NCBI GenBank assembly: GCA_021807595.1
Contig: JAKBCS010000025.1
Location: 1 to 47,914, forward strand
Source: Planctomycetota bacterium
GTDB taxonomy: Bacteria > Planctomycetota > Planctomycetia > Gemmatales > Gemmataceae
Direction: 5' to 3'
Length of the DNA: 47,914 nt
Both the position numbers and the translations under genes were made by a program. Shown in pieces: positions 1 to 47,914 of this stretch (positions are counted from its first letter, which is position 1; each line of letters begins with the position of its first letter). A model generated the notes under the pieces. That model had not been told where the DNA came from. It did no database searches and was given only the letters and a program-made list of their open reading frames with translations.

Positions 1-159
1 TTCAGCGAGATGCAGACCGGCCGCAAATACAACATGCAAACGATGGATCATTCATTGCTGACGCTCTATCAGCGCGGCGACATCACCTATGACGCTGCCG
101 TGTCCAACGCGCGCGAACCCAACACCATCCGCACTCGCTCCGCCGCTCCATCACGGTAG
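1..159 (+). CDS. pilT: Type IV pilus retraction ATPase PilT, C-terminal fragment
   Basis: Only the last 52 codons are in the window; the frame is open at base 1 and stops with TAG at 157-159. The fragment contains the stretch MQTGRKYNMQTMDHSLLTLY followed by a short 'xxGDITYDAAV' segment. This matches the C-terminal end of PilT-family hexameric ATPases, where QTG-x-(K/Y)GMQTM-(N/D)-x-(S/A)L precedes a helix ending in '(E/D)A'. The family powers type IV pilus retraction (twitching) at the inner membrane. The Walker motifs lie outside the window, so PilT cannot be separated from PilU or a GspE relative by catalytic residues. The next gene is on the opposite strand, so this is the end of its transcription unit. 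The identification rests on tail similarity only. Confidence 0.7.
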   Translation, partial: FSEMQTGRKYNMQTMDHSLLTLYQRGDITYDAAVSNAREPNTIRTRSAAPSR

Positions 160-244
160 CCGCCTGCTTCATAACCTCAGTTCGTGATTCGAGCGAATTG
201 GAGCGTGTTGGTCTTCGATAATGACGAGCATTTAGACGGGTTAC

Positions 245-976
245 TCAGAACTTATCCCACACGGCGGTCTTGAACCAATTCGGCATTTCGTCGGACTTCA
301 AGTCGATCTCGATTCCGTCTGTAATCTCCGCGACGTACCAAGATTCTTCCTCGCTGGTGTCGAAGAAATAGGCTCGATTCGTGTACCGAATCGCTTCCCG
401 GACGAGGGCTAAGGAACGATGGTAGCGGGAAACGATTTTGTCTTCGGGGACATCGTGGCCGCCTTCAGCAACGCGGTTTCTCACGCGCTGGATGTTGATC
501 GCCGGGTCTTCGGTAGCCACATAATACATGTAGGTGCGAAATCCGAGGCCCTGAGCATCGCGGAGCAGTTCGATCTTATCAGGAGACGACATCACCGTTT
601 CAAACGAGAAAGGGATCGAACCGGCCAGCAACTTCCGCCGTAAGGCATCCGATAGCGCCGAGGCGTAATAGGCATTCATGGCCAGCCCGCGAAAGTCGAT
701 AGCTTCTTGGCGGCACTCCAGGACAGAAGTTGCGTCGGTTAGATTGTTAGCCTGCAGAAGAGAAGAAGACGCGAACCAAGTCCGAAGCTCCTCGGTCGTA
801 AACGATACTCCGAAAGGTGCTAATGATAGGATGCCCGCTTCGCGGATACTTTTCTCCAAATCGTCGGGATTGATGTACACGCCGAACAGACTCGAAGGCA
901 ACTCATTCTTGACGGTGGTTTTTCCAGAACCGTTTGGCCCGGCAAACATTCGTAGTCGCAGCGTGGGGAGGCTCAT
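245..976 (-). CDS. Zeta-toxin-like P-loop kinase (COG4185 type), candidate toxin
   Basis: A 243-aa soluble protein. The start chosen is the ATG at 976-974, because it overlaps the stop of the upstream small gene (ATGA) and places the Walker A motif AGPNGSGKTT at residues 12-21, as usual for the family; a longer ORF to 1042 adds only an alanine-rich tail. Further family features are INPDD after strand 2, FSFETVMSS, and an Arg-rich lid region RVRNRVAEGGHDVPEDKI followed by RYHRSL. This pattern is typical of the zeta-toxin/COG4185 P-loop proteins ('predicted ABC-type ATPase or kinase'). Zeta toxins proper phosphorylate UDP-N-acetylglucosamine; whether this branch does so is unknown. The coupled 72-aa gene upstream suggests a toxin-antitoxin pair. 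The family call is firm; toxin function is inference. Confidence 0.8.
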   Translation of the reverse strand: MSLPTLRLRMFAGPNGSGKTTVKNELPSSLFGVYINPDDLEKSIREAGILSLAPFGVSFTTEELRTWFASSSLLQANNLTDATSVLECRQEAIDFRGLAMNAYYASALSDALRRKLLAGSIPFSFETVMSSPDKIELLRDAQGLGFRTYMYYVATEDPAINIQRVRNRVAEGGHDVPEDKIVSRYHRSLALVREAIRYTNRAYFFDTSEEESWYVAEITDGIEIDLKSDEMPNWFKTAVWDKF

Positions 977-1191
977 GGTTGCGCCCGCTTCGTTCGCTGC
1001 GACACCTTCAGCCGCGGCGGCAGCGGCCGTAACGGAATGCAACCGAGTGGACCGACGCGAACAAGTTGCCCGTCCACAACGATCACGACTGAGCGACCGG
1101 ACAACCGCGCCAGGCGACTCGCTTTGGTGAGCGCCTGCACGGCCAATGTGGGAATCTTCGATTCTTGCTGAGAAAGTTCGATCTCGTTCAT
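973..1191 (-). CDS. Small protein translationally coupled to zeta-like kinase, candidate antitoxin
   Basis: A 72-aa protein starting at the ATG 1191-1189. A good Shine-Dalgarno sequence (AGGGAG) lies about 4 nt upstream and an extended -10 promoter (TGGTATAAT) about 28 nt upstream. It ends with TGA at 975-973, overlapping the ATG of the kinase gene by 4 nt, a common arrangement for antitoxin followed by toxin. The middle reads like a short alpha/beta module (VQALTKASRLARLSGR then VVIVVDGQLVRVGP), and the C-terminus is basic (LKVSQRTKRAQP). No known antitoxin DNA-binding fold (AbrB, RHH, HTH or epsilon) is obvious to me. A role as antitoxin is inferred purely from position, size and coupling. 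Confidence 0.7.
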   Translation of the reverse strand: MNEIELSQQESKIPTLAVQALTKASRLARLSGRSVVIVVDGQLVRVGPLGCIPLRPLPPRLKVSQRTKRAQP

Positions 1192-1218
1192 GGTCTCCCT
1201 CCGGTCAATCCAAACAAC

Positions 1219-1227
1219 ATTATACCA
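1219..1227 (-). promoter_or_regulatory. Extended -10 promoter of the toxin-antitoxin pair
   Basis: On the minus strand the sequence TGGTATAAT (1227 to 1219) is a perfect TATAAT with the TGn extension. It lies 28 nt upstream of the start codon at 1191. No good -35 is visible at 16-18 bp, as is usual for extended -10 promoters. GTAT occurs three times at 7-8 bp spacing just upstream and over the -10, which could be an operator, but this is speculative. Confidence 0.6.
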
Positions 1228-1354
1228 GATACAGCCATACGATGAGGGGGACTTGGCTCGATTTCAGCCAGAACAATCTCGTCAAACTCCTCTTGCCCCC
1301 GTTGCCGCAGTCGGGCTATCATCTCTCAACCCTAAGGAACATGGAGGTTCCGTC

Positions 1355-1573
1355 ATGGCTAAGAAAAATGCGTCCGCCGATGAGGTATCGTTCTTCAACT
1401 TGACCCAGGCACGCTGGGTGACTGGCGTTTTGAGCATGCTCATCGCCGTGGTGGGAAAGCAAAGTCTGTTGGGATTGCTCCTGCGGCAAACTCGCTTCGA
1501 GATCGAGAGCCTCATCGAAGACGAAGATCCCAGCGCCGCCGTGCAACGGGCCGCTCGTTACAAGTTCAACTGA
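1355..1573 (+). CDS. Hypothetical small membrane protein
   Basis: A 72-aa ORF starting at ATG 1355 with GGAGG at 1343-1347 (good spacing); the frame is open further upstream but without a comparable ribosome site. It has one hydrophobic segment near residues 19-44 (VTGVLSMLIAVVGKQSLLGL) flanked by charged residues, and an acidic C-terminal helix ending in AARYKFN. The order is a short soluble N-terminus, one membrane or membrane-associated helix, then an acidic tail. I do not recognise the family. It is divergent from the toxin-antitoxin pair and 43 bp ahead of the tricorn protease gene, with no sign of functional linkage. The clear Shine-Dalgarno sequence is the main argument that it is real. 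Confidence 0.55.
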   Translation: MAKKNASADEVSFFNLTQARWVTGVLSMLIAVVGKQSLLGLLLRQTRFEIESLIEDEDPSAAVQRAARYKFN

Positions 1574-1616
1574 CGTCTGCCGACGGGCCGACACGGTGAC
1601 ATCGAGAGAATACCCC

Positions 1617-4600
1617 ATGCGCCACACCGAGAATCAAAAAACCATCGTCCGCGCGCTCGTACTCTTTGCCGCCTTGTCACCCTGTCATCTTGCCACCCCG
1701 TCATCCGCTCAGGGGGGGGAGGCGATTCGTTTGGCGAATCATCCCGCCTTGTCGCCGGATGGGAAGACATTGGCTTTCGACTGGGACGGCGACGTGTGGA
1801 GCGTGGCGACGGCGGGGGGTGTGGCCCGGCGGTTGACCGATCACCCGGCGCGCGATCGAGAGCCGCGATTCTCGCCGGACGGCAAGCAACTCGCCTTCAT
1901 CAGCGAACGCAGCGGCTCGCCGCAGGTTTACCGGATGTCGGCCGGGGGCGGCACTCCGCGACAATTAACGTATCATACGGCCGGTTATACGCTGCAAGAC
2001 TGGCATCCCGACGGCCGGCATCTGATCGTCAATGCCGGCCGCGATCATTTCTGGCGTCATCCCGAACGGTTCTTCCTCCTCAATACCGAATCGCGCCAGG
2101 CCGAAACGTTGCTGTTCGACGACTACGGACAAAACGGCTCCCTTTCTCCCGACGGCAAACGATTATTGTTCACGCGCGAAGGCGCGCCGTGGTGGCGCAA
2201 AGGATATCGCGGTTCCGAAGCGAGCCAGATTTGGCTATACGATCTGGAAGCCAAAACGTTTCGCCAGGTTCTCACCGAAGCGACGGGGTGTCGTTGGCCC
2301 TTGTGGAAGCCGGACGGCAAAGGTTTTTACTACGTCGGGGCGGCGAGCGGATCGTTCAACTTGTGGACGCGCGATCTCGACGCCAAGCAGGGGCGGCAGC
2401 TCACGCATTTCACCGACGACGCCGTAGTCTTTCCCTGTATTTCCCACGACGGCTCGACCATCGTCTTTCGGTGCCTCTTCGATCTGTATAGCTATCACCC
2501 CGGCAAAGATACATCGCCGCGCAAGATCGCGATTCCGTTCGACGGCGACACCAAGAAGGATCGCATCGAACGGCGCGTTTTGAGCAAAGCTGCCGAAGTT
2601 GCCTTCACTTCCGACGGCTTGGAAATGGCTTTTGTCGCCGGCGACGAATTATGGCTGATGGATACCGAGTTGCGCGAACCGCGTCGGGTAACGCCGAAGG
2701 CCGGGGATGCTTCCGCGTTTACCTCCGGTGCGCGTCATCCCGTCTTTTCTCCGGACGGCAAGACGCTCTTGTTCGCCGCCGACCGCGAGGCGCGGAGCGA
2801 CATCTATCGCGCCGTTGCCGCCGAGGGAAGCGAGAAAAATCGGCTGTGGTGGCAGAACGGAGCGCCGACCGTCGAACGCCTCACCGACGACGGCGAAGTG
2901 AAAAGCGGCTTGAAATACAGTCCCGACGGCAAGCACATTTCGTATCTGCGCGGACGCGGCGACCTGTGGGTCGCCGACGCCGACGGCCGCAACGCCCGGA
3001 AAATCCTCGCCTCGTGGAACGAATTGGAGTACAACTGGTCGCCCGACGGCAAATGGATCGTCTACGCCCAGAGCGACAGCGATTTCAACCGAGACGTCTG
3101 GATTCTGCCACTCGACGGCTCGCGCAAACCTTTCAACCTCTCGCGCCATCCCTACAACGACGGCGACCCCGTATGGTCCCCGGACGGCCGGCTCATCGCC
3201 TTCACCGGCCGGCGCGGCTTGACGGAAGTAGACATCCACTACGTCTGGCTCCGCGCCGAAGACGACGAAAAAAGCAAGCGCGAGCGCTCTCTTGAAAAAG
3301 CGATAGAGAAGATCAACAAAGTAAGGAATAATACATTGCCTCCCCCCTCACCCCCATCCCCTCTCCCCCCTGCGGGGGGAGAGGGGAGCAGTTTCCCCCC
3401 CTCTCCCCCCGCAGGGGGGAGAGGGGATGGGGGTGAGGGGGGTAAAACGTCCTCCGCTGAGACGAAAGCGGCTGGGGGCAACGTGGGTAAGCAGCGAAAG
3501 CCGGAAGTGGTCATCGACTTCGAGGGACTGCATCGCCGCGTCCATCGAATTTCGATACCCCATGCGACGGAGACGGGTCTATTCTGGTCGCCGGACTCGC
3601 GCAAGCTCGCGTTCACCGCCGTCGTCGAGGGCAAACGCGGTACCTACACTGTGGACATTCCCGACGATCTCAAGCCCAAACTGTTGACGGCCCAGAACGG
3701 CACACATGCACGCTGGCTGAAACAGGGCAATCGAATTGTCTTGCTATCGAACGGCATTCCGGCGAGTTTCACGCCCGGCACCGCCAAACCGGCGACCGAG
3801 CCGCCTCCGACGACGGCTCGTCGCGGTGCTTCCGCTCCTTCCTCCGGCGACGACGGCAGTTATCGCTTTCAAGCGTTGCAGCGCGTCGATTTAAGCCAGC
3901 GCTATCGAGCGGCCTTCGATCTGTGTTGGCGCACCATGCGCGATACTTGGTACGACGAACGTCTCGGCAACCGCGATTGGCCGTCCGTTCGTCTCAAATA
4001 TACGGATGCCGCCGCCGAGGCACCGGACGACGAGGCGTTCACCACCGTCGTCAATCTGATGCTCGGCGAACTAAACGGATCGCATTTAGGCTTCTATACT
4101 CCGTCGTCCGCTCGCTATGCTCGCTTCTTGCCGCCGCCGACCGACGCGCCGCCTCCAACCAAGTGGACCGAATCGACCGCTCATCTCGGCGTCCGCTTCG
4201 AGCCGAATTTTGCAGGACTAGGTTTGAAAGTCCGCGATGTCTTACCCTCCGGCCCGGCCAGCCGCAAGAAAAGCAGACTCCGCGAGGGTGAAATTATTCT
4301 TAAGATCGACGAGGTCGCCGTCGATCCCAAAATGGATTTGACGCGCGTGCTGAACGGTCCTCTGACGCGCGATGTGCGGCTCCGCGTGCGCGGGACTGAC
4401 GGCGCGGAACGCGATGCGACCATTCGACCCATCTCTTATCTTCAAGCGCAGCCGCTGCTCTATCAGGCGTGGATGGACGGCAATCGTCGTGCGGTGGACC
4501 GCGCCTCCAAGGGGACGTTGGGCTACCTGCATATCAGCGCGATGGACGCCCTGAGTTTCAGCAAGTTCGAGGAGCAGCTGTACGCCGTCGGAGCGGGCAA

Positions 4601-5150
4601 GGATGGACTCATCATCGACGTGCGCGAGAATGGCGGCGGCAGCACGGCGGACCATCTGTTGACGGCGCTAACCCAGCCGGTTCACGCCATCACCGTGCCG
4701 CGCGGCGGCGAACCGGGCTATCCCCACGACCGCAAAATCTACGCCACCTGGAACAAGCCAATCGTCGTGCTGTGCAATCAAAACAGCTTCAGCAACGCCG
4801 AGATTTTCAGCCATGCGATCAAGACGCTGAAGCGAGGCCAACTCGTCGGCGTGCCCACGGCGGGCGGCGTCATCAGCACCGGCGCGCAGGCCATTATGGA
4901 CGTGGGTTTCATCCGCGTGCCGTTTCGCGGTTGGTTCGTACTCGGCACCGGCGAAGACATGGAACTCAACGGCGCGGTGCCCGATCACATCGTCTGGCCG
5001 CAACCGGGGCAACTGCCGCGCGGCGAAGACGTGCAACTGGCCAAAGCCATCTCCGTGTTGCAAGACGATGTGCGCGCCTGGAAGGCCAAGCCGAAGCCAC
5101 CCCTGCGCAAGGCGACGGAAAGAGTGAAGCACGATTCGCCAAGCAAGTGA
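1617..5150 (+). CDS. Tricorn protease homologue, exported, S41 family
   Basis: A 1177-aa protein. ATG 1617 is preferred over GTG 1596 because it gives a clean signal peptide (residues 1 to about 32, ending ATPSSAQG). Residues ~33-540 form a beta-propeller with many SPDGK/SPDG repeats (WD40-like/PD40). Residues ~650-710 belong to the second propeller region, which looks shortened. Then follow the tricorn C1 domain with the charge-relay histidine in ELNGSHLGF (H823), a PDZ domain (~855-940) and the S41 catalytic core: VRENGGGS, NSFSNAEIF with the nucleophile Ser1059, and MELNGAVPDH with Glu1116. Tricorn degrades oligopeptides in Thermoplasma; bacterial copies are mostly secreted peptidases of unknown substrate. 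A proline/glycine-rich linker (residues ~576-609) is encoded by a palindromic repeat inserted in frame. PAP2 follows 22 bp downstream and could be cotranscribed. Confidence 0.92.
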   Translation: MRHTENQKTIVRALVLFAALSPCHLATPSSAQGGEAIRLANHPALSPDGKTLAFDWDGDVWSVATAGGVARRLTDHPARDREPRFSPDGKQLAFISERSGSPQVYRMSAGGGTPRQLTYHTAGYTLQDWHPDGRHLIVNAGRDHFWRHPERFFLLNTESRQAETLLFDDYGQNGSLSPDGKRLLFTREGAPWWRKGYRGSEASQIWLYDLEAKTFRQVLTEATGCRWPLWKPDGKGFYYVGAASGSFNLWTRDLDAKQGRQLTHFTDDAVVFPCISHDGSTIVFRCLFDLYSYHPGKDTSPRKIAIPFDGDTKKDRIERRVLSKAAEVAFTSDGLEMAFVAGDELWLMDTELREPRRVTPKAGDASAFTSGARHPVFSPDGKTLLFAADREARSDIYRAVAAEGSEKNRLWWQNGAPTVERLTDDGEVKSGLKYSPDGKHISYLRGRGDLWVADADGRNARKILASWNELEYNWSPDGKWIVYAQSDSDFNRDVWILPLDGSRKPFNLSRHPYNDGDPVWSPDGRLIAFTGRRGLTEVDIHYVWLRAEDDEKSKRERSLEKAIEKINKVRNNTLPPPSPPSPLPPAGGEGSSFPPSPPAGGRGDGGEGGKTSSAETKAAGGNVGKQRKPEVVIDFEGLHRRVHRISIPHATETGLFWSPDSRKLAFTAVVEGKRGTYTVDIPDDLKPKLLTAQNGTHARWLKQGNRIVLLSNGIPASFTPGTAKPATEPPPTTARRGASAPSSGDDGSYRFQALQRVDLSQRYRAAFDLCWRTMRDTWYDERLGNRDWPSVRLKYTDAAAEAPDDEAFTTVVNLMLGELNGSHLGFYTPSSARYARFLPPPTDAPPPTKWTESTAHLGVRFEPNFAGLGLKVRDVLPSGPASRKKSRLREGEIILKIDEVAVDPKMDLTRVLNGPLTRDVRLRVRGTDGAERDATIRPISYLQAQPLLYQAWMDGNRRAVDRASKGTLGYLHISAMDALSFSKFEEQLYAVGAGKDGLIIDVRENGGGSTADHLLTALTQPVHAITVPRGGEPGYPHDRKIYATWNKPIVVLCNQNSFSNAEIFSHAIKTLKRGQLVGVPTAGGVISTGAQAIMDVGFIRVPFRGWFVLGTGEDMELNGAVPDHIVWPQPGQLPRGEDVQLAKAISVLQDDVRAWKAKPKPPLRKATERVKHDSPSK
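3342..3442. repeat. 45-bp perfect inverted repeat (REP-like) inserted in frame in the tricorn gene
   Basis: The left arm 3342-3386 and right arm 3398-3442 are exact reverse complements over 45 bp with an 11-nt loop. Each arm also folds on itself (CCCCTCTCCCCCC / GGGGGGAGAGGGG around TGC or GCA). The base composition (runs of C then G) differs sharply from the coding DNA around it. It is translated as a Pro/Gly-rich low-complexity stretch in the naturally variable linker just before the VVIDFEGLHRRV segment. It looks like a mobile palindromic unit tolerated inside a gene. Confidence 0.9.
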
Positions 5151-5172
5151 TTTACAACAAAGGATTTCCTTA

Positions 5173-5775
5173 ATGGAACATATACAGGCCGTGGACATGG
5201 ATGCGCTGACCTGGTTCGGCAATCAGCATTCGACCGCAGGCAACGCGATGATGAAAGCCTGCACGCACTTGGGCGACAAGAGTTTCGTGTTGGCCGCTGC
5301 GATCGTGTTGGCTTTGATTCTCTACTTCTTGGCTGGGAGACGTCGAACCGCCCTCATCTTCCTGGCGGCTTCCTTGTTGGGCCTCGGAGTAGGACAGTGT
5401 GCCAAGTACCTCATCCAACGCCCTCGTCCGGATGTGGATTGGCGATTGATCCATCGCCCGGATTCGACTAGCTTTCCGAGCGGCCATTCCATCGGCTCCA
5501 TGGCTCTGTACGGTACGTTCGCGCTTTTGGCCTCGCGGCATCTGCGCAATCGCGCCGCTGCCGCGCTCGTGTTCGTCTTGGGATTCGCCGTACCCCTGCT
5601 GGTCGGAATCACGCGCCCCTATCTCGGCGTACACTATCCCACCGATGTACTCGTCGGCTGGACGCTGGGCTTGGCGTGTGCGCTGTTCGCCTTGTGGGCG
5701 GATCGACACTGGGGCGATCGGCTTGCGGACACTTTCTCCGATCCGCCAAACGCTGGAAACTCCTCGCAGCCTTGA
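5173..5775 (+). CDS. PAP2-family membrane phosphatase
   Basis: A 200-aa integral membrane protein; ATG 5173 is preceded by AAAGGA. The complete three-part phosphatase signature is present: K78-x6-R85-P86 (in KYLIQRPRP), PSGH at 102-105, and R148-x5-H154-x3-D158 (TRPYLGVHYPTD). Hydrophobic helices surround residues 38-54, 60-76, 107-121, 128-146 and 158-174. The family hydrolyses lipid phosphates such as undecaprenyl pyrophosphate, phosphatidic acid or phosphatidylglycerophosphate at the membrane surface; the substrate cannot be read from sequence. It lies 22 bp after the tricorn gene and 73 bp before the CFA-synthase-like gene, a context that weakly favours phospholipid metabolism. About 25 unconserved C-terminal residues (SDPPNAGNSSQP) form a hydrophilic tail. 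Confidence 0.9.
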   Translation: MEHIQAVDMDALTWFGNQHSTAGNAMMKACTHLGDKSFVLAAAIVLALILYFLAGRRRTALIFLAASLLGLGVGQCAKYLIQRPRPDVDWRLIHRPDSTSFPSGHSIGSMALYGTFALLASRHLRNRAAAALVFVLGFAVPLLVGITRPYLGVHYPTDVLVGWTLGLACALFALWADRHWGDRLADTFSDPPNAGNSSQP

Positions 5776-5848
5776 TACAGTGAGACCAAACGAAGGAATT
5801 GTTCCGCCCTGGATGGCGCGCGCAATTTGTCTCAGTGAGGTTCACGCC

Positions 5849-7138
5849 ATGACCGCGTCCGCCACGCTCACTCGCAACGCCGCCGTCGAGGCCAGCTTCG
5901 CCTTTTTGGATGAAGTGTTCGGCGGCTACGGCCCGCGCGATTTCGCCGTGCGCGCCTGGGACGGCTCCGTCCGCGATCCGGACGCCGGCCAACCGGGTCG
6001 CTTTACCCTGGTGTTGCGGCATCCCGGCGCGGTTCGCAAAATGTTCTGGCCGCCGCGCCCGCACACAATGGGCGAAGCCTACATTTACGACGATATCGAC
6101 ATCGAAGGCGACATCCATGCCTATTTCGCCCTCGCCAGCTATCTCTACGAGATGCGTCCGGGACTCGTGCAAAGACTGCACTGGCTGAGGCGTTTGTTTT
6201 CATTGCCCCACGACGAACGGCCACGCTCGGGACGCGCCGCCGCCCATCTCTCCGGCATCGTCCATTCGCGCGAACGCGATCGCCAAGCGATCAGCTATCA
6301 CTACGACGTATCCAACGAGTTTTATCAACTGTGGCTCGATAGCAGGATGATCTACTCGTGCGCCTATTTCCGCGATCCCGGCGACGACATCGACCGCGCT
6401 CAGGAACAAAAACTGGACTATATCTGTCGCAAATTGCGCCTGTCACCGGGCGATCGTCTTCTCGACATCGGCTGCGGCTGGGGCGGATTGGCGATCCATG
6501 CGGCGCAGCAGTACGGTACTCAGGTTCTCGGCATCACGCTCAGCCGCAAACAAGTCGAGTTGGCGCGGGAGCGCATCCGCCACGCCGGTTTGCAAGATCG
6601 CTGCCGCGTCGAGTTTCAGGATTATCGCGAGGTGTCCGGCACCTTCGACAAACTGGTCAGTGTGGGCATGTTCGAGCACGTCGGCGGCAAGATGCTGCCG
6701 TTGTATTTCCGCAAGGCGTATTCCCTGTTGCGGCCGGGCGGCGTCTTTCTCAATCACGGCATCGCGCTGAGCGGCTGGGAGCGCAAACCTCGCGGTCAAT
6801 CGTTCTCGCAGCGCTACGTCTTCCCCGACGGCGAGCTGAAACCGATCCATGCCACGTTGAAGGCGGCGGAGAAGGCGCGCCTGGAAGTGCGCGACGTGGA
6901 AGCGCTCCGCGAACATTACATGCTGACGCTGCGGAATTGGCTGCGGCGTTTGGAGGCGCGCGCCGACGAGGCCAAAGGGTTGACCAACGAGACGACGTAT
7001 CGCATTTGGCGTCTGTACATGGCCGGTTCCGTCGATGGCTTCCGCGCGGCGCGCGGCAACATCTACCAGACGCTCTTGGTCAAACCCGATCGCGGCGTCG
7101 CCGGTTTGCCGCCGACGCGCGCCGACTGGTATCCGTGA
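5849..7138 (+). CDS. Cyclopropane-fatty-acyl-phospholipid synthase family methyltransferase
   Basis: A 429-aa cytosolic, membrane-associated SAM-dependent enzyme. Start ATG 5849 has GTGAGG upstream; the frame continues open to 5645 through the end of PAP2, so the long form is rejected. The N-terminal lipid-binding domain includes MGEAYIYDDIDIEGDI. The CFAS/mycolic-acid-methyltransferase core contains ISYHYDVSNEFYQLWLD, IYSCAYF (active-site Cys), the SAM motif DIGCGWGG at residues 206-213, GITLSRKQ, SVGMFEHVGG (active-site Glu) and LNHGI (active-site His). The family transfers a methylene or methyl group from SAM to the double bond of phospholipid-bound unsaturated fatty acids. Length is close to that of E. 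coli Cfa (382 aa), with a longer N-terminus. Family membership is secure; whether the product is cyclopropanated or methyl-branched is open. Confidence 0.9.
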   Translation: MTASATLTRNAAVEASFAFLDEVFGGYGPRDFAVRAWDGSVRDPDAGQPGRFTLVLRHPGAVRKMFWPPRPHTMGEAYIYDDIDIEGDIHAYFALASYLYEMRPGLVQRLHWLRRLFSLPHDERPRSGRAAAHLSGIVHSRERDRQAISYHYDVSNEFYQLWLDSRMIYSCAYFRDPGDDIDRAQEQKLDYICRKLRLSPGDRLLDIGCGWGGLAIHAAQQYGTQVLGITLSRKQVELARERIRHAGLQDRCRVEFQDYREVSGTFDKLVSVGMFEHVGGKMLPLYFRKAYSLLRPGGVFLNHGIALSGWERKPRGQSFSQRYVFPDGELKPIHATLKAAEKARLEVRDVEALREHYMLTLRNWLRRLEARADEAKGLTNETTYRIWRLYMAGSVDGFRAARGNIYQTLLVKPDRGVAGLPPTRADWYP

Positions 7139-7487
7139 ACCCACCCGAGTCCGAATGACCAACGGATACCTTCTTTGTCGTAAGAATCTGGTTCGTAATA
7201 ACGTCCCGCCCCAGGAACTTCCTTTGGGGATGATGCGGTGAAGGGGTAACGGTTCCCCGTGGTGCGCGTCGGTCGCCGCGCACCCTCTCCGCTCTTGGCC
7301 ACATCATTCTCTCGTTCCCACGCTCCGGCGTGGGAACGCAAGCCTCGCCGCTCTGCGGCGGGAGCTACGGCACGCCGGAGACGGGACGCGGAGCAGCGTC
7401 CGGACGTGCGATCCCACATGGATCGTGGGAACGAGGTGATAATTCGCTCCTCAACCTCGACCTCCGGGAGAAGGGCGTGCCGACCCC
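7139..7487. other. Gene-free convergent interval between CFA-like and SDR genes
   Basis: These 349 bp between two convergent 3' ends contain no credible ORF. 7139-7310 shows short GC-rich complementary stretches (for example GGTGCGCG with CGCGCACC at about 7260-7293) but nothing recognisable. 7311-7435 is a foldback repeat (separate entry). 7436-7487 is featureless. Confidence 0.6.
7311..7435. repeat. Foldback (MITE/REP-like) element, copy A
   Basis: 125 bp bounded by CTCGTTCCCACG and its reverse complement CGTGGGAACGAG (12 bp perfect). Inside are three nested hairpins: GTTCCCACGC/GCGTGGGAAC with loop TCCG, GCCGC/GCGGC with loop TCT, and GGACGC/GCGTCC. The first 29 bp are identical to copy B at 46462, and the GCCGCTCTGCGGCG core is shared. 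It lies between two convergent gene ends, where it could also act as a bidirectional terminator. No coding capacity. Confidence 0.85.
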
Positions 7488-8240
7488 TCAACCTCGTCCT
7501 ACGAAGGGCATTTTGGTGGCCATGACGGTAAGGAAGAGGACGTTGGCGTCGAGAGGGAGGCAGGCCATGTACAGGACGGCGCGGGCGACATTCTCGACGT
7601 GCATCGTCGGTTCGACGGCGATGTCACCGTTGGCTTGTACGATGCCCCGTTGCATTCGATCCGTCATGTCGGTGGCGGCGTTGCCGATGTCGATTTGACC
7701 GCAGGCGATGTCGTATTTCCTTCCATCGAGGGCTGTTGATTTGGTCAAACCGGTGATGGCGTGCTTGGTGGCCGTGTAGGGAGCCGAGTTGGGACGCGGC
7801 GCGTGGGCCGAGATGGAGCCGTTGTTGATGATGCGTCCACCGCGCGGCGATTGTTCCTTCATCAGCCGAAACGCGGCCTGGGTACACAAGAACGCGCCGG
7901 TCAGGTTAACCTCGACGACGCGACGCCATTGTTCGACGGTCAGCTCTTCCAAGGGCACCGGCGGCGCGCCCGTGCCGGCGTTGTTGAACAACAGATCGAG
8001 CCGACCGAATTGTTGCTTGGTTTTCTCGAAGAGTTGTCGCACCGATTCGGGATCGCCGACATCGGCCACGAGGGGTAGCGCGCGCGCGCCGTCCGTTCCC
8101 GCCTCGTCCGCGGTTTGGGCCAGCGTCTCGGCGCGACGGCCAGCCAACACCACCGAGTACCCTTCTCGCAACAGAGCCAGCGCGGTCGCCCTGCCGATTC
8201 CCGACCCCGCTCCGGTGACGAGTGCAATCTTGTCGTTCAT
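7488..8240 (-). CDS. Short-chain dehydrogenase/reductase (SDR), classical type
   Basis: A 250-aa NAD(P)-dependent oxidoreductase. ATG 8240 is chosen because the protein then begins [10 protein letters not shown] as usual for the family; the two longer starts have no Shine-Dalgarno sequence. All classical SDR elements are present: cofactor loop TGAGSGIG (residues 9-16), NNAG (86-89), Asn in the EVNLTG segment, Ser142 in GSISAH, and the Tyr155-x3-Lys159 pair (YTATK). An Arg pair after strand 2 (AGRRAE) suggests a preference for NADP(H). Substrate unknown; such genes are often annotated 3-oxoacyl-ACP reductase without proof. The C-terminus [10 protein letters not shown] is typical of a substrate-loop SDR group. 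It is transcribed towards the foldback repeat. Confidence 0.92.
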
Positions 8241-8512
8241 TCTCACGTTTCCATTCATTGGGATAGGGGCGAGGGTAACGGTCGAACGGCTCCCACTCCC
8301 CAGGCACAACCGAGAGGTTGCTTCCGCGACCGCGCTTTAGTTCTCTAGCGATTTAGCTTACGGAACGCTATGCTTCAAGAGGGAGTCGAGGGCCGCTCAA
8401 ACCCTTGAGGAGAGGTCGTGCGAGCGAGAGAGAGGGAGACGCACCCTTGCCCGCCGGCTGGACGTTGAGGGCGAGAGGCGGCGACGCCCCAGGAACACAA
8501 GAGGATTCAGCG

Positions 8513-11500
8513 GTGCAAGAAGGCTACTCGGAATTGGAGCGCATTGTCTCGGCGTCGTCGCTGTTGGGCTATCTGAACTTCTCCGACGGTCGGCCCGATC
8601 CGCGCTGGCGGAAACAACTCAACGAGGCCTTTGCCCATCTCGCGCAACGGGGTGAGGAAAGGCCGTGGCAAGCATTGCTCGATTGGTTGCAGGTTCGCTT
8701 GAGCCACTTGCACGACGAAGGCTCGGCGGCCTTTCGGGATGCGTCCCAGGCGGGCGGCATCCTCGAAAATGCGGGTCGAGTGCTGAAGGCGTATCGGACT
8801 TATCACGTCGATTTGCTCGCGCATCTGAGCGACCGGGAACTGTTCGGCCCCTTCTTTCTGGCCCGCGCGATGGAAGCCCTCTTGGTCGAACGGGCGAAAA
8901 GCGCGGAGAATGAGCCGCCGATCGCCGGCGCGCTGGCTCGGCTCAACGATTACGTCGGACATCGGCCCGTCGCTATCCTGGAGACGAGACCGCAAGGAGA
9001 ACCCTACGAACACGAGCGCCATTGTCCCCTTCCGTACTATTTTAGGGGGGCAGGCACGGCGTATGGCCACTATAGCGAACTCATCGCCGGCGCGCTGGAC
9101 ATCTTGCGAACTCTCGATCCGGCCCTTTGTGCCGAGGCACAATTCGAGTTCGACCTCCTCGACGAATTGGTCGTCGATCTCCGCGCCTACGATCACGGCC
9201 ATCCGGTCAATCGTCGCCCCAATTACGTCTTCGGCGAATGGGATCCCCATCATCTGGACAACCAGGGACGTTTCCGCCGCTACGTCGCGCGCAAGATCAC
9301 GCTCGACGCACTCATGGATCGGATCGACGCGCCCGGTCCTCTGCCGCGCGAAGAGCTGCTGCGCGAGGGGGCGGCGGTGTTGGCCGGAACGCTCCTCATG
9401 TCCACGGGCATCGGCGGTTGGGGTCCGTCCGCCCACGACTCGACGACTACCCTGGCCGCCCTGCTTCCGCGTATCGTGCGCTACCGCGATCTCTTTTATG
9501 AGTATTTACTGAAACGCCTCGAAGGCACGCACGCCGCCCGTCTGCGCGACGAACAAGCGACGGCGCGGCAGGCGTTCGGCGGGGCGCGGCAGCACCTCAA
9601 CGGCTACCTGGCCCGCCATCGCGCTATGCAATTGCAACAGCGCTACCTCGCTCTGCTGTTCGCCGAGATGGGCTATGCCGAGGCGAGCCGAGACGAGGCG
9701 CGGCGCATCCCCGCCGTATCGGTGCGCCTCTTGAGCGAGATACTCGGACGGCTCACCGGCGGTGAAGTCGAAGCCGATCGCGGACAGTTGCGCGAAGCGG
9801 CGCGGCGGCTATCGGAGGTCGAGGATCTGCTTCAGCGCGGCATCGGCTGCGGCGCGTTCGTCGATCCCTGGAACATTCTCGGTTTTCAAGGCTTGTTTCC
9901 TTTGTCTCCGGCCCGCGAAGACAGCATCCGCGATCCGCGCGTCGACGAGTTGATTCAAGTCGTCGAACACCTCTTCAACTTGTATGCCCGCTTGATGAGC
10001 GAGGCTGCCGCTTGCGGCGAAGACGAACTAGCGCGGACTCTCCAAGAGGGGTTGAAACGCAAGACGGCGTGGTGGGATCGGTTCGCCACGATTGAAGTCG
10101 GCGACGTGCGCCGCCTGCACGGAAACGAGGCGTCCTCGTCGGCCGCGGGAGTGGCCAACGCCCTCGCACACTGGCGTCGTCGCGGCGAGACGAGCGCCGA
10201 TCTCGCCTTCTGGCGCGATCAATTGGAACTTTTCCGCTCGCCCAAGGCGTTTTCTCTCGTCGTGGACGCCCTCTTGCGGAAAGCGGATTATCGCTCGGCA
10301 CAGGCACTGTTGTGTAGCTGGCTCGGACGGGCCGAGCAAGTTCCCTTGGAGGACGGCGTCTGGTCGTTTCACAATCTAACTTTGCGTTGGATACTGGCGG
10401 CGGTGAAACGCCCGGACGGCGTCTCCACGTCCCAATCTCTGCCGTCCCGCGATCTCATTGTCAAATTCTTCGATCATCTCGAGGCCAACGCCGAAGAGTA
10501 TTGGCAGGTACCCGACCTGGTATTGATCGGCCCGACGCCAACCGAAGAACGAGAAGAGGACTTGTTCGACGCCGCTTACGAAGGCGTCGTCTACCAGGAT
10601 AGCACCGACGACAACGAAGATAGCTCCATAGCCGACGGCGGGCCGGTCGAAGAGTTCGAGCTGGAGACCGAGGGCGAACGGTTGGAGAAAAGGCTTCATT
10701 TTTTGTCTACTTTGTCGCGATTGTGGCAGATCGCCGCCCGCGCCGCCGCCGAGGACGAGCGCGCGGGACATCGTTGGGAGCAATCGGTCGGCGCTTGGCT
10801 GCGGACGGCGCGCGACAATCGACGCCGCTTGATGAATCTGCTCGATGCCATCCACGCTCATCCGCTTCAAGAGCCGAGCGGCGACTACGATTCGCTCGTC
10901 GAGTTCGACCGCCGCCGCGTCGTGAAGGAACAATTGCTATTTGCCGCGATTGGGGCATGTCTGGACACGTCGATGGCCGTCGGCTCACTACAGGGGGCGC
11001 TCGGAGAGCGTGGCGACGATTCGACGGAAGCGGACGCGGGTTCGCCGGCGTGGGAGCCTTTCGCCATTCGCCTGGAGCGGGCGCTGTTTGCGGGCGAAGC
11101 GGCCGCGGCGCGCGAGGTGCTGCCCTCGTTTCTCGAATTGTTTCAGAGCGAACCGTTGCTGTTCGCTCCTCTGGCCGAGGGGGGCGGGCCGCGCGAGATT
11201 CTGCGCGTGCGCGTGGCGCAGACCGTTCTTCGCGCGCTGTTAGCGAATCTGCCGCGCTTGGGGCTGCTGCGCGAAACCTACGATCTGTTGCGCACGTCTC
11301 GCGCTATGGAACAAGCGCAGCCGATGCGCGGTCGAGGCGTCACCGAGTTCAATCACTTTTTCCAGGCCGCCTACCAAGCCGTCGTGGAGAGCGTCGTCGA
11401 ATCCGCGCCGATGTGGGGCAATCGCCAAAATAGCGACGAAGAGTTGGTTTCCGTCCTCGAACGCCTGACGGCTCCTTTTCTAACCCTGTGGATCGAGCAT

Positions 11501-12427
11501 AGCCGTTCGCTTCAGCTGTCGGTCCTGGAAACGCTGACCGGAGAGTCCGAATGGCGGGCCGTCCAAGCGTTCGTGCAGCGCTACGGCGGCGATCTGTTCC
11601 ACGCGCGGTTTATGACTTTGGGTAATCTGCGCGGCATTCTCCATCGAGGCGTCGGGGGATATTTGGACTATTTGCGGGACAATCCCGATCCACTTCATCC
11701 CATTCGCCTGCTCGACGAGTTGGACAACGGCATCCGCCGCGACGACGCCGTTCGCCGTCTGGATATCGTTCTCCAAGCCATCGTCGAAAATTACGAAGAG
11801 TACAAGGACTACAACGCCACCACCACCCAATCGGATTACGGCGAGAATCTGCACGTCTTGCTTGAGTTCTTGCGTCTCAAGGCAGCTTACGAGCGCCACG
11901 CTTGGCAATTCCGCCCGCTGGCGATGGCCCACGAAGTCTTGGCGCGGCGGGATCGCGCGCAAACCGCCGTACTCTGGGAACAATCGCTCCTGCGCACGAC
12001 GCGCGATTTGGCGCGAGGACATCTCGATCAATTGGAACGTCTGGAACGCATACGCGGCGTGCGTCTCGGCACCATCCGAGATCGACTGGACGAACGTTTT
12101 ATCAAACCGCTGGCCTTGGATCGTCTGTGCGCCCTGCTCGAGCCGGCCATGCGTGAGTCGCGGGTAAAGGGCGAGCGAGCGACGTTCGCGCGGCTTCAAC
12201 GCGAGTTGCCGGCGTTCACCGACAAGCCGATGGGTGTCGGTCTCGACGTTCCGTATTGGCTGCGTCGCCTGGAGATGGAAGTGAACCGCGTTCGGGCGAC
12301 GCAATCGACCGTGGCCGTGTTGGCGGAACAGTTCTTCCGCGTGCCGCGCCGGCCGCTGACTTGGGACGAGTTGCAGCGTCAACTCGGCGACTGGGATCGT
12401 CTGTCGTTGCCGCCGCAGCCGCGCTGA
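8513..12427 (+). CDS. Large conserved-looking protein of unknown function (1304 aa)
   Basis: I do not recognise a named family. The start is taken as GTG 8513, which has AGAGGA about 7 nt upstream and gives VQEGYSELERIV; a TTG at 8405 would add 36 low-complexity residues. There is no signal peptide and no membrane helix, so it is probably cytoplasmic. It is rich in Leu, Arg and Glu with predicted long helices throughout (an alpha-solenoid-like look). One acidic, Ser/Asp-rich stretch (around DSTDDNEDSSIADGG, residues ~700-715) divides it into two halves. Aromatic-rich islands such as FGEWDPHHLDN and GIGGWGPSAHDS in the first third look like conserved functional segments. The gene stands alone: 272 bp upstream and 184 bp downstream are free of genes. 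No enzymatic motif was found. Confidence 0.85.
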   Translation: MQEGYSELERIVSASSLLGYLNFSDGRPDPRWRKQLNEAFAHLAQRGEERPWQALLDWLQVRLSHLHDEGSAAFRDASQAGGILENAGRVLKAYRTYHVDLLAHLSDRELFGPFFLARAMEALLVERAKSAENEPPIAGALARLNDYVGHRPVAILETRPQGEPYEHERHCPLPYYFRGAGTAYGHYSELIAGALDILRTLDPALCAEAQFEFDLLDELVVDLRAYDHGHPVNRRPNYVFGEWDPHHLDNQGRFRRYVARKITLDALMDRIDAPGPLPREELLREGAAVLAGTLLMSTGIGGWGPSAHDSTTTLAALLPRIVRYRDLFYEYLLKRLEGTHAARLRDEQATARQAFGGARQHLNGYLARHRAMQLQQRYLALLFAEMGYAEASRDEARRIPAVSVRLLSEILGRLTGGEVEADRGQLREAARRLSEVEDLLQRGIGCGAFVDPWNILGFQGLFPLSPAREDSIRDPRVDELIQVVEHLFNLYARLMSEAAACGEDELARTLQEGLKRKTAWWDRFATIEVGDVRRLHGNEASSSAAGVANALAHWRRRGETSADLAFWRDQLELFRSPKAFSLVVDALLRKADYRSAQALLCSWLGRAEQVPLEDGVWSFHNLTLRWILAAVKRPDGVSTSQSLPSRDLIVKFFDHLEANAEEYWQVPDLVLIGPTPTEEREEDLFDAAYEGVVYQDSTDDNEDSSIADGGPVEEFELETEGERLEKRLHFLSTLSRLWQIAARAAAEDERAGHRWEQSVGAWLRTARDNRRRLMNLLDAIHAHPLQEPSGDYDSLVEFDRRRVVKEQLLFAAIGACLDTSMAVGSLQGALGERGDDSTEADAGSPAWEPFAIRLERALFAGEAAAAREVLPSFLELFQSEPLLFAPLAEGGGPREILRVRVAQTVLRALLANLPRLGLLRETYDLLRTSRAMEQAQPMRGRGVTEFNHFFQAAYQAVVESVVESAPMWGNRQNSDEELVSVLERLTAPFLTLWIEHSRSLQLSVLETLTGESEWRAVQAFVQRYGGDLFHARFMTLGNLRGILHRGVGGYLDYLRDNPDPLHPIRLLDELDNGIRRDDAVRRLDIVLQAIVENYEEYKDYNATTTQSDYGENLHVLLEFLRLKAAYERHAWQFRPLAMAHEVLARRDRAQTAVLWEQSLLRTTRDLARGHLDQLERLERIRGVRLGTIRDRLDERFIKPLALDRLCALLEPAMRESRVKGERATFARLQRELPAFTDKPMGVGLDVPYWLRRLEMEVNRVRATQSTVAVLAEQFFRVPRRPLTWDELQRQLGDWDRLSLPPQPR

Positions 12428-12504
12428 AATCGACGCTTCCCGCCGGTTCGATAAAATCGGCTCATTCTTGAGTCCCAGGAGCGATCCACTCGGACAATGC
12501 CGTC

Positions 12505-12533
12505 TTGACGCTAACCGGGTTGCCTGCGACGAT
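12505..12533 (+). promoter_or_regulatory. Possible promoter of the cytochrome c maturation operon
   Basis: TTGACG (12505-12510), a 17-bp spacer and GACGAT (12528-12533). The -35 is good and the -10 is poor. It lies about 80 bp ahead of the lipoprotein start in a 184-bp gap that otherwise holds no gene. Confidence 0.3.
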
Positions 12534-12611
12534 AAACAAATCGCCGCCCGCCGACCAGCCGAACCAATCCCGCCGTATTCGGGATCGCGCCTCGTAACAA
12601 AGGTTCCTCGC

Positions 12612-13640
12612 ATGGCATGGAAACCCTTTCTCTCTCGCCGCAACCTGTGCTTGGTCTGCGCCGCTTTCGTCCTGTCCGGTTGCCGCAAGCAGGAGGAGAT
12701 TCACGAATACAGCGTTCCCAAAGAACCGCCGGTGCGTCTGTTGGCGGTGTTGGTTCCGCGCGACGACAGCACTTGGTTCTTCAAGTTGATCGGTCCGGCC
12801 TCCGAAGTGGGCAAGCATGTGAAAGCCTTCGATCAATTTGTCGCTTCCGTTCATTTCACGAATCGGGCTGGCTCACCCATCGAATGGACCGTGCCCGAAA
12901 GTTGGAGCGAGGAACATAGCGACGAGCGATTCTACGCCGTCCTTCGCGTCGCGGGACAGTCGATGCCGGTGCCTATCACCGTAACGCGGCTTGGGCCTCA
13001 AGCCAAAAATGTTCGCGCCAATGTAGACAGGTGGAGGAACCAGATCGGACTCGATGAGATCGCCGAGGCCGACTTGAGCAAGCTCGACAGCAATATCCAG
13101 GTGGATGGCGGCAAGGCGACGCGTGTGGACTTCATTGGGCCGGGGGCAGGCAAGGGCGTCTACCGAGGCGATGCCGTTCCGCCCCGCCGCCCCTTCGCCT
13201 TCGCCAAGCCCAAGGCGTGGGAAGAATTGCCCGCCGACTCGATAAAAGGCTTTCGCCGCGAGGCCGTGTTTCGAGTTGGCGAGGGAGCAAAGACCGCGCA
13301 AACCACGGTCATGCGTTTCAACGGCGATGGCGGCGGCGATTTGATGAACGTCAATCGCTGGCGAGGCGAGCTTGGACTCGAACCGGCTAAGGAAGAAGAT
13401 CTGCGTCGAGACGTGCGCGCGTTGAAATCGGCGTCGGGACCGGCGCGCTATATCGAATTGTCGGGCCGCGAGAAGGGCGAGGCAAAGGCGACGTTGGGCG
13501 CTTGGCTGGCCCACGGCGGGCAAACGTGGTTTATCACAATGAAAGGGCCGGCCGATACCGTTCGCGCGCAGAAGCCGGCTTTTGAAGCGTTCGTTCAATC
13601 GTTCCGCTTCGACAGCGGGGCAGGAGCAGCTCATGAGTGA
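12612..13640 (+). CDS. Lipoprotein with duplicated domain, coupled to cytochrome c maturation genes
   Basis: A 342-aa protein. ATG 12612 has AAAGG upstream and gives a lipoprotein signal with lipobox LSGC (Cys24), so it is probably anchored on the outer face of a membrane. Two internal duplications are visible. WFFKLIGPASEV (N-terminal third) and WFITMKGPADTV (C-terminal end) are each followed by an F-x2-F-(V)-x-S-(V/F)-x-F pattern. NVDRWRNQIGLDEI and NVNRWRGELGLEPA sit in two matching ~90-residue modules. The family is not known to me; similar planctomycete proteins exist near cytochrome genes as far as I recall. The gene overlaps resB by 8 nt, so it is translated with the cytochrome c synthesis machinery and may help it, for example as a periplasmic chaperone. 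That role is inference. Confidence 0.85.
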   Translation: MAWKPFLSRRNLCLVCAAFVLSGCRKQEEIHEYSVPKEPPVRLLAVLVPRDDSTWFFKLIGPASEVGKHVKAFDQFVASVHFTNRAGSPIEWTVPESWSEEHSDERFYAVLRVAGQSMPVPITVTRLGPQAKNVRANVDRWRNQIGLDEIAEADLSKLDSNIQVDGGKATRVDFIGPGAGKGVYRGDAVPPRRPFAFAKPKAWEELPADSIKGFRREAVFRVGEGAKTAQTTVMRFNGDGGGDLMNVNRWRGELGLEPAKEEDLRRDVRALKSASGPARYIELSGREKGEAKATLGAWLAHGGQTWFITMKGPADTVRAQKPAFEAFVQSFRFDSGAGAAHE

Positions 13641-15036
13641 AAGTCGCATCCAAACCGTGCCGCCGCCGTCCAGCGAGCCGATACCAGTCGAGCCGCCGCC
13701 GCTGCCGTCGACTCCAAGCGAACCGTGGCGCGTCGTGAAGACCATTCTTCGACCGTTGGCGTCGCTGCGATTGACCGTCGTCCTCTTCGTTCTGTCCATG
13801 TTCCTGGTCTTCACCGGCACACTGGCCATGCGCGACAGCGGACTCTGGGTGACGCTCTCCGGCTACTTTCGCTGTTGGATTGCTTGGATTCCGTTTCAGG
13901 TGTTCGTACCGTTCGGGCAGGTGTTTTTCGGGATGCCGCAGACGATGCGGGTTCCAGGAGGCTTTTACTTTCCGGGCGGATGGTCGATTGGATTAGTCCT
14001 GCTCGCCAATCTCGTGGCCGCCCATACCCTACGCTTTCAATTCTTGAAGCGCGCGGATCGCTCGTTTCTCTTGCAGCGCGCCGCCGAGGTTTCCAGCCCG
14101 TTTCAGCGAACGTTGTTCCGCGTCGGCCACTTTTTCGTCTATCGCATCGTGTGGAAGCGATCCGGCATTTTGATGATTCACAGCGGGCTGATTCTGTTGT
14201 TGCTCGGCGAGTTCATCACCGGCAAATATGCTTCCGAGGCGGTCATGCCCATTAAGATCGGCGAATCCGCGAACTACTTGCAACATACCGACCGCGTCGA
14301 ATTGGCCTTCACCCAAGACGATCCGGACAACCCAGAACGAGACCGCACGGTCGTCGTGCCGGATTCGATGCTGCGCGACGGTGGAATCTTAAACGACGCA
14401 CGGTTGCCATTTAAGGTCGAAATAGTCCAATTCATGGAGAACTCCAGAGTGCGCGAGTTGACTCCTGGCGAGAAGTCGTCGGCGACGCGCGGCGCGGGTT
14501 TGGCCGCCACGCTGGAGAAACTGCCGCAAAGCACCGGGGCCGACTCGAATCAACGGAGCGACCTCCCCGGCGCATACGCCACGCTGTACGACAAGAAAAC
14601 GGGAGACAAACTGGGAACGTATCTTCTCTGGGTGGCCTTGGGCGAGCAGGAAGTGAAGACTCCGAAGGACGTGTATCGTCTCGATCTTCGCTACGAACGT
14701 TCGTATCAACCGTATCAGATCTATTTGGAGGAGTTTCACCACGACCTGTATCCCGGAACCGAGATACCCAAAAACTTCTCCAGCCGGATTCGCTTGGTGC
14801 CGGAACGAGGCGACAGCCGGGAGATCGTCGTTTACATGAACAATCCGCTCCGCTACGAGGGGCAAACCTTCTATCAATCGGGCGTTCTCGATAAAAACGC
14901 GGGCACGATCTTGCAAGTCGTCGATAATCCCGGCGCGGAGATGCCTTACATCTCCTGCACGCTCATCAGCCTGGGAATGCTCGTCCATTTTGGTCTACAT
15001 TTGCTATCGTTTCTGCAACGGAGGGTGGCGGTATGA
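13633..15036 (+). CDS. resB: Cytochrome c biogenesis protein ResB/Ccs1
   Basis: A 467-aa membrane protein; ATG 13633 has AGGAG upstream and overlaps the lipoprotein gene by 8 nt. A proline-rich cytoplasmic N-terminus (residues 1-35) precedes LRPLASLRLTVVLFVLSMFL, the typical ResB first helix with the 'GTLA' motif. Further helices lie near residues 113-133 and 178-198. A periplasmic domain of ~240 residues follows, rich in beta-strands and ending in EIVVYMNNPLRYEGQTFYQS (the signature (N/M)NPLxYxGxxFYQ). A last helix (ISCTLISLGMLVHFGLHLLS) closes the protein. ResB and CcsA together form the System II heme lyase that attaches heme to CxxCH of exported cytochromes c. A cytochrome-c-like protein sits at the end of this window. 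The next gene overlaps by 4 nt (ATGA). Confidence 0.88.
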   Translation: MSESRIQTVPPPSSEPIPVEPPPLPSTPSEPWRVVKTILRPLASLRLTVVLFVLSMFLVFTGTLAMRDSGLWVTLSGYFRCWIAWIPFQVFVPFGQVFFGMPQTMRVPGGFYFPGGWSIGLVLLANLVAAHTLRFQFLKRADRSFLLQRAAEVSSPFQRTLFRVGHFFVYRIVWKRSGILMIHSGLILLLLGEFITGKYASEAVMPIKIGESANYLQHTDRVELAFTQDDPDNPERDRTVVVPDSMLRDGGILNDARLPFKVEIVQFMENSRVRELTPGEKSSATRGAGLAATLEKLPQSTGADSNQRSDLPGAYATLYDKKTGDKLGTYLLWVALGEQEVKTPKDVYRLDLRYERSYQPYQIYLEEFHHDLYPGTEIPKNFSSRIRLVPERGDSREIVVYMNNPLRYEGQTFYQSGVLDKNAGTILQVVDNPGAEMPYISCTLISLGMLVHFGLHLLSFLQRRVAV

Positions 15037-16868
15037 ACGAGAACGGACGATGGCTGCCTTGGGTGATCCTCGGTGGAGCCACGCTGTATTTGATCTTTAC
15101 GATGGTTCCTCCTCGCCAAGCGTCGACGCAGATGCAGTGGGAGGAACTGGGCGCTATCCCGGTGCAAGACGGAGGACGCATCAAGCCGTTCGATTCGATG
15201 GCCCGCACCACGCTGATGTTGGTCAGCGGCAAGCAAGAGTACAAGGATGAAAACGACATAACCCAGCCGGCGGTCAAGTGGGTGATGGATGTCTTTACGC
15301 AGAACCTTAGTGCCGCGCGGTCGAAGGTGTTTCGCATCGAGAACGATCAAGTGTTGTCGCTGTTGGGCCTGCAACCGCGCTCCGCAACCCACTTCCGCTA
15401 TGCCTACGACGAGTTCAAAGACCCGAACAAACTCAATCTGCTGCGCGAAAAAGCTTCGGCGGCCCGGAAGGTACCGGAGAAAGAACGGGATGCCTTCCAG
15501 GCAAAAGTGTTGGAAACCTGGGGGCATGTGGAACTGTACCGGGCGATCGAGCGAGGAGTCTATCCGCGTCTCTTGCCGCCTCTTTTTGCCGACGAACGAG
15601 ATTGGCGGTCGATGGCGGAAGCCTACGAAGTGATACCTGCGGATGTCCGCAAGGATATTACCAAAGTCAGCGGGTACGATCGCGATTTGGCGATGGGCTT
15701 GGCTATTTCAACCTCTTACGAGGGCAATAATCCCAAACTCTTCAACGAGTTCGTCTCAACCTATCGCAAAAGCTTGGAGAAGCGCTATCCCGCCGAGACG
15801 AGCCGTACTTCCACCGAACTTTTTTTCAACCATTTCGAGCCGTTCTATCAGTGTGCCGTCTTGTACGCGCTGGTGTTTCTGCTGTCGTGCTTGGCATGGT
15901 TCGGCTGGTCCGACGCGCTCAACCGTTCGGCGTTCTGGTTGATGGTTCTGACCTTGGTGGTTCACACGGGCGCGCTGTTCGTCCGCATGTACCTGATGAA
16001 CCGCTGGTTCGTGTTCGTGATCAACTTGTACTCGTCGGCGGTGTTTATCGGTTGGGGCTGCGTCGCGGTGTGTTTGGGATTGGAACGGCTGTTCCGCAAC
16101 GGCATCGGCAACCTGGTCGGTTCGGTGCTGGGTGCGCTGACGATGTTGGTGGCCCTTCACTTAGCGGCGGGCGGCGACACCATGGAGATGCTGCGGGCCG
16201 TTCTCGATACCAACTTCTGGTTGGCCACGCACGTTACTTGCGTGACCTACGGCTACACGGCGACGTTCGTGGCCGGGTTTCTCGGTCTGGTCTACATTCT
16301 GCGCGGCGTTCTCACACCGTCGCTCGACAAGCAAACCGGCCGCGCTTTGAGCCAGATGATTTACGGCGTCGTTTGCTTTGCCACGCTGCTCAGTTTCACC
16401 GGCACCGTTTTGGGCGGCATCTGGGCCGATCAATCGTGGGGCCGATTCTGGGGCTGGGATCCGAAAGAAAACGGCGCGCTGCTGATCGTTATTTGGAACG
16501 CCTTAATCTTGCACGCGCGCTGGGGCGGCCTGGTCAAACAGCGCGGCATGGCCGTGCTGGCGGTGGCAGGCAACATCGTGACCGGCTGGTCGTGGTTCGG
16601 CACCAATCAACTCGGCGTCGGTCTCCACGCCTACGGCTTCAATAATACATTAGCGACTGGCTTGGTAATCTTCTGGGTCAGTCAAATCGCGACTATCGTC
16701 GTGGGCATGGTGCCGTTGCAGCGCTGGGCCAGCTATGCGGCGATGACCGCTTCGACGCCGCCCGTCGATCCGGCCCTACCGCCGCAAACGAGCCAACTCG
16801 CCGGCAAGCCGCGCCAGAAACGAGGCGGCAAACGCGGCGACGCAGGCTACTTCCCTGGCCCGGCGTAG
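15033..16868 (+). CDS. ccsA: Cytochrome c biogenesis protein CcsA/ResC
   Basis: A 611-aa heme-handling membrane protein; start ATG 15033 overlaps the resB stop (ATGA). It has one N-terminal helix (residues ~9-27), then about 240 extracytoplasmic residues beginning WEELGAIPVQDGGRIKPFDS, then about eight transmembrane helices. The tryptophan-rich WWD heme motif is at residues 464-479 (WADQSWGRFWGWDPKE). Conserved His residues lie in LVALHLAAGG, ATHVTC and LILHARW. In System II this protein transports or holds heme and, with ResB, ligates it to apocytochrome c outside the membrane. The long soluble domain between helix 1 and the core is unlike the short plastid/Bacillus CcsA and resembles the forms of Bacteroidetes and planctomycetes. 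A Lys/Arg-rich tail ends the protein in the cytoplasm. Confidence 0.92.
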   Translation: MNENGRWLPWVILGGATLYLIFTMVPPRQASTQMQWEELGAIPVQDGGRIKPFDSMARTTLMLVSGKQEYKDENDITQPAVKWVMDVFTQNLSAARSKVFRIENDQVLSLLGLQPRSATHFRYAYDEFKDPNKLNLLREKASAARKVPEKERDAFQAKVLETWGHVELYRAIERGVYPRLLPPLFADERDWRSMAEAYEVIPADVRKDITKVSGYDRDLAMGLAISTSYEGNNPKLFNEFVSTYRKSLEKRYPAETSRTSTELFFNHFEPFYQCAVLYALVFLLSCLAWFGWSDALNRSAFWLMVLTLVVHTGALFVRMYLMNRWFVFVINLYSSAVFIGWGCVAVCLGLERLFRNGIGNLVGSVLGALTMLVALHLAAGGDTMEMLRAVLDTNFWLATHVTCVTYGYTATFVAGFLGLVYILRGVLTPSLDKQTGRALSQMIYGVVCFATLLSFTGTVLGGIWADQSWGRFWGWDPKENGALLIVIWNALILHARWGGLVKQRGMAVLAVAGNIVTGWSWFGTNQLGVGLHAYGFNNTLATGLVIFWVSQIATIVVGMVPLQRWASYAAMTASTPPVDPALPPQTSQLAGKPRQKRGGKRGDAGYFPGPA

Positions 16869-16925
16869 CGACGGCTTCTCGCAATGCCGAGCGTTGGGGC
16901 CGCTCGATCGAGAAGAGAAATCGTC

Positions 16926-16955
16926 TTGTGAAATCGTACCGCGTCGGTGTACATT
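16926..16955 (+). promoter_or_regulatory. Promoter candidate for the GT87 gene
   Basis: TTGTGA (16926-16931), 18-bp spacer and TACATT (16950-16955), about 89 bp ahead of the start at 17044, in the 175-bp gap after ccsA. Both boxes match the sigma-70 consensus at 4-5 of 6 positions. Confidence 0.45.
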
Positions 16956-17043
16956 GTCCGACCGGGTTTGCGTCCGCGCCGTCAAGGAGTGGTCTCGGAG
17001 CGCGGATGCGAGAAATACCTCGCCGTGCAAGGATGCCTGACGC

Positions 17044-18423
17044 ATGAAAATAGCCGTTCCCACCGCGTTCGATTCGCCAACGTGGCAACGACGGTGTACT
17101 CTCGGTCTGGTGCTTTTCTTTGTCGCGCTGAGCGTCCCTTACGGCATCAAAGCCTGGCGCAACGGCTCGGCGTTTCAGCGCTGGCAGCCGCAAATCAGCG
17201 CGCTCGGCGAAGGCGTGGACATCGCCGCGCGCTTCAACTATCCCAACCCGCCGATCATGGCCTTGTTACTTTATCCCCTGGCACGACTCCCCGTTGCCTT
17301 GCACGAGATGGGAATGCGGGATCAAGCCGTCTCCACCTTCGCCGCCCTCTGTTGGTTCTACATCAAAGTCGGTCTGACTCTCTTGGCTTTTCGCTGGGTG
17401 TTTCGTCTCGTCGAAGATTCAGCGCGACCTTTTCCCTTGTGGGCGAAGGGATTGACCATCCTGTTGGCCTTGCGTCCCATTATGAGCGACCTGCAACACG
17501 GCAACGTCAACCTGTTCATCCTGTTTCTCGTGGTGGCCTCGCTCTACGCCTACCACCGTCGGCGCGATAGTGTGGCCGGCGTCGTTCTCGGCTTGGCCAT
17601 CGCCTGCAAGGTGACACCGGCTCTGTTCGTGCCGTATTTCTTGTGGAAACGCGCCTGGAAAGCGTTGGCCGGTTGCCTCGCCGGACTGATCCTCTTCTTG
17701 TGCCCGGGTTTGGTGCCCGCGCTCTTCATGGGATGGGAGCGCAACGAGCAGCATCTCGTCAGCTGGTATTACGACATGGTCTATCCTTTCGTGGTCGAGG
17801 GCAAAGTCACCAGCGAGCATCACAATCAATCGCTGCCCGGTCTGGTGTCGCGCTTGGCCACCCACTCGCCGTCGTTTTCCACCTACCTCGACGAGGTGTA
17901 TACTCCGACGCATTACGACAACCTGCTCGATCTATCGCCGAGTCAGGCGCGATGGCTCGTTCGAGGAGTCATGGGCCTGTTCGCGTTGTTGGTTGTAGGG
18001 GTGTGCCGCACGCCGACGATCCCGCGTACCAATTGGCGACTCAGCGCCGAATTCAGCATCATCGTTCTGGGAATGCTGATGTTCAGCGAGCGGACGTGGA
18101 AGCACCATTGCGTCACGCTGCTGCTCCCCTTCGCCGTCCTCTGCTATCGTTTGGCAACGGCGGAAATGACGAGGAGGATGCGCAACTATCTCATGGCTTC
18201 CTTGGCGGCGACCACGATTCTGATCGCCACGACGAGCAACCCCGCAACGCAAGGTGCAATGAACCACGAGCATCTGTATCAGCTGTTCGCCAAACAAGCG
18301 CAAGTCTACGGAGCTTTCGTGATGGCGTATTTCGTACTCTTGGCCGCCCTCGTCGTCGTCCTGCGCCGTCCCGAACCCCAAGCCTCCGTGCCGACCGAAC
18401 GCGAGCAACCGTTGGCGGCCTGA
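17044..18423 (+). CDS. Polyprenol-phosphate mannosyltransferase-like membrane protein (GT87, DUF2029)
   Basis: A 459-aa polytopic membrane protein with about ten hydrophobic helices. Family features: a first periplasmic loop FNYPNPPIMALLLYPLARLP carrying the conserved 'Y-P-P' segment, LQHGNVNLFIL at residues 150-160 (the 'Q-x-G-N-x-N' motif of DUF2029), AIACKVTPALFVPYFLWKR, and a loop with HHNQSLPGLVSRL ('NQS' motif). The family (GT-C fold) uses polyprenyl-phosphate-linked mannose or related sugars and glycosylates lipids or cell-surface glycans outside the cytoplasmic membrane; donor and acceptor cannot be assigned here. The acidic residue expected in the first external loop is present near GEGVDI. 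ATG 17044 sits 12 nt after a GGAT-type weak ribosome site. It ends 85 bp from the convergent cysteine-rich gene. Confidence 0.82.
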   Translation: MKIAVPTAFDSPTWQRRCTLGLVLFFVALSVPYGIKAWRNGSAFQRWQPQISALGEGVDIAARFNYPNPPIMALLLYPLARLPVALHEMGMRDQAVSTFAALCWFYIKVGLTLLAFRWVFRLVEDSARPFPLWAKGLTILLALRPIMSDLQHGNVNLFILFLVVASLYAYHRRRDSVAGVVLGLAIACKVTPALFVPYFLWKRAWKALAGCLAGLILFLCPGLVPALFMGWERNEQHLVSWYYDMVYPFVVEGKVTSEHHNQSLPGLVSRLATHSPSFSTYLDEVYTPTHYDNLLDLSPSQARWLVRGVMGLFALLVVGVCRTPTIPRTNWRLSAEFSIIVLGMLMFSERTWKHHCVTLLLPFAVLCYRLATAEMTRRMRNYLMASLAATTILIATTSNPATQGAMNHEHLYQLFAKQAQVYGAFVMAYFVLLAALVVVLRRPEPQASVPTEREQPLAA

Positions 18424-18469
18424 CGCATCGAGCCGCGTTTGCCTGCCTTTCGGAGATCGGGCGGCGTCT

Positions 18470-18488
18470 CCGCACAGTCCATGTGCGG
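18470..18488. terminator. Weak hairpin between convergent genes
   Basis: CCGCACA (18470-18476) and TGTGCGG (18482-18488) form a perfect 7-bp stem with a 5-nt loop, between the 3' ends at 18423 (plus) and 18509 (minus). It is followed only by TTTCGCTCCCC, so it is not a canonical intrinsic terminator but could serve either direction. Confidence 0.35.
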
Positions 18489-18508
18489 TTTCGCTCCCCT
18501 CCCCTCCT

Positions 18509-19315
18509 TCATCGGATCGAGGTTGTTTCGACCTTCGGTTCGACGGCGGTTCGGAGGGCGGCGTCCTTGATGGCGTTGAAGAGCGGCTGCCAAGTTAACG
18601 GCAAGCCGTGCCAAAGCGGTCTCCCGGCGGCAAACTCCAAGAGAACGGCTCGGCGCGCGTGTTCGAGTGCTTCGCTCCATTCTCCGGCATTAGCCGCCGT
18701 CATGGCCAAGGCTGCCTGAGATTCGGCAAGGGCGGCATTCTGCTCCACTTGAGCCAGCCATTGCGCCGCCGCCGTCCAGTCCTCGACTTCCTCCGCGTCC
18801 CTGGACTCGACGGCCATACTCTCCGCCTCCGCCGCCGTCCATCCGTTCAGATCCAGATCGAGATTGCCGAATTGCGTCGTCCAATCGCAACCCGTCCACA
18901 GCCCAACGGCCCGTTCGTAGGCAAGGGTCGCCTCGGTGAGATCGGCCTTCGTTGGAGCGGGAAAGCCGGTGACGAATCGATGCCCGCGCGCGCGTCGCTC
19001 GCGCCGGTTATCCACGGTTTCAATCGCTTGAATCACCGGGCCGTACCAATAATCGAGAGGGCAAGGACAGAAGCAACTGCGCAGATAGGCGCAGCGAGCG
19101 CAGACGTGTTTTTCCTTGCTCTGGCGATACGGTTCCATCGCTTCGCCGTGAACTTCGTGGACGGCGTCGATCAGTTCGGGCAGGTACAGTTCGACGCCGC
19201 ACGGTTTGCCCAACGGCGCGCAAGGCGGGCCTCCCTCTGGCTTCTCCTTGCAATGGCTGCACACCTGGCGTCGAATCTCGGAGAGGTATTCATCGCGTTC
19301 GGTATCCGTCAACAT
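18509..19315 (-). CDS. Cysteine-rich protein of unknown function, putative metal or Fe-S binder
   Basis: A 268-aa soluble protein, not recognised. The first third contains nine cysteines in 67 residues: C19-x2-C22-x9-C32-x6-C39, then C72-x2-C75-x5-C81-x-C83-x-C85 (CARCAYLRSCFCPCPLDYW). This spacing suggests two metal sites, either zinc ribbons or iron-sulfur clusters. After an arginine-rich hinge (DNRRERRARGHRF), the C-terminal half is helical and alanine-rich, with repeats of the type WTAAAQWLAQVEQNAALAES and EWSEALEHARRAVLLEFAAG, similar to TPR helices. ATG 19315 is the first in frame; the gene is divergent from the HMG-CoA reductase operon across 269 bp and may share its control region. 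It could be a regulator or electron carrier for that operon; this is speculation. Confidence 0.8.
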   Translation of the reverse strand: MLTDTERDEYLSEIRRQVCSHCKEKPEGGPPCAPLGKPCGVELYLPELIDAVHEVHGEAMEPYRQSKEKHVCARCAYLRSCFCPCPLDYWYGPVIQAIETVDNRRERRARGHRFVTGFPAPTKADLTEATLAYERAVGLWTGCDWTTQFGNLDLDLNGWTAAEAESMAVESRDAEEVEDWTAAAQWLAQVEQNAALAESQAALAMTAANAGEWSEALEHARRAVLLEFAAGRPLWHGLPLTWQPLFNAIKDAALRTAVEPKVETTSIR

Positions 19316-19399
19316 AATTCACCCACGGTGAGAGACAACCTTCGTACCCCGGTCTCCTGCTCGGCAGAGGCCGCGAGTCGATGCTTCCTCGCATCCAGA

Positions 19400-19432
19400 A
19401 CGGCATTTGAGAGAAGAAATCGCAAATGCCGT
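19400..19432. promoter_or_regulatory. 10-bp inverted repeat in the divergent intergenic region, possible operator
   Basis: ACGGCATTTG (19400-19409) and CAAATGCCGT (19423-19432) are perfect inverted repeats with a 13-nt spacer, in the 269-bp gap between divergent genes. No T-tract follows, so a regulator-binding site is more likely than a terminator. A weak promoter-like pair, TTGATG (19500-19505) and TGCTAT (19523-19528) with a 17-bp spacer, lies downstream towards the HMG-CoA reductase gene. Confidence 0.45.
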
Positions 19433-19584
19433 GCCGCCCTCTCACTTTCTATTCTCGGCGACCGACACGAGTTTCGACGGAAATTGCTAGACACTCACCT
19501 TGATGAATCGTTAAGATCGACATGCTATCCATGACAGAGTGAGGTCGCTGCGTTCTTCGACTCAACAACCGGTTGGGATACGGT

Positions 19585-20937
19585 ATGTCCACGGATCATC
19601 GGCATGCTGCCAATCATCTGGCACGTCTGCTCCAATCCGAAGCGCCGGACGCGGTGGCCGATCGATTGCGGCCACGCGCGGATCCCTTGCCTCCGGGCAT
19701 TCCTGGAGGTGCGCGGATCTCCACTGACGCCGTCGACCGGCGCTGGCAACTCCTTCCCTCCGCCCAAGCGAGCCGACCGCTGTTGCTCGATCCGCAGACG
19801 GACGAACAGAAGGACTGCTATCGGCATAACATTGAAAATTTCATCGGAACCGTCAAAGTCCCGGTCGGTCTTGCCGGACCTCTGCGCGTCAACGGCCTGT
19901 TCGCTCGCGGCGATTACTACGTTCCGTTGGCGACGACGGAGGCCGCTCTCGTCGCCTCGTATAGTCGCGGTGCCCAATTGCTGAGCGAGGCGGGGGGATG
20001 CACCAGCGTCCTGCTCAATGAAGGCATCAGCCGCGCTCCCGGCTTCGCTTTCCACGACATCCAAGAGTGCGGCCGGTTCGTCTTGTGGGCCACCTCTCAA
20101 CTCGACGCCTTTCGCAGGAGGGCCGAATCAACCACGCGCCACGGTCGGCTCAACGATCTCCGCATCACGCTCGAAGGCAATCACGTCTACCTGGTCTTCG
20201 AGTACACGACAGGCGATGCCTCCGGGCAGAACATGGTCACGCTGGCCACGCAAGCCGTCTGCGACTACATCCTCGAAAACTCTCCGGTCAAGCCGCGCTA
20301 TCACTTCGTCGAAGCGAATCTTTCGGGAGACAAGAAAGCCTGCGCCCAATCGTTTTTGCTCGTGCGCGGCAAGAAGGTCTGCGCCGAGGCGTTCCTTCCC
20401 GCCGAGCTGGTGAAGAAGCGGCTTCATGCGACGCCGGAGATGATGCTCGACTACTGGACGATGTCGGCGATGGGGGGCGTCCTCAGCGGTACGCTCGGCG
20501 TTCAAGGACACTTCGCCAACGGTCTGAGCAGCCTTTACCTCGCTTGCGGGCAAGACGTGGCGTGCGTATCCGAATCGGCGGTGGGTGTGACACGCTTCGA
20601 GATCACGGCGGCGAACGAGCTGTACGCCACCGTCACGTTGCCGAACGTCATGGTGGGCACGGTCGGCGGCGGCAGTGGTCTGCCCAGTCAGAAAGCGTGT
20701 TTGGACATCCTCGGTCTCGCCGGATCGGGGAGAGCGGCGGCGCTGGCCGAGATCGCCGCCGCCCTGTGTCTGGCCGGCGAGCTGTCGATCATCGGAGCGT
20801 TGTCCTCCGGTGATTTCAGCCGCGCCCATCGCTTGCTGGCGCGCGGAAAGAGTTCCCCAACGCGAACCGTCGCCGTCGATGATTCCGCCCCGGACGTTGC
20901 CGCGCCGACCACGAGAGAAAGCCCCGATCATGACTGA
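19585..20937 (+). CDS. Hydroxymethylglutaryl-CoA reductase, class I-like
   Basis: A 450-aa cytosolic enzyme that reduces HMG-CoA to mevalonate. ATG 19585 (GGGA about 7 nt upstream) is preferred over TTG 19573. All four catalytic residues can be placed: Glu119 in PLATTEAAL, Lys250 in SGDKKACAQS, Asp324 in CGQDVACVSES and His415 in FSRAHRLL. The substrate motif ENFIGTVKVPVGLAGPL (84-100), the cofactor motif DASGQNMV (211-218) and GTVGGGSGLPSQ (358-369) are also present. The C-terminal His and NADPH-type motif suggest class I, unlike the class II enzymes of most mevalonate-using bacteria. Planctomycetes are generally expected to make isoprenoids by the MEP route, so a stand-alone HMGR here is notable. 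It overlaps the UbiA gene by 8 nt, and no other mevalonate gene is in the window. Confidence 0.93.
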   Translation: MSTDHRHAANHLARLLQSEAPDAVADRLRPRADPLPPGIPGGARISTDAVDRRWQLLPSAQASRPLLLDPQTDEQKDCYRHNIENFIGTVKVPVGLAGPLRVNGLFARGDYYVPLATTEAALVASYSRGAQLLSEAGGCTSVLLNEGISRAPGFAFHDIQECGRFVLWATSQLDAFRRRAESTTRHGRLNDLRITLEGNHVYLVFEYTTGDASGQNMVTLATQAVCDYILENSPVKPRYHFVEANLSGDKKACAQSFLLVRGKKVCAEAFLPAELVKKRLHATPEMMLDYWTMSAMGGVLSGTLGVQGHFANGLSSLYLACGQDVACVSESAVGVTRFEITAANELYATVTLPNVMVGTVGGGSGLPSQKACLDILGLAGSGRAAALAEIAAALCLAGELSIIGALSSGDFSRAHRLLARGKSSPTRTVAVDDSAPDVAAPTTRESPDHD

Positions 20938-21895
20938 TCGCCCACAGTCGTTGGAACGCGGTCGCACTCCCGGCATCCGCCGCTGGTGGGTCTATCAGCG
21001 CGAACGGTTTCCGCTCGTGGGTCACGGCCTCCTGATCGCCGCCTTCAGCTTTTCCGCTCTGAGTTTCTCGATGCTTCTGCGCGGCCGGATACCACTACCG
21101 GCCGCGCTGCCCGTGCTGGTCTCCTTCACCACGGCCTTTCTCTTTTTCCTACAACTACGCATCGCCGACGAGTTCAAGGACTTCGAGGAGGACAGCCGTT
21201 ATCGGCCTTATCGTCCGGTGCCGCGCGGGTTGGTTACGCTGCGCGAGTTGGGGATGGTGGGTCTACTCGCGGCGGTCGTGCAGCTGGGATTGGCGATGTG
21301 GCTGCGCGTGGAAATGGTCGCGCTGCTCGCCGCCGCCTGGGCATACCTCTTCTTGATGAGCAAGGAGTTCTTCATCCCCGAATGGCTGAAAGCCCATCCC
21401 ATCCCCTACATGATTTCGCACATGGTTATCATCCCCCTGGTGGATCTCTATGCCACGGCCTGCGATTGGTTGGTGGCGGGGGAAGATCCGCCGCGCGGAT
21501 TGATCTGGTTCCTGGTGGTTAGCTACTTCAACGGTCTGGTTATCGAAATCGGTCGGAAGGTTCGCGGTCCCAAAGAGGAGGAAGAAGGGGTCAACACCTA
21601 CAGCGCGCTGTGGGGCCGTCGCAACGCGGTGCTGGCTTGGCTCGCCTCGCTGCTTACAACGGCCGTTTGCGCGTTCGCGGCGGCTTGGCAAATCGATTTC
21701 CTCTTGCCCGTGTCCGCGTTGCTCGTCGTCCTCCTGCTTGCGGCGGCGATTTGCGCGGCGTCGTTTCTGCTTCGACCCGAAGCCAAACGAGCGAAGCGAA
21801 TCGAGACACTTTCGGGATTGTGGACCATCCTGATGTATTTGAGTCTGGGCGGCGTTCCGCTCTTGGCGCGCGCCTGGTTCGGCGGTGGAGGGTAA
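20930..21895 (+). CDS. UbiA-family prenyltransferase
   Basis: A 321-aa integral membrane protein with about eight helices; ATG 20930 overlaps the HMGR stop by 8 nt. UbiA enzymes transfer a polyprenyl group from its diphosphate to an aromatic, sugar or glycerol acceptor using two Asp-rich loops that bind Mg-diphosphate. The first loop reads ADEFKDFEEDSRYRPYRPVP (D-x3-D-x3-D plus the RPxRPV basic segment), a good match. The second loop reads EIGRKVRGPKEEEEGVNTYS, where the usual second DxxxD is replaced by E-x3-K. This marks a divergent subgroup, and I cannot assign the acceptor. Neighbours suggest a lipid acceptor rather than a quinone ring. The PEP-utilising gene begins 3 nt after its stop, so this is the second cistron of the operon. 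Confidence 0.88.
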   Translation: MTDRPQSLERGRTPGIRRWWVYQRERFPLVGHGLLIAAFSFSALSFSMLLRGRIPLPAALPVLVSFTTAFLFFLQLRIADEFKDFEEDSRYRPYRPVPRGLVTLRELGMVGLLAAVVQLGLAMWLRVEMVALLAAAWAYLFLMSKEFFIPEWLKAHPIPYMISHMVIIPLVDLYATACDWLVAGEDPPRGLIWFLVVSYFNGLVIEIGRKVRGPKEEEEGVNTYSALWGRRNAVLAWLASLLTTAVCAFAAAWQIDFLLPVSALLVVLLLAAAICAASFLLRPEAKRAKRIETLSGLWTILMYLSLGGVPLLARAWFGGGG

Positions 21896-21898
21896 CGT

Positions 21899-24589
21899 AT
21901 GGGCTTGGTTATCCACGCGATTGAGGCGGAAGTTCACCATCCACTCGGGGGCAAGGCGCGGGCGCTGGCCGCGCTCCATCGTGCAGACTTCTCCATTCCC
22001 AAATGGCTGGCCCTCTCTGCCGAAGCCTTTACCGTCAGCCTGACACCCCAACAGCGCGAGGCACTCCAAGCCGCACAAGACGGCGAAGCGATTCGTACTC
22101 TCGTCGAACGGATTCAAGTAAGCGATGAGGTAGGTCGGGAATTGCGTGTCGCCCTCTCGACCCTTTGTCCCAACGGTGAACTGGTGGCCGTGCGCTCCTC
22201 GGCCTCGGATGAGGACGGCGCGCAACACTCATTCGCCGGGCAACTCGACAGCTTCTTGTTTGTCTCTGCGGAGCAGGTTGCCGACCGGGTGCAAGCAGTC
22301 TGGCGCTCGGCGTTCAGCGAACGCATTGTGGCGTATCGCCGAGAACATGGCCTCGATCCGTTGCCCCGCGCTCCAGCCGTCCTGATTCAGCGCGCGATTA
22401 ACGCGGAGGCGGCCGGCGTGGCCTTCGGTGCCGATCCCGTATCCGGTCGTCGCGAGGTGGCCGTCGTCTCCGCAGTCTACGGATTGGGCACCTCTCTGGT
22501 GTCGGGAGAAGCCGATGCCGACACCTACCACATCGATCGAAACGGAGCGATCGTGAGGCGGGCCATCGCCGACAAGGAAAGCGCCCACCGTCCCGCCCCC
22601 GGGAGTGCCGAGGGCGTTCGGGTCGAACCGATCCCGGCCGACCTCGCCCGCAAGCCCGCTCTGACGGACGAGCAAGTCCGAGAGGTGGCGAATCTGGCAC
22701 GTCGAGCCGGCAAACACTTCGGCCGGCCGCAAGACATCGAATGGGCGATGGAGGGCGGCCGACTTTATCTACTGCAATCGCGCCCCATTACTTCATTGGC
22801 CTCTCTGGTCGATCCAGACGGCATCCTCAATATCTGGGACAATAGCAACATTGCCGAGAGCTACAACGGCGCGACGACGCCGTTGACTTTCTCGTTCGCT
22901 CGCCGCGCCTACGAAGAAGTGTACCGTCAATTCTGCCGCATCCTGCGCGTCCACTCCGCCGCCATTGAGGAGAGCGACGAAGTATTCCGACACATGCTCG
23001 GTCTCGTCCGCGGCCGCATCTACTACAACCTTCTCAACTGGTATCGACTCCTCGCGCTGCTTCCGGGATTCACGGTCAACCGCCGATTCATGGAGCAGAT
23101 GATGGGCGTCAAGGAAGAGCTTCCCAAGTCTCTCGTCGACGAACTGGGCCACGCCGGATTGGGGGCGCGGCTCAAGGACGGATTCCGTCTCGTCCTCAGC
23201 CTCGGTGCCTTGGTTCGCCATCATCTGACACTGCCGCGCGAAATCCGGCGCTTCTACGAACGGCTTAATCGCGCGCTCGGCCCAACGCGTCCCGATCTGA
23301 CTCCACTGCGGGCCGACGAATTGCATGCGCGATACCGCAGTCTCGAACGGCAGCTCTTGACTCGCTGGGATGCGCCGCTCATCAACGACTTTTTAGCGAT
23401 GATCTTTCACGGCGTCTTGCGCAAGCTCGCTCGAAAATGGTGCGACGACCGCGAGGACACTCTCTCGAACGATCTCATCTGTGCCGAGGGGGGGATCATC
23501 AGCGCCGAACCGGCGCAGCGCGTCCGCGACATGGCCGCCGTAGCCGCCGCTCACCCGCGGCTGGTGGAAGCACTGAGCGCCGGCACTCTGCACGAAATCA
23601 ACCGGGCGCTCGACGAGGTTCCCGATTTCAAAGCCCGGTACCACGCCTATCTCGCCAAGTTCGGCGATCGCTGCCTGGAGGAACTGAAGCTGGAAAGCGC
23701 CACGCTGCACGATGACCCGCTGCTCCTCTTGCGGTCGGTGGGACAGTTGGCCGGACGCGCGGGCGCGGGGAACGCCGCCTCCGACGGACGGCGAGTGGAA
23801 TCCGACATTCGACGACAGGCCGAGGAGCGAGTGCGGCGCACGCTGCGATTTCGTCCGCTGCGCCGCGTCGTCTTGCCTTGGATACTCAAGCACGCCCGCG
23901 CTCGGGTGCGAGACCGCGAGAATTTGCGTTTCGAGCGCACCCGCCTCTTCGGCCGAGTGCGCTCGCTGTTTGTCGAGATGGGGCGCAAGTTAGCCGAGGC
24001 GGACGCGCTGGAGCATCCGCGCGATGTCTTCTTCCTGGAAGTCGAGGAAGTGCTGGGTTATGTGGACGGAACCGCGACTTGCACGAACCTGCGCGGTTTG
24101 GTCGCCCTCCGCAAGGAAGAGTTCGAGCGCTATGTATGCGAGCAGCCTCCGGCGGATCGCTTCGAGACGCGGGGCGTGGTGTATCAGGGCAATACGTTCC
24201 GTGACGTTAGACCGCCGCAAGGTGCCGAATCGGGAGGCGAGAACGAGAAGCGTGGTCTGGGATGCTGCCCGGGCGTGGTTCGTGGCCCGGCGCGCGTGGT
24301 AACCGACCCGCGCCACGCGACCCTGCGGATGGGCGAGGTGCTGGTCGCCGAGCGAACCGATCCCGGCTGGATCATGCTGTTTCCTTGCGCGGCTGGCCTG
24401 CTCGTCGAGCGCGGCAGTCTGCTGTCGCACTCGGCCATTGTTGCCCGCGAGATGGGCATTCCAGCCATCGTCTCCGTGGAGGGCGTCACGCGCTGGCTCC
24501 AAGACGGCGACTGGGTGGAACTGAACGGCGGCACCGGAGTGGTCGTAAAAATACAACCCCAACAATCGAGGGCGAGCGATGGGCAGTGA
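21899..24589 (+). CDS. PEP-synthase/rifampin-phosphotransferase-like dikinase without PEP barrel
   Basis: An 896-aa soluble enzyme; ATG 21899 has GGAGG about 7 nt upstream inside the UbiA gene. Residues 1-300 are the pyruvate-phosphate-dikinase ATP-binding domain: GGKARAL (17-23), VAVRSSASDEDGAQHSFAGQ (97-116) and IEWAMEGGRLYLLQSRPIT at its end. Residues ~310-770 form a long helical middle domain without recognisable motifs. The C-terminus is the swivelling phosphohistidine domain with GSLLSHSAIVAREMGIPAIV, His844 being the phosphocarrier. The PEP/pyruvate TIM barrel is absent. This order and size match rifampin phosphotransferase and related ATP-dependent dikinases, which move the beta-phosphate of ATP through His to an organic hydroxyl held by the middle domain. 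The acceptor here is unknown; a prenol or lipid hydroxyl is a reasonable guess from neighbours. It overlaps the next gene by 11 nt. Confidence 0.85.
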   Translation: MGLVIHAIEAEVHHPLGGKARALAALHRADFSIPKWLALSAEAFTVSLTPQQREALQAAQDGEAIRTLVERIQVSDEVGRELRVALSTLCPNGELVAVRSSASDEDGAQHSFAGQLDSFLFVSAEQVADRVQAVWRSAFSERIVAYRREHGLDPLPRAPAVLIQRAINAEAAGVAFGADPVSGRREVAVVSAVYGLGTSLVSGEADADTYHIDRNGAIVRRAIADKESAHRPAPGSAEGVRVEPIPADLARKPALTDEQVREVANLARRAGKHFGRPQDIEWAMEGGRLYLLQSRPITSLASLVDPDGILNIWDNSNIAESYNGATTPLTFSFARRAYEEVYRQFCRILRVHSAAIEESDEVFRHMLGLVRGRIYYNLLNWYRLLALLPGFTVNRRFMEQMMGVKEELPKSLVDELGHAGLGARLKDGFRLVLSLGALVRHHLTLPREIRRFYERLNRALGPTRPDLTPLRADELHARYRSLERQLLTRWDAPLINDFLAMIFHGVLRKLARKWCDDREDTLSNDLICAEGGIISAEPAQRVRDMAAVAAAHPRLVEALSAGTLHEINRALDEVPDFKARYHAYLAKFGDRCLEELKLESATLHDDPLLLLRSVGQLAGRAGAGNAASDGRRVESDIRRQAEERVRRTLRFRPLRRVVLPWILKHARARVRDRENLRFERTRLFGRVRSLFVEMGRKLAEADALEHPRDVFFLEVEEVLGYVDGTATCTNLRGLVALRKEEFERYVCEQPPADRFETRGVVYQGNTFRDVRPPQGAESGGENEKRGLGCCPGVVRGPARVVTDPRHATLRMGEVLVAERTDPGWIMLFPCAAGLLVERGSLLSHSAIVAREMGIPAIVSVEGVTRWLQDGDWVELNGGTGVVVKIQPQQSRASDGQ

Positions 24590-25679
24590 GATTAGCTCGC
24601 GCGCCGCGTTTTCGGACATCCGCTACGCTCAGTGCTGGGAAGACGCCGACATCCTCCTCGAAGCGCTGGCCATCCGACCGGACCACGTTTGCCTGTCCAT
24701 CGCCTCCTCCGGTGACAACGCCTTGGCACTCCTGGGCAAGAACCCCCGCCGCGTCATCGCCCTGGATTTGAGTCCCGCTCAGTTAGCCTGCGTCGAGCTG
24801 CGCGTGGCTGCCTATCGGGAGCTGCAACACGGCGAATTGCTGGAATTGATCGGTTCCGTGCCGAGCGATCGCCGCCGCGCATTGTACCAGCGCTGCCGTC
24901 CTCGTCTCTCCGCTTCGGTTACCGCTTTCTGGGACGGCCGGGCTGCAGAGATCGACGCGGGCATTGGCGCGGCCGGAAAGTTCGAGCGCTATTTTTCCTT
25001 GTTCCGACGCCGCGTTTTGCCTTGGGTACACGGACATCGAAAAGTCGTGGAGCTTCTGCGCGGCGGCACGGTGGAGGAGCGACAGCGGTTTTATGCCCGC
25101 CACTGGGACACCTGGCGCTGGCGACTCATGTTTCGATGCTTTTTCTCTCGCGCCGTCATGGGCCGCATGGGCCGCGATCCGGCGTTCTTCGATTACGTCG
25201 AAGGCCGCGTCGCCGACCGCATTCTCGATCGCGCGCGACACGCCCTGACCGCGCTCGATCCGTCCGCCAATCCCTATTTGCAGTGGATTCTGCTCGGACG
25301 ACACGCAACCGCCCTTCCCTACGCCCTGCGACCAGAGAACTTCGAAGCGATCCGCGACAACCTCGACCGTCTGGAATGGCATTGCCAATCGATCGAAGCT
25401 TACCTCAATGCACACCCGGACCTGGCCGTGGATTGTTACAACCTCAGCGATATTTTCGAGTATATGTCCGAGAACAATTACCGCGCGTTGCTTGAGATGC
25501 TGACGGCGCGCGGTCGAGTCGGCGGTCGATTGGCCTATTGGAACATGCTGGCCCCTCGCACTCGACCCGAATCCATGGCCGGACGGCTGCGCCCCTTGAC
25601 AGACCTGTCGAATCGATTGCACCATAACGACAAGGCGTTCTTTTACAGTCGCTTCGTAGTCGAAGAGTTGATCGCGTGA
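24579..25679 (+). CDS. BtaA-like S-adenosylmethionine 3-amino-3-carboxypropyl transferase (DUF3419)
   Basis: A 366-aa protein; ATG 24579 lies inside the preceding gene (11-nt overlap) with GAGG upstream. The DUF3419/BtaA layout is clear: an N-terminal YAQCWEDADILLEAL segment, a Rossmann SAM site SIASSGDNALALL with IALDLSPAQLACVELR, a helical middle with FERYFSLFRRRVLPWV, and a C-terminal SDIFEYMSENNYRALLE plus YWNMLAPR region. In BtaA this enzyme transfers the 3-amino-3-carboxypropyl group of SAM to diacylglycerol, the first step of betaine lipid (DGTS) synthesis at the membrane. No BtaB N-methyltransferase is in the window, so the product could be an unmethylated homoserine-type lipid or act on another alcohol. 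It is the last cistron of the HMGR-UbiA-dikinase operon. Confidence 0.87.
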   Translation: MGSEISSRAAFSDIRYAQCWEDADILLEALAIRPDHVCLSIASSGDNALALLGKNPRRVIALDLSPAQLACVELRVAAYRELQHGELLELIGSVPSDRRRALYQRCRPRLSASVTAFWDGRAAEIDAGIGAAGKFERYFSLFRRRVLPWVHGHRKVVELLRGGTVEERQRFYARHWDTWRWRLMFRCFFSRAVMGRMGRDPAFFDYVEGRVADRILDRARHALTALDPSANPYLQWILLGRHATALPYALRPENFEAIRDNLDRLEWHCQSIEAYLNAHPDLAVDCYNLSDIFEYMSENNYRALLEMLTARGRVGGRLAYWNMLAPRTRPESMAGRLRPLTDLSNRLHHNDKAFFYSRFVVEELIA

Positions 25680-25750
25680 CGAATCTCGAGCAACCCCGTC
25701 GCTTGCGTGTTTCGGAGCGCGGAGCGACGGCCAAGGGTGGAATCGGCTGC

Positions 25751-25756
25751 TACAAT
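25751..25756 (+). promoter_or_regulatory. -10-like box TACAAT in GCTACAATAACC
   Basis: TACAAT at 25751-25756, 56 bp before the GYF-domain gene. The surrounding GCTACAATAA is identical to a site upstream of the ECF sigma gene (36671-36680). No clear -35 is present. Confidence 0.35.
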
Positions 25757-25811
25757 AACCTGTGTTGTTGCTCCCCCTCCTCTTCCATCCATCCGCAGGT
25801 AGCGGCGCGAC

Positions 25812-26582
25812 ATGGCGAACGAATGGCATTACACCCTTAACGGACAACCCGCCGCCGTCCCCGTTGGTGCCGCTCAACTCAAACAGTTGGCGGCCTCCGG
25901 TCAGTTGAAGCCGAGCGATCTCGTCTGGCAGGACGGCATGCTGGAGTGGGCATCCGCCTCTTCCGTGAAGGGATTGTTTCCCACCAACAAAAGTACGGGA
26001 GACTCCGTTATCGTCCCCCCCACGTTCGAAGCGAAAGGCTCCGTGGGACGCAAGACGACTCCACCGCCCTCCCATCGAGATTGGAGGGATCTGCATCCGC
26101 TCCTCGTCGTGCTTCTGACTCTGGCCAGCGGCGGACTCTTCGGCTTTTTTTACTCGTACAAGATATGCGGCAGCTACGCGGCCAAGGCGGTCCATCGCAG
26201 ACTCGACGCAGCCGGGCGGGCGCTCGGGCGCGTGCGGCATCCCTTCGCCGTGATGCTGCTGTCGTATCTGACGCTGGGCATCTACTTCGTCTATTGGCTG
26301 GCTCGCGCCCTCCACGAGTGCAACGAGTATCTCGGACGCAAGGATGCTTCCGCGCGCAGCGAGCTAAGCCTGATGCTGATCTTTCCGCCGTATGCGCTCT
26401 ATGTGGCGGTGTTCGTGTTGCCGGACACCATTCGACGCGCGCAAATTCTCGCGGGCATGCCGGAGACGGCGAGCGTGCGGCATCCGATTCTGTTTCTGAA
26501 TCCGTGCCTCTTGCTCGGGATGCCGCTGTTGGCCACCATCCATCAAGAAGCCCTCAATCAGATCTGGCTGAACGCACCATGA
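25812..26582 (+). CDS. GYF-domain membrane protein with DUF4234-like region
   Basis: A 256-aa protein from ATG 25812. Residues 1-58 form a GYF_2-type domain (WHYTLNGQPAAVPVGAAQL... SDLVWQDGMLEWASASSV), a module common in planctomycetes and thought to bind proline-rich peptides or partner proteins. A short linker with prolines (~60-95) leads to about four to five hydrophobic segments. These contain a duplicated motif, LTLASGGLFGFFYSYK and LSYLTLGIYFVYWLARAL, characteristic of DUF4234-like membrane proteins. The cytoplasmic GYF domain fused to a small membrane domain suggests a scaffold. It lies 132 bp after the BtaA-like gene, so it may have its own promoter, and it overlaps the DUF2752 gene by 4 nt. 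Function unknown. Confidence 0.82.
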   Translation: MANEWHYTLNGQPAAVPVGAAQLKQLAASGQLKPSDLVWQDGMLEWASASSVKGLFPTNKSTGDSVIVPPTFEAKGSVGRKTTPPPSHRDWRDLHPLLVVLLTLASGGLFGFFYSYKICGSYAAKAVHRRLDAAGRALGRVRHPFAVMLLSYLTLGIYFVYWLARALHECNEYLGRKDASARSELSLMLIFPPYALYVAVFVLPDTIRRAQILAGMPETASVRHPILFLNPCLLLGMPLLATIHQEALNQIWLNAP

Positions 26583-27061
26583 TTGTTCGCATCCAACGCC
26601 AATCGATTCTGTCGCGCTCCGAACGCCTGCTGCGCCTTCAGGGTGTGGCACTGATCGCACTGGGTGTGACAACCCTGCTGATCTGGAATCCCGTGACGCA
26701 GCCGGGACCGAAAGTCTGCCTGCTGCGCTATGCGGCAGGTCTGCCGTGTCCGCTCTGCGGCATGACGCGGGGCGTCGCTCTCGGTCTGCGAGGCCGTCCC
26801 CGCGAGGCCCTTCTGTACAATCCGTTGGCCGTGCCCGTCCTCGTTTTGGCGCTCGCCATGGCCGTGGTCTGGGGCATCGAGTTCGTGGGAGGACGACGTC
26901 TCGACCTGATCGCGCCTCCCTGGCTCCGTCGCGCTTGGTCTCATGCCATGCTCCTACTGGTTTTGGCGAATTGGATCTTCTTGATCGCGTATCGGCGCGA
27001 GGATCTCTTTGAGTCGACGTGGATCGGACAATTGTGGACGGCCTTCGCCAGCGGTTCTTGA
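26579..27061 (+). CDS. DUF2752 membrane protein
   Basis: A 160-aa protein whose ATG at 26579 overlaps the preceding stop (ATGA). The DUF2752 signature CPLCGMTRGVALGLRG begins at Cys57 (C-P-x-C-G-x-T-R), followed by LYNPLAVPVLVL. About three transmembrane helices lie near residues 22-40, 80-100 and 120-141. The family is widespread, small and of unknown function, and often sits beside GYF or DUF4234 membrane proteins. The CPxCG pair could bind metal or form a disulfide. Coupling with the GYF gene suggests the two products act together in the membrane. Confidence 0.85.
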   Translation: MIVRIQRQSILSRSERLLRLQGVALIALGVTTLLIWNPVTQPGPKVCLLRYAAGLPCPLCGMTRGVALGLRGRPREALLYNPLAVPVLVLALAMAVVWGIEFVGGRRLDLIAPPWLRRAWSHAMLLLVLANWIFLIAYRREDLFESTWIGQLWTAFASGS

Positions 27062-27209
27062 AGCCAGACGCCGACTCCAGCTTGCCCCGGCGCAAGTCGC
27101 GCCCTCTCGCGCCCTCATTTTCGTTATTTTCGTTCAATCCCTCACTTCCCACCGAACGATAACACACAGGTAAACCTCCCACTCCGTTTGCCCTTTTGAG
27201 GTACCGTCC

Positions 27210-28010
27210 ATGAGTCGTTTTGCCTGCCTTGCCTGCGCTCTCCTGTTTGCGTCGTCCCTATCGTACGGCGAGGAGCAGCCGCTGTTGACATCGCCCGGTA
27301 TTCCCGATTGGCAGAAGGGGCAGCAGGCAATGCTCGACGGGGAGACCGAGAAAGCCATCTCGCTATTTCGACAAAGTCTCAAACAAGATCCCGATCTTGT
27401 TCGCAATCGTTTGAGTCTGGCGGCGGCGTATTTGGCCGAAGGAGAAGAGGAGCAGGCATTGGAACAGCTGGGAGTCTACGTCGATGCCAAGCCAGATCAT
27501 TTCATCGTGCGCGGCCAATACGCCGAGTTGCTGTGGCGACTGGATCGACTCGAAACGGCCCGCGAACAGTTCGAGCGCTTCGATGCCGATCTTCAAGATT
27601 GCGAAGCGCCGACGCAAAAACAGCTGGCGCAGTGTCACAGTCGTCTGATGGACATAGCCGCCCGCACCGAAGACGACTACGGACGGCATCTGCATCGCGG
27701 CATCGCCCTTTATTGGCTGGCTCGACAGCGTGCCGAACTAACCGGCGCGGACCGCGACGCTTTGCCCTGCGAAGGGTTGTACTGCCAGTCGGCTAGCGAG
27801 TTGGTGCAGGCGCGGCGCGCTCGTCCGGAAGAGGCGCGGCCGAGTTGGTACTTGCACGAAGTCTGGACGCAGCTGGGACAACGCCAGCCGGCGACCCGCT
27901 GGCTCCGCATCGCCGCCGAATATGCGCCCCTGAGTTATCTCACCCCCGCCGAACAACGCCGCCTGCACTTCGCCCGCCGCCAGCAGATCGAAACCGCCTT
28001 GCGCAAATAG
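27210..28010 (+). CDS. Exported TPR-repeat protein
   Basis: A 266-aa protein; ATG 27210 has GAGGT upstream. A signal peptide covers residues 1-20 (MSRFACLACALLFASSLSYG). Two to three TPR-like units are visible: GQQAMLDGETEKAISLFRQS (about 37-56), NRLSLAAAYLAEGEEEQALE, and QYAELLWRLDRLETAREQFE. The rest is helical, with a conserved-looking segment DDYGRHLHRGIALYWLARQR. TPR proteins mediate protein-protein contacts, here outside the cytoplasm. I do not recognise the exact family. It stands in its own unit, 148 bp after DUF2752 and 130 bp before the next exported protein, which has a good promoter of its own. Confidence 0.82.
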   Translation: MSRFACLACALLFASSLSYGEEQPLLTSPGIPDWQKGQQAMLDGETEKAISLFRQSLKQDPDLVRNRLSLAAAYLAEGEEEQALEQLGVYVDAKPDHFIVRGQYAELLWRLDRLETAREQFERFDADLQDCEAPTQKQLAQCHSRLMDIAARTEDDYGRHLHRGIALYWLARQRAELTGADRDALPCEGLYCQSASELVQARRARPEEARPSWYLHEVWTQLGQRQPATRWLRIAAEYAPLSYLTPAEQRRLHFARRQQIETALRK

Positions 28011-28061
28011 CGCCAACGTCACCCTTGCGCTGCGGGTTTTCCATATAGATGCCGCGGTCGG

Positions 28062-28090
28062 TTGACAGCAATCGCCGCCGACTGATAGCT
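28062..28090 (+). promoter_or_regulatory. Sigma-70-type promoter for the exported helical protein
   Basis: Perfect -35 TTGACA at 28062-28067, followed at 17 bp by ATAGCT (28085-28090), or at 16 bp by GATAGC. It lies 50 bp upstream of the ATG at 28141 and is the best -35 element in the window's intergenic DNA. Confidence 0.55.
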
Positions 28091-28140
28091 TCAAAGAGTA
28101 AGAGACAACCCGCAACGACAAGGTTTTCGAGGTATTGGCG

Positions 28141-29421
28141 ATGGCTGCGCGATTTCGAGTTCTCGATTGGATGGTTCCGTGGGCCGTGAGCGCGACGCTG
28201 GCAATCGTGGCCGGCGGCGCGCGGGGGCAATCGTTGGAAGAAGGTTGGAGCCAACTCGATCGGCCGTCCTCCACGGCACACGGGCGATTCCTCAACATGC
28301 TTAAGGGGGAGAAGTACAACTCCGAGGATAAAGAACAGGCTCGCGCCGTCGATCTGGTGGCCAAACGGCACACCTACGGTATCTATCTCAATCACGAAAA
28401 GATGATGCAGCCGGGTGAAATCGAAAAGACCATGAAGGAGTTCGACGGTTACATTCAGTCGATCGTCAATTCGAGAGAACGCGAGCGCGAGGTGCTGCAA
28501 CCGTTGAGCGATGCCTTCCGCGACAAGGTGCGTCTCCACGCCCGCGAAGTGATCGAGTATAAATCGGCCCGTCCCGTCCACAAAATCCACAACGCGCGTC
28601 TCTTGGCCAAGGTAGCGGTCCTCGGTCAACCCGAGCTGGCCGATACGCTGATTGCCTTGGTGAAAGAACCCAGCCAGAACGACGGCGTGCGCTACCACTC
28701 GTTTCGCGCCCTGACTACGCTGCTGTCTCAAGTTCAAGCGGGTACGTCGAATTCTCTGTTAAATAAAGAGCAGCAGGCCAAGTGCGCCGAGATGCTGGTG
28801 GATTTTTTGGAACAGAGGAAAGGTCCGCCCAAGACCGCGCCGATCGAAGAGATCAACGGCTTCCGCATCCTTCGACGGGAAGCGATCCGCGCGTTGGCCC
28901 AGATTCACACGCCGGCGATCAACGACAAAGTGCGGCCGGCTCTTGTGTTGGCGCGCTTCGCCGGCGACGACGAGCGCATTCAGCCCCCGCCGCGCATCGA
29001 CGAGCGCGTGGAAGCCTCGATCGGCTTGGCGCGGATGCGCCCGGACAAGGACAGGCTCTATCGCCCCGATTATGCCGCCGGACAGATCGTCAAGTGTCTG
29101 GGCGCGTTTGGGCAGATGGCCAATTCGGATCGTGCCAGAAAAGAGGTGGCGGCGACTCGTCCGTGGAGAATCGAGGCGACGCTGTTGAAAGAATCCTTGG
29201 AGACTCTGAAGGCCGAGAGCGGCAGCGATAAGTACGTCGCCCAGGTTGTGGATCGCGCCGGCCAACTGCTTACCGATGTCGTCAATGGCCGAGACTTCTC
29301 CAAAGACCTCACCTGGTGGACCAGCCCGGAGAACGAGCCAACGAGCAAGGAATTGTTCCAAGGCTCGGCCGATAGCACGGTCAAACCGTCGGAACGCGGC
29401 GTCGGAGAATCGGGAAAATAA
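28141..29421 (+). CDS. Exported helical repeat protein of unknown function
   Basis: A 426-aa protein; ATG 28141 with GAGG 8 nt upstream is preferred over TTG 28135. The signal peptide ends at about residue 30 (GGARGQ). The mature part is helical and mostly charged, with HEAT-like pieces such as NARLLAKVAVLGQPELADTL, GFRILRREAIRALAQIHTPA and YAAGQIVKCLGAFGQMANSD. It is probably a periplasmic HEAT-type solenoid; no enzymatic motif is seen. The C-terminal 40 residues are low complexity and charged. I do not know the family. The gene has its own promoter upstream and an intrinsic terminator just downstream, so it is monocistronic. Confidence 0.8.
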   Translation: MAARFRVLDWMVPWAVSATLAIVAGGARGQSLEEGWSQLDRPSSTAHGRFLNMLKGEKYNSEDKEQARAVDLVAKRHTYGIYLNHEKMMQPGEIEKTMKEFDGYIQSIVNSREREREVLQPLSDAFRDKVRLHAREVIEYKSARPVHKIHNARLLAKVAVLGQPELADTLIALVKEPSQNDGVRYHSFRALTTLLSQVQAGTSNSLLNKEQQAKCAEMLVDFLEQRKGPPKTAPIEEINGFRILRREAIRALAQIHTPAINDKVRPALVLARFAGDDERIQPPPRIDERVEASIGLARMRPDKDRLYRPDYAAGQIVKCLGAFGQMANSDRARKEVAATRPWRIEATLLKESLETLKAESGSDKYVAQVVDRAGQLLTDVVNGRDFSKDLTWWTSPENEPTSKELFQGSADSTVKPSERGVGESGK

Positions 29422-29449
29422 CCGCCTCGAAACTCCCCAAATTCCTCAA

Positions 29450-29473
29450 GCGAATCGCGTTGTCGCGATTCGC
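29450..29473. repeat. Perfect 10-bp inverted repeat ahead of the terminator
   Basis: GCGAATCGCG (29450-29459), TTGT loop, CGCGATTCGC (29464-29473). It has no T-tract of its own and abuts the terminator stem with a 2-nt overlap, so both hairpins could form as a tandem pair or compete. Confidence 0.6.
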
Positions 29474-29517
29474 TGGCCGAGTCGTCGGATTCACGACGCC
29501 CGGCCAGCGTCTTTTTT
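29472..29517 (+). terminator. Intrinsic terminator after the exported helical protein
   Basis: GCTGGCCG (29472-29479) pairs with CGGCCAGC (29501-29508). An inner GTCGT (29481-29485) pairs with ACGAC (29493-29497). A run of six T (29512-29517) follows after GTC. This is a canonical rho-independent terminator 50 bp past the stop at 29421. Confidence 0.75.
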
Positions 29518-29616
29518 CGCGTCCCTTTCGTAAAATAAATCGATCCGTACAACATCGTGCGTCGGAGTGCGTCGAACGATGGCGGCGCGGATGCGCCTCG
29601 CCCCAAGGAGCGAACG

Positions 29617-29892
29617 ATGCCCGAAATGGTGATTCAGCTGCGGCGCGATCCAACGACTGGGAAGCAAAATATCGTGGTCAAGCTGCGTTCCGACGAAGAC
29701 GCGCTGCCGCAGGAACACGAGCAGATGCACCGCGCACTGGTAGACAAACTGATCGAAGGCGGCATTCTGAAGGCCGACGAAACGGGCAACCTCATCGTCG
29801 AGCGCGAAGAGAGCGAAGCGGTTCCGGAGCCGGATCGCGCCGCGCCGGAACCGAGCCGTCGGGCGCAACGCCAAGGCGAGGGTTCGCCATGA
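29617..29892 (+). CDS. Small acidic protein coupled to the large ternary-system-like protein
   Basis: A 91-aa protein; ATG 29617 has a perfect AAGGAG 6 nt upstream. The N-terminal ~65 residues look like a compact alpha/beta domain (MVIQLRRDPTTGKQNIVVKL, then a helix EQMHRALVDKLIEGGIL and a strand NLIVERE). The C-terminal 25 residues are charged, with Glu/Pro/Arg. Not recognised as a named family. The stop overlaps the start of the 1139-aa gene by 4 nt (ATGA), so the two are translated together and the products probably interact. Small partner proteins of this kind are typical of multi-component NTPase systems. Function unknown. Confidence 0.78.
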   Translation: MPEMVIQLRRDPTTGKQNIVVKLRSDEDALPQEHEQMHRALVDKLIEGGILKADETGNLIVEREESEAVPEPDRAAPEPSRRAQRQGEGSP

Positions 29893-32800
29893 TCGTACAT
29901 TTTAGCGGTCTCGATGCTCTTTTTCTGGCGCTGACCTCTGGGGCCGTGCCTGCCGAAGTCGCGCGGAAACCGGTCAGCGCTGGGTTTGACGACGACAACA
30001 GCGTCTGGGTCGAGACGACCGCCAAACTTCCCGCCTCCGCGCAAAGCGAGTTGAAACGTCTGGGCGCGGTCGCATGTAAGACGTGCGCCATCGCCTTGGA
30101 CGTGAGTGCAGCCAATTGGCTGCAACTGCTGCCGCTCGTCCGCGACGAAACGCCGCTCGATTCGTGGGAGAAGACAACCGTTTTATTCGATGTGTCCGGC
30201 GGCGAGGAACTGGCTCGTTTGGCTTTGGAGATGCTCCGTCTCGGCAACGAACGGCAGTGTTACCGTTGGCTGGAGGCGACGGGCAAAACGAACGGTGCGA
30301 ACGGCCGCGCGCTGTTGCGCGCGGTCGGCCCGCCCTATTATTCGCTGCTGAGGGCCATCGACAGAATGGGCGGAGACAGCGCGCCTCATGCCTTCGTCGA
30401 ACGCGCGCCCGGTGTCTGGGTCGAAGTAGGCTATCGTCATCCGTTGGAGGCGCGCATCAAACCGCCGAAGGACAAACTGCTCTTGCTCCAAACGCCGCGG
30501 CAATGGACGACGTTGACCGAAGAACCGTTCCGCGACATTTACGAAATGGTTGAGTTTCAGATTCCGGTAACTCCGACAATCTGGAACGAATCGCCTTTAC
30601 CCCATCGGATAACGGTCGCGCCGCGTTTGCGGCAAGCCGGCCCTGCCGACGGAGCCGAACTCTGGGTTCTGCGAACCGAGGCGCTCGACGAACTGAATCG
30701 TTTCGTGCAAAACGCCGAGGCTCAACTGCTCGAGCGACTCTCTTTCGCGGTCGGCGACAAGGACGGTCGATCGGTCGTGGTGTTGCGCGCGAGAAAGACG
30801 AAACAACCGCTACCGATTCTCGTCTTGCCGTCGGAATCGTATACAACCCATCTCAAATTGCCTAATTTATTTCTGCCTGCCGGGTATATCTTGCATCCTC
30901 CACTGCGCCGCGACGTGGTCCGCAAGTTGTTGGCCGAGGACGCCGATAGGACGACTTGGCTGGTTCGCGGCGAAGACGGTCGATTTGCCGTCGAAAGTTT
31001 GCCGGACGATGTGTTTCGCCCTCTCAGCGATTGGGTCGATTACGTTCTCGACTGCGATAGCGACAAGCTGCAAGCCTGGGTTCAGGCAAGCCAATTCGAT
31101 TTCGAGCCGTTCGTCTGCGACGACGAGCAGCCGAGCAAGCCGACGAAACCTCCCGCGGAAGAGAAGAAGCGCGGTGCCAAGAACGCCGCCGCCACTCCGA
31201 AGTTGCCGAGCAAAGGCGATGGAGCGACGGCGTTTGCCTCCCCATCGAAAGCGTCGGGGGACGATGCGGGGCTGGGAACACCCCCTGCGTTGGCGCAGTA
31301 CGAACCGGGCGAGATCGAAAGCGCGTTACAGGCTTTAGAGCAAGAGTTCCTGTCGTTGCCCAATGGCTTGGAGGACGAATCGCGACGAGCGCTTTGGCCT
31401 CGCTTGGCCGAACTCAACGCGGCTTTGAATCGAACCGAAGACGCCGTCCTGTGCTGGCTTCATGCATTGTGGGACGAGAACGCAAAGGAGCAATGGACAG
31501 CGGCTTGGTTCCGCGCCGAAACCTGCGCCGCCGCGACACACTCCACCCAAGCCGAGCGCTCGTGGCTCCAAAACCGAGAGCCGACCGGCGAAGATCTTGA
31601 CCGTCTGCTGTCGCTTTCCGAACCGACAACGGCCGATGTCCGCGCGTTGGCAGCCTACCTCTGTCGGTCGGAACGGTGTTCCTCGCCGCCTTCGTCGCTC
31701 TTGTCGCGTTTGCCGGCAATCCAACTCTATTTGGAGAAACACGAAGACCTGTTGCCGGCGCGGGCCGTATGGCTGGCCTGGTATCACCTCGTCCGGATCG
31801 CCGACGAAGACGTACTCGCCTTGGCCCGCGCGCGGGATCGCTTGCTCGAACGATTGTTCCAATTCGGAGTGCGCCCGGAGCAGGATGTGCCGAGTTTCCT
31901 GCGCTTCGCGGGGCATCCAGCCGGTCAACAGTTCCGCGTCGTCCGCCAATGGATGAAGCGGCTGCCGGACATCGTCCACCGTTGGATAGAAGACAATAAA
32001 GATATACTCGACCGTAAAACGCCAACGTCAGCCTATGCCGATCTGTTCGTTGCCTTCGGTCTGGCGCGGATTGGCGAAGCACGGGAGGCCAGGAAGTTGC
32101 TCCAGCGCGCGGGCCGCAGCTTACAACGTGCGGGCACGGTTCATTCCTTTCTCTTTCGGGCGTATTCGATTCGCATCGAGCGCGCGCTCGAAGGCAAGCC
32201 ACACTCCGGCCCGTTGCCGGAATCGCTCTTCGCGGATCTCGAAGGCATGGAGCCGTTGAGTCGCTATGTCATCGAACGGCTCCGGCACAATTCGCGGATT
32301 CTCGAACCGGATCGTCAAGTCGATCCGTATCGCTATTGGTACGGGCGCGGAGGCCCTCTGGAACTCGCGCTAACGGAACTGTTCGACCTCTCGGATCGCG
32401 CGGAGCTACAAACGCGCATCCGAGCGCTTTTGGATACCCATTCCAAAGGACGAGCGAGCAAAAAAGACCACGCGGCAGTCCTCCGAGTGGGGCTAGAGTT
32501 AGCTCCCCAACTCGGCGAAGCGTTCGCGCGGGAGATACTCGACCGAGCGCTCCCCGCATTCAACGAGTTGCCGAATCCCTCCGACGCAGCCGATTTAGCC
32601 GAGAGAGCCAAGTATTTGGAGAAGGCACTGTTCGCGGCGGCACATTTTGGCAGCACCGAATTCGTGTGCCCGTTCGTGGCGCTCTTCTCTCAGATGCTGC
32701 AATCTTGCGGCAAGGCGCAGACTATCGAGTCGATGGCGGCGTTGGCCGAGCAGTCGTTTCGCAGTCTGCGCAAAGTGGGCATGCGCGACGAGATTGATGC

Positions 32801-33308
32801 GTTGCTTCGGGATATGGCCGATCTCATCCTCAAAGGGCGAGACATCCACGCCATGTTGAGCGCGTTGGGAAGCGAGAGCGAAGCCGTCGGTTCGCTGATC
32901 GCGTTGTTGCATGTGGCCGGCGCTTGGTACTTTTTTGGCCGCGAGAATTTGGCGGAGCCGGTCGTCATGGCGGCGCGAGCGGTTCTCTTCGGCGAGGAAC
33001 TGCTGCGATCGAAACAGCGGCGCGACCTGGCGTGCGCCTACGCGCGCACCTTGGGTCTGGCGTCTCCCGCCATCGCCGTACCTCGCCTGGAGGAAATGTT
33101 TCTCCGGCTAAAAGGCTACACCGACACCTTCACGACCAGCGAACATTTTAGCGTGGTACAAATGGATTTGATCGAGGCCACGGTGTTGGCGTCGGTCAAC
33201 GATGATTTCACCCAAGGGGCCGAGGTGCGCCGCTGGCTGGACGAAGACGAACATCTGTTGCGCCAACGCATTCATGGCGACGTTCGCCATTTGCTGGCAA
33301 AGGCGTGA
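29889..33308 (+). CDS. Large multidomain protein, possible partner of MoxR ATPase
   Basis: A 1139-aa protein starting at ATG 29889 (ATGA overlap). No signal peptide or membrane helix. Residues 1-410 are a mixed alpha/beta region with segments such as MIVHFSGLDALFLALTSGAV, LPNLFLPAGYILHPPLRRDV, and DDVFRPLSDWVDYVLD followed by FDFEPFVC. About 60 residues (~410-470) are a Lys/Pro/Ser-rich linker. The remainder is an alpha-solenoid of TPR type (for example GLARIGEAREARKLLQRAGR). I recall similar N-terminal segments in the large non-catalytic subunits of MoxR-vWA and FtsH 'ternary' systems defined computationally by the Aravind group, but cannot run the HMMs. A MoxR ATPase lies 0.9 kb downstream, which supports the idea; a vWA partner is missing. 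Confidence 0.8.
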   Translation: MIVHFSGLDALFLALTSGAVPAEVARKPVSAGFDDDNSVWVETTAKLPASAQSELKRLGAVACKTCAIALDVSAANWLQLLPLVRDETPLDSWEKTTVLFDVSGGEELARLALEMLRLGNERQCYRWLEATGKTNGANGRALLRAVGPPYYSLLRAIDRMGGDSAPHAFVERAPGVWVEVGYRHPLEARIKPPKDKLLLLQTPRQWTTLTEEPFRDIYEMVEFQIPVTPTIWNESPLPHRITVAPRLRQAGPADGAELWVLRTEALDELNRFVQNAEAQLLERLSFAVGDKDGRSVVVLRARKTKQPLPILVLPSESYTTHLKLPNLFLPAGYILHPPLRRDVVRKLLAEDADRTTWLVRGEDGRFAVESLPDDVFRPLSDWVDYVLDCDSDKLQAWVQASQFDFEPFVCDDEQPSKPTKPPAEEKKRGAKNAAATPKLPSKGDGATAFASPSKASGDDAGLGTPPALAQYEPGEIESALQALEQEFLSLPNGLEDESRRALWPRLAELNAALNRTEDAVLCWLHALWDENAKEQWTAAWFRAETCAAATHSTQAERSWLQNREPTGEDLDRLLSLSEPTTADVRALAAYLCRSERCSSPPSSLLSRLPAIQLYLEKHEDLLPARAVWLAWYHLVRIADEDVLALARARDRLLERLFQFGVRPEQDVPSFLRFAGHPAGQQFRVVRQWMKRLPDIVHRWIEDNKDILDRKTPTSAYADLFVAFGLARIGEAREARKLLQRAGRSLQRAGTVHSFLFRAYSIRIERALEGKPHSGPLPESLFADLEGMEPLSRYVIERLRHNSRILEPDRQVDPYRYWYGRGGPLELALTELFDLSDRAELQTRIRALLDTHSKGRASKKDHAAVLRVGLELAPQLGEAFAREILDRALPAFNELPNPSDAADLAERAKYLEKALFAAAHFGSTEFVCPFVALFSQMLQSCGKAQTIESMAALAEQSFRSLRKVGMRDEIDALLRDMADLILKGRDIHAMLSALGSESEAVGSLIALLHVAGAWYFFGRENLAEPVVMAARAVLFGEELLRSKQRRDLACAYARTLGLASPAIAVPRLEEMFLRLKGYTDTFTTSEHFSVVQMDLIEATVLASVNDDFTQGAEVRRWLDEDEHLLRQRIHGDVRHLLAKA

Positions 33309-33379
33309 CGCGGGAGAGCGCCTGCGTGCCTGGAATGGTGGATCGAGCCGAATACCCCGTTTTCTCAGGAGAAATTCCA

Positions 33380-34081
33380 ATGCCTCCGCTCGAGCAGGCC
33401 CGAAGCTCAAGGCGCATTCCTCCGACCTTGACATGGTTGCTCTCCGCCTTTGTCGCCCTGCAGATCGTCTTTTACTGGTCGGCTTATGGTCCGACCAATT
33501 TCCTGTACTTTTGCGATGTCGCCCTGTTCCTGACACTGCTTTCGGTACTTACCGAAATTCCTCTCCCCGCCAGCATGGCCGCCGTCGGTATCTTGCTGCC
33601 GCAGTTTCTCTGGGTAGCCGACTTCGCGGGTGGATTGTTCGGCCATCCGATCGTGGGAATGACCGATTATATGTTCGATAACGAGCAACCTCTGTACGCG
33701 CGCGGCATCTCCTTGTTCCACGGGTGGCTGCCGTTTCTGTTGTTATTCGTTGTGTATCGCCTCGGTTTCGATCGCCGTGCGTTGGCGGCCTGGACCGTCG
33801 TGGCTTGGGGACTGATGCTCGTCGCCTACTTCTACTTGCCCGCTCCGCCCGCGCCGCAAGACCAGCCGAATCTGCCTGTGAACGTCAACTATGTCTTCGG
33901 AACCAGCGATAAACAAGCGCAAGAAGCGATGCCGCCCTTGGCTTGGCTGGGTTTGATGATGGCGGGTATGCCCATACTGTTTTTCATTCCCACGCACCTT
34001 CTGCTCCGGTGGTCGATGCGGCCGTCCGACGCACGCGCGTCCCTTCCACCAGAAGAAATGGTTCTCGATCCGGTAAATTGA
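33380..34081 (+). CDS. Polytopic membrane protein of unknown function
   Basis: A 233-aa protein. ATG 33380 with AGGAGA 8 nt upstream is preferred; an upstream GTG at 33305 would overlap the previous stop (GTGA) and add 25 non-hydrophobic residues. About six transmembrane segments lie near residues 17-35, 42-58, 65-85, 110-126, 134-153 and 186-206. A loop of about 35 residues (PPAPQDQPNLPVNVNYVFG) lies between helices 5 and 6, and the motif DYMFDNEQPLYARGISLFHG between helices 3 and 4. I do not recognise the family, though the same DYMFD-type protein seems common in planctomycetes and related bacteria. It is likely cotranscribed with the 91-aa and 1139-aa genes, since it follows by 71 bp with no terminator. 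Confidence 0.82.
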   Translation: MPPLEQARSSRRIPPTLTWLLSAFVALQIVFYWSAYGPTNFLYFCDVALFLTLLSVLTEIPLPASMAAVGILLPQFLWVADFAGGLFGHPIVGMTDYMFDNEQPLYARGISLFHGWLPFLLLFVVYRLGFDRRALAAWTVVAWGLMLVAYFYLPAPPAPQDQPNLPVNVNYVFGTSDKQAQEAMPPLAWLGLMMAGMPILFFIPTHLLLRWSMRPSDARASLPPEEMVLDPVN

Positions 34082-34234
34082 CCCTACAGCGCTCCGCTCG
34101 GATTCTCCCCTGTCCTCTGAGTAGAGGGGACGGAGGAGTAGCGCGGTACTACGAAGAATCGACGTTCGCAGCGGATTGCCTCGGACGGGCGATTCCCATC
34201 CCAAACTGGAACACGATAAAGGACTCGTATCCGC

Positions 34235-35284
34235 ATGGTCGTTCGCACTCCCGCCTCCAACGAAGTCGCCGCCGATTCCCGCGAAGATTGGCCGCTCGAC
34301 CTACTCCAAGACGAAGCCGAGGATTTGCGGAAGCGGATCGATCGCTTTCGCAAGTCGTTGGGTCGATTCTTCGTTCACAAACAAGAGTTGATCGATCTGA
34401 TGGTGGTGGCCGCCGTCGCGCAGGAGCCTTTGCTTCTCGTCGGCCCTCCCGGCACCGCCAAGTCCGACCTGGTTCTCAAATTCAAGGACGCGCTGGGACT
34501 GAGCGAAGGCGATTATTTCGAGTACATGCTGACGCGGTTCACCGAGCCGTCGGAAATCATCGGCCCCATCGACATCGGCCAGCTGCGCGAAGGACGTTAC
34601 ATCCGCCGAGAGCAAGGCAAACTACCGACCGCACGAGTCGCCTTTCTCGATGAGATTTTCAAATCGAACTCGGCGATTCTCAACATCCTGTTAACCATCA
34701 TCAACGAGCGCAAGTTCTATCAAGACGGCGTACCGCAGCCGGTGCGCCTGCGCGTGCTATTCGCCGCAGCCAACGAGATCCCCGAACAAAACGAGTTAGC
34801 CGCTCTCAAAGACCGCTTTTGTCTCAAAGCCGAAAGCCAATCGGTGCAAGAACAACACTTCGCCGAACTGATCGACGCCGGCATCGAAGGAGAAGTCCAC
34901 AAGGTATTGCATCAAAAACCGTGGGACGAGGGACACTGTTCGCTTGAGGATTTGCTCAAAGCCAATCGCTATTTGACGCACTTGTTCGCGCGCAAGCATC
35001 GCGATGGTCGCGGCCAAGAGCTGAGCGATCGCGAGGTGTTTTTTCCGACCGAGGTGTTCGACGAGTTTCGCCGCCTGGTCAAGACGCTGACCGGCGAAGA
35101 CAAGGTGTTTATCAGCGATCGCAAGCTGGTGAAACTGTACAAATTATTCCGAGTCCGCGCTTGGCTGTTTCACGGCGGAACCGTGACGCGAGACGACCTT
35201 CGCTTGCTGGCATATCTTGGCGAGAGTCCTCGGGAGATCGAATTGCTGCGTCATAAAGTACCGCTATTGCTGGGGCTGGCCTAG
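34235..35284 (+). CDS. MoxR/RavA-family AAA+ ATPase
   Basis: A 349-aa cytoplasmic ATPase. Walker A GPPGTAKS (residues 70-77), Walker B VAFLDEIF (135-142), sensor 1 Asn190 in FAAANEIPE, and the arginine-finger region LKDRF (Arg214). LLTIINERKFYQDG between Walker B and sensor 1 is the classic MoxR insert region. The N-terminal ~50 residues form a helical extension (DLLQDEAEDLRKRIDRFRKS). MoxR ATPases act as chaperones that remodel or activate partner proteins, usually with a vWA-domain protein. No vWA gene is seen here; the 1139-aa protein upstream is the likely partner, with 153 bp between this gene and the membrane protein gene. AAAGGA lies 11 nt before the ATG. Confidence 0.92.
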   Translation: MVVRTPASNEVAADSREDWPLDLLQDEAEDLRKRIDRFRKSLGRFFVHKQELIDLMVVAAVAQEPLLLVGPPGTAKSDLVLKFKDALGLSEGDYFEYMLTRFTEPSEIIGPIDIGQLREGRYIRREQGKLPTARVAFLDEIFKSNSAILNILLTIINERKFYQDGVPQPVRLRVLFAAANEIPEQNELAALKDRFCLKAESQSVQEQHFAELIDAGIEGEVHKVLHQKPWDEGHCSLEDLLKANRYLTHLFARKHRDGRGQELSDREVFFPTEVFDEFRRLVKTLTGEDKVFISDRKLVKLYKLFRVRAWLFHGGTVTRDDLRLLAYLGESPREIELLRHKVPLLLGLA

Positions 35285-35319
35285 GCGGCTATTGGGCGCG
35301 GCCGTCTGGGAGTCTACCC

Positions 35320-36192
35320 ATGTCGTTGCCGTTCGACGCCACGTTGAAAGACCTCGTTGCATCGCATGCCGACGATTGGTTGGCGATGATGGACGAGACC
35401 GCCGGCGGGCCGGTGCAAGTCTTGACGCCGGACTTGTCCACCGTCACCGCCTTTACCGACATCGTTTTGCATCTGGGCGATTCGCTGCGGCATTTGGATT
35501 TCCAGAGCGGTCCCGATTCGGCTCTGCCTCGCCGCATTTTGCTGTATAATGCATTACTGTTTGACGCCTACGATTTGCCGGTTCATAGCGTGGTGATTTT
35601 GTTGCGTCCGCGTGCGAATCGCGGCGATCTGACGGGAACGGTGAGCTATGCCCCCCGTCCGGGTCGTGGAAAGCTGGAGTTCGGTTTCGAGGTGCTTCCC
35701 GTCTGGAAAGTGCCGGTCGAGCATTTGTTGTCGAGCGGGCTGGGAACCTTGCCGTTGGCGGTGTTGGGTCAGATGCCGGTGGGTCAGACGTTAGAAGAGG
35801 CGTTGCCTGGGGTGATCGATCGTCTGGTGCGGCGAATCGAGACGGAAGCGTCTGCGGAGGAAGGCCCCATTTTGTTGACGGCGTCGTATGTGTTAATGGG
35901 GTTGCGATTGAGCCGCGAACGGGCGGTGGAACTATTTCAAGGAGTGCGAAAGATGCGCGATTCGACGACCTATCAAGCGATTTTGGACGAAGGACGGGCC
36001 GAAGGTGAATTGAGGGGACGGGCCGAAGAAGCGCGTCAGTTGTTACTGCGTTTAGGGCGAAAGCGGTTGGGGAAGCCTAAACAGAAGGTGATTGATGCCA
36101 TTCACTCTCTTAACGATGTGAATCGTCTTGAGTTTTTGATCGAGCGTCTATTGGAAGTCAGCTCTTGGCAAGAATTGCTCCAGACGCCTTGA
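35320..36192 (+). CDS. Rpn/PD-(D/E)XK-like nuclease family protein with DUF4351-type tail
   Basis: A 290-aa protein; GGGAG at 35308-35312 precedes ATG 35320. The N-terminal domain has the features of the Rpn/transposase-31-like nuclease fold: Asp47 in FTDIV, RHLDFQSG (Asp60-x-Gln62, the usual E-x-Q position), and RRILLYNALLFDAY (R-x3-Y motif). The C-terminus carries GRAEGELRGRAEEARQLLLR and RLGKPKQKVIDAIHSLNDVN RLEFLIERL, as in the DUF4351-like tail common in these proteins. Rpn proteins promote RecA-independent recombination and may act as DNA endonucleases; planctomycete genomes carry many copies. The glutamate normally found at the last catalytic position is Asp here, which may or may not preserve activity. 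ArfB follows after 14 bp. Confidence 0.8.
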   Translation: MSLPFDATLKDLVASHADDWLAMMDETAGGPVQVLTPDLSTVTAFTDIVLHLGDSLRHLDFQSGPDSALPRRILLYNALLFDAYDLPVHSVVILLRPRANRGDLTGTVSYAPRPGRGKLEFGFEVLPVWKVPVEHLLSSGLGTLPLAVLGQMPVGQTLEEALPGVIDRLVRRIETEASAEEGPILLTASYVLMGLRLSRERAVELFQGVRKMRDSTTYQAILDEGRAEGELRGRAEEARQLLLRLGRKRLGKPKQKVIDAIHSLNDVNRLEFLIERLLEVSSWQELLQTP

Positions 36193-36206
36193 GTGAGAAT
36201 CGGCCC

Positions 36207-36623
36207 ATGCTGGAAGTCAACGACCGAATCCGCATACCCGACGACGAGTTCGAGTGGAGTTATGTCCGTTCGAGTGGTCCCGGCGGTCAGAACGTCAACA
36301 AGGTCGCTTCCAAAGCGGTGCTGCGCTGGAAGGTGCATTCCAGTCCCAGCCTTGCCGAGGACATCAAGGCTCGCCTTCGGGAGCAACAACGCCGACGGCT
36401 TACTTCGGAAGGCGATTTGCTGCTCACTTCGCAGCGCTACCGCGATCGGGAGCGCAATCGACTCGATTGCTTGGAGAAATTGTCGGAGATGCTTCGAGCC
36501 GCGACTGTAGTGCCCAAAACGAGACGCAAGACGAAACCCACGCGGGGTGCAAAGGAAAGACGCCTGGCCGAGAAAAGGCGGCACTCCGATCGTAAGTCCT
36601 CGCGCCGCGTTCGAGAGGAATAG
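36207..36623 (+). CDS. arfB: Alternative ribosome-rescue factor ArfB (YaeJ)
   Basis: A 138-aa protein; ATG 36207 is chosen since it gives the standard N-terminus (LEVNDRIRIPDDEFEW) before the catalytic GGQ loop. SSGPGGQNVNKVASKAVLRW places GGQ at residues 26-28. The catalytic domain is followed by a basic tail (TRRKTKPTRGAKERRLAEKR) that in ArfB enters the empty mRNA channel of stalled ribosomes. The protein hydrolyses peptidyl-tRNA on non-stop ribosomes. The length equals that of E. coli ArfB (140 aa), and the absence of the codon-recognition domains rules out RF1/RF2. It is placed 14 bp after the Rpn-like gene, possibly cotranscribed by chance. Confidence 0.93.
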   Translation: MLEVNDRIRIPDDEFEWSYVRSSGPGGQNVNKVASKAVLRWKVHSSPSLAEDIKARLREQQRRRLTSEGDLLLTSQRYRDRERNRLDCLEKLSEMLRAATVVPKTRRKTKPTRGAKERRLAEKRRHSDRKSSRRVREE

Positions 36624-36650
36624 CGACCGCACGACGAACGAGAGTAGTGG

Positions 36651-36678
36651 GTGACGCGCGGCCATCAGCAGCTACAAT
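36651..36678 (+). promoter_or_regulatory. Promoter candidate for the ECF sigma/kinase operon
   Basis: GTGACG (36651-36656), 16-bp spacer, TACAAT (36673-36678) in the context GCTACAATAA shared with 25749-25758. It lies 50 bp before the GTG start at 36728 and just after arfB. Confidence 0.45.
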
Positions 36679-36727
36679 AAACGAAACGGTACGTTACCTT
36701 CCTCCCAACAAAGCGGGGAGGCCGAGC

Positions 36728-37306
36728 GTGGCGCAAGGATCGGTTACCTGTTGGATCACACAACTTCGCGCGGGGGATCGGGCTGCCGCCGATCCTCTGT
36801 GGCAGCGTTATTTTGAACGCTTGGTGGCGCTGGCGCGCGTGCGTCTCTTGCAATCGCCGCGCCGTGCTGCCGACGAGGAGGACGTCGCCCTCAGCGCCTT
36901 TCACAGTTTTTGCCAAGCCGCCGAACGAGGCCGTTTTGCCAAGTTGGACGACCGCGAGGATCTTTGGCGCTTGCTCGTCGCCTTGACCACGCGCAAGGCA
37001 GCCCATCTTCTCCGCGATGGCACACGGCTCAAGCGCGGTGGGCTGTCGGGAGGCCGCGCCGCCGAGGATGCCGTCGATCTCGACTCCCTCGCGGCACAAG
37101 AACCCGGCCCCGAGTTTATCGCCGAGATGGCAGAACAGTGCCGGCGCTTGTTGGATCGACTCGGCGATGAGATGTTGCGTTCGGTGGCGACATGGAAAAT
37201 GGAGGGGTACACCAACGAAGAGATCGCCGTCAAGCTCGGCTGCGTACCCCGCACCATCGAGCGCAAACTGCGCTTGATCCGCGACATCTGGGAGGGCGAA
37301 TCGTGA
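36728..37306 (+). CDS. ECF-family RNA polymerase sigma factor
   Basis: A 192-aa protein. GTG 36728 has a strong GGGGAGG and begins VAQGSVTCWITQLRAGD, the usual start of planctomycete ECF sigmas; the GTG at 36647 would add 27 residues and overlap the predicted promoter. The sigma-2 region is FERLVALARVRLL plus ADEEDVALSAFHSFCQAAER, and sigma-4 is MLRSVATWKMEGYTNEEIAVKLGCVPRTIERKLRLIRDIW, a clear helix-turn-helix (E-E-I-A-x-x-L-x-C-x-x-R-T-I). This type is known to pair with a Ser/Thr kinase; the kinase gene starts inside its stop (GTGA), so the sigma is presumably regulated by or with that kinase. No anti-sigma gene is adjacent. Confidence 0.92.
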   Translation: MAQGSVTCWITQLRAGDRAAADPLWQRYFERLVALARVRLLQSPRRAADEEDVALSAFHSFCQAAERGRFAKLDDREDLWRLLVALTTRKAAHLLRDGTRLKRGGLSGGRAAEDAVDLDSLAAQEPGPEFIAEMAEQCRRLLDRLGDEMLRSVATWKMEGYTNEEIAVKLGCVPRTIERKLRLIRDIWEGES

Positions 37307-40300
37307 ACTTACCCTCGTCCAACGGAGCGGCGCACTTGAGTACGGCTCGCCGCGTCGATCGGATTTGCGACTGCTTTGAATCCGCGTGGAAGAGCGTCGG
37401 CGCGGGCGCGGAACGACCTCGCTTGGAAGACTACCTCTCTCTCGCGCCGCAGCCGGAGCGCGACGAATTACTCCGCGAGTTACTGGCCGTGGACATCTGC
37501 TACCGGCGACTTCGCGGCGAATCGATCGAGTGCAAAACCTACGCCGAATTAAGCCCTCCCCCCGTTGACTCCTTGTTGGAAGAACTGCTTGCGGCTGCGA
37601 TCACGCCCAACGTGATGCGCGAGACGACGCTGGGCGACACGCGCCTTTGCGCGCATCTACCGCTTCCAGGCAGCCGATTTGGCGAGTACGAGTTGCTGGA
37701 TGACATCGCGCGCGGCGGCATGGGCATAGTCTACCGGGCGAGGCAAATACGTCTGAATCGCATCGTGGCATTGAAGATGATTCGAGAAGGCCGACTCGCT
37801 TCCACCGAAGAGGTGGAACGCTTTCGACGCGAGGCGGAAGCGGCGGCGGCGTTGGAGCATCCGCACATCGTCCCGGTCTACGAAGTCGGCGAATACGAGG
37901 GGCGTTGCTACTTTAGTATGAAATGGATCGACGGCGGCAGTCTGGCCCAATCGCTTCGATCTCTCCCCTCGACTTTTACACCGCGAGAGACGGCACGGCT
38001 GGTGGCCGCCGTGGCCCGCGCCGTCCATCACGCCCATCAACACGGCATCTTGCACCGCGATCTGAAACCCGCGAACATCCTCTTGCAAAAGCGAATCCAT
38101 GCGGAAAACGCAGAGGATAACGAAACCGAAAAGCGAGGGAGCGAGAACGAAGCAGGACAGCCTGCTTCGTCCGCTTCCGCATCGATTCCGGAGGGAGTAC
38201 CGCGAGACTTCGTACCGATGGTCACGGACTTCGGCCTGGCCAAGCGCGTTGCCGGCGATGGCGCTCCGACACGTTCGGGCATCGTCGTCGGCACGCCCAG
38301 TTACATGGCACCGGAGCAGGCGAGCGGTTCCAAAGGCTTGACCACCGCCGTCGATGTCTGGGGACTTGGGGCGATTCTGTACGAACTGCTCACCGGCGGC
38401 CCCCCTTTTCGGGGCGAGACCACGTTGGATGTACTGCGGCAAGTACTGGAGCGCGAGCCTGAACGCCCGCGCTCGTTCAATCCCAAAGTGGACCGCGATT
38501 TAGAGACAATCTGTCTTAAATGTCTGCGCAAAGAACCCCTCGATCGCTATCGCTCCGCGGACGCGCTCGCCGACGATCTCGCGCGCTGGCTGAACGGCGA
38601 ACCGATCCAGGCGCGTCCCACCGGCTCGATCGAGCGCTTGGCCAAATGGGCGAGGCGGAGACCGGCGATTGCCTCAATGGCCGCCGCGCTCGTCTTTCTC
38701 ACCCTGACCGCGCTGCCCTCGGTTGGTTGGCATTGGCGCGATGCCGTGATGGCGCGGCGCGAGGCGGAGGATCAACGACGGCGGGCGGATCGCTTGGTCG
38801 TTCGCCTGCTTTTGGATAAAGAGCTAAAACTACTCGAAAAAGGACAGATTCCTCGCGGGATGCTGGGTTTGACCAGCGCTCTCGAACACCTCGACGAAGC
38901 GGCGTTCCGCGCCGACGAGGCCGAGGAACTGCGCCATCCGATTCTGGCCAATCTCGGCGCATGGCACGACCGACTCTGTTCGCTTCGCGCTCTGCTGCCC
39001 CATTCCGCGCCTATCCTCGCCGCCGTGTTTCGACCGGAGGGCGCGGGATCGGCCACACTCGACGCCAGCGGACGGCTTCGACTATGGGGGAACTCCGGTT
39101 CGCTCGACAGCGAGAAGCTCTTGGGGGGCGGCGCGCCCATCCTTGCCGCCGCTTTTAGTGCCGATGCGCGCTGGCTGGCGACCGTAAGCGGCGACGGGAG
39201 AGCGCGCGTTTGGGATGTCGAAACGGGCGAGGCACTGCACGAGGCCGCCGCGCCGGCGAAGCTGCTGCACGGTCATTTGCGCGCCGTCGCCGTCAACGCC
39301 CATCGCTGGGTCGCCGCCGCCAACGACAAAGGAACCCTCGTCGTTTGGGACACTGCCGGCGGCAAGTGGACCAGCCGCGCCAAAGCGCACCACGGACCCA
39401 TTTGGGCATTGGCCTTCAGCCCGCGCGACGCCTTGTTGGCCTCCGGAGGCGAAGACCGATCCGTTCGTCTGTGGGATGCGGCGCGCGTCCAACAAGCGCG
39501 CGTCTGTCAGGGACACCGGATGGATGGATGCTCGCACCATTACGCCGTCAAGGCCTTGGCCTTTAACCCCGACGGCACCAAGTTGATCAGCGGTAGCGAG
39601 GATCACACGGCTCAGCTTTGGAATCCCGACGACGGTAAACCTCTGTTGTGGGACGACGCGACGCGCGAGCCTTTGTCGTTGCCGCATCAAGACACCGTGC
39701 AAGCCGTGGCGTTCAGCCCGGACGGCCAACGCATCTTGACCGGCAGCGCCGATCGCACCGCCCAACTCTGGGATGCCGCGACCGGCAGCGCCATCGGTCC
39801 CCCGATCGAACATCCCGGATCCGTCGTTACGACAGTCTATGGGATCGACGGCGTTTTCCTCACCTCCGGCCGCGATGGCACGGCGCGCGTCTGGGATAGC
39901 CCCCGCGAACAAACCTGGTTGCACGAGTTCATTCACAAAGATTCGGTCATGGCTGCGGCGCTCAGCGCCGATGGCCGTTTGGCCGCCACCGGCAGCGGGC
40001 CGGACGCCGCGATCTGGAGTATCGAAACGGGAAAATTTCTCGGTCCCCTGACGCAGAACGCCAAAGGCTCGACGCGGGCCCACGCCGACGACATCTGGAG
40101 CCTCGCCTTCCAACCGAACGGGTATGCGCTCGTCACCACCGGACGCGACGGCACGGCGCGTTGGTGGGACGCGCTGGGGCGTCGGCCACTCTTGGACGAG
40201 CGCGGCCGGCCCAGAACCATCGAACTGGGGCAACGCGGAAGATCGATTTCGTTCAGCCTCAATGGGAAACTCCTCCTGATCGGATCGGGAAATATGGTGG

Positions 40301-41016
40301 GAGACGACGAACGCGGCGCGGCGCGCATGTGGTCGACAAGCGACGGCGAGCCGCTGGGTAAGCCGCTCGTCCAGCAAGAGATCGTTTGGCAGGCCGTCTT
40401 TTCCAGAGACGGTCGAACGGCGGCTCTCGCGTTCGGAGATGAAACCGCCCGATTGTGGAATCTCGAAAGCCGCGAGCCGTTCGGCGCGCCCATGAAACAT
40501 CGCAATCGTGTTGTCGCGGTGGAGTTCAGCCCGGATGGGCGATTCCTGGTGACCGCCAGCACAGATCGGACGGCGCGAGTCTGGAATGCGCGTACTGGAG
40601 ATCCGATCGGCGAACCGTTCGAGCACAGCGGAGCCGTTTGGGGGATAGCCTTTATCGACGAACGCACGCTGGCTACCGGATGCCGCGATGGCCGCGTTCG
40701 TCTTTGGGATCTGCCCACCCACCTGCCCGTCGGCCCCGCCTGGCTCCACGAGGGCATCGTCTGGGCCGTCGCTTCCCATCCTGCCAGTCGAACCGTGTTG
40801 ACCGCCAGCGACGACAAGACGGCGCGCGTCTGGCGCTTGCCCTCGCCCTGGCTCAACGACGTTCGACGCATCCGCCTTTGCGTCGAAGTCGATACCGGAC
40901 TAACTTTGGATGCGGACGGCATCGTCCAATGGTTGGACGTGGATTCGTGGCACAATCGACGGCAAGCCCTCGAAGCCTTGGGCGGACCTCCCCTCCCAAG
41001 ACGCCGGCTCCCCTGA
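37303..41016 (+). CDS. Transmembrane Ser/Thr protein kinase with C-terminal WD40 repeats
   Basis: A 1237-aa protein. GTG 37303 overlaps the sigma-factor stop by 4 nt (GTGA). About 120 residues of N-terminal domain precede the kinase (residues ~128-400). The kinase has glycine loop RGGMGIVYRA (137-146), catalytic Lys158 in VALKMI, HRDLKPANIL (His251, Asp253) and DFG at 309-311, then VGTPSYMAPEQ. The distance from HRD to DFG is about 35 residues longer than usual because of an insert (QKRIHAENAEDNETEKRGSE...). A membrane helix lies near residues 456-478, so the WD40 propeller(s) (residues ~560-1200, many SPDG-type and W-D repeats) are on the other side of the membrane and likely sense or bind a ligand. 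Kinase motifs look active. Confidence 0.92.
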   Translation: MNLPSSNGAAHLSTARRVDRICDCFESAWKSVGAGAERPRLEDYLSLAPQPERDELLRELLAVDICYRRLRGESIECKTYAELSPPPVDSLLEELLAAAITPNVMRETTLGDTRLCAHLPLPGSRFGEYELLDDIARGGMGIVYRARQIRLNRIVALKMIREGRLASTEEVERFRREAEAAAALEHPHIVPVYEVGEYEGRCYFSMKWIDGGSLAQSLRSLPSTFTPRETARLVAAVARAVHHAHQHGILHRDLKPANILLQKRIHAENAEDNETEKRGSENEAGQPASSASASIPEGVPRDFVPMVTDFGLAKRVAGDGAPTRSGIVVGTPSYMAPEQASGSKGLTTAVDVWGLGAILYELLTGGPPFRGETTLDVLRQVLEREPERPRSFNPKVDRDLETICLKCLRKEPLDRYRSADALADDLARWLNGEPIQARPTGSIERLAKWARRRPAIASMAAALVFLTLTALPSVGWHWRDAVMARREAEDQRRRADRLVVRLLLDKELKLLEKGQIPRGMLGLTSALEHLDEAAFRADEAEELRHPILANLGAWHDRLCSLRALLPHSAPILAAVFRPEGAGSATLDASGRLRLWGNSGSLDSEKLLGGGAPILAAAFSADARWLATVSGDGRARVWDVETGEALHEAAAPAKLLHGHLRAVAVNAHRWVAAANDKGTLVVWDTAGGKWTSRAKAHHGPIWALAFSPRDALLASGGEDRSVRLWDAARVQQARVCQGHRMDGCSHHYAVKALAFNPDGTKLISGSEDHTAQLWNPDDGKPLLWDDATREPLSLPHQDTVQAVAFSPDGQRILTGSADRTAQLWDAATGSAIGPPIEHPGSVVTTVYGIDGVFLTSGRDGTARVWDSPREQTWLHEFIHKDSVMAAALSADGRLAATGSGPDAAIWSIETGKFLGPLTQNAKGSTRAHADDIWSLAFQPNGYALVTTGRDGTARWWDALGRRPLLDERGRPRTIELGQRGRSISFSLNGKLLLIGSGNMVGDDERGAARMWSTSDGEPLGKPLVQQEIVWQAVFSRDGRTAALAFGDETARLWNLESREPFGAPMKHRNRVVAVEFSPDGRFLVTASTDRTARVWNARTGDPIGEPFEHSGAVWGIAFIDERTLATGCRDGRVRLWDLPTHLPVGPAWLHEGIVWAVASHPASRTVLTASDDKTARVWRLPSPWLNDVRRIRLCVEVDTGLTLDADGIVQWLDVDSWHNRRQALEALGGPPLPRRRLP
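38148..38169. repeat. 9-bp perfect palindrome inside the kinase insert
   Basis: CGAAGCAGG (38148-38156), ACAG loop, CCTGCTTCG (38161-38169). It lies in the region that encodes the extra ~35 residues between HRD and DFG (about 38093-38200). The insert is low complexity and its first half is purine-rich (GCGGAAAACGCAGAGGATAA), unlike the neighbouring coding DNA, which suggests an in-frame repeat insertion. Confidence 0.6.
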
Positions 41017-41041
41017 AAGACGAACGGAAAAAGGTCTGCGC

Positions 41042-41881
41042 ATGACTCTCGAACCCTTGACCATCGGCGTGTGCAGCTGGTCGCTGCAAGTGAAGAACGT
41101 GTGCGAGTTGAAAGGTTTTCTCGATCGGCTGGGCGTTTCCGTCGTGCAGATCGCTTGCGGGGATCCGCATCATGCCGCATGGGACGAAGGCGATCGTCTC
41201 CCCGAAGCGGCGCGGGCGGCGGGCTTTCAGATGAGCGGAGCGATGCTCGGTTTTCCGGGCGAAGACTATACCACTCCACAAACGATTCAGCGCACCGGAG
41301 GTTTCGGGAATCCCGCCACGCGTGGCGAACGTCTGGAGCGCCTCCGTTGGGCGCTCGACCGAACCCTCGCGCTGGGGCTTAACGATTTGATGCTGCACGC
41401 CGGTTTCCTGCCCGAACCGAACGATCCCGACCGCAAGCCGTTTCTCGACACGCTCGGCCAAATGAGCGCCCTCGCCGCCGCCAAGGGGATCACCGTCGCT
41501 TTCGAGACCGGCCAAGAATCCGCCGACCTGCTCCGCCGCACTCTCGACGACTTGAAATGTCCGAATCTGAAAGTCAATTTCGATCCCGCCAACATGCTCC
41601 TCTACGACAGAGGCGATCCACTTCGAGCGGTCGAGATTTTGGGTCCAGACATCCGCAGCGTCCACGTCAAGGATGCCGCTCGACCGACATCGCCCGGAGC
41701 TTGGGGCGAAGAGGTGCCGCTCGGCGCGGGCCAGGTTAACATCCCCGCTTTCGTGGAGGCGCTGAAGAAAATCGGCTATCGCGGTCCCTTGTGCATCGAA
41801 CGCGAAGTCGGCACACAACAAGAACGACTGCACGACATCGCCCACGGCATTCGCGTTCTGCGCGAATGTTTGAATCCTTAG
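41042..41881 (+). CDS. Sugar phosphate isomerase/epimerase (xylose isomerase-like TIM barrel)
   Basis: A 279-aa protein; ATG 41042 with AAGG upstream. The AP-endonuclease-2/xylose-isomerase fold is shown by GVCSWSLQ at the first strand, LMLHAGFLPE, VAFETGQESAD (metal Glu), KVNFDPANMLLY (metal Asp with the typical 'N-D/F-D-P-A-N'), SVHVKDA (metal His/Asp) and CIEREVG (last metal Glu). The family isomerises or epimerises sugars and related hydroxy acids such as hydroxypyruvate or inosose; the substrate is not readable. Planctomycetes carry very many paralogues. It follows the kinase gene by 25 bp and precedes the aldolase by 136 bp, a context compatible with sugar-acid catabolism. Confidence 0.88.
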   Translation: MTLEPLTIGVCSWSLQVKNVCELKGFLDRLGVSVVQIACGDPHHAAWDEGDRLPEAARAAGFQMSGAMLGFPGEDYTTPQTIQRTGGFGNPATRGERLERLRWALDRTLALGLNDLMLHAGFLPEPNDPDRKPFLDTLGQMSALAAAKGITVAFETGQESADLLRRTLDDLKCPNLKVNFDPANMLLYDRGDPLRAVEILGPDIRSVHVKDAARPTSPGAWGEEVPLGAGQVNIPAFVEALKKIGYRGPLCIEREVGTQQERLHDIAHGIRVLRECLNP

Positions 41882-41898
41882 TGTCGGCGAACTATAAC

Positions 41899-41924
41899 GG
41901 GCGAGTATCGTGCTTTCGCCCTCC
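41899..41924 (+). terminator. Weak hairpin with short T-run after the isomerase gene
   Basis: GGGCGA (41899-41904) and TCGCCC (41916-41921) form a 6-bp stem with an 11-nt loop, followed by TCCGATTTTA. The short stem, long loop and T-run of only four make it a doubtful terminator. Confidence 0.3.
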
Positions 41925-42017
41925 GATTTTACAGACTATCGAGAGGCTTTTCCTGTCTAATTTGGGAGCTTATGAGAGAGCTTACGCCTCCCGCTCGTCT
42001 TTCCATGAGGTGCATCC

Positions 42018-42911
42018 ATGATTCAAGGCATCATTCCTCCCGTGGCCACGCCGATGAAGGACAACGAGGACTTGGACCTTGCGCGTCTGCGTTGGTTTCT
42101 CGACCGCCTCATCGAGGGCGGGGTCCACGGCATTTTCGTTCTCGGAACGAACAGCGAGTTTTACGCCCTCGACGAACGTGAGAAACAGGAAGTCATCGCC
42201 GCGACGGTTGCTCACGTCAACAAGCGTGTCCCCGTTTATGCGGGAACCGGCGCGGAGACGACGCGCGAAGTCGTGCGTCTCACGCAAATGGCCGAGCGCG
42301 AAGGCGTCGACGGCGTGTCGATCATTACCCCGTATTTCATCGCTCCGACGCAGCAAGAAATTTACGATCACTATCGCCGCATCGCCGAACACACGCGCCT
42401 GCCGGTCATTCTCTACAACAATCCCAGTACATGCGGCGGCGTCAAGATCGAGGTGGACACGACGGCGCGCTTGGCCGAGATTGCGAACATTCTTGCCATC
42501 AAGGATTCCAGCGGCGATTTGCAGAATACCAACGAGCTGATTCGCGTCGTGCCGCCTCGTTTCTCGGTTCTCATGGGCCGCGATACGCTCATCTTCCCCG
42601 CTCTGATGTTCGGAGCGCGCGGCGCGGTTCCAGCGACGGGCAACATCGCCCCGTCTCTTCTCGTCGAGATTTACAACGCCTTCCAGCGCGGCGACCTCGA
42701 AGCCTCGAAGGCCGCCCAGTTACGGCTCAATCCACTGCGCATGGCCCTGAGCCTGTGTACCGCCCCCGGCGCGGTCAAGGCGGCACTGCAGGTGATGGGG
42801 CTGTCGATTGGTCCCTGCCGTTCCCCCGTGGCCGGTCTCTCGCCGGACAAACTCCCCAAGATGCGCGCCGCTCTCGCCGCCGCCGGGCTGCTGCCAGGCT
42901 CGACCGCATGA
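42018..42911 (+). CDS. DHDPS/NAL-family aldolase, not a canonical DapA
   Basis: A 297-aa TIM-barrel class I aldolase/lyase; ATG 42018 is preceded by a GAGG (Shine-Dalgarno) at the usual distance. The catalytic Lys162 in LAIKDSSGD and Tyr133 in LYNNPS are present, and GTNSEFYALDEREK replaces the usual GTTGE(x)PTL segment. Two differences from DapA argue against a lysine-pathway role: the arginine that binds the aspartate-semialdehyde carboxylate (E. coli R138) is Thr137 (YNNPSTCG), and the GTTGE Thr-Thr is Thr-Asn. Other family members cleave N-acetylneuraminate, KDG or trans-o-hydroxybenzylidenepyruvate. With the neighbouring sugar isomerase, sugar-acid catabolism (KDG or related aldolase) is more plausible than lysine synthesis. 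Substrate not determined. Confidence 0.85.
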   Translation: MIQGIIPPVATPMKDNEDLDLARLRWFLDRLIEGGVHGIFVLGTNSEFYALDEREKQEVIAATVAHVNKRVPVYAGTGAETTREVVRLTQMAEREGVDGVSIITPYFIAPTQQEIYDHYRRIAEHTRLPVILYNNPSTCGGVKIEVDTTARLAEIANILAIKDSSGDLQNTNELIRVVPPRFSVLMGRDTLIFPALMFGARGAVPATGNIAPSLLVEIYNAFQRGDLEASKAAQLRLNPLRMALSLCTAPGAVKAALQVMGLSIGPCRSPVAGLSPDKLPKMRAALAAAGLLPGSTA

Positions 42912-42967
42912 GAGAAGACGATTGGAACACCGCTAACGACCCACCGACCGACTTCAGGAGTCCACAC

Positions 42968-45337
42968 ATGCACCGACCCGGAATCTCCGTCTTGCTCGCC
43001 TTGGCTTTTCTGATCCGTCCGAGCATGTACGGTTGGAGCGAGCCGGTCGTCGCAGCGCCGAAGAATTATAAGGCCGTCGTCGAACGCCTGGCTCCGTTTG
43101 TCGAGCGGCAGGTGCGCGAGAAGAACTTGCCGGCTCTGTCGATCGCTCTCGTGGACGATCGACGCATCGTCTGGGCGCGGGGATTCGGTTTTGCCGATCC
43201 CAAGGCGAAAGTGCCCGCCACAGCCGACACCATCTACCGCGTCGGTTCGGTGTCGAAGCTATTTACCGATCTCGCCGTCATGCAACTGGTGGAGCGAGGG
43301 GTTCTCGATCTCGATGCTCCTCTCACGAAGTATCTCCCGGACTTCAAGCCGGACAATCCGTTCGAGAAGCCGATCACCTTGAGGCAAATGATGGCCCATC
43401 GTTCGGGCTTGGTGCGCGAGCCGCCCGTCGGCAACTACTTCGATCCGACCGGGCCTTCCCTGGCGAAAATGGTCGAGAGCCTGAACAAAACGCGGCTGGT
43501 CTACAAACCCGAAACTCAGATGAAGTACAGCAACGCCGCCATCGCCACCGTCGGTTTTGTCCTGCAGGAGACGCAAAAGCAATCGTTCCCGCGCTATTTG
43601 TGGCGCACCCTACTCGATCCTCTGGACATGAAGCACAGCAGCTTTGAGCCGAATGCGGACATCGACAAGAACCTGGCGCAGGCGGTCATGTGGACGTATC
43701 CCGGCCGCGAGTTTCCCGCGCCGACCTTCGAGTTGGGCATGGCACCGGCCGGCAGCATGTATACCAACGTCCTCGATCTGGGGCGCTTTCTCAGCGTCCT
43801 GTTTGCCGACGGCAAGGGACCGCACGGGCAAGTCATTGAGGCGAAAACACTCGAACAGATGTGGACGCCGCAATTCGTGGGGAAAGACGAGAAAGCACCA
43901 AAAGAGAGTTTCGGACTCGGTTTTTATCTCTCGGAATTGGAAGGCCGCAAGAGCATCAGTCACGGCGGAGCAATCTACGGCTTTGCCACGCAGCTGCAAG
44001 CGCTGCCCAAGGAGAAGCTTGGCGTCGTCGTGGTGATTTCGCGCGACGTGGCCAACGGCGTAGCCAATCGCATCGCCAAGGTCGCACTGCAACAGATGCT
44101 CGCCGCCAAGGAAGGCAAACCGTTGCCGGAAATCGAGGAGACGAAACCGCTGTCCGTGGAACGGGCGCGCCGCTTGGCCGGTCGCTATCAAACCGGCGAC
44201 CGCTGGATCGATCTGCTGGAACGCGACGGTCATCTGTGGGCCTTGCCCGATCGCGGCGGCTACCGCCTCGAATTGAAAGCCCACGGCGAGAAACTCGTCG
44301 TCGACGACCAGATGGATCACGGTCTCACGATTGATGTTTCGGACAACAAACTCCGCATCGCCGACAAGACCTACGAGCGCGTAACGGCGACAAAGCCCAA
44401 GCCGTGTCCGGAGAAATGGCTCGGCCTGTTGGGCGAATACGGTTGGGACCACAACACGCTCGTCATCTTGGAGCGCGAGGGCAAACTGTATGCGCTCATC
44501 GAGTGGTTCTTTCTCTACCCTTTGAAGGAGTTGGGCGAGAATGAGTTCCAATTTCCCGAATACGGACTTTATCTCGGTGAAAAGTTGATTTTCACGCGCG
44601 GCGACAAAGGGCGCGCCCAGCGCGTCGAGGCGGCTAGCGTCGTCTTCGAGCGCCGCAAGATCGACGGAGAATACGGTGAGACGTTCAAAATTACACCGCT
44701 TCACCCCATCGACGAATTGCGCCGCACGGCCCTGAAGGCGACGCCGCCGCAAGAGAAGGGCGACTTCCGCAAACCGGAACTGGTCGAGTTGCTGAAAATC
44801 GATCCGTCCATCAAGCTCGACATACGCTACGCCACCACGAACAATTTCCTCTCGACGCCGCTTTACCCGTCGGCCAAGGCATTCCTGCAAAAGCCCGCCG
44901 CCGAAGCGTTGGCGCGCGTCCATAAAAAACTGGAGGAACAAGGCTATGGCCTGTTCGTGTTCGACGGCTATCGTCCCTGGTCGGTGACGAAAATGTTCTG
45001 GGACGCCACGCCGGAGAAACTGCGCGTGTTCGTGGCCGATCCCAGTCAAGGCTCGCGGCACAATCGCGGTTGCGCCGTCGATCTGACCTTATTCGACCGC
45101 AAGACCGGCAAGATCGTTCCGATGACGGGTGGATACGACGAAATGTCGGATCGCTCTTATGCGGATTATCTGGGCGGCACGTCCTTACAACGCTACCACC
45201 GCGATCTGCTCCGCCGCGCCATGCAAGAGGAAGGCTTCACCGTCTACGAGGCCGAGTGGTGGCACTTCGATTACAAGGACTGGCGCAAGTACCCGATATG
45301 GAACGAGTCCTTCGACAAGGTGAGCCGGCCACGTTAG
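42968..45337 (+). CDS. Fusion of serine beta-lactamase/DD-peptidase domain and VanX-type D-Ala-D-Ala dipeptidase
   Basis: A 789-aa exported protein; ATG 42968 with AGGAG 8 nt upstream gives a signal peptide of ~30 residues (ALAFLIRPSMYGWSEPVVAA). Residues ~33-370 are a class C beta-lactamase/AmpH-type serine hydrolase with S94-V-S-K97 (nucleophile and general base), Y187-S-N189 and S331-H-G-G334. Residues ~390-590 are a linker or beta-sandwich domain. Residues ~600-789 are peptidase family M15D (VanX/DdpX) with zinc ligands H698 and D705 in SRHNRGCAVD, E763 and H766 in EWWHFDY, and FDGYRPW. All expected active-site residues are in place, with VanX-like spacing. The first domain could remove the terminal D-Ala of peptidoglycan and the second could cleave D-Ala-D-Ala. 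The fusion is unusual to me. Confidence 0.9.
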   Translation: MHRPGISVLLALAFLIRPSMYGWSEPVVAAPKNYKAVVERLAPFVERQVREKNLPALSIALVDDRRIVWARGFGFADPKAKVPATADTIYRVGSVSKLFTDLAVMQLVERGVLDLDAPLTKYLPDFKPDNPFEKPITLRQMMAHRSGLVREPPVGNYFDPTGPSLAKMVESLNKTRLVYKPETQMKYSNAAIATVGFVLQETQKQSFPRYLWRTLLDPLDMKHSSFEPNADIDKNLAQAVMWTYPGREFPAPTFELGMAPAGSMYTNVLDLGRFLSVLFADGKGPHGQVIEAKTLEQMWTPQFVGKDEKAPKESFGLGFYLSELEGRKSISHGGAIYGFATQLQALPKEKLGVVVVISRDVANGVANRIAKVALQQMLAAKEGKPLPEIEETKPLSVERARRLAGRYQTGDRWIDLLERDGHLWALPDRGGYRLELKAHGEKLVVDDQMDHGLTIDVSDNKLRIADKTYERVTATKPKPCPEKWLGLLGEYGWDHNTLVILEREGKLYALIEWFFLYPLKELGENEFQFPEYGLYLGEKLIFTRGDKGRAQRVEAASVVFERRKIDGEYGETFKITPLHPIDELRRTALKATPPQEKGDFRKPELVELLKIDPSIKLDIRYATTNNFLSTPLYPSAKAFLQKPAAEALARVHKKLEEQGYGLFVFDGYRPWSVTKMFWDATPEKLRVFVADPSQGSRHNRGCAVDLTLFDRKTGKIVPMTGGYDEMSDRSYADYLGGTSLQRYHRDLLRRAMQEEGFTVYEAEWWHFDYKDWRKYPIWNESFDKVSRPR

Positions 45338-46419
45338 CCGCCGGGTAAAGCCAGCACCTCGCGGACCTGGTCTTCGGACACGTCGTCGAACAGCGCCACT
45401 TCGCCGAGACGTTTGGGCAGCACGAAGCGCAAGCGTCCGGCAAGGTTTTTCTTATCGCTCCGCATGGCCGCGATGAGATCGTTCGCCGCCCAAGTCTCCG
45501 GGGCGATCGGTAAGCCGAATGTTTGCAACAACCGCCTTTGTCTCTCGGTAATATCCGCGTCTATCAACCCGCGCCGTTCGGCGAGTCGGCTGGCGCAGAC
45601 CATGCCCGCCGCCACCGCTTCGCCGTGCAACCACGTCCCATAGCCGCCCACCGTCTCGAACGCATGAGCAAACGTATGACCATAATTCAGTACGACGCGC
45701 ACCCCCGTCTCTTCGCGCTCGTCGCGCTCCACCACGTCGGCCTTGAGCCGGCAGCTGCGGGCGACGATTTGCCGCACGCACTCGGCATCGCGCGCCAAAA
45801 TCGCCGCCGCGTGTTGTTCCAGGTAGGCGAAGAAATCGGCGTCGAGAATAACGCCGTATTTCACCACTTCCGCCAAGCCACTGCGATATTCACGATCCGG
45901 CAAGGTGTTCAAATGCGCCGTGTCGATCCACACGCCGACGGGTTGATGAAAGGCACCGATGAGATTCTTGCCGCGCGGATGATTGACGCCGACTTTGCCC
46001 CCGACGGAACTGTCCACCATCGCCAACAACGTGGTCGGAACCATGAGCAACGGCAGTCCGCGATTCCACGTCGCCGCCACGAAACCGGCCAAATCGCCGA
46101 TCACTCCGCCGCCCACCGCGACGACCAGCGCGCGCCGATCCGCTCGCACCTCGGCGAGTCGATCGTACAGATACGACGCCATCGACAGCGATTTCTGGGC
46201 CTCGCCGGAAGGCAACGACACGAGTAGCGGCTCAAACCCGGCCTGGCGAAGTGATGCCGCCACAAGATCGGCAGGTTCGAGGACATGCTCATCGGTGACG
46301 ACGAAGGCGAGATTGCCCTTAGTCCGCTGCCGAGCGAAAGAACCGATGGCGGTTGACTCGCCGCTGGCGATAGCGATGTCGTAGCTGCGTTCGCCGAGTT
46401 GTACGCGGATGGATTGCAT
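45334..46419 (-). CDS. aroB: 3-dehydroquinate synthase
   Basis: A 361-aa cytosolic enzyme; it converts DAHP to 3-dehydroquinate in the shikimate pathway using NAD and Zn(II). GGGVIGDLAGFVAA (NAD site), VPTTLLAMVDSSVGGKVGVN (substrate/cofactor loop), GKNLIGAFHQP, GLAEVVKYG, and the metal motif NYGHTFAHAFE and LHGEAVAAG are all present. The length matches E. coli AroB (362 aa). ATG 46419 is the first in frame and lies 43 bp from the foldback repeat. Its stop (TAA) overlaps the stop of the fusion gene (TTAG, 4 nt) in a convergent arrangement, so there is no room for a terminator between them. Confidence 0.96.
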   Translation of the reverse strand: MQSIRVQLGERSYDIAIASGESTAIGSFARQRTKGNLAFVVTDEHVLEPADLVAASLRQAGFEPLLVSLPSGEAQKSLSMASYLYDRLAEVRADRRALVVAVGGGVIGDLAGFVAATWNRGLPLLMVPTTLLAMVDSSVGGKVGVNHPRGKNLIGAFHQPVGVWIDTAHLNTLPDREYRSGLAEVVKYGVILDADFFAYLEQHAAAILARDAECVRQIVARSCRLKADVVERDEREETGVRVVLNYGHTFAHAFETVGGYGTWLHGEAVAAGMVCASRLAERRGLIDADITERQRRLLQTFGLPIAPETWAANDLIAAMRSDKKNLAGRLRFVLPKRLGEVALFDDVSEDQVREVLALPGG

Positions 46420-46461
46420 GAATGACCGCCTCAGAATTGCTTCAATTACTTCAGAATCCTC

Positions 46462-46571
46462 CTCGTTCCCACGCTCCGGCGTGGGAACGCACGTCTTCGC
46501 CGCTCTGCGGCGCGAGACACAGGACGCGGAGCGTCCGGCCGTGAGTTCTCACGCCGGAGCGTGGGAACGAG
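46462..46571. repeat. Foldback (MITE/REP-like) element, copy B
   Basis: 110 bp with 22-bp perfect terminal inverted repeats (CTCGTTCCCACGCTCCGGCGTG at 46462-46483; CACGCCGGAGCGTGGGAACGAG at 46550-46571). Internal hairpins: GTTCCCACGC/GCGTGGGAAC, GCCGC/GCGGC and GGACGC/GCGTCC. The first 29 bp are identical to copy A at 7311. It fills most of the gap between the aroB start and the stop codon at 46577 of the minus-strand gene, so it could also end that gene's transcript. Confidence 0.88.
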
Positions 46572-46576
46572 GAGGG

Positions 46577-47914
46577 TTACTTCTTCCTCGCCGGCTGCTC
46601 CTCGCGCCGCGCTTCCAGAAAGGCAATAATATCCGCGAAGTCTTGCAGCGTCATACCGTCGCTCAGTCCGTTGGGCATCATCGACACCGGCGAGAATAGA
46701 CGCTCCTCAATGTCCTTTTTCAGCACGCGATGCGGTTTGCCCTCGGCGTCGGCCAGGTTCACCGCGTCGCCGCTCTCGCCCTTGAATACGCCGGTCAGCG
46801 TCACGCCTTTCTTCGTCTCAATCACAATCGTCTCGTAGCCCTGGGCAATCGCTTTCGACGGTTCCAATACGGAAGTCATCAGATCCTCACGTTTGTAGCG
46901 CAAGCCGATTCCGGCGAGGTCGGGGCCGACTTGCCCACCCTGTCCGCCGACCGCGTGACACTTGATGCACGCCAAGCCCTTTACGTCCAGGAACAGTTTG
47001 CGGCCGCGCTCGGCATCGCCCTTGTTTTTGAGGGCGTGAACGCGGAACGTCTCCAAATCGAACTTCTGAGCGCCGCCTTTGAGAAAGGCATAGCGATCCG
47101 CCTCGCCGGAAACGGCGACGCTGAAATCCCATGGACCGCCGCTGTTACCGCACTGGATCAACAGGCGATTCTTGCCCTTGTCAAGATACACCGCGACCTT
47201 GTCCTGATTGTAATTCCAGCCGCGATCGCTCTGGTGATCGTGGACCTTCTTGCCGTTGAGCCAGATGGTAAGGGTATCGTCGCTGCCGCAAAGCAGCGTG
47301 GCATCGCGCGCTGTCGCCGCTTCGATCTCGGCATAGGCGTAGGCGACGACTTGTTGACTCGGTTGCAAACGAGCGGCGAGATTGACGCGGCCATACTGCT
47401 TGGCGTCGGCCTGCATCGTCTGCCATTTTACCTCTTTTTCCACTCCCTTATAGACGGAATCGAACTTTTGCTCCGTCTGCGGCGGATGCGTTTTACCGTC
47501 GCGCGGAAACGGGCCGATGACGCGCCACGAGAGAATCGGCGCGAACGAGGAAAAAACCTCTCGTAGTTCGGTCAGAGCGGCAGCGGGGATCTCGTTGCGC
47601 TTGGCCAACTGTTCGAGCGTCGGCGTCACTTCGTCGCGCAGCGCGGCGATGACGTCGCGGCTCGCCTTGCGCAGATCGGCGTTCTTCGACGCCAAGCCGG
47701 TGAGGTAGGCGGACAGAGCGCGTTTGTCCGGCATCTGAGCCAAGGCGGTGATGGCGTCGAACTGCACGGCGTTATCGGCGGTTGCCTGGATCAGCGCGGG
47801 GATCGCATCCTTCGCCTTGAGGATGCCCAGCGCTCCAATGGCAGCGGTGCGCACGCTGGGTTCCTTGTCCTTGAGCAGCGGCAAAATTAGTTCCGCTGCC
47901 TTGGCATCGCCCAG
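46577..47914 (-). CDS. HEAT-repeat protein with PVC-type cytochrome c heme-binding domain, 5'-truncated
   Basis: The frame is open to the window edge (47914), so at least 445 residues are seen and the N-terminus lies outside; the TTG at 47884 is probably not the start. The visible N-terminal part has HEAT-like repeats (VRTAAIGALGILKAKDAIPA). A beta-rich module with WRVIGPFPRDG follows, then DDTLTIWLNGKKVHDHQSD and GKNRLLIQCGN (a jelly-roll type lectin-like domain). Then comes a cytochrome c domain with CIKCH in LACIKCHAVGGQGGQVGPDL and the methionine SMMPNGL near the end. This is the 'Pirellula/Verrucomicrobium heme-binding' type common in planctomycetes, where such proteins are exported. The downstream Lys/Arg tail REEQPARKK ends the protein. 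Role: electron transfer or sugar/dehydrogenase partner, not proven. Confidence 0.88.
   Translation of the reverse strand: MGDAKAAELILPLLKDKEPSVRTAAIGALGILKAKDAIPALIQATADNAVQFDAITALAQMPDKRALSAYLTGLASKNADLRKASRDVIAALRDEVTPTLEQLAKRNEIPAAALTELREVFSSFAPILSWRVIGPFPRDGKTHPPQTEQKFDSVYKGVEKEVKWQTMQADAKQYGRVNLAARLQPSQQVVAYAYAEIEAATARDATLLCGSDDTLTIWLNGKKVHDHQSDRGWNYNQDKVAVYLDKGKNRLLIQCGNSGGPWDFSVAVSGEADRYAFLKGGAQKFDLETFRVHALKNKGDAERGRKLFLDVKGLACIKCHAVGGQGGQVGPDLAGIGLRYKREDLMTSVLEPSKAIAQGYETIVIETKKGVTLTGVFKGESGDAVNLADAEGKPHRVLKKDIEERLFSPVSMMPNGLSDGMTLQDFADIIAFLEARREEQPARKK

Follow-up and report, generated by a model that had tools for sequence, protein, structure and literature searches.

A seven-gene cassette around a divergent HMG-CoA reductase-like enzyme recurs across bacterial phyla and probably makes a lipid-like compound

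Four neighbouring genes, encoding an HMG-CoA reductase (HMGR)-like enzyme, a UbiA-superfamily prenyltransferase, a dikinase-family protein and a DUF3419 protein, lie in the window (the whole 47,914-nucleotide stretch analysed, from a Planctomycetota bacterium), and there is strong support that they are part of one linked seven-gene pathway. The cassette runs in the order HMGR, UbiA, dikinase, DUF3419, polyprenol-kinase-like membrane protein, GNAT and AMP ligase. The initial annotation had placed the four genes in one pathway, and this linkage held, but the set is larger and its last three members had been missed. Since the substrate pocket of the HMGR-like enzyme is changed and the seven genes are conserved together, the product is probably a lipid-like compound and not the ordinary isoprenoid precursors.

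An ORF and Pfam check of the window found the four ORFs on the plus strand where they had been annotated and confirmed their families and tight spacing (Table 1). HMGR and UbiA overlap by 8 nt when UbiA starts at the ATG at 20930 and by 59 nt when it starts at the ATG at 20879. UbiA and the dikinase gene are separated by 3 nt, and the dikinase and DUF3419 genes overlap by 11 nt. In this genome the cassette is split over two contigs; the polyprenol-kinase-like, GNAT and AMP ligase genes lie together on contig C155, and their products are 52-66% identical to those of genome G025.

Table 1. Genes and diagnostic residues or motifs of the cassette portion in the window.
Feature	Position	Strand	Evidence
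HMGR-like reductase, 450 aa, class I fold family	19585..20937	+	PF00368 HMG-CoA_red E=9e-111
UbiA-superfamily membrane prenyltransferase, 321 aa (alternative start 20879)	20930..21895	+	PF01040 E=3e-13
Dikinase-family phosphotransferase, 896 aa	21899..24589	+	PPDK_N 6e-65, PEP-utilizers 9e-23
DUF3419 protein, 366 aa, predicted 3-amino-3-carboxypropyl transferase	24579..25679	+	PF11899 E=5e-73
HMGR catalytic Glu119 (human E559)	19939..19941	+	kept 58/58
HMGR catalytic K250	20332-20334	+	alignment with cassette HMGRs
HMGR catalytic D324	20554-20556	+	alignment with cassette HMGRs
HMGR catalytic H415	20827-20829	+	alignment with cassette HMGRs
HMGR Gln215, at human Met657 position	20227..20229	+	Q in 58/58
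HMGR Glu243, at human Ser684 position (HMG carboxylate contact)	20311..20313	+	E in 58/58
HMGR Met293, at human Lys735 position (salt bridge, HMG carboxylate)	20461..20463	+	Lys in 0/58
UbiA first Asp-rich motif DEFKDFEED	21167..21193	+	pattern 81/81
UbiA second motif E..RK......E..G, where DxxxD expected	21545..21589	+	81/81
Dikinase swivel-domain His844 (SLLSH)	24428..24430	+	motif in 68/70 cassette dikinases
DUF3419 NLSDIFEYMS motif; LLDHMDWL in ordinary BtaA-like proteins	25440..25469	+	comparison with ordinary BtaA-like proteins

A UbiA scan of about 85,000 species genomes gave 321 relatives, and the best 80 of these 321 loci were analysed. They come from about 19 phyla (by title). All seven genes were found in 42 of the best 80 loci; the exact gene order was seen in 33 and a permuted order in eight, which bears out the recurrence across phyla that the initial annotation had raised. 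The median intergenic gap was at most 1 nt across recurring loci in many phyla, and the longest overlaps are partly an effect of automatic start-codon choice. The distance matrices of every gene pair correlated (r=0.49-0.86; 0 of 300 permutations). A set kept in order over about 19 phyla must matter to its hosts. No description of the cassette was found in the open-access literature searched, which is weak evidence of absence, nor was any pathway using all four genes, in line with the earlier claim. At loci L099, L101 and L105 UbiA and dikinase appeared to be fused, but the N-terminal stretch of the long ORF lies in the wrong frame, and the fusions are an artefact of ORF calling. Carriers of the cassette include cyanobacteria and a cultured alphaproteobacterium; in the cultured Roseinatronobacter sp. 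S2 the cassette lies on plasmid NZ_CP121116.1.

The best solved relative of the window HMGR is the archaeal HMGR 6hr7. The cassette enzymes share the fold family and catalytic residues of class I HMG-CoA reductases (human HMGCR, 6hr7 and the enzyme of the Streptomyces mevalonate operon L213): E559, K691, D767 and H866 (human numbering) are all kept among the 58 aligned, and R590, D690, K691, K692 and N755 are likewise unchanged in every one. Unlike the class I enzymes, however, all 58 carry S684E and M657Q and have lost K735, which is replaced by M, V, I, T or A; they form a separate branch in the HMGR tree and have no mevalonate pathway around them. In the same alignment, archaeal, plant and Streptomyces mevalonate-pathway HMGRs retain S684 and K735. 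In the human enzyme Ser684 contacts the HMG carboxylate (PMC9500038, PMC12467776) and Lys735 forms a salt bridge to it (PMC9500038). The loss of both suggests a new substrate. The window HMGR scored 312 bits against TIGR00533, below the equivalog cut-off of 441.8.

Among 49 carrier genomes, mevalonate-diphosphate decarboxylase (MVD; MDD_C domain) was found in one and DXR of the MEP pathway in 44; DXR is also present in this genome and in genomes G003 and G025. The GHMP kinases of this genome, classed by reading their sequences and not by a curated scan, are only IspE-, GalK- and beta-RFAP-like. A complete standard mevalonate pathway, which would have spoken against the initial annotation, was not found and is rejected on this kinase set together with the single MVD. 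Since residues of the HMG pocket are replaced, MVD is nearly absent and DXR is present, the cassette HMGR probably reduces an acyl-CoA other than HMG-CoA and does not feed isoprenoid synthesis. The earlier view that it makes mevalonate as an isoprenoid precursor was not supported, since carriers rely on the MEP route, MVD is missing from 48 of the 49, and residues contacting the HMG carboxylate are lost in all of the enzymes.

Among solved structures, DGGGP synthase and chlorophyll synthase were the best profile matches of the cassette UbiA, with DGGGP synthase 6m31 first (E=7e-6, part of the protein only). The first Asp-rich motif is common to them, whereas the second DxxxD is replaced by E..RK......E..G in all cassette UbiAs and its canonical form occurs in none of the 81. 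The window UbiA also had no close NCBIfam match, and thus an ordinary quinone-type UbiA was rejected, in line with the initial annotation. A UbiA gene is also carried by the ebo operon, whose other genes belong to families different from those of the cassette. Like the cassette, the ebo operon is horizontally spread and uncharacterised (PMC5133447).

The dikinase consists of an ATP-grasp domain, a middle domain and a phosphohistidine swivel domain. Only PPDK_N and the PEP-utilizers mobile domain were found in the Pfam scan, and the C-terminal PEP-binding domain was absent. Therefore, a true PEP synthase was rejected; the earlier term PEP-synthase-like stands as a family name, but in its domain layout the protein matches rifampin phosphotransferase. 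The closest solved relative, 5fbs, was deposited as 'phosphoenolpyruvate synthase', and we take it to be a rifampin phosphotransferase (RPH). Rifampin phosphotransferase and the PigC/RedH prodigiosin ligases likewise combine ATP-grasp domain, middle domain and swivel histidine with no PEP domain, but the cassette dikinase falls below every curated cut-off and has another middle domain and genomic setting.

The DUF3419 model (pLDDT 92) has an AdoMet-methyltransferase fold. The cassette proteins share the DUF3419 domain and the residues of the AdoMet-binding core with BtaA and ordinary BtaA-like proteins. However, their acceptor-side motifs differ invariantly from those of 19 planctomycete DUF3419 proteins used as putative BtaA, they belong to a seven-gene set, and no BtaB-like N-methyltransferase recurs at the cassette loci examined. 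The label BtaA-like thus fits the AdoMet core and not the acceptor side.

The polyprenol-kinase-like protein is some 450 aa long, and its N-terminal kinase-related half is followed by a further membrane half. Its N-domain gave profile matches of 1e-29 to 1e-40 to cyanobacterial proteins, presumably of the polyprenol-kinase type (SEC59/VTE5); Pfam names one of three tested cyanobacterial proteins as a polyprenol kinase, weakly. The N-terminal half is related to the VTE5/SEC59 phytol and dolichol kinases, from which (with VTE6/DUF92) the cassette protein differs in its length and second membrane half. This half is tentatively DUF92/VTE6-like, but the DUF92 match is weak, being seen in 5 of 45 members and reaching 6e-5 at best, with an unrelated membrane family scoring equally. 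Foldseek of the model against the PDB and a viral library gave nothing significant, and thus the kinase-like assignment rests on sequence profiles. The only protein of this genome matched by Pfam CTP_transf_1 is not the kinase-like protein; by its length and score we take it to be CdsA. A full-length kinase-like protein was present in 39 of 40 loci with HMGR and in two of eight without it (Fisher p=2e-5, the loci not being independent); two loci with no HMGR in its slot retained the full protein. In filamentous cyanobacteria, which have their own polyprenol (phytol) kinases, both genes are missing from the cassette and the others are retained.

That the seven enzymes form a pathway to an amphiphilic, probably lipid-type compound is an evenly balanced proposal, in which we infer the order of the steps and the identity of the product. 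The AMP ligase would activate a carboxylic acid, and the HMGR-like enzyme would reduce a non-HMG CoA thioester by four electrons to a primary alcohol, perhaps allylic or 3-methyl-branched. The polyprenol-kinase-like protein would phosphorylate this alcohol, and its second half, if DUF92/VTE6-like, may add a second phosphate. UbiA enzymes normally require allylic diphosphates, which counts against the scheme; the cassette member would transfer the alkyl or prenyl group to an acceptor phosphorylated or activated by the dikinase. DUF3419 would then add a 3-amino-3-carboxypropyl group from AdoMet, and the GNAT may acylate the new amine. In filamentous cyanobacteria, the reductase and kinase steps would have left the cassette together. 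An aminocarboxypropyl head on a prenyl or ether core, in line with the initial annotation, is possible, and the cassette may serve as an entry point for finding a new lipid or prenylated metabolite. Tentative and rather doubtful is a wider proposal of an undescribed bacterial lipid across phyla, in which an HMGR-derived general acyl-CoA-to-alcohol reductase would feed UbiA, the head would be aminocarboxypropyl (homoserine-ether), and the orphan Vibrio HMGRs would derive from this reductase.

It is on the whole unlikely that the HMGR does make mevalonate from HMG-CoA and that this compound, or its lactone, is built into the product instead of serving as an isoprenoid precursor, with its carboxyl activated by the AMP ligase and a hydroxyl phosphorylated by the dikinase. 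The retained catalytic residues and several retained HMG-contact residues (R590, D690, K691, K692 and N755) agree with this, as does the likeness of the AMP ligase to OleC, whose substrates are 3-hydroxy acids, mevalonate being one; other mevalonate enzymes were also not found (GHMP kinases here, MVD in carriers). The replacement of S684, K735 and M657 in every cassette enzyme argues against it, the first two being kept in mevalonate-pathway HMGRs. The missing MVD, together with the position of HMGR beside two putative kinases, might also point to a GHMP-kinase-free route to isopentenyl diphosphate, the dikinase and the polyprenol-kinase-like protein being replacement kinases. The distribution of DXR, the cyanobacteria whose cassettes lack HMGR and kinase but are otherwise kept, the altered HMG pocket and a set that contains no decarboxylase make this highly improbable.

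If DUF3419 were an ordinary BtaA making betaine or homoserine lipids from diacylglycerol, its family membership and the common AdoMet core would be accounted for. This is improbable given an identity of about 28%, acceptor-side motifs invariantly unlike those of 19 ordinary BtaA-like proteins from the same phylum and the lack of a BtaB recurring in the cassette, and it leaves UbiA, HMGR and the kinase-like protein unexplained. By family names alone, the genes could be housekeeping genes (a quinone UbiA, a PEP synthase and a stray HMGR) that lie together loosely or by chance, but the order across phyla, the correlated divergence and the subfamily signatures in HMGR, UbiA and DUF3419 make the likelihood of this negligible.

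On the preferred reading, that the HMGR-like enzyme reduces another acyl-CoA, the signature of E/D684 and Q657 with no K735 marks a group of HMGRs that probably act on a substrate other than HMG-CoA, and the label 'hydroxymethylglutaryl-CoA reductase' needs rereading in bacteria without a mevalonate pathway. The cassette group is also a possible source of the solitary Vibrio HMGRs. In agreement with the proposed pathway, another HMGR-like gene with no mevalonate genes nearby, in Alteromonas, likewise lies with an AMP ligase gene and an acetyltransferase-like gene.

Within the window, the families of the four genes and their spacing are as the initial annotation described them. As contig C229, the window belongs to a draft planctomycete genome (5.67 Mb, 95.5% complete). 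HMGR-UbiA-dikinase-DUF3419 is kept in G003 (same genus) and G025 (another genus of the family), is missing from two same-genus genomes, and no HMGR was found in the other 56 of the 59 genomes searched. In G025, a 453-aa membrane protein, a GNAT, and an AMP-binding ligase directly follow the four genes, and in the window's genome these three are grouped on a second contig, C155 (52-66% identity to the G025 genes). This contiguity in G025 and grouping on C155 indicate that the unit comprises seven genes, split 4 + 3 in the window's genome.

A UbiA profile from alignment A2 was run against 84,980 species (one genome per species), giving 346 pattern matches, 321 of them confirmed as relatives, and the best 80 of the 321 were used for locus analysis. 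Recurrence of the gene set, which was to be checked, was borne out among these 80: by record title they belong to Planctomycetota, Verrucomicrobiota, Lentisphaerota, Cyanobacteriota, Acidobacteriota, Nitrospirota, Geobacter and kin, Pseudomonadota, Gemmatimonadota, Rhodothermota/Bacteroidota, Chloroflexota, Elusimicrobiota, Rokubacteria, Armatimonadota, Latescibacterota, Actinomycetota, Deinococcota, Hydrogenedentota, and Eremiobacterota, and since most are MAGs, single assignments may be misbinned. The exact order HMGR-UbiA-dikinase-DUF3419-kinase-like-GNAT-ligase occurs in 33 of the 80, and 8, mostly Gemmatimonadota and Rhodothermota, have GNAT-ligase first. All seven genes are full length in 42, and many incomplete loci reach contig ends. 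The shared order, the median gaps of ≤1 nt, and the correlated pairwise distance matrices (r = 0.49-0.86; 0/300 permutations as high) show that the seven genes are one inherited unit, and it is nearly certain that they serve one pathway. In the cultured alphaproteobacterium Roseinatronobacter sp. S2 the cassette is plasmid-borne, with HMGR spanning the record start. Nitrospirae bin GWC2_56_14 has two copies (L132, L142), both HMGRs grouping with Geobacteraceae and one nearest to a bin of the same series; this is transfer or binning error.

By a check of open-access papers, what is new is the gene set as a system, whereas its enzymes are all divergent branches of known families. HMGR had been proposed as the source of mevalonate for isoprenoids. 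Evidence against this comes from the carriers, of which 1/49 has MVD and 44/49 have DXR, and from the pocket. Without exception, the 58 full-length cassette HMGRs retain E559, R590, D690, K691, K692, N755, D767, and H866 (human numbering) and replace S684 by E, M657 by Q, and K735 by M, V, I, T, or A. The literature (PMC9500038; PMC12467776) places K735 in a salt bridge with the terminal carboxylate of HMG and gives S684 the role of a polar contact. Both are present in canonical archaeal and Streptomyces mevalonate-operon HMGRs, unlike in the cassette, and likewise in plant HMGR, whose K is one column off in the alignment used. Thus, cassette HMGR very likely does not serve isoprenoid synthesis, and its substrate is probably other than HMG-CoA. 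The natural reading is a thioester reductase for a substrate without HMG's carboxylate, and the introduced Glu could fill the old carboxylate site from inside the protein.

Solitary HMGRs of Vibrio and Photobacterium, 60-63% identical, have D684, Q657, and M735; they nest among cassette HMGRs (support 94/68, not strong), with canonical enzymes outside. An HMGR-like protein from a plasmid operon of Alteromonas macleodii (A684, Q657, Y735) is another case without neighboring mevalonate genes, and the Sinorhizobium medicae plasmid HMGR (K at 590, gap at 684) is a third non-mevalonate setting.

Coordinates of the cassette genes and related features
Feature	Locus	Positions
HMGR, UbiA, dikinase, DUF3419 (+ strand)	C229	19585-25679
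Membrane protein, GNAT, ligase	C155	30588-34569
Solitary HMGR, altered pocket (Vibrio fluvialis, Photobacterium, Vibrio campbellii)	L208; L209; L210	11854-13116 (L208); ~12001-13131 (L210)
Thermostable-hemolysin family protein, AMP ligase, haem-oxygenase-like enzyme, SDR, TPR, HMGR-like gene (A. macleodii)	L211	4265-11026
HMGR flanked by acyl-CoA carboxylase genes (S. medicae)	L212	6417-11126
Radical-SAM/SPASM, 343-aa membrane and small membrane proteins preceding UbiA where HMGR would stand (cyanobacteria)	L141	7244-9981
Same trio, alongside HMGR (Verrucomicrobia)	L146	4531-7308
MMPL/RND exporter	L097	5720-8242
MMPL/RND exporter	L176	16155-18431

Filamentous cyanobacteria carry the cassette without HMGR and without the kinase-like gene, and a radical-SAM protein and two further proteins stand upstream of UbiA. 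The full-length kinase-like protein is present in 39/40 loci with HMGR in the slot vs 2/8 without (p = 2e-5, phylogeny uncorrected). From this joint loss and co-occurrence we infer that the two are consecutive steps, which would convert a thioester to an alcohol and then a phosphate, supplying UbiA. Both steps would be dispensable where phytol-type alcohols and matching kinases are already present. The N-half of the kinase-like protein is related to cyanobacterial polyprenol-kinase-type proteins and its C-half is possibly DUF92; its predicted model (pLDDT 94.5) had no PDB match.

DUF3419 had been called BtaA-like, and this holds for the AdoMet side, as WED, SAGxN, D63, and WD are common to 64 cassette and 19 ordinary planctomycete BtaA-like proteins and the AlphaFold model (pLDDT 92) predicts an AdoMet-methyltransferase fold. 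It fails on the presumed acceptor side, which differs invariantly (NLSDIFEYMS in the cassette vs LLDHMDWL in the 19). The dikinases have the swivel-His motif in 68/70, and a domain search found no PEP-binding domain. UbiA has the first motif in 81/81 and the canonical second motif in 0/81; its nearest relatives of solved structure are DGGGP synthase and chlorophyll synthase. The nearest NCBIfam models of the AMP ligase are PRK09274 and OleC beta-lactone synthetases.

The product is tentatively a lipid with an aminocarboxypropyl head and an alkyl or prenyl group. More distant planctomycete clusters (L096-L099, L101, L103-L105; about 30-43% identity) have UbiA, mostly with AMP ligase and dikinase, and mostly lack HMGR, DUF3419, or the kinase-like gene; they present a minimal core of the pathway. 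Genes read as P450-like (cytochrome) and sulfotransferase-like recur beside the cassette, upstream of UbiA (L139, L164, L171, L172, L193, L197), which suggests tailoring of its product. A lipid product would be in keeping with the weakly HpnN-like exporter that lies next to the cassette or next to a more distant cluster of AMP ligase, UbiA, and dikinase.
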